A stretch of 39,279 bases of DNA from Solirubrobacterales bacterium (GTDB lineage: Bacteria; Actinomycetota; Thermoleophilia; Solirubrobacterales; 70-9): contig JAJTCK010000012.1 in NCBI GenBank assembly GCA_021323175.1, positions 1 to 39,279 of the forward strand, written 5' to 3'. Both the position numbers and the translations under genes were made by a program. Below, one piece after another: positions 1 through 39,279 of the stretch (position 1 is the first letter of the stretch; each line of letters opens with the position of its first letter). The notes beneath the pieces are model-generated. The model did not search any database. It had not been told where the DNA came from and saw only the letters and a list, made by a program, of their open reading frames with translations.

Positions 1-192
1 GTCACGGCCGGCGAGCCCATCCTGGCGCGAGTCTTCCTGAACCCCAAGACCAACGACGTCACCGAGGTCACCGGCACGGCGAGCGACCGCGGCATCAAGG
101 GTGCAGACGACTCGACCACGATCGTCGGCGACCTCTCCTCCGAGGCCACGAGCGAGGCCGTCGCGGGGGCAGCCAGAAGGCTCACTCCCTAG
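1..192 (+). CDS. C-terminal fragment of an unknown protein
   Basis: The frame is open from the first base of the window and ends at a TAG at 190-192, giving the last 63 residues of a protein whose start lies outside. Nearly every codon ends in G or C, as in the clear genes of this window, so I take it as real coding sequence. The tail is Ala/Ser/Thr-rich and ends GAARRLTP. I recognise no family and see no membrane segment or catalytic motif. Confidence 0.5.
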   Translation, partial: VTAGEPILARVFLNPKTNDVTEVTGTASDRGIKGADDSTTIVGDLSSEATSEAVAGAARRLTP

Positions 193-286
193 CCGCCCGC
201 GGTCGGCGGAGAAAGCTCGCTCCTCCCAGCCCGCTCGACGCCGACGCCAAGAGCCGACGCTCCCCCGGGGCCTCGCTGTGCCGGGC

Positions 287-325
287 GTCGCGCTGGACGT
301 AATACCGTCGCGCTGTACGTAATAC
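287..325. repeat. tandem 20-bp repeat upstream of SnoaL-like gene
   Basis: Two copies of GTCGCGCTGKACGTAATAC start at 287 and 307. They differ at one base (G versus T) over 19 and have a period of 20 bp, close to two helical turns. They lie just upstream of the promoter of the SnoaL-like gene at 360. They could be paired operator sites or a simple duplication; each copy contains the AT-rich core GTAATAC. Confidence 0.6.
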
Positions 326-345
326 GTCTGGGGTGACTCTCGCGA

Positions 346-351
346 GATACT
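346..351 (+). promoter_or_regulatory. -10 box GATACT, leaderless start
   Basis: GATACT lies 8 nt before the ATG at 360, which puts the likely transcription start on or next to the start codon. There is no Shine-Dalgarno sequence between them. The surrounding bases are nearly the same as those before the genes starting at 2676 and 3296. Confidence 0.55.
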
Positions 352-359
352 GCGTGGCG

Positions 360-770
360 ATGTCGCAGGAGAACGTGGAGATCGTTCGACGTGGGTACCA
401 GCTGTTCCAGGCCGGCGATCTCGAGGGTGTGGCTGCGCTGTTCTCTCCGGGTATCGAACTCCCAGACGCCGGGGGGCTTGGAATCGGGGACACAGTTCCG
501 GGCACTCGCACCGGACCAGAAGGGTTTCTGCGTACCACCGAGGAGACGCGGGATGCGTTCGAGGACTTTCGAGTTGAGCCCGAGGACTTCATCGACGCCG
601 GTGAGGTTGTCGTAGTGCCAGTTCGTATCTCTGGCCGAGGAAGGGTGAGCGGAGTGGAGCAAGAGGCCCGCCTCGCGCACGTATGGACTCTCCGCAACGG
701 CAAGGCGATCCGCAACGAGATCTACCGGACCGTCGAGGAAGCCCTCGAAGCCGCCGGGCTGCGCGAGTAG
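360..770 (+). CDS. SnoaL-like / NTF2-fold protein
   Basis: A 136-residue protein of the SnoaL-like NTF2 fold. It opens with MSQENVEIVRRGYQLFQAGD, the typical first helix, followed by a hydrophobic pocket pattern and a closing strand, HVWTLRNGKAIRNEIY. Members are small pocket proteins, some isomerases or hydrolases and many of unknown role; no substrate can be assigned. I chose the ATG at 360 over 333 because the family begins MSQENVE and a -10 box sits 8 nt upstream. It is a paralogue of the genes at 2874-3296 and 7079-7501; with the former it shares the C-terminus ALEAAGLRE. It is probably cytoplasmic, with no signal peptide. Confidence 0.85.
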   Translation: MSQENVEIVRRGYQLFQAGDLEGVAALFSPGIELPDAGGLGIGDTVPGTRTGPEGFLRTTEETRDAFEDFRVEPEDFIDAGEVVVVPVRISGRGRVSGVEQEARLAHVWTLRNGKAIRNEIYRTVEEALEAAGLRE

Positions 771-813
771 CGCTTCGGACGAGCAGCGGTTCGCATTTAG
801 CTTGACCTCAATG

Positions 814-827
814 CGAACGTTTGTTCG
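814..827. promoter_or_regulatory. LexA-like SOS box
   Basis: CGAACGTTTGTTCG fits CGAAC-N4-GTTCG, the LexA box form known from Gram-positive bacteria including mycobacteria. Its last base directly precedes the ATG at 828. A TTGACC at 803-808 could be a -35 element, but no good -10 follows at normal spacing. Binding by LexA is inference. Confidence 0.55.
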
Positions 828-1139
828 ATGAGACAAGCAGGGAGCCCGTATCCGCGCTTTCAACGCGCACTGGAACGCGGCTCACTGAACTCCATCCTCG
901 CAGCGGCTGCCGACCTGGACCGCGTCGGCCTCAACGATGCGTTAGCGATCTGCGCGGCTGTGGCCCGAGAGGAGCCGGCCGAGTTTGACCGCTACGCGAT
1001 CCGTTGGATAGCGGCGGCGATCAATGAGTGGGAGTCGTTGGACTGTGCGACCCTCATCAGCGCCATCGGGGTCCTGGAGCGCGTGCGCCGGGACCGTGAT
1101 CCGGTTGCTGCCGCGCAAGCGCTTCGCTCACTGCGGTGA
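828..1139 (+). CDS. hypothetical protein behind a LexA-like box
   Basis: A 103-residue, mostly helical, probably soluble protein, with patterns such as LNDALAICAAVAREEP and FDRYAIRWIAAAINEWESL. No family is recognised. Codon use is less biased to G/C than in the housekeeping genes but still plausible for coding. No other ATG, GTG or TTG lies near the front of the frame, so the start is ATG 828. The abutting SOS-type box suggests DNA-damage control. If LexA bound there it would cover the start region and block initiation directly. Confidence 0.55.
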   Translation: MRQAGSPYPRFQRALERGSLNSILAAAADLDRVGLNDALAICAAVAREEPAEFDRYAIRWIAAAINEWESLDCATLISAIGVLERVRRDRDPVAAAQALRSLR

Positions 1140-1304
1140 CCCGGAGCGGTGAAGCGCCGCAAGCGGCTGCCCGCGGAGTACCGTGAGCCATTCGATCGAG
1201 CCTTCAATGGGCAGAATCGAACAGTCGGGGCAGGTCTCGGCCCTGGCGACCGAACTGGCCCTGGAGCGGGGAATCCCTGCAAATGGACCGAAACGAGACC
1301 GCCA

Positions 1305-1378
1305 GCCCCCGTAGCTCAGCTGGATAGAGCGCCGGCCTTCTAAGCCGGATGTCGGAGGTTCGAGTCCTCCCGGGGGCG
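1305..1378 (+). tRNA. tRNA-Arg (TCT)
   Basis: A full cloverleaf: acceptor GCCCCCG pairs with CGGGGGC, D-stem GCTC/GAGC, anticodon stem CCGGC/GCCGG with loop CTTCTAA, T-stem GGAGG/CCTCC with loop TTCGAGT. Anticodon TCT reads AGA. The discriminator is G1378 and CCA is not encoded. The upstream stretch 1140-1304 has two short protein-like but unconvincing frames and no clear promoter. Confidence 0.95.
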
Positions 1379-1469
1379 CTCGCGGATCGGTAATGCGCGG
1401 GTGTCCATCCCCCGCAGCCCGTTCGTCTCAAAAGGCGACCATCCACCACAGGGAAGCGAGGAGGTAGCC

Positions 1470-1936
1470 ATGAAGCCGGCTGGAAGGCTCGCTCGCTGCG
1501 ACCTGCCTCCGCGGCGGATGCGTCACGGCTCGCCGAGATCGCGCGGGCCGCCTACGAGCACTACGTCGAGCGCATCGGCGGCCCGCCGCGCCCGATGGTG
1601 GCCGACTACGCCGAGGTCGTGGACCGAGGAGGCGTCGTCGTCGCGGAGGCGGGCTACGTGGTCGTCGGCATGATTCTGGCGGAGAGGACCGAGGAGGGCT
1701 TCCTCATCGACTACCTCGCCGTGGACCCGGATCACCAGGGCCGCGGGATCGGCCGGGCCCTGCTGGTTCACGCCGAGGACCAGGCCCGGCGAACCGGCCA
1801 TGACTCGCTGTACCTCTACACCCACGAACTGATGAGCGAGAACCTGAAGCTCTACGCCCAGCTCGGTTACGAGGAGTACGACCGCAGGAATCATGGAGGC
1901 GCCATCCTCGTCCACATGCGCAAGCAGTTGGGCTGA
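1470..1936 (+). CDS. GNAT N-acetyltransferase with N-terminal frameshift
   Basis: The body is a GNAT acetyltransferase, which moves an acetyl group from acetyl-CoA to an amine. Motif A is clear (DYLAVDPDHQGRGIGRALL), with the R/QxxGxG/A acetyl-CoA loop at QGRGIG. The C-terminal motif is LYAQLGYEEYDRRNHGG. The best start, ATG 1470 behind a strong GAGGAGG, is in a different frame. The family-like N-terminus LRPASAADASRLAEIARAAY is only read in the body frame, from about 1496. Joining them needs one extra base between about 1476 and 1496, so the sequence lacks one base here. Either the gene is broken, the base was lost in sequencing, or translation starts later, with ATG 1595 the first in-frame ATG. 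The substrate is unknown. Confidence 0.7.
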
Positions 1937-1995
1937 GCAGCCGCCCAAGCGCGCCGCCCCCGCTCAGATCCGACCGCCATTCACGTAGGTGACGC

Positions 1996-2001
1996 TAGAT
2001 T
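1996..2001 (+). promoter_or_regulatory. -10 box of tRNA-His
   Basis: TAGATT ends 12 nt before the tRNA-His 5' end, a normal distance for a short pre-tRNA leader. TCACGT around 1981 is a weak -35 candidate. Confidence 0.4.
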
Positions 2002-2013
2002 TGATCGGCACCT

Positions 2014-2087
2014 GGTGGGCGTAGCTCAGTTGGTAGAGCTCCTGGTTGTGGTCCAGGCGGTCGCCGGTTCGAGTCCGGTCGCTCACC
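2014..2087 (+). tRNA. tRNA-His (GTG)
   Basis: Acceptor GTGGGCG pairs with CGCTCAC, including one G-T pair. D-stem GCTC/GAGC, anticodon stem CCTGG/CCAGG with loop TTGTGGT (anticodon GTG), T-arm GCCGG/CCGGT. The extra G at 2014 opposite discriminator C2087 is the histidine identity pair. CCA is not encoded. Its 3' end is duplicated at 4176-4191, marking it as an integration site. Confidence 0.95.
2069..2084 (+). repeat. att-like site within the tRNA-His 3' end
   Basis: TCGAGTCCGGTCGCTC, from the T-loop into the acceptor strand, recurs exactly at 4176-4191. The following bases also resemble each other (ACCCCTCACGAAGCC versus GCCTTCACGGAACC). This is the expected trace of a tyrosine-recombinase element inserted at a tRNA 3' end. 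Confidence 0.6.
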
Positions 2088-2223
2088 CCTCACGAAGCCT
2101 CTGCTAACGCGGAATTTCGTGCTCATTGGCCTCAGGGAGCGGTGGACGTCGGGCATCAATCTGACATCGTTCCGACCGAGGACGAGAGGACAGAAGGCAC
2201 AGGGCATCAGCTCCCGGAGACGC

Positions 2224-2676
2224 TCAGTCGTCCTCGTCTCTCGAGTCATCTCGCTTCGCGAATCGTTCTGGACCGACGAGAGCGAGGTAGAGGAGGAGCA
2301 GCCCAAGCGAAACCAGCGCGAGATAGACATACAGGTGCGCTGCCCAGTTCGTCTTGTCCCTAGCGATCGTCATGAGTGCACCGGTCTCCCCTCCGAAGAC
2401 CACGACCGCGAGCAGCACGGTCCGGTAGCGCCGCGCAAACGTCAGCTTCGTGGACAGCTCCAGCAGGCGTCCTTGGATCGCTACGGCGACCAACAGTGTT
2501 GGAATGACCGTCGCGGCGGAGCGGTAGAAGTCCATGTTCGTCTTCGGACCTTCGTCGAGACTCGTGCCAATCGCGTAGATGGCCCCGAGCGCGACGGTCG
2601 CGGCGTAGTCGAGAGGATTCAGCGAACCGGCCGCCTCGCGAACTCGGCCGATCTTGCTTCCGATCTCCTGCGACAT
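2224..2676 (-). CDS. four-helix membrane protein, unknown function
   Basis: A 150-residue protein with about four hydrophobic segments: one in LDYAATVALGAIYAIGTSL, one in AATVIPTLLVAVAIQG, one in YRTVLLAVVVFGG and one in HLYVYLALVSLGLLLLYLAL. The tail is charged (KRDDSRDEDD). I recognise no family. The start at 2676 (MSQEIGSK) is preferred to 2718 because the bases before it and its first codons repeat those of the two nearby SnoaL-like genes, including GATACT 10 nt upstream. It lies inside the tRNA-His element interval. Confidence 0.65.
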   Translation of the reverse strand: MSQEIGSKIGRVREAAGSLNPLDYAATVALGAIYAIGTSLDEGPKTNMDFYRSAATVIPTLLVAVAIQGRLLELSTKLTFARRYRTVLLAVVVFGGETGALMTIARDKTNWAAHLYVYLALVSLGLLLLYLALVGPERFAKRDDSRDEDD

Positions 2677-2686
2677 CTGCCTGCGT

Positions 2687-2692
2687 AGTATC
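2687..2692 (-). promoter_or_regulatory. -10 box GATACT, leaderless start
   Basis: On the minus strand GATACT is followed by ACGCAGGCAG and then ATG, a 10-nt gap. CGCGGGATACT matches the leader of the SnoaL-like gene at 3296. The rest of 2677-2873 shows no gene. Confidence 0.5.
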
Positions 2693-2873
2693 CCGCGACA
2701 TCGAGGGGCGCATCGCAAGCCCCGGCCCGACGCCGGAGGTGGAGTGGGAACCTACGAGCGTCGAGCCGAGGCGAAGCCAGAGGCTAAGTCGTTGGGGGAG
2801 GGTCGTCGGTGAGGGGGGCACACCGCAACACCGCCGGTTGAGTAGCGGCGCTTGCCGTGAAGCCGTGACCCGC

Positions 2874-3296
2874 CTACTCCCGCAGCCCGGCGGCTTCGAG
2901 GGCTTGCGATCGATCCCGATACGCATCCAGCGACGTGGCGCGACCGTCGTGAATAGTCCAGACGTGCGTGACCTCGACCTCGATCGGCACGCCGCTGGCC
3001 CCGCCCTCGGCAAGGATGCGTGCGAACACGACCACGCGGTCACCGGCCTCGAGAAACCGCTCCGGCTCAAATCGCCATTTGCCCCAGGTGTCAGCGAGCA
3101 TCGCGATCATCTCAGCGAAGCCCTCTCGCCCGCGAAACACCGGCTCGCCCTCGGGATAGTCGGATGGCAGCCGAATCTCAAGCTGACCGTCGACGTAATC
3201 GCGGAAGGCCCGGTCGATCTGATCGGGAGGAACGCTGAACGGGTCGGCTCCGATCTCGTACAGGGTGCGGACCAACTCCACGTTCTCCTCAGACAT
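2874..3296 (-). CDS. SnoaL-like / NTF2-fold protein
   Basis: A 140-residue SnoaL-like protein starting MSEENVELVRTLYEIGADPF, with FRGREGFAEMIAMLADTW in the centre and VTHVWTIHDGRATSLDAY as the closing strand. The ending ALEAAGLRE is identical to that of the gene at 360-770, so the two are paralogues. The substrate cannot be read from the sequence. The start is ATG 3296, 10 nt after GATACT and without a Shine-Dalgarno, so probably leaderless. No signal peptide. It lies on the opposite strand from the element remnant genes that follow. Confidence 0.85.
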   Translation of the reverse strand: MSEENVELVRTLYEIGADPFSVPPDQIDRAFRDYVDGQLEIRLPSDYPEGEPVFRGREGFAEMIAMLADTWGKWRFEPERFLEAGDRVVVFARILAEGGASGVPIEVEVTHVWTIHDGRATSLDAYRDRSQALEAAGLRE

Positions 3297-3306
3297 CGCC
3301 CTACGC

Positions 3307-3312
3307 AGTATC
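3307..3312 (-). promoter_or_regulatory. -10 box GATACT, leaderless start
   Basis: The minus-strand reading is CGCGGGATACTGCGTAGG, then GCG, then ATG. The same segment, with small changes, precedes the genes at 360 and 2676. Confidence 0.55.
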
Positions 3313-3408
3313 CCGCGGGGAGATGTTGCTGACGGCCGATGCTGGGACGATTACGCGCCGCCGCCGATCCGCAAGCCCGCGACAGCGAAGGGCCCGCTGC
3401 AAACACAA

Positions 3409-3516
3409 CTGGCCCTACAGTCGATCCTGTGCGCCTCAGTCTCGGGTGCCTCGTCGCGTCAGTCGCGTATCGGCGTATCACTCCGCTGGGGCCAGAATTG
3501 TTGGCCGTAGGGCCAG
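3409..3516. repeat. spaced inverted repeat, 10-bp arms
   Basis: CTGGCCCTAC at 3409-3418 is the exact reverse complement of GTAGGGCCAG at 3507-3516. The 88-nt spacer has no gene. It sits in the 250-nt gap between the SnoaL-like gene and the excisionase-like fragment, where I see nothing else. It may be an old element boundary or recombinase site; function unknown. Confidence 0.35.
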
Positions 3517-3546
3517 CCAGAGACAGCCTACTCCTCTGGCAGCCAG

Positions 3547-3681
3547 ATGCCCCGCGAGTCCGACTTCGAAGACGCCTGGAAGCGAATCCCGCACCTGCGC
3601 TTCGGCCGCACCTACCGCTTCAGAGCCGAGGCGATCGAGCGCTGGCTCGAGGAGGAGGAGCGAGGCAATGGGAGCAGCTAA
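3547..3681 (+). pseudogene. excisionase-type HTH fragment
   Basis: A 44-residue frame ending at TAA 3679-3681. The part IPHLRFGRTYRFRAEAIERW followed by LEEEE is the usual end of a MerR/excisionase-type winged helix-turn-helix domain. The front, which should carry the first helices of such a domain, is missing or unrecognisable, so I call it a truncated remnant. Its place upstream of an integrase remnant fits an xis-int order. Confidence 0.5.
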
Positions 3682-3773
3682 CGTGGCCTCCGGCCCGCGG
3701 CCACCGGGGCGGTCCTCCAGCTTCCCCCGGCCGTGCGCTTTCCCGTTCTTCGCTCGTGGCGTAGAACTGGGCC

Positions 3774-3836
3774 ATGGACGACCGTCCCACGAAAGGGAAG
3801 CCGATGAAGAAGTCCTCGGACAAAGGCGCCGCGTGA
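3774..3836 (+). CDS. possible 20-residue leader ORF
   Basis: A very short Lys-rich frame, MDDRPTKGKPMKKSSDKGAA, whose TGA shares bases with the next ATG (TGATG). TAGAACT a few bases before its ATG could be a -10 box. It may only serve coupled translation, and it could be chance. Confidence 0.25.
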   Translation: MDDRPTKGKPMKKSSDKGAA

Positions 3837-4036
3837 TGGCTGATGAACGCGAGAGGGCCAGAGCAGGCTTCCAGCAGTCGCTTACGGTTTTCGCGGGCCT
3901 CCGCGATCAGATGCACAAGAACGGACCAAAAGCCGTGGTCGACGCCCTCGCCGCGATGCCCGAGGGCGACCTGCGGCAACTTCTGTTCGCGCTGGTCGTA
4001 ACGGCGGCACACGCCGAGGATGGGGAGCAGAGGTGA
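3836..4036 (+). CDS. small hypothetical protein of the element remnant
   Basis: A 66-residue frame starting MADERERARAGFQQ, with an amphipathic middle (VVDALAAMPEGDLRQLLFAL) and a charged end. It is linked on both sides by TGATG stop-start overlaps, to the micro-ORF before and the integrase remnant after. That suggests a former three-gene transcript. I recognise no family. A much longer reading of the same frame starting upstream is not credible, because its front has the composition of a chance frame. Confidence 0.45.
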   Translation: MADERERARAGFQQSLTVFAGLRDQMHKNGPKAVVDALAAMPEGDLRQLLFALVVTAAHAEDGEQR

Positions 4037-4191
4037 TGGCACGCCATAGCTATGGCACCGGCTCCCCTGTTCAAACGAGGCGAGGGGTGGGTCGGTCAAT
4101 GGCGAGCCGACGGTCGGGTAGTCAAGCGCGTCCTCGGCCCGGCGCGGCCCCGCGGCACCCGCCGAGGACGGACGCTCGAGTCCGGTCGCTC
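4036..4191 (+). pseudogene. tyrosine recombinase (integrase) N-terminal remnant
   Basis: The first codons read MARHSYGTGS. After one extra C in the run at about 4066-4069, the frame continues LFKRGEGWVGQWRADGRVVK and on through LGPARPRGTRRG. This matches the start of actinobacterial site-specific recombinases with an AP2-like arm-binding domain. The resemblance ends where the 16-bp tRNA-His copy begins, and no core-binding or catalytic domain (R..HxxR..Y) follows. The gene is thus both frameshifted and truncated and cannot be active. Confidence 0.6.
4176..4191 (+). repeat. att-like copy of the tRNA-His 3' end
   Basis: An exact 16-base copy of 2069-2084. It covers part of the T-arm and acceptor strand but no other tRNA part, as expected for the distal attachment site of an integrated element. 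From here to the cupin gene at 4380 there is only an unconvincing frame. Confidence 0.6.
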
Positions 4192-4366
4192 GCCTTCACG
4201 GAACCCCCCGACAGACGCGGGAGCTTCGCCGTTCCAATGGGTGGATCCGCTCAAAGCGGAGGTACTAGCGGTGGTACGAGCGCGGACCGCTGCTCTGCAT
4301 GAAAGCGGACTTGCCACCCCGGGGCGCTGACACATCAGGTCGGGGGCTGCAGCCAGGTAGCCACCG

Positions 4367-4372
4367 TAGGAT
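4367..4372 (+). promoter_or_regulatory. -10 box TAGGAT, leaderless start
   Basis: TAGGAT is followed by 7 nt and the GTG start at 4380. It helps choose this start over the in-frame ATG at 4299. Confidence 0.5.
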
Positions 4373-4379
4373 TGCGGCT

Positions 4380-4781
4380 GTGCCGTTCACGCTCAGGAAC
4401 CTCAAGGAGGACCTGCCGGACGTCGGGTCCAACTTCGACGGGGCGCCGGACCTGGAGTTCCGCCTGGCGACCGAGGCGCTCGAACTCGAGCAATCCGGTC
4501 TGGGCTACCAGCGCGTCCCACCCGGCTATCGCTTCCCGTACGGCCACACGCACAAGAAGCAGGAGGAGGCGTACGTGGTCGTGCGCGGAAGCGGGCGCAT
4601 GAAGCTCGACGACGAGATCGTCGAGCTCAAGGAGTGGGACGTGGTGCGGGTCCCGCCCGGTACGTGGCGAGGCTACGAGGCAGGACCGGAGGGCCTCGAA
4701 ATCCTCGTCATCGGCGCGCCCAATCTCGGCGAGGCTCCGCGTGAAGACGTCGAGGGCGAGCGCGACTGGTGGGCTGACTAA
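4380..4781 (+). CDS. cupin domain protein
   Basis: A 133-residue single-domain cupin. The first cupin motif is in PYGHTHKKQEEAYVVVRGSG, giving two His and a Glu for metal binding; the second is around VVRVPPGTWRGYEAG, where the usual His is replaced. Cupins include dioxygenases, isomerases and sensors, and this one cannot be assigned a substrate. Start GTG 4380 gives MPFTLRNLKEDLPDVG, a sensible N-terminus, and has a -10 box 7 nt upstream. It is cytoplasmic and appears monocistronic. Confidence 0.8.
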   Translation: MPFTLRNLKEDLPDVGSNFDGAPDLEFRLATEALELEQSGLGYQRVPPGYRFPYGHTHKKQEEAYVVVRGSGRMKLDDEIVELKEWDVVRVPPGTWRGYEAGPEGLEILVIGAPNLGEAPREDVEGERDWWAD

Positions 4782-4915
4782 GTCGATCAAGTGAGGGTCG
4801 GCAGGCCTTGTGGAAGATCGCCGGGGCAGACCGACCGGCCCCAGAAGGTTTCGCGGCTCCCATCGCTGGCAAGCCTCATTCCTCAAGCCCCCGAACGGCA
4901 TGAAACGAGGTGAGC

Positions 4916-5305
4916 ATGAGCAGGAAGGCTGTGATCACGATCAACCGCCCCCGCGCGGAGGTGGAACAGTTCTGGCGCTCCCAGGAGTACCGGCCGGACT
5001 ACATCGCAGAGACCGAGGCGGCGGTCAGTTTCGTGGACGCCCCCGGGGACCGCGGAACCGAGGTCCACGTGACGGTCGAGAGCGTCCCGCCCGGCGGCAA
5101 GCTCGGCGAGATGGCCAAGAAGCTGACCGGGTCCGAGCCGCTGGCCAAGACGAAGGACGCGCTGCGTCGCTTCAAGCAGATGGTCGAGACCGGCGAGATC
5201 CCGCGTTCTGACGCAAGTCCCGAGGGCGAGAGCCTCGAGCGCAAGCTGAAGCAGCGCCCGGCTCAGCCGCTCGAGCAATCCGAGATCGAAAAGGCAGGTG
5301 TCTGA
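4916..5305 (+). CDS. SRPBCC-like protein
   Basis: A 129-residue protein resembling SRPBCC/START-fold proteins: early strand AVITINRPRAEVEQFWRSQE and a central VHVTVESVPPGGKLGEMAKK. The C-terminal third is charged and probably extended. Start ATG 4916 follows GAGGTGA at good spacing; the in-frame GTG at 4910 is less well placed. Its TGA overlaps the dehydrogenase ATG (TGATG at 5303-5307), so the two are translationally coupled. Ligand unknown. Confidence 0.65.
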   Translation: MSRKAVITINRPRAEVEQFWRSQEYRPDYIAETEAAVSFVDAPGDRGTEVHVTVESVPPGGKLGEMAKKLTGSEPLAKTKDALRRFKQMVETGEIPRSDASPEGESLERKLKQRPAQPLEQSEIEKAGV

Positions 5306-6483
5306 TGCGCGCCAACGTCTGGTCGGGACGCAACACGGTTCAGGTCGAGAACGTCCCCGACCCCAAGATCCTGAATGACCGCGACGCGATCGTGAAGATC
5401 ACGTCCACCGCGATCTGCGGCTCAGACCTGCACCTGTACGACGGGTACGTCCCCACGATGAAGCGCGGGGACATCCTCGGCCACGAGTTCATGGGGGAGG
5501 TAGTGGAGACCGGAAGCGGTGTCGAGAACCTGTCGGTTGGCGATCGCGTAGTCGTGCCGTTCCCGATTGCATGCGGAAATTGCTGGTCGTGTCAGCACGA
5601 GCTGTACTCGGCCTGCGAGAACTCGAACCCGAACGCGGGCATCGCCGAGAAGATGTTCGGACATCCCACGGCCGGGATCTTCGGCTACTCGCACATCACC
5701 GGCGGATATGCCGGCGGACAGGCGGAGTACGCACGAGTTCCGTACGCCGACGTCGGACCGATCAAGATCGAGGACGACCTGAGCGACGAACAGGTTCTGT
5801 TCCTGTCCGACATATTCCCGACCGGGTACTTCGGAGCGGACCTCTGCGACATCGAGGGCGGTGAGGTGATCGCCGTCTTCGGCGCCGGGCCGGTGGGGCA
5901 GTTCGCCATCGCAAGTGCGGTGCTGATGGGAGCCGAGCGGGTCGTCGCGATCGACAAGTTCGACTATCGGCTGCAGATGGCGCTCAACAAGGCCGGGGCT
6001 ACAGACGCGATCAATTTCGACGATGACCCCGACATCGTCGAGCAGCTCAAGGAGCTGACCGGTGGCCGTGGGCCGGATGCGGTGATCGACGCCGTCGGAC
6101 TCGAGGCGACGCACGGACACGCGGTGTTGCATGCCGCCGAGCGGATCAAGCAGGCGACCAGGTCCGAATCGGAACGCGGTCATGCCCTGCGCGACGCGAT
6201 CCTGGCGTGCCGCCCAGGCGGCATCGTTTCGGTGATCGGCGTATACGGCGGCCTGCTCGACAAGTTCCCTGCGGGGGCATTCATGAACAAGGGCCTCCAG
6301 CTGAGGACGGGACAGGCGCATGTCCAGAAGTACCTCCGACCCCTGTATGAGCGGATCCGAGACGGCGAAATCGATCCCAGCTTCGTGGTCACCCATCGCA
6401 TGGAGCTGGGGATGGCGCCGGAAGGCTTCGAGACCTTCAAGCACAAGCAGGACGAGTGCGTGAAGGTCGTCCTCAAGCCCTGA
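5305..6483 (+). CDS. zinc-dependent alcohol dehydrogenase, formaldehyde dehydrogenase-like
   Basis: A 392-residue medium-chain dehydrogenase that oxidises an alcohol or aldehyde with NAD(P). The catalytic zinc ligands sit in TAICGSDLHLYDG and ILGHEFMGEV. The structural zinc site is the four-Cys cluster CGNCWSCQHELYSAC. The Rossmann fold is AVFGAGPVGQFAIASAVLMG. The length and the insert after the cofactor domain fit the group annotated as glutathione-independent or glutathione-dependent formaldehyde dehydrogenases; the substrate is not proven by sequence. It is the middle gene of a three-gene operon with an SRPBCC-like gene upstream and a membrane protein 11 nt downstream. Confidence 0.9.
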   Translation: MRANVWSGRNTVQVENVPDPKILNDRDAIVKITSTAICGSDLHLYDGYVPTMKRGDILGHEFMGEVVETGSGVENLSVGDRVVVPFPIACGNCWSCQHELYSACENSNPNAGIAEKMFGHPTAGIFGYSHITGGYAGGQAEYARVPYADVGPIKIEDDLSDEQVLFLSDIFPTGYFGADLCDIEGGEVIAVFGAGPVGQFAIASAVLMGAERVVAIDKFDYRLQMALNKAGATDAINFDDDPDIVEQLKELTGGRGPDAVIDAVGLEATHGHAVLHAAERIKQATRSESERGHALRDAILACRPGGIVSVIGVYGGLLDKFPAGAFMNKGLQLRTGQAHVQKYLRPLYERIRDGEIDPSFVVTHRMELGMAPEGFETFKHKQDECVKVVLKP

Positions 6484-6494
6484 AAGGAGCGTAG

Positions 6495-6974
6495 ATGCCA
6501 TTCCCACGACCAATCGACTCGACCCTCCACGGCGCGACCGATTACTCGGTTGGGACGACCCTGATGACGGTCTTTCCGACACTCGCCGGCATCGAGGGGA
6601 CCCCCGCGGCTCGTCAGATCAGGACGGCCGGCGTGAGCCACGCCGGCTACAGCCTCTTCACCGACTACCCGCTCGGGGTCGTGAAGGCCCTTCCATACAA
6701 GGCGCATCTCGCCATCGATGCGATCGGCGCGGTGGCGCTGGCGGCGACGCCGTTCGTGACGGGCCAATACAGGCGGGGCAGGAGCCAGTGGCTCCCGCAT
6801 GTCGCGCTTGCCCTGTTCGAGCTCGGCTCGCTCGCGATGAGCGATCCGACGGGCAGGGGCGACTACCACGGCAACGTGGAGTCGGTCCGCCGGGCCAACG
6901 AGCTCGACCCACACGCGCGAATCCACCAGGGCAAGCCCGCGGTGTCGCGGGGCCGGGACCGGGTGACTGCCTAA
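6495..6974 (+). CDS. hypothetical membrane-associated protein
   Basis: A 159-residue protein with hydrophobic stretches around YSVGTTLMTVFPTLAGI, HLAIDAIGAVALAATPFV and LPHVALALFELGSLAM. A motif GYSLFTDYPLGVVKALPYKA lies in the middle, and the C-terminus is soluble and basic. It starts at ATG 6495 after AAAGGAG. It is the last gene of the operon with the dehydrogenase and is followed by a strong hairpin. The family is not recognised by name; the role is unknown. Confidence 0.7.
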   Translation: MPFPRPIDSTLHGATDYSVGTTLMTVFPTLAGIEGTPAARQIRTAGVSHAGYSLFTDYPLGVVKALPYKAHLAIDAIGAVALAATPFVTGQYRRGRSQWLPHVALALFELGSLAMSDPTGRGDYHGNVESVRRANELDPHARIHQGKPAVSRGRDRVTA

Positions 6975-6984
6975 AACGGAACGG

Positions 6985-7010
6985 GCGGGCCGGCGAACGT
7001 GCCGGCCCGC
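6985..7010 (+). terminator. hairpin terminator after the dehydrogenase operon
   Basis: GCGGGCCGGC and GCCGGCCCGC form a perfect 10-bp stem with a 6-nt loop, 10 nt after the stop codon. Only a short T-run (GTTTC) follows, so termination may be partly factor-dependent. Confidence 0.65.
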
Positions 7011-7020
7011 ACCAAGTTTC

Positions 7021-7044
7021 CCCCGCCGCGGCCTGGCGGCGGGG
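7021..7044. terminator. second hairpin in the same gap
   Basis: CCCCGCCGC pairs perfectly with GCGGCGGGG around a 6-nt loop. It lies between the first hairpin and the SnoaL-like gene. It may reinforce termination or simply reflect GC-rich sequence. Confidence 0.35.
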
Positions 7045-7065
7045 CGGGGCGGCGGCGGGTGGCGA

Positions 7066-7071
7066 AATACT
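7066..7071 (+). promoter_or_regulatory. -10 box AATACT, leaderless start
   Basis: AATACT, then TCTGGGG, then ATG 7079: a 7-nt gap. It resembles the ATACT leaders of the other two SnoaL-like genes. Confidence 0.5.
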
Positions 7072-7078
7072 TCTGGGG

Positions 7079-7501
7079 ATGTCCGAGAGCGACGTGGACG
7101 TGGTGCTGGACCAGTTCGAGGCCGTCAACAAGCGCGACTTCGACCGCGCGATGAGTCACTACGCGGACGACGTCGAGCTGCTGGTGGACGACGAGGCGTT
7201 CCTCGATTCGGGGACGTTCAGGGGAAAGGAGGCCGTCGGCCGCTTTTTCGGCAATTGGTTCTCGACCTTCGAGCCCGGATACCGCTTCGAGATCGAGGAG
7301 GCCCGGGACTTGGGGGGCGTCGTCCTGCTCGTGGCGAGCCACCACGGCCGGGGGCGCAACAGCGGCGCCGAGGTCCATGGGCGGACGGGATACCTCTACA
7401 AACTGCGCGACGAAAGAATCGTGCGCGCCGAGCTGTATCCCGACCGCGCCGCGGCCCTCGACGCCGCCGGTGCGAACGACGCCGAGTCCCGGACGGACTA
7501 G
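7079..7501 (+). CDS. SnoaL-like / NTF2-fold protein
   Basis: A 140-residue SnoaL-like protein, MSESDVDVVLDQFEAVNKRD, with ADDVELLVDDEAFLDSGTFR in the first half and GYLYKLRDERIVRAELY as the last strand. It ends in a short charged tail. It is a third and more diverged paralogue in this window. ATG 7079 is chosen because the family N-terminus and the -10 box both point to it; the same frame is open far upstream in non-family sequence. Its stop TAG and the stop of the opposing SRPBCC gene share the palindrome CTAG at 7498-7501. Ligand unknown. Confidence 0.8.
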   Translation: MSESDVDVVLDQFEAVNKRDFDRAMSHYADDVELLVDDEAFLDSGTFRGKEAVGRFFGNWFSTFEPGYRFEIEEARDLGGVVLLVASHHGRGRNSGAEVHGRTGYLYKLRDERIVRAELYPDRAAALDAAGANDAESRTD

Positions 7502-7977
7502 CGCAGCGAGGTCGCGACTTCCTCCAGCAGGTCCATCGCGTCCTGCATCCCAGCCTCCATGCCCGACTCGATGTGTCCGTCCCGCCCCTCCTTGTTGCGG
7601 TGCTCCACCAGGACGGTGAGAGTGGTCCTGCCTTCCTGCTCGGTGAGCGTCAGCGTGTTCAGGGACTCGGCGTCCGGCATGCCCTCGAACACCTCGGTCG
7701 AGACGATCCTCTCGCCGGGGACGATCTCGCGGTACTCACCGTGGAAGCCAACTTCCTGCCCGCCGTCGGCGATCATCACGTAGCGCCAACCGCCACCGAC
7801 CCGCAGGTCCACCTCGGCGACGGTGACCTCACCGCGCTTCGCGTTCCACCAGCGCTTGATCAGCTCCGGGGTCGTCCAGGCCCGCCACACCAGGTCCTTC
7901 GGCGCGTCGAACTCCCTCGTGATCAGGATCTGCGTGTCGGTGGGGAGGGTGACCACCGCGGTGCCGCTACTCGTCAT
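7498..7977 (-). CDS. SRPBCC / AHSA1-type protein
   Basis: About 159 residues of the AHSA1-like SRPBCC fold: REFDAPKDLVWRAWTTPELI, then KRWW, then VDLRVGGGWRYVMI and the C-terminal helix MEAGMQDAMDLLEEVA. These are small cytoplasmic hydrophobic-ligand proteins, often paired with an ArsR regulator, as here. I prefer ATG 7977, since AAGGAG lies 9 nt before it. The other ATG at 7986 directly abuts the AAGGAG. The front overlaps the end of the ArsR gene, so the two are coupled. Confidence 0.85.
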   Translation of the reverse strand: MTSSGTAVVTLPTDTQILITREFDAPKDLVWRAWTTPELIKRWWNAKRGEVTVAEVDLRVGGGWRYVMIADGGQEVGFHGEYREIVPGERIVSTEVFEGMPDAESLNTLTLTEQEGRTTLTVLVEHRNKEGRDGHIESGMEAGMQDAMDLLEEVATSLR

Positions 7978-8323
7978 CGAACTCATCTCCTTGTTCCTTT
8001 CCTTTCAGATCTTCCAGTACGTCCTCGAGCGCCTCGAAGCGCTCCTCCCACGACCGCTCGTAGCCCTTCAGCCAGTCGTGGATGTCCTTGAGCGGATGGC
8101 CGTTCAGCCGGTACAGGCGCCTGCGGCCGTCCTCGCGCACCTCGACGAGCCCCACCTCCCGCAGCACCCTGAGGTGCTTCGAGACCTGCGGCTGGGCGAG
8201 GCCCAGAGCCTTGACCAGGTCGTTGACCGGACGCTCCCCGTCCGTGAGGACGTCGAGGATCTGCCGCCGCCGCGGCTCGGCGACGGCGTTGAACGCGTCG
8301 GTCGTGGTCGCTGCTCGTGCCAT
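7967..8323 (-). CDS. ArsR-family transcriptional regulator
   Basis: A 118-residue winged helix-turn-helix repressor. It starts MARAATTTDAFNAVAEPRRR, and the recognition helix lies in LGLAQPQVSKHLRVLREVGL, followed by the wing VEVREDGRRRLYRL. The C-terminal extension DWLKGYERSWEERFEALEDV is typical of the group that pairs with AHSA1-type SRPBCC genes. No metal-binding Cys motif is present. It probably represses its own promoter and the downstream SRPBCC gene. The inducer is unknown. Confidence 0.9.
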   Translation of the reverse strand: MARAATTTDAFNAVAEPRRRQILDVLTDGERPVNDLVKALGLAQPQVSKHLRVLREVGLVEVREDGRRRLYRLNGHPLKDIHDWLKGYERSWEERFEALEDVLEDLKGKEQGDEFDDE

Positions 8324-8330
8324 GGCGGTG

Positions 8331-8360
8331 ACTATACATATCTATATAGGAATATGTCAA
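8331..8360 (-). promoter_or_regulatory. promoter and operator of the ArsR-SRPBCC pair
   Basis: On the minus strand TTGACA (8360-8355) and TATAGT (8336-8331) are 18 nt apart, the best promoter in the window. The start ATG follows 7 nt later, so the mRNA is probably leaderless. Between the boxes lies ACATAT-N10-ATATGT (8336-8357) around a central CTATATAG. This dyad is well placed for repression by the ArsR protein itself. Confidence 0.65.
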
Positions 8361-8728
8361 GGGACAATGAGGACGGCTTCCACAGGCCGTGGCAACAGGC
8401 TTCGGCGAGAAGAGCGGTGGCCCTAGCGGCGCCCGGCCGTGGGCTCTACGTCCTGAAGCGCCTAATCGGGCGAGCTGGACCGCACCGCGAAGGGCGGCAA
8501 GACCTACAGGCTCCGATCGACGTGTTTTCTCGATCTCTTCGTCGAGGTTGACGCGGCCGCCATCTGGGCCGAACCGAGCTGCCGAGCGGGGCGTCGGGGA
8601 CCATCACGGTCTCCTTCAAGAATTCCCTGGGACACGACGACGACTACACGGTGCCGATCGGCGCCGGGGGGCCGAGACATCTCCCTGCCGATCGACGGGC
8701 GCGTCCCTCCGGGGGCCGCAGTAGAAGC
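8361..8728. other. gene-poor interval, possible decayed reading frame
   Basis: No intact gene is seen. On the plus strand around 8565-8670 one frame reads TELPSGASGTITVSFKNSLG followed by HDDDYTVPIGAGG. It looks protein-like, as from an exported or structural protein, and then another frame gives DISLPIDGRVPPGAAVEAV. This may be a broken gene end; I do not recognise it. Confidence 0.25.
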
Positions 8729-8761
8729 GGTCCGGCCGGGGCGTGCAGCCCCGGCCGGACC
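8729..8761 (-). terminator. hairpin terminator after the sigma factor gene
   Basis: GGTCCGGCCGGGGC and GCCCCGGCCGGACC form a perfect 14-bp stem with a 5-nt loop, 9 nt beyond the sigma gene stop. No T-run follows on the minus strand. It is symmetric and could act on both strands. Confidence 0.6.
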
Positions 8762-8770
8762 GATCAGAAC

Positions 8771-9715
8771 CTAGGCTGCGTCGCGCCAGGCGGCCAGGGC
8801 GCCGTCGGCGGAGAGGCGCGCCAGCGCGCGCTCCTCGAGCCGGCGGGCCTGCTCCTGGGTTACGCCGACCTCTCGGGCCGCGTCGCGCAGGGGCCGCTCC
8901 GGCGTGCCGCCGGTCCCGAACCGGGCGCGGATGATCTTTCGCTCCTGCTCGGGCAGCCGCTCGAGCGCGGCGTCCACGGCCTGCTCCTGCTCGCGCTCCA
9001 AAACCTCCTCCTCGAGCTCGGCCGTGCTCTCGGCGTTGAGCTCACCGAAGGTGGTGTCGCCGTCCCCGACCGGCTGGTCGAGGCTGGTGGTCACCCTGGT
9101 CAGGTCGCGGGTCGCCATGACCTCGTCCAGAGGCAGCTTCGCCTCCTTCGCCACCTCCTCGTCGGTGGGCTCGCGGTCCAGCTTGGTCGTCAGCTCCGCC
9201 GTGATCCGGTTCACTGTGCGCTCGCGCTGGGCGATGTGCGCCGGGATCCGGACCGCGCGTCCGCTGTTGTCCAGGCCGCGCTGAATCGACTGCTTGATCC
9301 AGAGAACCGCGTAGGTCGAGAACTTGTATCCACGGCGCCAATCGAACTTCTCGGCGGCGCGGATCAGACCCAGCATCGCCTCTTGGACGATGTCCCCGAG
9401 GTCCAGTCCGTGGCCCTGGTAGCGGCGCGCGAACTTGATGACGAGCCGCAGGTTGGAGTTGATCAGCTTCTCCTTGGCGGCCAGGTCGCCCTTCTCGATG
9501 CGCTTGGCCAGCTCGATCTCCTCGGGTCCGGTGAGGAGGGGGTACTTCATCGCGGAGTTGATGAACAGCTGCAGGCTGTCCGTGGTCGCCTCGGCGCGCG
9601 CGTGATCGCGCGAGCGGCGCTCGTCGGCGGCGGTGCGGTTGGTCTTGTTGTCGTGCTCGCCGCGCTTGCGGCGGGTGTCGCTGCGGGTAGCCGCAGCTCC
9701 TCTGCTGCGAGGCAT
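8771..9715 (-). CDS. RNA polymerase sigma-70 family factor (group 2-like)
   Basis: A 314-residue sigma factor that directs RNA polymerase to promoters. After a basic, low-complexity N-terminus of about 45 residues comes region 1.2 (SLQLFINSAMKYPLLTGPEE). Region 2 includes LINSNLRLVIKFARRYQGHG, DIVQEAMLGLIRAAEKFDWR and KFSTYAVLWIKQSI. Region 3 and a region 4 helix-turn-helix (EVGVTQEQARRLEERALARL) follow. There is no region 1.1. Region 4 departs from the usual VTRERVRQIE pattern, so -35 recognition may differ from that of the main factor. A stationary-phase or stress role is inference. AAAGGGG precedes the ATG. Confidence 0.92.
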   Translation of the reverse strand: MPRSRGAAATRSDTRRKRGEHDNKTNRTAADERRSRDHARAEATTDSLQLFINSAMKYPLLTGPEEIELAKRIEKGDLAAKEKLINSNLRLVIKFARRYQGHGLDLGDIVQEAMLGLIRAAEKFDWRRGYKFSTYAVLWIKQSIQRGLDNSGRAVRIPAHIAQRERTVNRITAELTTKLDREPTDEEVAKEAKLPLDEVMATRDLTRVTTSLDQPVGDGDTTFGELNAESTAELEEEVLEREQEQAVDAALERLPEQERKIIRARFGTGGTPERPLRDAAREVGVTQEQARRLEERALARLSADGALAAWRDAA

Positions 9716-9754
9716 TCGGTGCCCCTTTCGAGTCGTGTCACTTCCCTGCCGAGA

Positions 9755-9774
9755 CTCCCGCGGGCGAGCGGGAG
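9755..9774. other. hairpin in the 5' leader of the sigma factor mRNA
   Basis: CTCCCGC and GCGGGAG form a 7-bp stem with a 6-nt loop inside the roughly 70-nt leader predicted from the promoter at 9791-9818. It could affect mRNA stability or ribosome access; no known regulator class is recognised. Confidence 0.35.
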
Positions 9775-9790
9775 GCCCAACACTTCAGAA

Positions 9791-9818
9791 AGTATAGCGC
9801 GGAACTAGGAATTTGCAA
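9791..9818 (-). promoter_or_regulatory. promoter of the sigma factor gene
   Basis: On the minus strand TTGCAA (9818-9813) and TATACT (9796-9791) are separated by 16 nt. This is one of few genes here with both boxes and a leader carrying a Shine-Dalgarno sequence. Confidence 0.65.
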
Positions 9819-9828
9819 GCGGAACCTC

Positions 9829-9866
9829 AAATGGCTTTCGCAAGCCATTTTCATACCACATTATGA
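9829..9866. promoter_or_regulatory. two adjacent AT-rich dyads between the sigma gene and corA
   Basis: AAATGGCTT-TCGC-AAGCCATTT (9829-9850) is a perfect 9-bp stem, and TCATA-N6-TATGA (9851-9866) follows at once. They lie upstream of the sigma promoter and about 100 nt before corA, in an unusually AT-rich patch. They could be binding sites for one or two regulators or form a cruciform. The rest of the 255-nt gap shows no gene. Confidence 0.4.
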
Positions 9867-9970
9867 AGGGTTCTTAACGAAAGGGCGACCGGCCCGCCGC
9901 GTGGGCCTCGCCCGCTTCGCAGGAGGCAGGAAGCCCGGGCCGCAGGCGGAACAAGCAGCCGGAGCCATTC

Positions 9971-10948
9971 GTGATCGTCGACTGCGCGCACTACAAAGCC
10001 GGCGCCCGCCAGCACGAGGGGCCGCTGGATCTGGACCGGGCCGCCGAACGCGCCGGGGACGGCGAGGGCGAGTTCGTCTGGATCGGCCTGCACGAGCCCG
10101 ACCTGGGCACGCTGCAGCGCGTGCAGGGCATGTTCGACCTGCATGAGCTGGCCATCGAGGACGCCGCGCGAAGGCATCAGCGGCCCAAGATCGAGGACTA
10201 CGACGAGTCCTGGTTCATCGTGCTGCGCACGGCCCATTATCACGAGGACCGCGAGACGGTCGAATTCGGCGAGATCCACGTCTTCGCCGGCTCCGGCTAC
10301 GTGATCACCGTCAGGCACGGGCCGGGCAGCGAGCTGGCGACGGCGCGCAGGAGGCTGGAGGCCCGCCCCGAGCTGCTGGGCATGGGGGCCGCGGCCGCCG
10401 TCTGGGCGATCCTCGACAAGGTCGTCGACGACTACGCCCCCGTTGTCGACGGGATCGAGGACGACATCGAGGAGGTCGAGACCGACGTCTTCGACGACGA
10501 TTCGCCGGCTCCCACCTCGCGGATCTACCACCTGAAGCGTGAGGTGATCGAGTTCCACCGGGCTCTCTACCCGCTGCTCGGCCCCCTGGAGGCGCTCGAG
10601 CGAGGCGCCTACCCCCAGATACCGGAGGAGCTGCGCCGATACTTCCGAGACGTCAGCGACCACGCTAGACGGGCGGACGAGCTGGTCACCTCGCAGCGCG
10701 AGCTGCTGACCAGCGTGCTCGAGGCGAACCTGTCACTGGTCAGCGTCCATCAGGCCGAGGTCGTCAAGAAGATCTCCAGCGTGGCCGGGATCATCGCGGT
10801 CCCCACCTTCATCGCGAGCGTGTACGGCATGAACTTCGAGTACATGCCGGAGCTTGACGAGCGCTGGGGGTATCCGCTCGCGCTCGGGGCGATGGCGCTG
10901 TGCGTCGCGGGACTGATCGCCTTCTTCCGCAGGATCGACTGGCTCTAA
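9971..10948 (+). CDS. corA: CorA-family magnesium transporter
   Basis: A 325-residue inner-membrane divalent cation channel of the CorA family, expected to work as a pentamer. The long cytoplasmic N-terminal domain is acidic and includes the stalk helix region. Two C-terminal membrane helices follow: the first around VAGIIAVPTFIASVYGMNFE, ending in the YGMNF selectivity motif, the second LALGAMALCVAGLIAFF. A short basic tail, RRIDWL, ends the protein. The loop MPEL is typical. The start is GTG 9971 after GGAG. It is divergent from the sigma factor gene. Cobalt or zinc may also be substrates in this family. Confidence 0.93.
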   Translation: MIVDCAHYKAGARQHEGPLDLDRAAERAGDGEGEFVWIGLHEPDLGTLQRVQGMFDLHELAIEDAARRHQRPKIEDYDESWFIVLRTAHYHEDRETVEFGEIHVFAGSGYVITVRHGPGSELATARRRLEARPELLGMGAAAAVWAILDKVVDDYAPVVDGIEDDIEEVETDVFDDDSPAPTSRIYHLKREVIEFHRALYPLLGPLEALERGAYPQIPEELRRYFRDVSDHARRADELVTSQRELLTSVLEANLSLVSVHQAEVVKKISSVAGIIAVPTFIASVYGMNFEYMPELDERWGYPLALGAMALCVAGLIAFFRRIDWL

Positions 10949-11021
10949 GGGGTTTAGGAGGCAGCCCGTACCTGAAACGCAGGCGCGCCCACGGCTCGGG
11001 CTGACGAGCACGGCCCCTCGG

Positions 11022-11027
11022 TAGCCT
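11022..11027 (+). promoter_or_regulatory. -10 box TAGCCT, leaderless start
   Basis: TAGCCT lies 8 nt before ATG 11036, with no Shine-Dalgarno between. Confidence 0.4.
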
Positions 11028-11035
11028 CAGCCCCG

Positions 11036-11932
11036 ATGACGCCTGTGATCGGGCATGTCGGCGGCGGGACGCTCGAGCCGCTCCAGCTTGTGGGCATCAC
11101 CGTGGCAGCGGCGGCTTACGGGTTCCGCGCGCAGACGCTGTCGGCCCAGGGCAGGGGAGTACCAGCCTGGCGGGTGGCCTGCTTCGCCGCGGGGATCCTG
11201 CTGATCGCGGCCGGCCTGGTCACTCCGCTCGCGCACATGGGCGAGGAGCTGCTGCTCGCGCACATGGCCCAGCACCTGCTGGTCGCCGACATCGCTGCGG
11301 GTCTGATCGTCCTGGGGCTGACCGGGCCGCTCCTGCAGCCGCTGCTGGCGCTCAGGGCCATCGACCGCCTGCGGGTGCTGACGCACCCGCTGGTGGCGCT
11401 GCCCCTCTGGGCGCTGAACCTCTACATCTGGCATCTGCCGGCGCTCTACCAGTCCGCCCTCTCGAACGAGGCCGTCCACGCCCTCCAGCACGCCTGCTTC
11501 ATCGGCTTCGGGATCCTGATGTGGATGCCGCTCTTCGGCCCTCTGCCGAAGCCGTCGTGGTTCGGGATCGGCGCGAAGATCGGCTACGTGGTCGGGGTGC
11601 GCTTCGCGGGCACGGTGCTCGGGAACGTCTTCATGTGGGCCAACACGGTCTTCTATCCCGACTACGCCGCAGGGGAGGCTGAGTTCGGGATCTCCCCGCT
11701 GTCCGACCAGGGGACCGCTGGGGTGATCATGACCGCCGAGGGTGGGCTGGTCACGCTGGGGGTGCTGGCATGGCTATTCCTGCTCTGGGCCCAGCAGGAC
11801 ACCGAGCGCCAGCGCCTGGTCGAGCTGGCCCAGGAGCGCGGCGTCGAGCTGAGCGACGCGCGGGCACGACGCGCGGTTGCCGCGGGGCAGGGCGCTCGCC
11901 TGGAACAGCGGCTGCGACAGGGACGCGCGTGA
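11036..11932 (+). CDS. ctaG: cytochrome c oxidase assembly protein, caa3-type CtaG
   Basis: A 298-residue polytopic membrane protein of the caa3-type CtaG family, which helps assemble the copper-containing oxidase. About six or seven hydrophobic helices are seen, with family landmarks LAHMAQHLLVADIAAGLIVL, LNLYIWHLPALYQSAL and LQHACFIGFGILMWMPLFG. His and Met residues in these helices could handle copper. The C-terminal 50 residues are charged and cytoplasmic. Its TGA lies within the GTG start of the next gene (GTGA), so the two are coupled. Confidence 0.88.
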   Translation: MTPVIGHVGGGTLEPLQLVGITVAAAAYGFRAQTLSAQGRGVPAWRVACFAAGILLIAAGLVTPLAHMGEELLLAHMAQHLLVADIAAGLIVLGLTGPLLQPLLALRAIDRLRVLTHPLVALPLWALNLYIWHLPALYQSALSNEAVHALQHACFIGFGILMWMPLFGPLPKPSWFGIGAKIGYVVGVRFAGTVLGNVFMWANTVFYPDYAAGEAEFGISPLSDQGTAGVIMTAEGGLVTLGVLAWLFLLWAQQDTERQRLVELAQERGVELSDARARRAVAAGQGARLEQRLRQGRA

Positions 11933-13479
11933 CCGCGACGGAGGTGCCCGAAAGGGCGTCGCACCGATCGGAGCTCGCGCAGGAAGGGGTCAGCAACACC
12001 TTTCTCTACGTCCTGGTGTTCGTGGTCGGCACCGCGAGCCTGGGCGCGGAGATCGCGGCCGCCAGGCTGATGGCGCCCTTCTTCGGTGCCTCGACGATCG
12101 TGTGGGCCAACACGATCGGGGTCGTCCTCGTGTCCCTCTCAATCGGCTACTGGCTCGGGGGCCGGCTCGGAGACCGCTACCCCCGCGTCCGGAACCTCTG
12201 CCTGGTGGTGGCGGCGGCCGCGGCCTTGATCGCGGTCGTCCCATTCGCGGCGCGGCCGTTCTTCGAGGTGGCAACCGACGCCCTGGACGAGATCTCAGCG
12301 GGCGCGTTCGTCGGCTCCCTTGTCGGAGTCCTGTTCCTGATCGCGGTCCCGGTCGTCCTGCTCGGGACCTGCTCCCCCTGGGCGATCCGGCTGGCCGTCC
12401 CAGACGTGGAGCACTCCGGCCGTACCGCGGGACGCCTCTACGCGGTCTCCACCGTCGGCTCGCTGCTGGGCACGATGCTCGCAGCGCTGGTGCTGATTCC
12501 CTTCATCGGCACCCAAAGGACCTTCCTTGCATTCGCCATCGCCCTGGGGCTGGTCGCCGCAGCGGGTCTCGGCTGGCGCTACCTGGCAGTGCCCGCCGCC
12601 CTGGCCGCGGCGCTGGCGATCCCGATCGGAACCGTGAAGGCCACCGAGGGCGAGCGAGTCCTGTTCGAAGGCGAGAGCGAGGAGCAGTACATCCGTGTGG
12701 TCGAGGACGAGGACGACGGCGACCGCAAACTCGAGCTGAACGAGGGACAGGCCGTCCACTCGCTCTACCGGCGGGGCAGCTATCTGACCGACGACGTCTG
12801 GGACGGCTACCTCGTCGCGCCCTTCGCGGTTCGCTCCGAGCCTCCGGAGAGGATCGCGATCCTGGGGAATGCGGCGGGGACGACGGCGCGTGCGTACGGC
12901 CACTACTTCCCGCAGACCGAGGTGGACGGGGTCGAGATCGACGCCAAGCTGAGCGAGCTGGGGGAGGAGTACTTCGACATGGAGAACCCGAAGCTCGAGG
13001 TCTTTCACGAGGATGCCCGTCCCTGGCTCGAGCGCTCCGACGGCGACTACGACGTGATCATGGTGGACGCGTACCGCCAGCCCTACATCCCCTTCTACCT
13101 GGCCACCAAGGAGTTCTTCGAGCTGGTCCGCGACCGCCTGGCCCCCGGCGGGGCCGTAGTGGTGAACGCAGGACACCCGGAGGGCAACGACGACCTGGAG
13201 AAGGTGCTGGGCGCGACCATGGCCGAGGTCTTCCCGACGGTCCTGCGGGATCCGATCGAGGACACCAACACCCTGCTGATCGGCAGCGAATTTCCAGGCT
13301 CGGCGCAGAAGCTCGCCGAGGCGGTCCCCGGCCTGGCTCCTGATCTGCGTGTCATCGCGGCGAGAGAGTCGGCGAAGGTCGAGGACTACCTGCGCGGGGG
13401 CGAGGTCTACACCGACGACGTCGCGCCGGTGGAGTGGCTGATCGACCGCTCGATCCTGGGCTACGCGTCCGAGGACTGA
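11929..13479 (+). CDS. fused membrane / spermidine-synthase-like protein
   Basis: About 516 residues. The N-terminal half is a membrane region of about six or more helices, from FLYVLVFVVGTASLGAEIAA to LAVPAALAAALAIPIG. The C-terminal half is a Rossmann methyltransferase-like spermidine synthase domain. Its nucleotide loop is AILGNAAGTTARAYGHYFP, the acidic residue is in VDGVEIDAKLSELG, and VMVDAYRQPYIPFYLATKEF follows. The loop lacks part of the usual GGG, and the true substrate of these fused proteins is generally unknown, so polyamine synthesis should not be assumed. GTG 11929 overlaps the ctaG stop; a long upstream reading of the frame is inside ctaG and rejected. Confidence 0.8.
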   Translation: MTATEVPERASHRSELAQEGVSNTFLYVLVFVVGTASLGAEIAAARLMAPFFGASTIVWANTIGVVLVSLSIGYWLGGRLGDRYPRVRNLCLVVAAAAALIAVVPFAARPFFEVATDALDEISAGAFVGSLVGVLFLIAVPVVLLGTCSPWAIRLAVPDVEHSGRTAGRLYAVSTVGSLLGTMLAALVLIPFIGTQRTFLAFAIALGLVAAAGLGWRYLAVPAALAAALAIPIGTVKATEGERVLFEGESEEQYIRVVEDEDDGDRKLELNEGQAVHSLYRRGSYLTDDVWDGYLVAPFAVRSEPPERIAILGNAAGTTARAYGHYFPQTEVDGVEIDAKLSELGEEYFDMENPKLEVFHEDARPWLERSDGDYDVIMVDAYRQPYIPFYLATKEFFELVRDRLAPGGAVVVNAGHPEGNDDLEKVLGATMAEVFPTVLRDPIEDTNTLLIGSEFPGSAQKLAEAVPGLAPDLRVIAARESAKVEDYLRGGEVYTDDVAPVEWLIDRSILGYASED

Positions 13480-13700
13480 CCGCGCCGGCGCTCTCTGAGC
13501 CTCCCGGCCCAATGGCGGGCGAGGATCGGGACCGCGCAAGCGAGGTCCACCGCGAAGGACCAGGCGCGGCCGGGCGGCCCAGTCAAGGCCCACGCCTCGA
13601 GGCGCTCGGGCAGCGAGCGCCTCAGGCCGCTACCTGGCGTCCGCTTCGCCGATCGGCCGGCGGGCCGCTCGCGGTCGTCCTCTAAGGTGCGCCGGGCCAT
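13461..13700 (-). CDS. probable small membrane protein
   Basis: A 79-residue minus-strand frame. Its second half, LPERLEAWALTGPPGRAWSF followed by AVDLACAVPILARHWAG, has a hydrophobic segment and a basic end (RLRERRR). Its codons mostly end in G or C, unlike most shadow frames. It fills the otherwise empty gap between the spermidine-synthase-like gene and tig. The start ATG shares the palindrome CCATGG with the tig ATG; TACGGT 7 nt before it could be a -10 box. The first 25 residues look less natural, so the real start may be later. No family is recognised. Confidence 0.45.
   Translation of the reverse strand: MARRTLEDDRERPAGRSAKRTPGSGLRRSLPERLEAWALTGPPGRAWSFAVDLACAVPILARHWAGRLRERRRGQSSDA
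13683..13688 (+). promoter_or_regulatory. -10 box TAAGGT, leaderless start of tig
   Basis: TAAGGT lies 10 nt before ATG 13699. It argues for this ATG and not for the in-frame GTG at 13687. Confidence 0.5.
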
Positions 13701-15087
13701 GGAGACGACCGTAAAGGAGCTGCCGGACTCGCGCGCCCGGGTCGAGGTCAAGGTCGACCCCGACGAGGTCGAGCGCCGGATCAGGGAGACCGCCACCCGC
13801 CTGGGCGGCGAGATGAAGGTCTCGGGATTCCGCGAGGGCAAGGTCCCGCCCGAGATGGTCCTGCAGCGCCTGGGGCGCGAGACGGTTCTGAGCGAGGCAC
13901 TCGAGGGCTCGCTCGGCGATTGGTACGAACGCGCCATGATCGATTCCGAGGTCAGCCCGGTCGGCGACCCGAAGCTCGACCTGAGTCAGCTGCCCGACGC
14001 CGGCGACCCGCTGGAGTTTGCGATCGAGGTGAGCGTCCTGCCCGCGGCCGAGCTGGGCGACTACAAGGGAATCGAGGTCGGCAGGGCCGAGCCCGAGGTC
14101 CCCAAGGACGCCGTTGACCAGGAGCTGGAACGCTTGCGCGAGGGCTTCGCTCGGTTGAACCCCGTGGACCGCGAGGCGAGGGACGGGGACGTGCTCCTGA
14201 TCGACTACGAGGGGACGATCGAGGGAGAGCCGTTCGAAGGCGGCAGCGCCAGGGACTACCTGCTGGAGGTGGGGGCCGGCCGGGTCCTGCCCGAGTTAGA
14301 GCAGGCGCTGAAGGGGGCGAAGGGCGGGCAAGAGCTGACTGCGACGATCAACTTTCCCGTGGACTACCAGGGCGATGAGGTCGCGGGCAAGACCGCGGAG
14401 TTCAGGATCCAGGCACGCGAAGTCCGCGAGAAGGAGCTACCCGAGCTGAACGACGACTTCGCGGCTGAGGCTTCCGAGTTCGACACCATCGAGGAGCTGA
14501 GGCAGGACATCTCGGCCCGGATCGAGGAGTACCTCGAGGGCCAGATCGCCGAGCGCTTCCGCGCGGACGCCCTGGACGCGGCCGTGTCCAAGGCCAGGGT
14601 CGAGCTGCCCGATGCGGTGGTCCAGGCGCGCGCGTCGGAGATGTGGAGCAGGGTCGAGCGCCAGCTGCGCGAGCGCGGCATCGATCCCGAGACCTATCTG
14701 AAGATGCAGGACAAGGGACGCGAGGAGTTGATCGCCGAGGCCAGGCCGGAAGCCGAGCAGGCCCTGAAGCGCGAGGCGGTCCTGGACGCCGTCGCCGACG
14801 CCGAGGGAATCGAGGTCGGAGAGGAGGACCTGCTCGAGGCCCTTCAGATCCCGCCTGGCCACGAGGACCACGGGCACCCGGAGCCCACCGATGCGCTCGC
14901 CGAGCTGCGCAAGAGCGGGCGCGACAAGATGCTCGCCCAGGACCTTCGCATGCGGCGCGCGCTCGAGACGATCGCGGAGCAGGCCACGCCGATTCCGCTC
15001 GACCAGGCCGAGGCGCGGGAGCAGATCTGGACTCCCGAGAAGGAGCGGGAGGAGAAGGGCGGCCTCTGGACGCCGGGCGCGGACTAG
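13699..15087 (+). CDS. tig: trigger factor
   Basis: A 462-residue ribosome-bound chaperone and peptidyl-prolyl isomerase that meets nascent chains. The N-terminal ribosome-binding domain carries VSGFREGKVPPEMVLQRLGR, equivalent to the GFRxGKxP signature. The FKBP-type domain follows at about residues 150-235, with DGDVLLIDYEGTIEGEPFEG. The long helical C-terminal domain ends with a charged WTPEKEREEKGGLW tail. Length is normal to slightly long. It is upstream of clpP and clpX as in many bacteria, but here separated by a minus-strand operon whose last gene ends only 19 nt away. Confidence 0.95.
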   Translation: METTVKELPDSRARVEVKVDPDEVERRIRETATRLGGEMKVSGFREGKVPPEMVLQRLGRETVLSEALEGSLGDWYERAMIDSEVSPVGDPKLDLSQLPDAGDPLEFAIEVSVLPAAELGDYKGIEVGRAEPEVPKDAVDQELERLREGFARLNPVDREARDGDVLLIDYEGTIEGEPFEGGSARDYLLEVGAGRVLPELEQALKGAKGGQELTATINFPVDYQGDEVAGKTAEFRIQAREVREKELPELNDDFAAEASEFDTIEELRQDISARIEEYLEGQIAERFRADALDAAVSKARVELPDAVVQARASEMWSRVERQLRERGIDPETYLKMQDKGREELIAEARPEAEQALKREAVLDAVADAEGIEVGEEDLLEALQIPPGHEDHGHPEPTDALAELRKSGRDKMLAQDLRMRRALETIAEQATPIPLDQAEAREQIWTPEKEREEKGGLWTPGAD

Positions 15088-15106
15088 CTTCGGCGGCGGT
15101 CTCCCG

Positions 15107-15550
15107 TCATCCGGACTCGACCTCGCGCCTGAGGTTCTCGAACACCTTGTTCCAGCCGTCCTCGTGGTCGGAGACGGCCTCCTCGTCCCAGAGGTCGCGG
15201 TGGACGAAGCGCACCGTGGTCCGGCCGTCGCTCTCCGCGAAGTCGATCTCGATCAGCTGCTCGACCTGGTCGCGATCGTCGTCCCAGACCCAGGTGAAGG
15301 CGAGCCGCTGCGGCGGATCGATCTCGGTGTAGCGGCCGCCACCGCCGTAGCGTGCGTCCTCGTGCGGGTTCCGCATCACGACCCGGACCTCTCCGCCGAC
15401 CCGCAGGTCCACCCGCGCTTGCGGCGTCTCCCAGTCGGGACCGGCGTGCCACCAGCGGCGCATGACCTCCTCGCTTGTGAACGCGTCGAAGACCCGGTCG
15501 GCCGGGGCGGCGAAGCTCCGCTCCATCGTCAGGGTCTGGCGCTCATTCAT
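15107..15550 (-). CDS. SRPBCC / AHSA1-type protein
   Basis: A 147-residue AHSA1-like SRPBCC protein: LTMERSFAAPADRVFDAFTS, EEVMRRWWHAGPDW, VDLRVGGEVRVVMRNPHEDA and a C-terminal helix ending FENLRREVESG. It is cytoplasmic with unknown hydrophobic ligand. The start ATG 15550 overlaps the stop of the 40-residue gene upstream (ATGA), so I reject the much longer upstream reading of the frame, which runs antisense through the DUF899 gene. It is the last gene of an ArsR-controlled operon and converges on tig. Confidence 0.85.
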   Translation of the reverse strand: MNERQTLTMERSFAAPADRVFDAFTSEEVMRRWWHAGPDWETPQARVDLRVGGEVRVVMRNPHEDARYGGGGRYTEIDPPQRLAFTWVWDDDRDQVEQLIEIDFAESDGRTTVRFVHRDLWDEEAVSDHEDGWNKVFENLRREVESG

Positions 15551-15669
15551 CGCTTCATTCTGGCGCGAAGCCGCATCTGCAGCCAGGCCCGCGCCAGAAG
15601 GAGGCTGCCGGTGCCGCCCACCAGCGGCACCAGCTCCTCCACGGGAATCCCGGAGACGTGGGCGATCAC
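15547..15669 (-). CDS. 40-residue membrane protein in the ArsR-DUF899 operon
   Basis: A very short gene starting GTG 15669 within the DUF899 stop (GTGA) and ending in the SRPBCC start (ATGA). It reads VIAHVSGIPVEELVPLVGGT, then GSLLLARAWLQMRLRARMKR: a short acidic front, one hydrophobic segment and a strongly basic end, which suggests a single-pass inner-membrane protein with the C-terminus inside. The exact 4-base overlaps at both ends are the main evidence that it is translated. No family is known to me. Confidence 0.6.
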   Translation of the reverse strand: MIAHVSGIPVEELVPLVGGTGSLLLARAWLQMRLRARMKR

Positions 15670-16358
15670 GCCTGATTCTCGTAGCTGTCGTGGTAGTTCC
15701 ACCACCCGTACGGCGGGGTCTTCGGGTAGCCATCCGGCGAGTCCTCCCACTCCTCCTGCCGTCCCAGCGCAGTGATGTCGAGGTAGCTCCAAGTGCTACC
15801 CATGCGCTCGTCGCCCCGGGCGTCCACGAAGTAGGTCCGGAAGATACGGTCGCCCTCGCGGATGAACGCGTTGGTTCCGTGCCACTCGCCGACCCCGAAG
15901 TCCTTGTCGAAGTCGTCGGTGATCTCGTACCAGGGGATGTGATCCCAGCCCATGCGCTCTTGCAGACTCTGGATCTCCGACTGGGGAGCGCGCGAGATGA
16001 ATGCGAGCGAGGTGTCCCGCCCACTCAGGTGGGCCGGGTGCGCGACCTGGTCGGCCACGAACGAGCAGCCCACGCACGCCCGCTCCGGGTACGAGCCACC
16101 CTCAGCGTAGGTGGTGACCTCCGGCCCGTAGTAGGCGCGGTACACGACCAGCTGACGACGCCCCGCGAACAGGTCGGCGAGGCTCGCCGAGCCGTTCGGC
16201 CCCTCGAAGCGGTAGTCCTTCTCCACCGCCATCCAGGGCATCCGGCGCCGCTCTGCGGCGAGGGCGTCGCCGTCTCGCGTGTACTTCTTTTCCTTGACCA
16301 GCAGCCGCTTCTGGGCCGCCTCCCACTCCTCCGGTGAGACCACATCCGGTGTCTTCAT
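15666..16358 (-). CDS. DUF899 family thioredoxin-like protein
   Basis: A 230-residue DUF899 protein. It begins VVSPEEWEAAQKRLLVKEKK, has RRRMPWMAVEKDYRFEGPNG, a thioredoxin-like core with AYYGPEVTTYAEGG and CVGCSFVADQVAHPAHLSGR, and ends YGWWNYHDSYENQA. The CVGC motif could be redox active. Family members are predicted oxidoreductases without settled substrate. Start ATG 16358 overlaps the ArsR stop (ATGA), and the stop overlaps the next GTG. Paired with an ArsR regulator and an SRPBCC gene, it may belong to a stress or small-molecule response, which is inference. Confidence 0.88.
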   Translation of the reverse strand: MKTPDVVSPEEWEAAQKRLLVKEKKYTRDGDALAAERRRMPWMAVEKDYRFEGPNGSASLADLFAGRRQLVVYRAYYGPEVTTYAEGGSYPERACVGCSFVADQVAHPAHLSGRDTSLAFISRAPQSEIQSLQERMGWDHIPWYEITDDFDKDFGVGEWHGTNAFIREGDRIFRTYFVDARGDERMGSTWSYLDITALGRQEEWEDSPDGYPKTPPYGWWNYHDSYENQA

Positions 16359-16666
16359 GTCGATTCCTCCTGCAGGTAGTCGTCTACGACGTCGAACAGG
16401 CGGGTCCAGCGCGCCCGTTGGGTGTCCATCCAGTCGGCGGCCCCCTCGAGCGCCCGCGGATCGAGCGAAAGGCGGTGATTCCGCCCGTCGATCACGCGGA
16501 TGACGACACCCGACTCCTCGAGCACCTTCAGGTGCTTCGAGATCGCCGGCTTCGACACGGGGAACTCCCGGGTCGCCTCGGCGACGGTGGCCGTGCCCTC
16601 CGAGAGCCGCTCGACGATTCCCCGGCGGATGGGATGGGCAAGTGCCTTGAATGGATCGTTAACCAT
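16355..16666 (-). CDS. ArsR-family transcriptional regulator
   Basis: A 103-residue winged helix-turn-helix repressor, MVNDPFKALAHPIRRGIVER, with recognition helix region FPVSKPAISKHLKVLEESGV and wing VIRVIDGRNHRLSL. The C-terminus, WMDTQRARWTRLFDVVDDYL, is that of regulators linked to SRPBCC genes. Two starts compete. ATG 16666 fits the family, sits on a palindromic site and has TACTGT 7 nt upstream. ATG 16702 would overlap the DUF488 stop by 4 bases and add 12 residues. Both could be used. No metal-binding cysteines are seen. It probably represses its own operon. Confidence 0.88.
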   Translation of the reverse strand: MVNDPFKALAHPIRRGIVERLSEGTATVAEATREFPVSKPAISKHLKVLEESGVVIRVIDGRNHRLSLDPRALEGAADWMDTQRARWTRLFDVVDDYLQEEST

Positions 16667-16679
16667 ATAGTTAACAGTA
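16658..16679 (-). promoter_or_regulatory. operator and -10 box over the ArsR start codon
   Basis: GTTAAC-N6-GTTAAC (16658-16675) is a perfect dyad covering the ATG at 16666. On the minus strand TACTGT (16679-16674) lies 7 nt before that ATG, and ATGACG 17 nt further upstream is a weak -35. A repressor here would block both promoter and start, so autoregulation is likely. Confidence 0.55.
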
Positions 16680-16698
16680 GCACGAGAGCGTCGGGTCG

Positions 16699-17274
16699 TC
16701 ATAGCTCGAGCGAGGTCTGATGAGCCGGATAGGTCAGCCGGCCCCCCTCCCGGGTCGCGAACGGCGTCAGCTCGTGCTCTCTCAGCTTCCCATCGGGACC
16801 CAGATGAGTGACGCGCCATCCCCGCTCGAAGAGAGCGTCGGCGATGAGGCGGCGGTGGCACTGGGTCCAGTCGGCCTCGGCGCACATGACCGCGGTCCGG
16901 CCGGACTCGCCGCCCCCGGGCCGCTCCGCGGCCTGGGTCGCGAGCTCCTCGAGGTGCGCGATGCCGGCGGCGAACTCGTCGCTCGCCATGTGATCGGCGT
17001 AACCGCGGAAGGCCTCGTCCTCCCAGCCGTCGTTGGGTGAGCCGGGGGCCGGGGTGCGGCGCCCGCCGAGCTGCTCTCCCATCTGCTCGTACGCGATTCC
17101 CGCCGCCCGCAGGGATCCGGCGAGCGGCGAGCGGTTGAAGTGCTCATACCGTGAGCGAGGGTTCGCGCGCACGTCCGCCAGCAGCGCCACCCCGGCCCCG
17201 CGCAGCAGCGACAGGAACTCACGCTCCTCGTGGTTCGAGTGCCCGACGGTCAGGATCTCGGCGCCCGGGTTCAT
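16699..17274 (-). CDS. DUF488 family protein
   Basis: A 191-residue DUF488 protein with the family marks [20 protein letters not shown] near the front, [20 protein letters not shown], and [20 protein letters not shown] near the end. The conserved Cys/His pair of the last motif suggests a catalytic or metal site; the reaction is not known. Start ATG 17274 gives the family N-terminus; the upstream ATG at 17310 adds 12 unlikely residues. Its stop overlaps the alternative ArsR start at 16702 by 4 bases, so it may head the operon. Confidence 0.85.
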
Positions 17275-17338
17275 CGCGCGATTCTCGCGGCTGGGACGAG
17301 CGCCGCGCAAGCCGGAGGGGACCGGCGACCCCTTTGAG

Positions 17339-17344
17339 TATCCT
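17339..17344 (+). promoter_or_regulatory. -10 box TATCCT, leaderless start of clpP
   Basis: TATCCT lies 10 nt before ATG 17355 with no Shine-Dalgarno between. No ClgR-type site was recognised here. Confidence 0.5.
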
Positions 17345-17354
17345 CACGCCCCCA

Positions 17355-17939
17355 ATGAGTCCTCTCGTCCCCATGGTCGTCGAGCAGACCTCCCGCGGAG
17401 AGCGGGCGTTCGACATCTACTCGCGGCTGCTGAACGAGCGCATCGTGTTCCTGGGGACCCCGGTGACCGAGGACATCGCGAACCTGATCGTCGCCCAGCT
17501 GATCCACCTGGAGTCCGAGGACCCGGACAAGGACATCAGCATCTACATCAACTCGCCCGGCGGGTCGGTCTACGCGGGCCTGGCGATCTACGACGCGATG
17601 CAATTCATCAAGCCCGACGTCCAGACCATCTGCGTGGGCGTCGCGATGAGCATGGGCGCGCTGCTGCTATCGGGCGGCGCCAAAGACAAGCGCATGGCCC
17701 TGCCCAACTCGAAGATCCTGATTCACCAGGTCTCGGGTGGCTTCTCCGGCCAGGCGTCGGACATCGAGATCCACGCCAAGGAGATCATCGACGTGCGCCA
17801 GCGCCTGGACGAGATCATCGCCAAGCACACGGGCCAGCCCCTCGAGAAGGTCGCAAACGACACCGAGAGGGACTACTTCATGAGCGCGGAGGAGGCCAAG
17901 GAGTACAACCTGGTCGACCGCGTGATCGAGCACCGCTGA
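17355..17939 (+). CDS. clpP: ATP-dependent Clp protease proteolytic subunit
   Basis: A 194-residue serine peptidase that forms the tetradecameric chamber fed by ClpX or ClpC. The catalytic Ser lies in [15 protein letters not shown] (about residue 99), His in [16 protein letters not shown] (about 124) and Asp in the [14 protein letters not shown] stretch (about 170). The family patterns [20 protein letters not shown] and [19 protein letters not shown] are present. An alternative ATG at 17373 would shorten the N-terminal propeptide. One M23 peptidase gene separates it from clpX. Confidence 0.96.
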
Positions 17940-17973
17940 TTTCCTGAGCGCTCGTCTTTGCACAGCCGTCCTC

Positions 17974-18741
17974 GTGGCCGCCGTGGTCGCGACCGCGCCC
18001 GTCGCCCGTGCCTCGGCGGCCGCGTTCACGCCCGGGTCCGCCTCCGTGAAGCCGCGCGAGGCCTTCTTCGACGCTCGCGGTGGGATCACGATCCGGTTTC
18101 GGTTCGACGCACCTAGGCCGACCGATGTGTCGGTGCGGATCGCCGGCGGGGGTCGTGAGGTGCGGCGGCAGGAGCTGAAGCAGCTCGAGCCCGGCGCCGT
18201 CCGCGAGTTCCGCTGGGACGGACTGACCGAGGGCCGGAAACCGGCGCCCGACGGCCGCTACCGCGTCCTCGTCGGGACCTCGGGGTCCGACCTGGCGCTC
18301 GCCGGGCGGGTCACGCTGCGCGGCCACCGCCACCCGGTCCCGCGAAGGCACGGCTCGCGCGGCCCCGTGGGCGAGTTCGGAGCCGCGCGCACGGGGGGCC
18401 GCTGGCACCAGGGCTTCGACGTCCTGGCGCCGTGCGGCACACCGTTGGTGGCGGCGAGGGGAGGGACGGTAGTCCGCCGGCGCTATGACCCGCGGCTCGA
18501 CGGCCACTTCGTCGTGATCTCCGGGCGCAAGGAGGGGCTGACGTACCGCTACTCCCATCTGATCGCTCCCGCGAAGGTGACGCAGGGGGAACGCGTCTTC
18601 ACCGGCCAGCGCATCGGCTTCGTGGGCGATACCGGAAACGCCCGGACGACCCCGTGCCACCTGCACTTCGAGCTGCGCAAGCGCAGCGGGCGGTTCCTCG
18701 ACCCCGAGCCGCGCCTGCGGGCCTGGGATCGCCACAGCTAG
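17974..18741 (+). CDS. secreted M23 (LytM-type) peptidase
   Basis: About 255 residues. The front VAAVVATAPVARASAAAF is a signal-peptide-like hydrophobic stretch with an AxA-type cleavage site. A beta-rich domain follows (FRFDAPRPTDVSVRIAGGGR to GRYRVLVGTSG), like the Ig-type FlgD repeats. The peptidase domain then has RWHQGFDVLAPCGTPLVAAR (HxxxD zinc motif) and CHLHFELRKRSGRFLDPEP (HxH motif). It should cleave peptide bonds in peptidoglycan outside the membrane. GTG 17974 is the only normal start; the in-frame hydrophobic run LCTAVL just before suggests the true start may be upstream, perhaps CTG 17944. Confidence 0.85.
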   Translation: MAAVVATAPVARASAAAFTPGSASVKPREAFFDARGGITIRFRFDAPRPTDVSVRIAGGGREVRRQELKQLEPGAVREFRWDGLTEGRKPAPDGRYRVLVGTSGSDLALAGRVTLRGHRHPVPRRHGSRGPVGEFGAARTGGRWHQGFDVLAPCGTPLVAARGGTVVRRRYDPRLDGHFVVISGRKEGLTYRYSHLIAPAKVTQGERVFTGQRIGFVGDTGNARTTPCHLHFELRKRSGRFLDPEPRLRAWDRHS

Positions 18742-18767
18742 TCGCAAGGGCAAAAAGCCCGGGCGCT

Positions 18768-18785
18768 GTGAACCGATCTGTTCAC
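18768..18785. promoter_or_regulatory. dyad in the gap before clpX
   Basis: GTGAAC-N6-GTTCAC is a perfect 6-bp dyad. Just before it GGGC-AAAAA-GCCC may end the M23 transcript. TAAGCT at 18863-18868 could be the clpX -10 box. The dyad could be an operator for clpX control; no known heat-shock box is matched. Confidence 0.35.
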
Positions 18786-18918
18786 GAACGACGTCTGACC
18801 CAGGCAGGACACGGGCACCGCTTGGCGTAGAAGAACGCGTCAGGCCGGTGCGGTCCGCCCCCTAAGCTTCCGGGGAGGGGCCCCAGCCGGAGAACGTCGA
18901 CCTAGGGAGTGGATTCCG

Positions 18919-20217
18919 CTGGCACGTCCGACCGATTCCAACGAGCAGCTTCTCTGCAGCTTCTGCGGCAAGTCACAGCGCCAGGTCAAGAAGCTGATCG
19001 CGGGTCCGGGCGTCTACATCTGCGACGAGTGCATCGACCTCTGCAACGAGATCATCGACGAGGAGCTGACGGCTCCGCCCACCTTCGAGCTCGAGAACCT
19101 TCCGAAGCCCGTCGAGATCAACGACGTCCTCGACGAGTACGTCGTCGGCCAGGAGGCCGCCAAGCGGGCGCTGTCAGTCGCCGTCTACAACCACTACAAG
19201 CGCGTCCAGATCTCCTCCAACGCCGCCGAGAGCGGTGACGAGCCCGAGATCGAGCTTCAGAAGTCGAACATCCTGCTGCTCGGGCCGACCGGCTGCGGCA
19301 AGACCCTGCTCGCCCAGACGCTGGCCCGGATCCTGAACGTGCCCTTCGCGATCGCCGACGCGACCGCGCTGACCGAGGCCGGCTACGTCGGCGAGGACGT
19401 GGAGAACATCCTGCTGAAGCTCATCCAGGCCGCCGACTTCGACGTGAAGAAGGCCGAGACCGGGATCATCTACATCGACGAGATCGACAAGATCGCCCGC
19501 AAGGCTGACAACCCGTCAATCACGCGCGACGTGTCCGGCGAGGGCGTGCAGCAGGCGCTTCTGAAGATCCTCGAGGGGACCACCGCGTCGGTCCCGCCGC
19601 AGGGCGGCCGCAAGCACCCCCACCAGGAGTTCCTGACGATCGACACGTCGAACGTCCTCTTCATCTGCGGCGGGTCGTTCGCCCAGCTCGACGACGTGAT
19701 CGAGAAGCGCATCGGCAACCACGGCGTCGGCTTCGGCGCCGAGGTCCAGTCGAGCGTCGACAAGGACACCGGCGAGCTGTTCGAGCAGGTGCTGCCCGAG
19801 GACTTCATGGAGTACGGCCTCATCCCGGAGTTCATCGGGCGCCTGCCGGTGATCACGGCGATCCACCAGCTCAGCCGCGGCGACCTGATCCGGATCCTGG
19901 CCGAGCCCAAGAACGCCCTGGTCAAGCAGTTCCACCGCTTCTTCGAGTTCGACGACATCGACCTCGTCTTCGCGCCCGACTCCCTCGGCGCGATCGCCGA
20001 CAAGGCGATCGCGCGCGAGACCGGCGCCCGCGGCCTGCGCTCGATCCTGGAGGAGACGCTGATGGACGTCCAGTTCGAGCTCCCCTCCCGCGGCGACGTC
20101 TCCAAGTGCGTGGTCACCAAGGAGACGATCGAGAAGGGCCTGAAGCCGATGCTCGTCACCGACTCCGCGGGCGAAGAAGTCTCGGTCGACGAGCAGCTGG
20201 ACGAGCAGGCCTCCTAG
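18919..20217 (+). CDS. clpX: Clp protease ATP-binding subunit ClpX, CTG start
   Basis: A 432-residue AAA+ unfoldase that recognises tagged proteins and feeds ClpP. The N-terminal zinc domain is [15 protein letters not shown] and [14 protein letters not shown], with the C-x2-C pairs. Walker A is GPTGCGKT (about residue 121) and Walker [12 protein letters not shown] (about 183); the sensor and RKH-like regions follow, with [10 protein letters not shown] near the end. The family N-terminus (M)[14 protein letters not shown] begins exactly at CTG 18919, with GGGAG 9 nt before it. No ATG, GTG or TTG lies in frame before the conserved zinc domain, so CTG seems to be the start. The next ATG, 19339, would remove the zinc domain and Walker A. 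Confidence 0.93.
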
Positions 20218-20263
20218 GGACAGGCGCGCCGGTCCCTCACGGTCGCACGCCGAGGGCGCGCCG

Positions 20264-20269
20264 TAAGAT
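20264..20269 (+). promoter_or_regulatory. -10 box TAAGAT, leaderless start of valS
   Basis: TAAGAT lies 9 nt before the TTG start at 20279, with no Shine-Dalgarno between. Confidence 0.5.
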
Positions 20270-20278
20270 CGGCGCCCC

Positions 20279-22897
20279 TTGGACGCCGAGCGCAAGAAGT
20301 CCCTGGAAGCGACGACCCGCTGGGATCCCGGTGCGGTCGAGCGGCGCATCTTCGAGCGCTGGATGGAGGGTGGCTGGTTCCATCCCCCCGCAGAGGGCAA
20401 CCCGGAGCAGAACTTCTCGATCGCGGTTCCTCCGCCCAACGTCACTGGGGCGCTCCACATGGGACACGCCCTGAACGGCACGATCCAGGATGTCCTGATC
20501 CGGATCAACCGCATGCGAGGTCGTAACACCCTGTGGGTCTTGGGGACCGACCACGCCGGAATCGGCACGCAGGCGGTCGTCGAGAAGGAGCTGGCCGCCG
20601 AGGGCACCACCCGCCAGGAGATCGGCCGCGACGCGTTCAACGAGCGGATCTGGGCGTGGAAGGCGCAGTACGGCTCGACGATCGTCGAGCAGTTCAAGCG
20701 CCTCGGTGCGAGCTGCGACTATGAGCGCGAACGCTTCACGCTCGACGCGGGATACGTCAAGGCGGTCTACCGGGTCTTCACGGCCCTCTACGAGCAGGGC
20801 TGGATCTACCGCGACGACTACATCGTCAACTGGGACCCGGGCATGCAGTCGGCGATCTCGGACCTGGAGATCGAGAACCGCGAGGTAACGGACACCCTTT
20901 ACGAGATCGCGTATCCGCTGAAGAACCCCCGGGCGGGAACCGGAGCAGCCGCGACTGAAGGCGGCGGGGAGCTGGTGGTCGCAACGGTCCGGCCCGAGAC
21001 AATGCTTGCCGACACCGCGGTGGCCGTGAACCCAAACGACGGGCGCTACGGCAATGCGGTGGGTAAGAGGGCCGAGCTGCCCCTGGTCGGCCGCGAGCTT
21101 CCGGTGATCGCCGACGAGCACGTTGACGTCGAGTTCGGGACCGGCGCGCTCAAGATCACGCCGGGACACGACCCGAACGACTTCGAGATCGGCCAGCAGC
21201 ACGGCCTGGAGGTCATCTCGGTGATCGGCGAGGACGGCCGCGTCACGGACGAGGCGCCCGAGCGCTTCCGCGGCATGACGACCGCCGACGCGCGCGAGGC
21301 GGTGGTCGCCGAGCTTCGCGAGCAGGGGCTGATCCGCGGTGAGGAGCCTTACAGGCACTCGGTCCCGTTCTCGCACCGCTCAGGCGAGCGGGTGGAGCCC
21401 CTGATCTCGCTGCAGTGGTTCTGCCGGATGGACGAGATGGCAAAGGCGGCGATCGACGTCGTCAAGGAGGGCCAGGTCCGCTTCGTGCCCGAGGATCCCC
21501 ATGCCCGGGTCTATCTGGACTGGCTGGGGCGGATTCGCCCCTGGTGCGTCTCGCGCCAGCTCTGGTGGGGGCACCGGCTCCCGGTCTGGTACCGCGGCGA
21601 CGGCGAGGAATCCGAGGTGTACGTCGGCGAGGACCCGCCCGAGGGCGACGGCTGGGCGCAGGAGTCCGATGTGCTCGACACCTGGTTCAGCTCGGCGCTG
21701 TGGCCATTCGCCACTCTCGGTTGGCCCGATACGGAGGCACCGGAGTACAGGGCATTCTTCCCGACCGACGTCCTCTCGACGGCGCGGGACATCATCTTCC
21801 TCTGGGTCGCGCGGATGATCATGACCTCGCTCCAGTTCACCGGCGAGATCCCCTTCAGCGTGGTCAATATCCACTCCGTGATCCAGGCGCCTGACGGGCG
21901 CCGGATGTCGAAGAGTCTGGGAACCGGGATCGACCCCCTCGACGAGATCGAGGTCCACGGGGCCGATGCCCTGCGGTTCGGGCTGCTGGCGATGTCCTCG
22001 GCGCAGGACGTCCGCTACTCGGAGGCGCGCGTCAAGCAGGGGCGGGACCTGGCCAACAAGATGTGGAACGCGTCGCGGCTGATCCTCATGAACGCGGGGG
22101 ACCCGAGCCGGGAGCGGATCGACGCGGCGGTGCGTAGGCTCGCCGCCGGCGACGCTCCCGCCGAGGACCGCTGGATCGCCAGCCGGCTTCAGCGAGCGAT
22201 CGCCTCGGTCTCGGACTCGATCGAGGACTTCGACTTCTCCCATGCGGCCCTGCACCTCTACGACTTCTTCTGGTCGGAGCTCTGCGACTGGTACCTCGAG
22301 ATCGTCAAGGAACGGTTGTACGAAGGAGACGAGGCCGCGTCGGCGACGCTGCTGTGGGCCCTCGAGCGGGTCCTGGCGCTGGCACACCCGTTGATGCCCT
22401 TCGTGACCGAGGAGATCTACGGCTATCTGCCCGCCGGCGAGTCCGAGGCGCTCGTTGTCCACCCGTTCCCGCAGGCGGACGACGCCCTGCTGAACGTGGA
22501 TGCAGAGGCCCGGATCGGGGCGGCCATCGAGCTGACCCGGGCCCTGCGCCGCTGGCGGGACCTGGCGGGGGTGGCCCCCGGCCAGGTGCTCGACGCACGC
22601 GCCCCGGGGGAGGCGCCTCACGACCTGGTGGCGCGGCTGGCGAGGGTCTCTTTCGCCGGTGACGGCAGGCCCATCGCGACCGTGGGAGGGGTTGAGCTGG
22701 TGGAGACCGAGGGGCTGGACGCTGCCGCCGTGGAGGGCCGCGTCGAGGAGCGCCGCGCCAAGCTGCGCGCCGAGGTGGAGCGGGGCGAGAAGAAGTTGGG
22801 CAACGAGGGCTTCGTGGCGAAGGCCCCCGCGGACGTGGTGGACGAAGAGCGCCGCAAGCTCGAGGCGTACAGGTCCGAACTTGAAGAACTCGGCTGA
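20279..22897 (+). CDS. valS: valyl-tRNA synthetase
   Basis: An 872-residue class I aminoacyl-tRNA synthetase that charges tRNA-Val. The HIGH motif is in AVPPPNVTGALHMGHALN (about residues 60-63). The editing domain is in the middle, with ATVRPETMLADTAVAVNP and GTGALKITPGHDPNDFEIG. The KMSKS loop is RRMSKSLGTGIDPLDEIE (about 542-546). The anticodon-binding domain and the C-terminal coiled coil (RAEVERGEKKLGNEGFVAKA) are complete. The TTG start gives MDAERKKSLEATTRWDPGAV, as expected for the family. The end overlaps the likely start of folC. Confidence 0.97.
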   Translation: MDAERKKSLEATTRWDPGAVERRIFERWMEGGWFHPPAEGNPEQNFSIAVPPPNVTGALHMGHALNGTIQDVLIRINRMRGRNTLWVLGTDHAGIGTQAVVEKELAAEGTTRQEIGRDAFNERIWAWKAQYGSTIVEQFKRLGASCDYERERFTLDAGYVKAVYRVFTALYEQGWIYRDDYIVNWDPGMQSAISDLEIENREVTDTLYEIAYPLKNPRAGTGAAATEGGGELVVATVRPETMLADTAVAVNPNDGRYGNAVGKRAELPLVGRELPVIADEHVDVEFGTGALKITPGHDPNDFEIGQQHGLEVISVIGEDGRVTDEAPERFRGMTTADAREAVVAELREQGLIRGEEPYRHSVPFSHRSGERVEPLISLQWFCRMDEMAKAAIDVVKEGQVRFVPEDPHARVYLDWLGRIRPWCVSRQLWWGHRLPVWYRGDGEESEVYVGEDPPEGDGWAQESDVLDTWFSSALWPFATLGWPDTEAPEYRAFFPTDVLSTARDIIFLWVARMIMTSLQFTGEIPFSVVNIHSVIQAPDGRRMSKSLGTGIDPLDEIEVHGADALRFGLLAMSSAQDVRYSEARVKQGRDLANKMWNASRLILMNAGDPSRERIDAAVRRLAAGDAPAEDRWIASRLQRAIASVSDSIEDFDFSHAALHLYDFFWSELCDWYLEIVKERLYEGDEAASATLLWALERVLALAHPLMPFVTEEIYGYLPAGESEALVVHPFPQADDALLNVDAEARIGAAIELTRALRRWRDLAGVAPGQVLDARAPGEAPHDLVARLARVSFAGDGRPIATVGGVELVETEGLDAAAVEGRVEERRAKLRAEVERGEKKLGNEGFVAKAPADVVDEERRKLEAYRSELEELG

Positions 22898-24164
22898 AGC
22901 CGTGAACCGCATCCTCGAAGCCCGTGAGTTCCTCGGCTGGAAGCTCGGGCTGGAGAGGATGCGGCGCCTCTGCTCGCTGCTGGGGATGCCGCAGCACCGC
23001 TTCGCGTCCGTGCACGTGGTCGGCACGAACGGGAAGACGTCGGTCGCCCGGATGACGGCGGCCATCGTGAGTGCGCACGGCGTTCGGGCCGGCGCCTACC
23101 TCTCCCCCCACATCCACGAGTGGAGGGAGCGGATCGTGATCGGTCGAGAGCCCATCGCAGAGCACTCGTTCGTCGAGGCCCTCGAGCAGGCCGAGCAGGC
23201 GGCCGTCGCGGCCGACCGCGTCGCCCCCGAGGACGAAGGACCGGTCACCCAGTACGAGCTGTTGACCGCGGCCGCGTTCCTCGCACTCGCGGCCGCCCGC
23301 GCCCAAGTCGGCGTGATCGAGGCTGGGCTGGGTGGCCGGCTGGACGCGACCAACGTGATCCCGTCGAAGGTGACCGTCCTGACCTCCGTCGGCCTCGACC
23401 ATACGGAGTGGCTGGGGGAGTCTCTTCCCGAGATCGCAACCGAGAAGCTCGCTGTCTTGCACGACCACAGCACGCTGGTCACCGGGGACCTGCCCGCGAA
23501 GGTGCGGCCGGTGGTCGAGGAGGCTGTGCGTTGCCGGAGCGCGCGACACCTGCGGCCGGGGCACGGGGTCCCCGGCTCGGATGGCGGTGCGGCGGACGAG
23601 GGGCTGAGGGGGTTTCCGGGAAGGAACTTCGCGCTCGCGCGGGCGGCCGCTGCGGCGGTGCTGGACCGCGAGCTCGACGAGGGGGTGGTCGCGAGCGTCC
23701 GCGAGATGGTCGTGATTCCCGGTCGCGCCGAGGTGATCGCGGGCGACCCCCCGGTGATCCTCGACGCCGCGCACAACCCCCAGGGCGCCCGAGCGCTCGC
23801 CGAGATGCTTCCCGAGCTCTCAAAGGGCCGCTCCGTCGTCGGCTGCCTCGCCGTGCTTGAGGACAAGGACGCCGCGGGGATCGTCGCCGCTCTCTCCCCG
23901 GCGTGCTCGCTCGTCATCTGCACCGAGGTGCCGGCCGAGGCGATGGAGGCGTCAGGCAGGCCGGGGGCGCGCTCGCGGTCGGCCGAAGAGCTGGCCGGGC
24001 TGGCCCGTGACGCCGGCGCCGAGGCCGAGGCCGTGGCCGACCCGCGCGCCGCCTGGCGACGGGCACGAGACCTTGCGCGCGAGTCCGAATCGGTGGCGCT
24101 GGCCGCCGGTTCCCACTACCTTCTCAAGGCCGTATGGACAGAGAGGCACGCAGCGAGCTCCTGA
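22881..24164 (+). CDS. folC: folylpolyglutamate synthase / dihydrofolate synthase
   Basis: About 427 residues. This Mur-ligase-like enzyme adds glutamate to dihydropteroate or tetrahydrofolate. The P-loop is HVVGTNGKTSVARMTAAIV; the next landmarks are YLSPHIHEWRERIVIG, GVIEAGLGGRLDATNVI and TSVGLDHTEWLGESLPEIA. The C-terminal domain has VILDAAHNPQGARALAEML. Two starts are possible: TTG 22881, overlapping valS by 17 nt and aligning the first helix fully, or GTG 22902, 4 nt after valS. It probably shares a transcript with valS. Whether it has both activities cannot be told from sequence. Confidence 0.93.
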   Translation: MKNSAEAVNRILEAREFLGWKLGLERMRRLCSLLGMPQHRFASVHVVGTNGKTSVARMTAAIVSAHGVRAGAYLSPHIHEWRERIVIGREPIAEHSFVEALEQAEQAAVAADRVAPEDEGPVTQYELLTAAAFLALAAARAQVGVIEAGLGGRLDATNVIPSKVTVLTSVGLDHTEWLGESLPEIATEKLAVLHDHSTLVTGDLPAKVRPVVEEAVRCRSARHLRPGHGVPGSDGGAADEGLRGFPGRNFALARAAAAAVLDRELDEGVVASVREMVVIPGRAEVIAGDPPVILDAAHNPQGARALAEMLPELSKGRSVVGCLAVLEDKDAAGIVAALSPACSLVICTEVPAEAMEASGRPGARSRSAEELAGLARDAGAEAEAVADPRAAWRRARDLARESESVALAAGSHYLLKAVWTERHAASS

Positions 24165-24253
24165 CGATGATGGGCCTGGTCGCGCTGGTCGTGGCCGTGG
24201 TGATCCTCGTCTTCTTCGCGATCGGGTACGTATTCGGCCTGCTCTTCCTCTGA
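24134..24253 (+). CDS. 39-residue single-pass membrane protein
   Basis: A short frame overlapping the end of folC by 31 nt. It starts MDREARSELLTMMGLVALVV and continues AVVILVFFAIGYVFGLLFL. A charged front of about 8 residues is followed by one long hydrophobic helix that reaches the C-terminus. This is the layout of a small inner-membrane protein. Codons are mostly G/C-ending. Function unknown; coupling to folC is likely from the overlap. Confidence 0.6.
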   Translation: MDREARSELLTMMGLVALVVAVVILVFFAIGYVFGLLFL

Positions 24254-24357
24254 ATCGGTCGCTCACAAGCGGGCATGGGAGGTTGCGTCCTGACACTGCC
24301 TGAGCCCCTACACTCGGCGCCCCTACCCACCGGACCCCACCTCTGCCCCACCTAACC

Positions 24358-25014
24358 ATGCTCTCCATATTCGGCATAGACAGCGGCGGCCTGAGCCTGG
24401 TGACGAACCTGCTGGTCCTGTTCCTGGTCGTCACCTACCTGGCCCTGATTTACTGGACCTATCTGGACGCGAAGCGTCGGATCCAGGACCCGGTGCTGAT
24501 CGCGTGCGCCACCGCGGCCTCGGTCTTCCCGTTCGTCGGGACCGTCATCTACACGATCTTGCGTCCGCCGGAGTTCCTCGAGGACCGCGAGGAGCGTGAC
24601 CTCGAGCTGCGCGCTGCCGAGCTGCGGCTCCGCCAGTTGATCGACCAGGCGTGCCCCCACTGCGAGTATCCGATCGAGCGCGACTACCTCCGCTGCCCCA
24701 ACTGCGAGCGCCGCCTGCGGAACCCCTGCCGCAAGTGCACCAGGGCGCTGGATCCGAAGTGGGGGGTGTGCCCCTATTGCGAGACCGAGGTGCGCCGCCG
24801 GCGTGAGCGCAGCGAGGGCGACCGAAGCCGCGCCGCCAGGGCGCGCGCCGCCAGGTCGGGGCGTCCGACCCGCGCCGGCGCCGACCCGCCGAGAGCTGCC
24901 GGCTCCGATGGCCGCGATGCCCAGAGCCGTCCGCAGCGCGACCCGGTGGCCCAGGGCCAGAGCCGTTCGCAGGAGGCTCCTCGCGAGGGCCGCCCCGCGC
25001 GCCCCGAGAGCTGA
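24358..25014 (+). CDS. membrane protein with double zinc ribbon
   Basis: A 218-residue protein. Two hydrophobic segments are near the front, NLLVLFLVVTYLALIYW and ACATAASVFPFVGTVIYTIL. A charged helix (EREL-type, about residues 72-97) follows, then two zinc ribbons made of CPHCEYPI / CPNCERRL and CRKCTRAL / CPYCETEV. The last 75 residues are Arg/Pro/Ala-rich and probably disordered. Such proteins are widespread in actinobacteria without settled function; the ribbons may bind protein or nucleic acid at the membrane. The 104-nt gap before it holds a possible -10 TACACT at about 24308. Confidence 0.75.
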   Translation: MLSIFGIDSGGLSLVTNLLVLFLVVTYLALIYWTYLDAKRRIQDPVLIACATAASVFPFVGTVIYTILRPPEFLEDREERDLELRAAELRLRQLIDQACPHCEYPIERDYLRCPNCERRLRNPCRKCTRALDPKWGVCPYCETEVRRRRERSEGDRSRAARARAARSGRPTRAGADPPRAAGSDGRDAQSRPQRDPVAQGQSRSQEAPREGRPARPES

Positions 25015-25020
25015 TCCCGC

Positions 25021-25026
25021 TAGCTT
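25021..25026 (+). promoter_or_regulatory. -10 box TAGCTT, leaderless start of ndk
   Basis: TAGCTT lies 9 nt before the TTG start at 25036; no Shine-Dalgarno is seen between. Confidence 0.45.
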
Positions 25027-25035
25027 TCCCGCCCC

Positions 25036-25440
25036 TTGGAACGCACGCTGATCCTCGTCAAGCCCGACGCTTTCTCGCGCCGACTCAGCGGCGAGGTGAT
25101 CGCCCGCTTCGAGCGCAAGGAGCTCTCGCTGATCGCCCTGAAGATGATGCAGGCCGGCGAGGATCTCGCCAACACCCACTACGCCGAGCACACCGAAAAG
25201 CCGTTCTTCGGCGAGCTCGTCTCGTTCATCACGGGGGGTCCGCTGGTCGCGATGGTCCTCGAGGGCCCGAACGCCGTCAACGCGGCCCGTCAGGTGATCG
25301 GCGCGACCGACCCGGTCGAGGCCGACGCCGGCTCCATCCGCGGCGAGTTCGGGACCGAGGTCACCTTCAATCTCGTCCACGGCTCGGACTCGCCCGAGTC
25401 AGCCGAGCGCGAGATCGGGATCTGGTTCCCCGAGCTGTGA
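25036..25440 (+). CDS. ndk: nucleoside diphosphate kinase
   Basis: A 134-residue enzyme that moves the gamma phosphate between nucleoside triphosphates and diphosphates. It starts at TTG with [20 protein letters not shown]. The catalytic His is in [20 protein letters not shown]. The pocket stretch [20 protein letters not shown] and the Arg in SIRGEFG are conserved. Full length for the family. It is upstream of maf with a small hairpin between. Confidence 0.96.
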
Positions 25441-25445
25441 CGTTC

Positions 25446-25461
25446 CGGGGCGCAGGCCCCG
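25446..25461 (+). other. small hairpin between ndk and maf
   Basis: CGGGGC-GCAG-GCCCCG, 6-bp stem, 5 nt after the ndk stop and 7 nt before the maf ATG. It has no T-run and is probably not a full terminator; it may shape ribosome access to maf. Confidence 0.3.
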
Positions 25462-25468
25462 TCGCAGG

Positions 25469-26071
25469 ATGAAGGTGATACTCGCGTCGCGCTCGCCCCA
25501 GCGCAAGGCGCTGCTCGAGGCGCTCGGGGTCCAGTTCGAGGTCACCGACCCCAGGGTCGAAGAGATGACCGAGGGGGATCCGTCTGAGATCGTGCTCGAG
25601 AACGCGCGCTGGAAGGCGGCCTCGATCGCGGCGATCGAGGCCCCGGGGACGCTCGTGATCGCGGGGGACACCGAGGTCGCCGTGGACGGACGAGCACTCG
25701 GACAGCCGGAAGACGAGGCGGAGGCGCAGGAGCACCTGAGACAGCTGTCCGGGCGCGAGCACGAGGTCCTCGGGGCGATCGCCCTGATGGGGCCCGGCAC
25801 CGACGAGGAGGGGCTTGCCCACGCGCGCGAGGGCGTCGTGTCGACCACCGTGCGGATGAAGGCCCTGGACAGGCCCCTGCTGGACGCGTATCTCGCCTCG
25901 GGGGAGTGGCGGGGACGCGCGGGGTCCTACGCTATCCAGGGGCTTGGGTCCGCGCTGGTCGAGGAGGTCAGGGGCGACCTCTCGAACGTGATCGGGTTGT
26001 CGGTCGCGCTGCTCCTGCAACTGGCCCCGGAGCTGTCAGGCGGACGGGGCGAGGCCTTTCAGCAGGGCTGA
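25469..26071 (+). CDS. maf: Maf-like nucleotide pyrophosphatase
   Basis: A 200-residue Maf/HAM1-type enzyme that hydrolyses nucleoside triphosphates, probably modified or non-canonical ones, to monophosphates. The signature front is VILASRSPQRKALLEALGVQ. The catalytic Asp lies in LVIAGDTEVAVDGRALGQPE, and the later motif is GRAGSYAIQGLGSALVEEVR, close to the GKAGxYxIQG pattern. Whether it acts on dTTP, UTP or modified bases cannot be read. Start ATG 25469. Confidence 0.92.
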   Translation: MKVILASRSPQRKALLEALGVQFEVTDPRVEEMTEGDPSEIVLENARWKAASIAAIEAPGTLVIAGDTEVAVDGRALGQPEDEAEAQEHLRQLSGREHEVLGAIALMGPGTDEEGLAHAREGVVSTTVRMKALDRPLLDAYLASGEWRGRAGSYAIQGLGSALVEEVRGDLSNVIGLSVALLLQLAPELSGGRGEAFQQG

Positions 26072-26081
26072 GGGGGTTCGC

Positions 26082-26110
26082 TACATTCGTTACGCCCCTC
26101 CGGCCGGGGC
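26082..26110 (+). other. maf-mreC gap: possible promoter and short hairpin
   Basis: TACATT (26082-26087) could be a -10 box for the mre cluster with a leader of about 105 nt. GCCCC-N7-GGGGC (26094-26110) may form a weak hairpin. Neither is strong. Confidence 0.3.
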
Positions 26111-26198
26111 TAGGGGGCGGCCGGCCAACCAGGCGCGCGGCCCGCCGATTCCCGGCGTGCGTCCCGCGAGCGCGAAAGAAGACTTTGAGGACTAGGAC

Positions 26199-27062
26199 AT
26201 GTATCGGAAGCAGGTGCGCCGCCGCAGGGCGGTGCTGTTGCTGCTCGTCGTCGCCTCACTGACCCTGCTGAGCCTCTACTTCCGCGAGGGCGACGGCGGT
26301 CCCATGCACCGGATGCAGCGGGGCGTGGCCGCGGTGCTCGGCCCGTTCGCGGAGGGAGCAGACCGCGCGCTGAAGCCGGCGCGCGACCTGGTGAACTGGT
26401 TCGACGAGACGTTCGAGGCGCGGGGCGAGAACGAGAGCCTCCAGGAGGAGGTGACTGACCTGCGCGACCAGCTGGCCGAGGCCCAGACCAAGGCGGCGGC
26501 GGCCGGCGAGCTGGGCAGGCTGGCCGAGCTGACGGGAGGAGGCCTGGTGCCCCCCGGCCGCGAGGCGGTCAGTGCGCGGGTCGTCGGCCGTTCCCCGACG
26601 GTCTGGTACTCGACCGTGACCATCGACAAGGGCAGCAGTGCGGGCGTCCGCGTTGACGATCCGGTGATCGCCGCCGACGGCCTGGCCGGAAAGATCACCG
26701 CCACCACGCAGGGAACGGCCCAGGTGACGCTGATCACTGACCCGCAGAGCTCGGTGACGGGCCGGGTACTGCCAGAGGGCGCCATCGGAGTCGTCGAGCC
26801 TAACGTCGGAGACCCCGAGGACCTGTTCCTGAACTTCGTCCAGAGCGGCGAGGAGATCGCCGAGGGCCAGAACGTCGTCACCGCAGGGTTTACCGGCGGC
26901 TCGCTGGAGTCCCTGTTCCCGCCCGGGATCCCCATCGGCAGGGTCACCGACGCCTCGCTTGAGGAGCAGCAGGCCTACCAGCGGGTGCAGATGCGCGCCT
27001 ACGCCGACCTGCGCGACATGCAGTTCGTCCAGGTGCTGGCGGAGACTCGGGGAGACGGATGA
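26199..27062 (+). CDS. mreC: rod shape-determining protein MreC
   Basis: A 287-residue bitopic protein of the cell elongation complex. The basic front RKQVRRRR precedes one membrane helix (AVLLLLVVASLTLLSLYF). A coiled coil is at about residues 75-105 (EEVTDLRDQLAEAQTKAAAA). The periplasmic beta-barrel domains follow, with ARVVGRSPTVWYSTVTIDKG and DPVIAADGLAGKITATTQG. Its TGA overlaps the mreD start (ATGA). MreC links MreB filaments, PBP2 and RodA; no mreB is seen in this window. Confidence 0.95.
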   Translation: MYRKQVRRRRAVLLLLVVASLTLLSLYFREGDGGPMHRMQRGVAAVLGPFAEGADRALKPARDLVNWFDETFEARGENESLQEEVTDLRDQLAEAQTKAAAAGELGRLAELTGGGLVPPGREAVSARVVGRSPTVWYSTVTIDKGSSAGVRVDDPVIAADGLAGKITATTQGTAQVTLITDPQSSVTGRVLPEGAIGVVEPNVGDPEDLFLNFVQSGEEIAEGQNVVTAGFTGGSLESLFPPGIPIGRVTDASLEEQQAYQRVQMRAYADLRDMQFVQVLAETRGDG

Positions 27063-27616
27063 TCCTCACACCGCAGATGTGGGCGCGCATGGTCGCGCTG
27101 GTCCTGGTGACCGCGCTGCTCCAGGTCACCTTCTTCGCGCGCGTCGAGGTGTTCGGCACCAGCCCCGACGGGGCCGTGCTCATCGTAATGGCGCTCGGAC
27201 TGCTGGGCGGCAGCGTGTCCGGTGCCGTCACGGGGTTCTCGGTCGGCCTGCTCGTGGATTGCCTGCTGATGCAGACCTTGGGAGCGTTCGCGGCCGCGCT
27301 GATGGCGGTCGGATATGTGGCGGGGCGCTACCGCGAGAGCGTCGGCCGGCCTACCCGCGGCGCGATCCCCCTGCTGGGGGCGGGCTTCACGCTGCTCGGC
27401 ACCCTCGCGTTCGTTGCGATCCAGGTCGGAACCGGGATCGACGCCGACGTCAGCGCGCTCGTCATCCGCGACGCGGTCGTCAAGACGATCCTCGGGGCCC
27501 TGCTTGCGCTGCCTCTATTCGTTCTCGTCAAACTTGTGATCAGGCCCGCCATCGTCGAGGACCGCCCAGGCGGCCGCCGGCCGGTGGCACCTCGGACCGC
27601 AGACTCGAGAGGCTGA
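27059..27616 (+). CDS. mreD: rod shape-determining protein MreD
   Basis: A 185-residue membrane protein with about five helices, from MVALVLVTALLQVTFFARVE through LIVMALGLLGGSVSGAVTGF to TILGALLALPLFVLVKLVI. The pattern FSVGLLVDCLLMQTLGAFAA is typical of MreD. It is a partner of MreC in the elongation complex. It overlaps mreC by 4 bases, and PBP2 starts 3 nt after its stop. Confidence 0.88.
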   Translation: MILTPQMWARMVALVLVTALLQVTFFARVEVFGTSPDGAVLIVMALGLLGGSVSGAVTGFSVGLLVDCLLMQTLGAFAAALMAVGYVAGRYRESVGRPTRGAIPLLGAGFTLLGTLAFVAIQVGTGIDADVSALVIRDAVVKTILGALLALPLFVLVKLVIRPAIVEDRPGGRRPVAPRTADSRG

Positions 27617-27619
27617 CCC

Positions 27620-29524
27620 GTGTACCGCCACAGATCCGGAGAAGAGACACCCGCCCGCAGCGCCAGGCTCTCCCGCCGGGTGGCGATCGTGACCGGAATC
27701 TCAGTCGCGATCTTCTCGGTCGTGTTCCTGCGCCTCTGGTATCTCCAGGTTCTCTCGGGCGACGAGTACCGAGAGCTTGCGAACGACAACCGGGTGCGTG
27801 AGGTGAGGGTTCCGGCCCCGCGCGGGGACATCCTCGACCGCGACGGAAAGGTGCTGGTCACGAACAGGACCCAGCTCGGCCTGCAGGTGGTGCCGGACGA
27901 CCTGCCGAAGGCGGGAGCGGACCGCAAGCAGGTCCTGCGCGGCCTCAGCGCGGTGACCGGCATGACCCCACAGCGAATAGAGAGTGAGATCGAGGAGGTC
28001 CGGAGGATATCCCCGACCAGCCCGGTGATACTGAAGCGCGGACTGGGAGCCGGCAAGGTCTTCTTCCTGCGCGAGAACCAGAATCGCTTCCCGGGAGTGA
28101 CCGTCGAGAGGGTGTTCACGCGTGACTACCGCCAGGGGACGATCGGGGCCCACCTGTTCGGCAACGTCGGCGAGGTGACCGCCGAGCAGCTGAAGCTGCC
28201 GCGGTACTCCAGCCTCGAGCAGGGCGACACGGTCGGCCAGTCCGGCATCGAGTACGAGTACGACCGGTTCCTGCGCGGGAAGCCGGGGTCGTCGCGGACG
28301 ACTGTGGATGCCCTGGGCCGGCCGAAGGGCGAGCTGCGCGGCGAGCCCGCCCGCGCGGGCGACAGCGTGCGCCTGACGATCGACGCGGACCTGCAGGCGG
28401 CGGGGGAGGGTGCGCTCGGCTCGTTCGGCTTGCCGGGAGCGTTTGTGGCCATGGACGCGGACAACGGCGAGGTTCTGGCCCTTGGGTCGTCCCCCACCTT
28501 CGATCCCGCGATCTTCACCCGCTCCATCACCGAGTCTCAATACAAGGCGCTGGTCTCGCGCGAGAATGACGCGCCGCTCGCCAACCGCGCGATCCAGGGC
28601 GCTTACCCGACCGGGTCGATCTTCAAGGTCATCACCGCGACTGCGGCGCTCGACGGCGGCCTGATCACGCCGGAGGAGATCGTGAACGACCCGGGTGTGT
28701 TCCAGGCCCCGGGAGACACCCGCAAGTTCAAGAACGCCGGCGATGCGGTGTTCGGGCCGATCAACATGAACGATGCGCTCAAGGTCTCGTCCGACGTCTA
28801 CTTCTACAAGCTCGGATTCGAGGCGGATGTCCCCAAGGGCCGCGGCGGCGTGATCCAGGAGTGGGCGTCGAGGCTGGGCCTCGGTGAGCCGACCGGAATC
28901 GACCTGCCGGCCGAGACGGAGGGCCTGGTGCCATCCCCCGCCTGGCGCAACCGGCTCTTCCGCCAGAAGCTGACCGACAGGCGCTGGACCGCGGGCGACA
29001 ACATCAACCTCTCGGTCGGTCAGGGCGACCTGCAGGCGAACCCGCTGCAGATGGCGATCGCCTACGCGGCGATCGGCAACGGAGGCACCATCGTGCGCCC
29101 CCACCTGGCCCAGGGCGTCGAGAGCGTCACAGGCGAGCCGCTGCAGGACATCGAGCCAGCGCCGAAGCGCCAGGTCGAGGTACCCGAGGCGGCGCGCCAG
29201 ACCATCATGACCGGCATCCGCCGCGCGGCGATGGAGGAGGGCGGGACCTCGTACCCCGTCTTCGGCAACTTCAAGGTTCCGGTCGCCGGCAAGACCGGGA
29301 CGGCGGAGCGCGGCGTCACAGAGAGCGGCCTGCCCATCCCCGACCAGGCCTGGTACGTGGCGCTTGCGCCCGCGGACGACCCCGAGATCGTCGTGGCGGT
29401 CACGATCGAGCGCGGCGGCTTCGGCGCCGACTCGGCGGCACCGGTGACTGCCAGGATCCTGGAGCAGTACTTCGAGCAGCCCATCACGCCGGCGGTGGCG
29501 ACCGGGCAGGCGGCGACCGAATGA
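27620..29524 (+). CDS. mrdA: penicillin-binding protein 2 (peptidoglycan DD-transpeptidase)
   Basis: A 634-residue class B PBP that crosslinks peptidoglycan during elongation. One N-terminal membrane helix (IVTGISVAIFSVVFLRLWY) is followed by the pedestal with RVPAPRGDILDRDGKVLV. The transpeptidase domain carries SxxK in AYPTGSIFKVITATAALDGG (Ser about 333), S-x-D in VSSDVYFYKLGF and KTG in VPVAGKTGTAERG (about 557). S-x-D in place of S-x-N is usual for PBP2. The GTG start is 3 nt after mreD. It works with RodA, encoded next. Confidence 0.95.
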   Translation: MYRHRSGEETPARSARLSRRVAIVTGISVAIFSVVFLRLWYLQVLSGDEYRELANDNRVREVRVPAPRGDILDRDGKVLVTNRTQLGLQVVPDDLPKAGADRKQVLRGLSAVTGMTPQRIESEIEEVRRISPTSPVILKRGLGAGKVFFLRENQNRFPGVTVERVFTRDYRQGTIGAHLFGNVGEVTAEQLKLPRYSSLEQGDTVGQSGIEYEYDRFLRGKPGSSRTTVDALGRPKGELRGEPARAGDSVRLTIDADLQAAGEGALGSFGLPGAFVAMDADNGEVLALGSSPTFDPAIFTRSITESQYKALVSRENDAPLANRAIQGAYPTGSIFKVITATAALDGGLITPEEIVNDPGVFQAPGDTRKFKNAGDAVFGPINMNDALKVSSDVYFYKLGFEADVPKGRGGVIQEWASRLGLGEPTGIDLPAETEGLVPSPAWRNRLFRQKLTDRRWTAGDNINLSVGQGDLQANPLQMAIAYAAIGNGGTIVRPHLAQGVESVTGEPLQDIEPAPKRQVEVPEAARQTIMTGIRRAAMEEGGTSYPVFGNFKVPVAGKTGTAERGVTESGLPIPDQAWYVALAPADDPEIVVAVTIERGGFGADSAAPVTARILEQYFEQPITPAVATGQAATE

Positions 29525-29555
29525 GAATCCCCGACTCTGTGACCCCCGTCGCGGC

Positions 29556-29561
29556 TAACCT
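29556..29561 (+). promoter_or_regulatory. -10 box TAACCT before rodA
   Basis: TAACCT lies 6 nt before ATG 29568, in the 43-nt gap after PBP2. It suggests that rodA also has its own leaderless transcript. Confidence 0.4.
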
Positions 29562-29567
29562 CGACTG

Positions 29568-30767
29568 ATGGAGGCGGCACGCCCCCTGACCCTGCCTGGC
29601 CGGCGGATCGCCGTCGGCACACGATTCAACCTCGCGTACTTCGACGGGGTGATGATGGCCGCGGCGCTCGGGCTGATCGCGTTCTCGATCTTCACGCTGG
29701 CGGCGGCCACGGCCGACGACATTCCGGGCTCTCCCCTCTACTTCGTGCTGCGGCAGGGCATCTACGCGCTGATCGGACTGGTGCTGATGTTCGCCGTCGC
29801 CCGCGTGGACTACTCGCGCTTCCGGGAGCTGCGGGTCGGCATCTACTCGATCATGATCGCGTCGATCTGCCTGGTGCTCGTCTTCGGCGCCGCCGCTCGC
29901 GGGTCGCGCCGCTGGATCGAGCTGCCCTACTTCCGCTTTCAACCATCGGAGCTCGCCAAGCTGCTCCTGATCGTCGCACTCGCGGCGTTCGTGATCGAGC
30001 ACCGCCGCCGCGGCGGCGACTGGCGCTCCACCGTCCGGATCCTGGCCATCGGCCTGGCCCCGGCCGCACTCGTCTTCCTACAACCGGACCTCGGCACCGC
30101 ACTCGTGATCGGGGTCATCACACTCGCAATCCTGTTCCTGTCGGGGGTGCCGTGGAAGCACTTCGCGGCCATCGGAGGCGCTGTGGCGGCCATCGCCGCC
30201 ATCGCCCTGGTGCTCGCCCCGGCGGCCGGGGTGCCGATCCTGAAGGACTACCAGCAGGAACGGCTGACGAGCTTTTTGAATCCAAGCGACGACCCAACCG
30301 ACTCGAGCTACCAGCTTCGGCAGAGCCAGATCGCGATCGGCGCCGGCGAGAAGTCCGGCCGCGGCGATCAGGCATCTCAGACGGAGCTCAACTTCCTCCC
30401 CGAACATCACACGGACTTCATCTTCGCCGTGATCGGGGAGAGGTACGGGTTCCTGGGCGCCGCTTTCGTACTGTCCCTTTACGCCCTGCTCGTATGGCGG
30501 GCGCTGCGCTTACTGACGTTCTCGAAGAACCTCTACGGGACCCTGATCGCAGGCGGAATCGCCGCGATGCTGATGTTCCAGGTTTTCCTCAACGTGGGAA
30601 TGAACCTGGGGATCATGCCCGTCACCGGGATCACCCTGCCTCTCATGAGTTACGGGGGATCCTCGGTGCTGGTCACCTTGATGGCGATCGGGTTGCTTCA
30701 GAGCATCCATATCCAGGCGCAGCTGGCCAGCCGCGACAGCAGGGCACCGAATCCACTGTTGCGCTGA
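29568..30767 (+). CDS. rodA: peptidoglycan polymerase RodA (SEDS family)
   Basis: A 399-residue SEDS glycosyltransferase with about ten membrane helices that polymerises lipid II for side-wall growth with PBP2. Family marks are YFRFQPSELAKLLLIVALAA, LVFLQPDLGTALVIGVITLA (with the functional Asp), FLPEHHTDFIFAVIGERYG and LPLMSYGGSSVLVTLMAIGL. Its neighbours mreC, mreD and PBP2 favour RodA over the division protein FtsW. The start ATG has a -10 box 6 nt upstream and no Shine-Dalgarno. Confidence 0.94.
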   Translation: MEAARPLTLPGRRIAVGTRFNLAYFDGVMMAAALGLIAFSIFTLAAATADDIPGSPLYFVLRQGIYALIGLVLMFAVARVDYSRFRELRVGIYSIMIASICLVLVFGAAARGSRRWIELPYFRFQPSELAKLLLIVALAAFVIEHRRRGGDWRSTVRILAIGLAPAALVFLQPDLGTALVIGVITLAILFLSGVPWKHFAAIGGAVAAIAAIALVLAPAAGVPILKDYQQERLTSFLNPSDDPTDSSYQLRQSQIAIGAGEKSGRGDQASQTELNFLPEHHTDFIFAVIGERYGFLGAAFVLSLYALLVWRALRLLTFSKNLYGTLIAGGIAAMLMFQVFLNVGMNLGIMPVTGITLPLMSYGGSSVLVTLMAIGLLQSIHIQAQLASRDSRAPNPLLR

Positions 30768-30809
30768 TACACCAAGAGCCCACCCAAACCACAACCAACG
30801 CGCATGCCG

Positions 30810-30828
30810 CCGCCGGTGCAGCCGGCGG
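30810..30828 (+). other. hairpin between rodA and rng
   Basis: CCGCCGG-TGCAG-CCGGCGG, a perfect 7-bp stem, 42 nt after the rodA stop and 75 nt before rng. It may end the rodA transcript or be part of a long rng leader. RNase E-type genes are often controlled through their own leaders, but no such link is shown here. Confidence 0.35.
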
Positions 30829-30903
30829 GACGCGTGGGCGCCGGCACACAGCCGCGCCCCCCGCAGTCGTGCGCGGGCTCCGCTCAGCGCGGAAAGGAAA
30901 CAC

Positions 30904-32796
30904 ATGAAGAAGGAAATCCTCGTAAGCGTCGATCGGGGCGAAACCCGGGTCGCTGTGCTCGAGGGCAAAGGAGCAACGGTCCGCGGCAAGGGCAAGAACG
31001 ACACCAAGCGCAAGAAGCCCGCCCCCGGCGGCGACTGGAAGGTCGCCGAACTCTACGTCGAGCGGCGCGGGCGCCGGTCCATCGTCGGCAACATCTACAA
31101 GGGGAAGGTAGACAACGTCCTGCCCGGGATGGAGGCGGCGTTCGTGGACATCGGCCTCGAGCGAAACGGCTTTCTCCACGTAGACGAGATCGTCATGCCG
31201 GACGGCAAGGCGGTTCCGAAGCGCGGCCGCGGCAAGGGCCGCCGGATCGACGAGCTGATTAAGCCCGGGCAGGAGATCGTCGTCCAGGTCGTCAAGGACC
31301 CACTGAAGACCAAGGGCGCGCGACTGTCGATGCAGCTCTCGATCGCCGGCCGCTACCTGGTCTACATGCCTCAGGGCGGCGGCATCGGCGTGTCCAAGCG
31401 CCTGGCCGACAAGGAGCGTCAGCGGCTGCGCAAGCTGATCGACGGCGTGGACATCGGGGGAGGCGGCGTGATCGTGCGCACCGCGGCACAGGGCGCCAAG
31501 AAGGAGGACTTCAAGCGCGAGATGCAGTACCTGCACCGCCTCGATGAGGTCGTGGCCGAGCGCGCGAAGAAGTCAGCCGCCGGCGAGATGATCTTCCAGG
31601 AGGCCGACCTCTCCATCCGCGTCGTGCGGGATGTGCTCGTGGAGGAGTTCGAGGGCGCCGTCATCGACGACCCCAAGCAGCACGAGCGTGTCACCAAGTT
31701 CCTCCAGCGCACCGCTCCCGAGTTGGCCGACTCGGTCGAGCTCTACGAGGACAAGCAGCCGCTGCTGGAGAAGTGGAACGTCGAGGAGGCGTTCCAGTCA
31801 GTGCTCTCCCGCCGCGTCGACCTTCCCTCGGGCGGTTACCTGATGATCGACTACGCGGAGGCCCTGACGGTCATCGACATCAACACAGGATCGTTCACCG
31901 GCCGGGGCAAGGGGCGCTTGGAGGACACGATCACGAAGGTGAACGTTGAGGCCGCTGAGGAGGTCGTGCGCCAGTTGAGGATGCGCGACATCGGCGGCAT
32001 CATCGTCATCGACTTCATCGACATGGCACGGGCCCGCAACCGCGACCAAGTGCTGAAGACCCTTCGAAACGCGCTCGATCAGGATCGGACCAAGACCTAC
32101 GTGGTCGAGGTCTCGCCCCTGGGGCTGGTCGAGATGACGCGTCAGAACGTGACTGACGGCGTGCGCGAGATCCTGACGAAGCGGTGCCCGACGTGCGACG
32201 GGGAGGGCGTGGTGGCCTCGGAGGAGACGGTCGCGATCGAGATCGTTCGCAAGCTCTCCGACGTGGTGGCCGAGAAGTCCGACCCCGAGGCCTTCCTGGT
32301 CCGGGTCAACCCCCGGGTGGCTGGCGAGCTGCTCTCGCCGGACTCCGGCCTCAGCGAGCTCGAGGCGGAGACCGGGAAGCGGTTCCACTTCAAGGGCGGC
32401 GACGCGCTGCCCCTGGACACCTTCGCGCTGGAGGAAACGGGCACCCGCGAGCAGATCGAGCAGCAGGCGCTGCCGTTCAGGGTGGGCGAGGAGGTGCTCG
32501 TCACGATCGAGGAGCCGCACATGTACAACGTGGACGACGCGATCGCGCGCGTGGACTCATACATCGTGAGCGTGACCGGGGCGGGACCGCACGTGGGCGA
32601 GCGCATGCTCGTGCGGATCGAGGGCGTCGGGCGCTCGTCGGCGACCGCGACGCTGCTCGACGTCAACGGCTCCGGAGGAGGGGATGCCCCGTCCGAGAAG
32701 CTAGAATCCGGCGACTCGGATGGGCGCGCAGGAGGCCGTGGAGGCAGCGGCGGTCGGAGCCGTTCGCGCGCCAAGGCGGGATCCAAGAAGGACTAG
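30904..32796 (+). CDS. rng: ribonuclease E/G family endoribonuclease with TRAM-like domain
   Basis: A 630-residue RNase E/G that cuts single-stranded RNA in rRNA maturation and mRNA decay. The S1 domain begins at IVGNIYKGKVDNVLPGMEAA. The DNase I-like catalytic region has LTVIDINTGSFTGRG and RDIGGIIVIDFIDMARARNR, with the metal-binding Asp residues. The zinc-link is KRCPTCDGEG (about residue 427). Two unusual parts are seen. A basic insert of about 25 residues (GKGKNDTKRKKPAPGG) lies between the first strands, and a C-terminal domain at about 525-600 (IARVDSYIVSVTGAGPHVGE) resembles TRAM, an RNA-binding fold. A Gly/Ser/Arg tail ends the protein. GGAAAGGA precedes the ATG. rplU follows 18 nt on. 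Confidence 0.92.
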   Translation: MKKEILVSVDRGETRVAVLEGKGATVRGKGKNDTKRKKPAPGGDWKVAELYVERRGRRSIVGNIYKGKVDNVLPGMEAAFVDIGLERNGFLHVDEIVMPDGKAVPKRGRGKGRRIDELIKPGQEIVVQVVKDPLKTKGARLSMQLSIAGRYLVYMPQGGGIGVSKRLADKERQRLRKLIDGVDIGGGGVIVRTAAQGAKKEDFKREMQYLHRLDEVVAERAKKSAAGEMIFQEADLSIRVVRDVLVEEFEGAVIDDPKQHERVTKFLQRTAPELADSVELYEDKQPLLEKWNVEEAFQSVLSRRVDLPSGGYLMIDYAEALTVIDINTGSFTGRGKGRLEDTITKVNVEAAEEVVRQLRMRDIGGIIVIDFIDMARARNRDQVLKTLRNALDQDRTKTYVVEVSPLGLVEMTRQNVTDGVREILTKRCPTCDGEGVVASEETVAIEIVRKLSDVVAEKSDPEAFLVRVNPRVAGELLSPDSGLSELEAETGKRFHFKGGDALPLDTFALEETGTREQIEQQALPFRVGEEVLVTIEEPHMYNVDDAIARVDSYIVSVTGAGPHVGERMLVRIEGVGRSSATATLLDVNGSGGGDAPSEKLESGDSDGRAGGRGGSGGRSRSRAKAGSKKD

Positions 32797-32814
32797 GCAC
32801 GAAAGAGAGCGCAG

Positions 32815-33174
32815 ATGTACGCGGTGGTGGAGTCAGGCGGAAAGCAGTACAGGGTCGAGAAGGGCATGTCCCTGCTCGTGGACCGCCTGCCGGACGACGA
32901 GGGGGCGAAGGTCACGCTTCGCCCCGTCGCCTTCTCCGACAAGGAGATGGTCGTCGGCAAGGATCTGGAGAAGGTCAAGGTCGAGGCCAAGGTCGCCGGC
33001 CACGAGCGCGGCCCCAAGGTCCGCGTCTTCAAGTACCGCAAGAAGCAGGGCTACCGCAAGCGCCAGGGCCACCGCTCCGAGCTCACCCGCCTGGAAGTCA
33101 CCGACTTGAAGATGCTCTCGCGCAAGCCGGCCGGGGCCGCCGCGAAGAAGGAGGGGTCGAAGGATGGCTCATAA
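32815..33174 (+). CDS. rplU: 50S ribosomal protein L21
   Basis: A 119-residue large-subunit protein. It starts [20 protein letters not shown] and has the L21 pattern [19 protein letters not shown] Lys/Ala-rich tail of about 18 residues extends beyond the common length of about 102. It binds 23S rRNA and contacts L20. The last 11 nt overlap the start of rpmA, the usual partner, so the two are coupled. Confidence 0.96.
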
Positions 33175-33418
33175 GAAGGGACTCGGATCCAGCCGCAACG
33201 GCCGCGATTCAAAGCCCAAGTACCTCGGTGTGAAGGTCTTCGACGGCCAGAAGGTCGGCGGCGGCGAGATCATCGTCCGCCAGCGCGGCACCCGGTTTCG
33301 CCCCGGCAACGGCGTCGGCCTCGGGCGCGACCACACGATCTTCGCCGTCCGCCCGGGCGTCGTGAAGTTCGACACCGGCCGCCGCGGCCGCACGATCTCC
33401 GTAGTAGACGGGGAGTAG
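33164..33418 (+). CDS. rpmA: 50S ribosomal protein L27
   Basis: An 84-residue large-subunit protein whose N-terminus reaches toward the peptidyl-transferase centre. It starts [20 protein letters not shown], with the typical [20 protein letters not shown] in the core. There is no N-terminal extension of the kind cleaved in Firmicutes. It overlaps rplU by 11 nt and is followed by obgE, a standard order. GGAGG lies upstream inside rplU. Confidence 0.97.
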
Positions 33419-33472
33419 CGAAGCGGGCCGGTCCCGGCCGCACCAGATCTCGGCTGAGGTGAGGGTGGCCGC

Positions 33473-33478
33473 TAACGT
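33473..33478 (+). promoter_or_regulatory. -10 box TAACGT, leaderless start of obgE
   Basis: TAACGT lies 6 nt before the GTG start at 33485. GGCCG-GTCC-CGGCC at 33426-33439 just after rpmA may be a weak hairpin. Confidence 0.45.
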
Positions 33479-33484
33479 CGCGGC

Positions 33485-34789
33485 GTGCTCTACGACAAGG
33501 CGAAGATCTACGTCGAGGGTGGACGCGGTGGCGATGGGGTGGTGTCGTTTCGGCGCGAGGCCCATGTGCCCAAGGGCGGACCTGACGGCGGCGACGGCGG
33601 GCGCGGCGGCGAGGTCGTGCTCGTCTGCGACGAGGGGCGGCGGGATCTGTCCTCCCTGGGGCGCAGCAGGCACTTTCGCGCCGGACGAGGAGCGCACGGG
33701 CAGGGCAGCCGCCGCCACGGCGAGCGCGGTGACGACCGGGTGGTTCGCGTCCCACCTGGGACGGTGATCTTCGGGCTGGACCGGTCCACCACCGAGCTCA
33801 TGCAGGACGGTCAGCGCGCGGTGGTCGCGCGGGGAGGGGCCGGCGGCCACGGCAACAAGAGGTTCGCCAGCTCCACGCGGCAGTCCCCGCGCTTCGCCGA
33901 GCGCGGCCTGGAAGGAGAGTCCGGCTGGATCGAGTTGCGGCTGAAGCTGCTCGCCGACGTGGGGCTGATCGGGATGCCCAACGCGGGCAAGTCCTCGCTG
34001 CTCGCGACCATGACGCGCGCCGCTCCGAAGGTGGCTGACTACCCCTTCACGACGCTGGAGCCCGCGCTCGGGGCGATCATGCTGGACGACCGCCAGATCG
34101 TCCTGGCCGACATCCCGGGGCTGATCGAAGGCGCCGCCGAGGGACAGGGCCTGGGTCACGAGTTCCTGGCGCACGTGGAGCGCTGCCGCCTGCTCGTCCA
34201 CCTGGTCGAGATCAAGCCGCCCGACGGGGACCCCGAGGCGAACTACGAGGCTGTGCGCCAGGAGCTGGCCGACTACGGGGCCGGGCTGCAGCGCCTGCCG
34301 GAGATCGTCGCGTTGTCCAAGGCTGACCTGGTTCCACCCGAGCGGAGCGAGGAGCTGGTGGCCGACTGGAGCGCACGCTCGGGGAGCGGCGTCGCGGCCG
34401 TGCTCGCGATCTCAGCGGCGACGGGGGCGGGCCTGGACGACCTGCGCCGGGCGATCGCGGCCGCGCTCACGCAGGCGTCCGCCCATGCTGCCCGGGCGGC
34501 GGACGCGGACGCTCCCGAAGCGGGCTTCGAAGCCGAGCACCGCGTCTACAGACCGGGGGAGGAGGAGGGGTTCGATGTCGCACCCGCGGGCGATGGGCGG
34601 TGGCGGATCACGGGCCGCGGGATCGAGCTGCTCTTCTCGCGCCACGATCTCTCGAACCCCGAGGCCCTGGACTACCTGGAGAGCCGCCTGCGCGAGATCG
34701 GGGTGATCGCAGCGCTTCAGCGCGCCGGGTTCGAGCGAGGCGACGAGGTGCTCGTCGGGGAGGCGGAGTTCGAATTCGATCCCTCGTAA
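33485..34789 (+). CDS. obgE: GTPase Obg
   Basis: A 434-residue ribosome-assembly and stress GTPase. The Gly-rich Obg fold is at the front (YDKAKIYVEGGRGGDGVVSF and RGGAGGHGNKRFAS). The G domain has G1 GMPNAGKSSL (about residue 163), G2 YPFTTLEPALG, G3 DIPGLIEGAAEGQGLG and G4 ALSKADL, where Ser replaces the usual Asn of NKxD. The C-terminal OCT domain (HRVYRPGEEEGFDVAPAGDG to LREIGVIAALQRAGFERGDE) is present. The last 73 nt overlap the end of the convergent nitrilase-family gene. GTG start. Confidence 0.96.
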   Translation: MLYDKAKIYVEGGRGGDGVVSFRREAHVPKGGPDGGDGGRGGEVVLVCDEGRRDLSSLGRSRHFRAGRGAHGQGSRRHGERGDDRVVRVPPGTVIFGLDRSTTELMQDGQRAVVARGGAGGHGNKRFASSTRQSPRFAERGLEGESGWIELRLKLLADVGLIGMPNAGKSSLLATMTRAAPKVADYPFTTLEPALGAIMLDDRQIVLADIPGLIEGAAEGQGLGHEFLAHVERCRLLVHLVEIKPPDGDPEANYEAVRQELADYGAGLQRLPEIVALSKADLVPPERSEELVADWSARSGSGVAAVLAISAATGAGLDDLRRAIAAALTQASAHAARAADADAPEAGFEAEHRVYRPGEEEGFDVAPAGDGRWRITGRGIELLFSRHDLSNPEALDYLESRLREIGVIAALQRAGFERGDEVLVGEAEFEFDPS

Positions 34790-35718
34790 GGCGCCGCCTC
34801 TGCGGAGGGGTCGGTGAATGGCACCTGAGCCAGCAGCACGTCCTCGCGGCTGTAGTGCCCGACCGAGTCGAACCAGCGCTTCGCGTGCAGGCCTGCGCTC
34901 AGGTCGCAGTCCGCGGTCACGATGCCCTCCTCGCCGTAGAGCGGCCCCGCGATCACTTCGCCCTGGGTGGGCTCGATGATCGCCGCGCCGCCGCGCCCGT
35001 ACACGTCTTGGTCCGGCAGCTCCGCCGGGAAGTCGTCGGGGAACGCTGAACGCGGGATGTACTGCGGGACTGAGACGACGAATGCGCCCGACTCGATCGC
35101 GACATGGCGCATGCTGGCGAGCCACCCGTCCGAGTCGTCAGCGGTCGGGGCGACCCAGATCTGGGGCCCGGAGCGGTAGGCGGCGTAGCGGGCCAGCGGC
35201 ATCCGGTTCTCCCAGCAGATCAGGCCGCCGACCCTGCCGAGCGGCGTCTCGGCGGCCGCCAGGTCGTCCCCGGCGCCAATCCCGTGGAACAGGCGCTCGT
35301 GGTGAGTCGGCATCAGCTTGCGGTGCTTCCAGAGCACGCCCCCGGGGCCGAGCAGCAGCAGCGAGTTGTAGAGGCTGCCCGGCCGCTCCGCCTCGCGCTC
35401 GTTGACCCCGATCGCGACGTGGACATCGTGCTCGGCGCAGGCGGCGACGAGCCGGTCCGTCAGAGGACCCGGGACCTCGACCGAGTTGGCCCAAAGCCGC
35501 TCCCAGAGCTCGTCGAAGCCGTCGAACGCGGCGGCCGCCCTGGCCCAGGCGCCTGACGGGTAGAGCGGCACGAAGGTCTCGGGCAGGACCGCAAGCCGGG
35601 CGCCCTCACCAGCGGCCTCGGCGATCAGCCCGGCCGCCTTCTCGACGCTCGCCTCGGCGTCGAGGATGACGGGGGTCGCCTGGATCGCGGCAACCCTGAT
35701 AGTCGCGAACTCCGTCAT
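34717..35718 (-). CDS. nitrilase-family carbon-nitrogen hydrolase
   Basis: A 333-residue enzyme of the nitrilase branch. The Glu-Lys-Cys triad is clear: LAVLPETFVPLYPSG, LWKHRKLMPTHHERLFHG and VGGLICWENRMPLARYAAY. It probably hydrolyses an organic nitrile to an acid, but nitrilases differ widely in substrate. The start is ATG 35718 (MTEFATIRVAAIQATPV), with TATGCT 7 nt upstream; the ATG at 35730 lies inside that box. The last 20 or so residues (SNSNSASPTSTSSPRSNPAR) are antisense to obgE and look like a read-through tail acquired after loss of an earlier stop. Confidence 0.9.
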   Translation of the reverse strand: MTEFATIRVAAIQATPVILDAEASVEKAAGLIAEAAGEGARLAVLPETFVPLYPSGAWARAAAAFDGFDELWERLWANSVEVPGPLTDRLVAACAEHDVHVAIGVNEREAERPGSLYNSLLLLGPGGVLWKHRKLMPTHHERLFHGIGAGDDLAAAETPLGRVGGLICWENRMPLARYAAYRSGPQIWVAPTADDSDGWLASMRHVAIESGAFVVSVPQYIPRSAFPDDFPAELPDQDVYGRGGAAIIEPTQGEVIAGPLYGEEGIVTADCDLSAGLHAKRWFDSVGHYSREDVLLAQVPFTDPSAEAAPYEGSNSNSASPTSTSSPRSNPAR

Positions 35719-35725
35719 GCCCCCG

Positions 35726-35731
35726 AGCATA
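35726..35731 (-). promoter_or_regulatory. -10 box TATGCT, leaderless start of nitrilase gene
   Basis: On the minus strand TATGCT is followed by CGGGGGC and ATG 35718, a 7-nt gap. Confidence 0.5.
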
Positions 35732-35821
35732 TGCCCCTCGTCATCGTCTCGCGGCGGTCGCGGCCGCCTTCGTAGTCGCGGCGGCAGCCGCCGCTCGAGA
35801 TGGGGCGGCCTGACCGCCGCT

Positions 35822-35827
35822 TATCCT
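35822..35827 (+). promoter_or_regulatory. -10 box TATCCT, leaderless start of proB
   Basis: TATCCT lies 8 nt before ATG 35836. It argues against the in-frame ATG at 35800. Confidence 0.5.
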
Positions 35828-35835
35828 CAGCGCCA

Positions 35836-36927
35836 ATGACCATCGTCGCGAAACTCGGCTCCTCCATCGTCTCCGCGGACGACGGCTCGCTGCGCGCCGA
35901 CGTCCTTGACAAGGTCTGCTCGCAGGTCGCCGAGCTGCACGGCGGCGGTGAGGAGATCATCCTCGTCACGTCGGGCGCGATCTCTCGTGGGATGCGGATC
36001 ATGGAGATGCCCGCGCGCCCGCGCGCGATCGACGAGCTCCAAGCGGCTTCGGCGGTGGGCCAGGGGCCGCTCTTTCGCGCCTACCAGCAGCGACTCGCCG
36101 AAACCGGGAGCGTCCACGCCGCCCAGGTGCTGCTGACGGCCGCCGATCTGCAGCGGCGCACCCACTACCTGAATGCCCGCCAGACGCTGCGGCGCCTGCT
36201 CGAGTGGCGCGCGGTCCCGGTGATCAACGAGAACGACACCACGGCGACCGACGAGATCACCTTCGGCGACAACGACTTCCTCGCGGCCCAGGTCGCGATC
36301 ATGATCGAGGCGCGCCTGCTCGTGCTGCTCACCAACACCGCCGGGCTGCACGCGGCCGACCCGGCTCGGGACCCCTCGGCCGAGCTGATCCCGCAGGTGG
36401 CCGACCCCGAGCAGCTGAAGGGCTACGAGATAGGCGAGCACACCTCGCCCTTCGGGCTGGGGGGCATGCGGAGCAAGGTGGCCGCTGCCGAGATGGCGGG
36501 CGCCGCCGGCATCCCCGCCGTGATCTGCGACGGGACCGCATCCGGGACGCTTCTCTCGGCGGCGGCCGGCGATGCCGTCGGGACCCGGTTCGCGCCCCAC
36601 CGCGAGCGGGGCTCCAGCTTCAAGCTGTGGCTGCGTTACGCGAAGCCGATCCACGGCACGCTGCGTGTGGACGACGGCGCGGCGCGGGTGCTGCGCGAGA
36701 GCGGCAGCAGCCTGCTGCCGGTGGGGATCACCGAAGTCGAGGGCGAGTTTCAGGCGGGCGACGCCGTCGAGGTCTCTCGCGACGGAGAGCGGATCGGCAA
36801 GGGAATCGTCAGCTACTCCTCCGAGGAGCTGCGCCAGATTAAGGGAATGCGCTCCGACCAAGTCCGCGAGCTGCTGCCGCACGCCTCCGAGGAGGCGGTG
36901 CACCGGGACTACTTCGTGCTGACCTGA
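35836..36927 (+). CDS. proB: glutamate 5-kinase
   Basis: A 363-residue enzyme for the first step of proline synthesis, phosphorylating glutamate. The amino-acid kinase domain has IVAKLGSSIVSADDGSLR, IILVTSGAISRGMRIM, VPVINENDTTATDEITFGDN and GLGGMRSKVAAAEMAGAAGI. The C-terminal PUA domain starts near TLRVDDGAARVLRESGSSLL. Full length. The PUA domain is usual in bacterial proB. The partner proA is not in this window. Proline feedback control is expected from the family. Confidence 0.96.
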   Translation: MTIVAKLGSSIVSADDGSLRADVLDKVCSQVAELHGGGEEIILVTSGAISRGMRIMEMPARPRAIDELQAASAVGQGPLFRAYQQRLAETGSVHAAQVLLTAADLQRRTHYLNARQTLRRLLEWRAVPVINENDTTATDEITFGDNDFLAAQVAIMIEARLLVLLTNTAGLHAADPARDPSAELIPQVADPEQLKGYEIGEHTSPFGLGGMRSKVAAAEMAGAAGIPAVICDGTASGTLLSAAAGDAVGTRFAPHRERGSSFKLWLRYAKPIHGTLRVDDGAARVLRESGSSLLPVGITEVEGEFQAGDAVEVSRDGERIGKGIVSYSSEELRQIKGMRSDQVRELLPHASEEAVHRDYFVLT

Positions 36928-36986
36928 GCGCGACCGCCGAGGCTCCGCTCGACCACTAGAGTTCGCCCGGGAGAGCGAGGAGAGAG

Positions 36987-39020
36987 ATGGAGCAGCAGGA
37001 GACGACGCAGGCCCTGGGCGACGCCGAGAGGAAGGTGCTGGCGGCCGTCTGCGACACGGTGATCCCGGCCATCGAGCGGGAGCCCGACCCGCACGGCTTC
37101 TGGGGACGGAGTGCCACTGACATGGGAGTCCAGCTGGGCGTCCAGCAGCTGATCGAGGGGATCCCCGATCCGGTCCTGCGGAGTGGACTTGTCCAGCTCC
37201 TCGACGCGATCGGCGCGCAGGGGATCCTGCGCGCGCCCTCGCAGGAATCGCGCGAGCAGATCCTGCGCAACATCGGGCTTTCAGGACCCGAGGCCGGCGC
37301 CGGCGTCGCGGCCATGATCGGGATGACCCTTTTCATCGCCTACGGCGCTCCCGACGCGCAGACGGGGCAGAACCTCAACTGGGAGGTCCTGGAATATCCG
37401 GGGCCGATCTCACCGCCCCCCGAGGCACCGAAGACGCTCGACGTGCACCGCCCGGCGGGCGACGAGGAGATCGAGGCCGACGTCTGCATCGTCGGCTCGG
37501 GTGCGGGCGGGTCGGTGGTCGCCGCGACCCTCGCCGAGCGCGGTCTCGACGTCGTGGTCCTGGAAGCGGCCGGGTACTTCAACGAGTCTGACTTCGCCCA
37601 GCTCGAGTTCAAGGCCTACCAGGAGATGTACTGGCGCGGCGGGCCGACCCCAACCGCTGATGGCAACGTCAGCCTGGTCGCCGGGACCACGCTCGGGGGC
37701 GGGACCACGATCAACTGGACGAACTGCCTGCGCACCAAGCCATGGGTCCGAGAGCAGTGGGCGCGCGAGCACGGCTTGGAGGGCCTCGACGGCCCCGACT
37801 TCGACCGTCACCTCGATGCGGTCTGGCAGCGGCTGGGAGTCACCGACACCTGCAGCGACCTGAACGGCCCTCAGCAGCGGATGGCCGAGGGCTGCGAGGC
37901 GCTGGGCTGGAGCTTCGCCCGGATCACCCGGAACGTCGACCCCGACAGCTATGACCCGAAGCAGGCGGCATACATGGGATTCGGCGACCAGTCGGGCAGC
38001 AAGCGGAGCGCCGACCGCACATGGCTCGCTGACGCCCAGGCCCACGGCGCCACGCTGATCGCCGACTGCCGTGCGACGAAGGTGGTGGTCGAGGGGGGCC
38101 GCGCCGCCGGGGTCGAGGCGGTCAGCGGCTGGCAGGACCCCGCGGGCCGCACGGCTCGGGTGACGGTGCGCGCGCCGCGCGTCGTGGTTGCCGCGGGGTC
38201 GCTCGAGTCGCCGGCGCTTCTGCTGCGCTCGGGCATCGGCGGCCCCGCCACCGGCAACCATCTGCGCCTGCATCCCTGCACTGCCGTCTTCGGTATCTAC
38301 GGCGAGGACCAGCGTGCATGGTGGGGCCCTCCGCAGGCGGCGCTCTGCGACGAGTTCTCGAACACGGACGACGGCTACGGTCTGCTCGTCGAGACCGCGC
38401 AGTACGCGCCCGGGCTAATCGGGTCGGCCACCCCCTGGATCTCGGGGGCCGACCACAAGGAGCGGATGACCCAGTTTCGCTTCGGCGGCACGTTCATCGG
38501 GCTGACCCGGGACCGCGGGCACGGAAGCGTGGTCCTCGACGCGAACGGCGAGGGGATGCCGCAGTATTCGGTCACAGACGAGCTTGACCTCGGGAACCTG
38601 CGCCAGGGAGTCGAGGCCCAGATCCGCCTGCATGAGGCCGGCGGCGCGCACACGATCACCCCCCTCGCCGGCGGAGCCCCCACGTGGCGCCGCGGCGACG
38701 ACCTGGACGCCTTCATCGCCGGCGCCGTGCGGATCCCGTACCGCGTGGGCGGATACCGCCTGTTCAGCGCGCACCAGATGGGCACCTGCCGCATGGGCCC
38801 GGACCCGCAGACTTCGGTCGCCGACCCGCGGGGAGAGCTGCACGACACCAAGGGCGTGTGGATCGCGGACGCGAGCGCGTTCCCCACCTCTTCGGGGACG
38901 AACCCGATGATCACGATCATGGCGCTGGCCCGCCGCACCGCGGACGCCATTGCCGAGGACGCCGGCGCCACGGCCCCGGCCGAGCGCAAGGCCGACAGGG
39001 AGGTCACCGTTGGCAACTGA
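36987..39020 (+). CDS. GMC-family FAD-dependent oxidoreductase
   Basis: A 677-residue flavoenzyme that oxidises an alcohol. The first 120 residues form a helical domain like the gluconate dehydrogenase subunit 3 type (ERKVLAAVCDTVIPAIEREP). The FAD fold is DVCIVGSGAGGSVVAATLAE (about residues 163-182) with VVLEAAG. GMC landmarks are VAGTTLGGGTTINWTNCLRT and, in the C-terminal domain, HQMGTCRMGPDPQTSVADP and TSSGTNPMITIMALARRTAD, which give the catalytic His and Asn. The layout resembles long-chain alcohol oxidases, but the substrate is not proven. There is no signal peptide. It overlaps the aldehyde dehydrogenase gene, the expected next step. GAGGAGAGAG precedes the ATG; TAGAGT at 36957-36962 may be the -10 box. 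Confidence 0.9.
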   Translation: MEQQETTQALGDAERKVLAAVCDTVIPAIEREPDPHGFWGRSATDMGVQLGVQQLIEGIPDPVLRSGLVQLLDAIGAQGILRAPSQESREQILRNIGLSGPEAGAGVAAMIGMTLFIAYGAPDAQTGQNLNWEVLEYPGPISPPPEAPKTLDVHRPAGDEEIEADVCIVGSGAGGSVVAATLAERGLDVVVLEAAGYFNESDFAQLEFKAYQEMYWRGGPTPTADGNVSLVAGTTLGGGTTINWTNCLRTKPWVREQWAREHGLEGLDGPDFDRHLDAVWQRLGVTDTCSDLNGPQQRMAEGCEALGWSFARITRNVDPDSYDPKQAAYMGFGDQSGSKRSADRTWLADAQAHGATLIADCRATKVVVEGGRAAGVEAVSGWQDPAGRTARVTVRAPRVVVAAGSLESPALLLRSGIGGPATGNHLRLHPCTAVFGIYGEDQRAWWGPPQAALCDEFSNTDDGYGLLVETAQYAPGLIGSATPWISGADHKERMTQFRFGGTFIGLTRDRGHGSVVLDANGEGMPQYSVTDELDLGNLRQGVEAQIRLHEAGGAHTITPLAGGAPTWRRGDDLDAFIAGAVRIPYRVGGYRLFSAHQMGTCRMGPDPQTSVADPRGELHDTKGVWIADASAFPTSSGTNPMITIMALARRTADAIAEDAGATAPAERKADREVTVGN

Positions 39021-39279
39021 GGCACCGCCCCAGCAGCCCCCGGGTCATCCGAGCGAGCCGATCGCGCGCGACCGCCACTACATCGGCGGGGCGTGGGTCG
39101 AGCCCGCTGGCTCGGGCTCGATCGAGGTGATTGACTCGGCCACCGAGGAGGTCATCGGCTCCGTCCCGCAGGGGACCCCCGAGGACGTGGATGGGGCGGT
39201 CGGGGCCGCGCGCGCGGCGTTCGAGGCCTGGTCTCAGGTCCCGCTAGAGGGGCGACTCGAGGCCCTGGAGGGGATCGCC
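39010..39279 (+). CDS. aldehyde dehydrogenase, N-terminal part (cut by window end)
   Basis: The first 90 residues of an NAD(P)-dependent aldehyde dehydrogenase: HYIGGAWVEPAGSGSIEVID, SATEEVIGSVPQGTPEDVDG and AVGAARAAFEAWSQVPLEGR. The active-site Cys lies beyond the window. The start is TTG 39010, overlapping the last 11 nt of the GMC gene, with GGGAGG 6 nt upstream. The overlap implies joint expression, probably for oxidising an alcohol to an acid in two steps. Confidence 0.88.
   Translation, partial: MATEAPPQQPPGHPSEPIARDRHYIGGAWVEPAGSGSIEVIDSATEEVIGSVPQGTPEDVDGAVGAARAAFEAWSQVPLEGRLEALEGIA

What the first reader, a model, noticed from the sequence alone, without database searches (positions are those of the whole stretch)
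2069..4191. Scar of a tRNA-His-integrated element
A 16-bp exact copy of the tRNA-His T-arm/acceptor region sits 2.1 kb downstream (4176-4191), just where an integrase N-terminus loses its similarity to the family. Upstream of that are an excisionase-like HTH end and two small frames with TGATG overlaps. The integrase has one extra C and no catalytic domain. This is best read as an element that inserted at tRNA-His and was then mostly deleted, leaving two minus-strand genes that may be cargo.
Basis: partly seen in the sequence, partly recalled or inferred. Interest (0 to 1): 0.65.

Follow-up and report, generated by a model that had tools for sequence, protein, structure and literature searches.

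The report
Decayed mobile element at tRNA-His
A small mobile DNA element once inserted at the tRNA-His gene of this actinobacterium and was then crippled by a deletion that removed most of its integrase, leaving a 2.1-kb scar with two passenger genes; this is an ordinary kind of event, seen clearly here because intact cousins could be compared.

Summary
The 16-bp copy of the tRNA-His 3' end (2069-2084 = 4176-4191) is real, unique in the genome, and lies where the integrase fragment loses homology. Related integrases in the same order are about 376-435 aa and often have a HTH_17/excisionase gene upstream. In four loci the integrase stop codon lies close to a partial copy of a tRNA 3' half. In genome G015 the whole layout is intact: tRNA-Met, cargo, xis, int, then a 42-bp exact copy of the tRNA-Met 3' half. 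The same-genus genome G001 carries a 44-bp tRNA-His copy (anticodon loop to 3' end), the likely original core length. One ~1.1-kb deletion from integrase codon ~48 into attR explains both the lost catalytic domain and the short copy (inferred). tRNA-His is an insertion hot spot in these relatives. The mechanism is standard, so this is a dead member of a known kind. No clean empty site was found. Two side observations may be worth more: SnoaL-like genes whose ends are conserved at DNA level while interiors diverge, and a ~112-nt palindromic element at 3407-3518 without an Rfam match.

The parts
2015..2089 (+). tRNA-His(GTG), the insertion target; its 3' half is attL
   Evidence: ARAGORN, Rfam tRNA
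2045..2088 (+). inferred attL core, anticodon loop to 3' end (44 bp)
   Evidence: exactly this stretch is found as an isolated copy in the same-genus genome G001; an analogous 42-bp core in G015
2224..2676 (-). passenger gene: 150-aa membrane-like protein (hydrophobic stretches by eye); leader GATACTACGCAGGCAGATG
   Evidence: one homolog in 232 genomes, in a stretch with tRNA-Arg and an adjacent integrase
2874..3296 (-). passenger gene: SnoaL-like protein with the conserved head and tail of its family
   Evidence: Pfam SnoaL_2 1e-12
3407..3518 (+). 112-nt palindromic non-coding block, related copies in 21 of 232 genomes
   Evidence: no Rfam match
3547..3681 (+). C-terminal half of an excisionase-like HTH gene
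   Evidence: HTH_17 5e-5, TIGR01764 5e-6, 62% identity to the xis of the G015 element
3774..3836 (+). 20-aa frame, TGATG overlap with the next; may not be a gene
   Evidence: sequence
3836..4036 (+). 66-aa orphan frame, TGATG overlap with the integrase
   Evidence: no homolog in 231 other genomes of the order
4036..4175 (+). integrase N-terminal remnant (about 48 codons) with one extra C in 4064-4067
4176..4191 (+). attR remnant: last third of the tRNA-His core
4192..4231 (+). terminator-like stretch, probably the displaced native downstream sequence of tRNA-His
   Evidence: similarity to the stretch after tRNA-His in the window and in G012; weak

Best explanation
A small integrative element of the tRNA-targeting, tyrosine-recombinase kind recombined into the 3' half of tRNA-His. 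This kept the tRNA gene whole (attL) and left a copy of its 3' half at the far end (attR), just behind the integrase gene. Later a deletion of about 1.1 kb, from integrase codon ~48 into attR, removed most of the integrase and the first ~30 bp of the attR core. A frameshift and loss of the first half of the excisionase gene add to the decay. The element can no longer excise by itself and is fixed with two passenger genes. Shown: the repeats, the gene fragments, intact analogues, reuse of tRNA-His. Inferred: the single deletion, its size, and the order of decay events.
For: Exact unique repeat. Similarity to the integrase family ends at the first base of the copy. Intact G015 element with the same order and a 42-bp repeat. 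Three more loci (G065, G131, G045) with the integrase stop close to a tRNA-3' copy (read by eye). 44-bp tRNA-His copy in the same-genus genome. Copies of the tRNA-His 3' half downstream of tRNA-His in several relatives, and integrases directly after tRNA-His in G023 and G043. No other genome searched holds the interval. The membrane protein's only homolog lies beside another tRNA-linked integrase.
Against: No clean empty site and no intact version of this very element was found. GC content of the interval (65.5%) does not differ from its neighbours (66.5-67%). The repeat is only 16 bp. The accessory stretch extends to ~8767, so other events happened here too.
Confidence: 0.87

Rival explanations
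1. Layered insertions: the integrase fragment and the attR remnant belong to different elements that used tRNA-His at different times, and the two minus-strand genes came with yet another.
For: The site is reused by unrelated elements in relatives, and the accessory stretch goes on to ~8767.
Against: The order xis, int, attR and the position of the break are what a single element with one deletion gives.
Confidence: 0.08
2. The 16-bp copy is a chance or generic tRNA-arm match and the integrase fragment is an unrelated remnant.
For: Part of the 16-mer (TTCGAGTCC) is common to many tRNAs; tRNA-Asp has it with one mismatch.
Against: The exact match is unique in the genome, includes the His acceptor stem, continues weakly beyond, and sits at the integrase break.
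Confidence: 0.03
3. Assembly artefact: the contig joins two unrelated pieces at the short repeat.
For: The genome is a fragmented draft (169 contigs); reads were not available.
Against: A 16-bp repeat is shorter than usual assembly word sizes (general knowledge). The integrase C-terminal pieces elsewhere in the genome are only 28-36% identical to the G015 integrase and show no tRNA-His copy.
Confidence: 0.02

Closest known systems
tRNA-targeted integrative elements / genomic islands with a tyrosine recombinase (known kind; Actinobacterial ICEs are surveyed in PMC3218068, listed but not read)
   Same: insertion in a tRNA 3' half, attL/attR direct repeats, xis and int next to one end, cargo between
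   Different: here decayed: integrase, excisionase and attR are all truncated; no transfer or replication genes seen
The intact element at tRNA-Met in G015:C210 (L058 7721-12668)
   Same: order tRNA, cargo, xis, int, tRNA-3' copy; xis 62% and integrase N-terminus 53% identical
   Different: target is tRNA-Met; cargo is an M78-peptidase/HTH gene, a DUF4411 gene and a gene with a weak MobC-family match; no small frames between xis and int
Integrase of G160:C1:1094482 (closest full-length relative found)
   Same: 63% identity over the 46 aa held in the window
   Different: full length, continuing GLTRVQAERRL where the window breaks off; no tRNA beside it in the stretch read

Membership tests
tRNA-targeted integrative element (scar) | direct repeat of the tRNA 3' end at the far boundary, same strand | tested here: met
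   16 bp exact, unique in the genome
tRNA-targeted integrative element (scar) | intact tRNA gene at the near boundary | tested here: met
tRNA-targeted integrative element (scar) | integrase gene next to one boundary | tested here: met
   N-terminal fragment ending at attR
tRNA-targeted integrative element (scar) | empty site in close relatives | tested here: inconclusive
   G001 has the right-hand neighbours (from 8768) but its contig ends before any tRNA-His; no clean junction
Functional tyrosine recombinase (Phage_integrase) | catalytic domain with R-H-R-Y residues | tested here: not met
   only the first ~48 positions are present; no Pfam match for either frame
Excisionase (HTH_17 / TIGR01764) | complete HTH domain above the curated cut-off | tested here: not met
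   second half only, 23.9 against 27 bits and 26.8 against 28.8 bits
Actinobacterial ICE (AICE) | replication initiator and FtsK-like transfer gene | tested here: not met
   none among the proteins scanned between 2090 and 4175; they could have been lost

The most novel reading that the evidence does not exclude
The SnoaL-like passenger (2874-3296), and in part the membrane-protein gene beside it, which carries the same GATACT..CG..ATG leader and first codons, belong to a cassette-like class of genes whose short DNA ends are kept nearly identical while the interiors diverge. Such genes may spread, duplicate in tandem and swap contents by recombination at these ends, with integrative elements as carriers.
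Probability: 0.12. Interest if true: 0.6.

Novelty: new member of a known kind. Interest (0 to 1): 0.22.

Why it matters
It is a clean example of how a tRNA-seated element becomes fixed: one deletion can remove the integrase and most of attR while the tRNA and the cargo survive. It also shows that tRNA-His, with several other tRNAs, is a reused insertion site in this order of mostly uncultured actinobacteria (probably Solirubrobacterales), so that scars of this form can be sought elsewhere. Beyond that it is ordinary.

Tried and rejected
Empty site in 40 relatives and in G001: no clean allele. Intact copy of this element by its 66-aa frame (232 genomes) and by its integrase N-terminus (399 genomes of the class): only cousins at about 40-64% identity. 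GC deviation as an island signal: none. Copy derived from tRNA-Asp instead of tRNA-His: aligns worse. Missing integrase C-terminus elsewhere in the genome: the matches on C45, C38 and C167 are only 28-36% identical to the G015 integrase. A GGGCATNAATC motif seen after tRNA-His in the window, G003 and G043 and before the G001 copy was considered as possible integrase arm sites; too few cases. attR of the G087 island: not found on its 43.7-kb contig. Literature searches gave nothing specific to this order.

Full report
OBSERVATION. The window is one whole contig (C129) of a 2.3-Mb, 169-contig draft genome. The only named relative found with the trigger factor is a Solirubrobacterales MAG at 47% identity, so the order is probably Solirubrobacterales. 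tRNA-His lies at 2015-2089. The 16-mer TCGAGTCCGGTCGCTC is at 2069-2084 and 4176-4191 and nowhere else in the genome; one 1-mismatch hit is the T-arm of tRNA-Asp, which aligns worse to the copy than tRNA-His does. Similarity of the two sites runs on weakly to 2113/4221. The stretch after tRNA-His in the relative G012 is a strong terminator-like hairpin; the stretches after both sites in the window resemble degraded versions of it.

GENES. Between the two sites lie a 150-aa membrane-like protein (2224-2676, minus; hydrophobic stretches seen by eye), a SnoaL-like protein (2874-3296, minus; Pfam 1e-12), a palindromic non-coding block (3407-3518), the C-terminal half of a HTH_17/excisionase-like gene (3547-3681), two small frames (3774-3836 and 3836-4036) with TGATG overlaps, and an integrase N-terminus (from 4036) with one extra C in 4064-4067. 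The HTH matches are slightly below the curated Pfam and NCBIfam cut-offs, as expected for half a domain.

INTEGRASE FAMILY. The N-terminal motif occurs in 28 of 151 genomes of the order and 39 of 399 of the class, the window's own included. Nineteen full-length members give 376-435 aa from the motif on. A profile built from them matches the window only at positions 13-48, plus the first residues in the other frame. Similarity stops at GRTL, at the first bases of the tRNA copy.

INTACT COUSINS. In G015:C210 (L058): tRNA-Met 7721-7795; an M78-peptidase/HTH gene and a DUF4411 gene; a gene with a weak MobC-family match; xis 11112-11330; int 11331-12620; then a 42-bp exact copy of the tRNA-Met 3' half at 12627-12668. 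In G065, G131 and G045 the integrase stop codon also lies close to a sequence that reads, by eye, as a tRNA 3' half. So xis-int-attR, with the integrase reading into attR, is a recurrent layout of this family. It is not universal: in other members the integrase lies next to an intact tRNA, and the closest relative, in G160, has no tRNA beside it in the stretch read. The window has the xis-int-attR layout minus about 350 integrase codons. The full core is probably ~44 bp, because the same-genus genome G001 has exactly tRNA-His 2045-2088 as an isolated copy. The window's copy is the last third of that core. One deletion from integrase codon ~48 into the core explains both losses (inference).

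HOT SPOT. Copies of part of the tRNA-His 3' half lie downstream of tRNA-His in G027 and G039 (40-55 bp away), G013 (1.1 kb, weak), G005 (3 kb), G034 (7.7 kb) and G023 (11 kb). In G023 and G043 an integrase follows tRNA-His directly. The distance from tRNA-His to the conserved ctaG-like gene is 3.0 kb in G009, 4.9 in G016, 8.9 in the window, 11.3 in G002, 12.5 in G005 and 25.7 in G012. G001 matches the window from 8768 to 12000 at 79-83% but before that only in tRNA genes and short low-identity stretches. Hence the accessory stretch is longer than the scar, and a clean empty site could not be shown.

CARGO. The membrane protein has one homolog among 231 other genomes (26-28% identity). It lies in a stretch of G087 where a tyrosine integrase directly follows tRNA-Arg. 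There its frame overlaps the 3' end of a gene matching BilD; genes matching BilA and BilC precede it, and genes that look like type I restriction-modification follow (by eye). This supports 'cargo' and hints at a link with defence, no more. The 66-aa frame is an orphan.

SNOAL FAMILY (side result). The leader GATACTNCGN(2-8)ATG occurs 13 times in this genome, 2 in G001, 50 in G012 and 13 in G005, against 0-2 for the reversed pattern. Most of the genes behind it begin like MSQENVE and many end in EAAGL(R/S)E. In 14 of 40 collected genes the next ATG follows within 6 nt of the stop, so they sit in tandem. In 27 genes selected by protein ends, the tail codons are nearly always GAA GCC GCC GGG CTG: GAA in 24 of 25 against 19% of interior Glu codons, GGG in 23 of 27 against 28% of interior Gly codons, while mean interior residue identity is 26%. 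The genes are related, so the binomial values (9e-17, 7e-10) overstate the case. One copy has a different frame between leader and tail (L167), one is only 31 aa (L174), and on C167 a copy abuts an integrase C-terminal remnant. The tail also holds GGAG, a possible ribosome-binding site for the next gene, which is a plain alternative for part of the conservation.

VERDICT. Observation confirmed; interpretation supported and refined. It is a known kind of event and of low interest in itself.

Noticed in passing
window 346-770, 2674-2692, 2874-3312; G000:C167 (L144), C113, C10; G012 and G005: Family of SnoaL-like genes, often in tandem, whose 5' leader/first codons and last ~8 codons are nearly identical in DNA while interiors are ~26% identical in protein; copy number varies widely (2 to 50 leaders per genome).
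   Followed up: partly
window 3407-3518: 112-nt palindromic non-coding block with flanking conservation (CAAACGAA before, AGCYTACTCC after); 26 matches in 21 of 232 genomes, no Rfam match. It scores on both strands, so a MITE-like DNA repeat is as likely as an RNA.
   Followed up: partly
G000:C167, L144 about 2590-2870: C-terminal remnant of a tyrosine integrase directly abutting the stop codon of a SnoaL-like gene.
   Followed up: no
L124 6361-11129 (G087:C14): Stretch beginning with tRNA-Arg and an integrase, with BilA-, BilC- and BilD-like genes and, overlapping the BilD-like frame, a homolog of the window's membrane protein; no BilB seen.
   Followed up: partly
window 4192-8767: Cupin, SRPBCC-like, zinc-type alcohol dehydrogenase and SnoaL-like genes with no DNA-level counterpart in the same-genus genome except a 68% stretch of the SnoaL-like gene; the accessory region is longer than the scar.
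   Followed up: partly
L050 4712-4822 (G000:C115): tRNA-Ala(CGC) whose downstream terminator stretch is very like the one after tRNA-His (82% over 105 bp including the tRNA).
   Followed up: no
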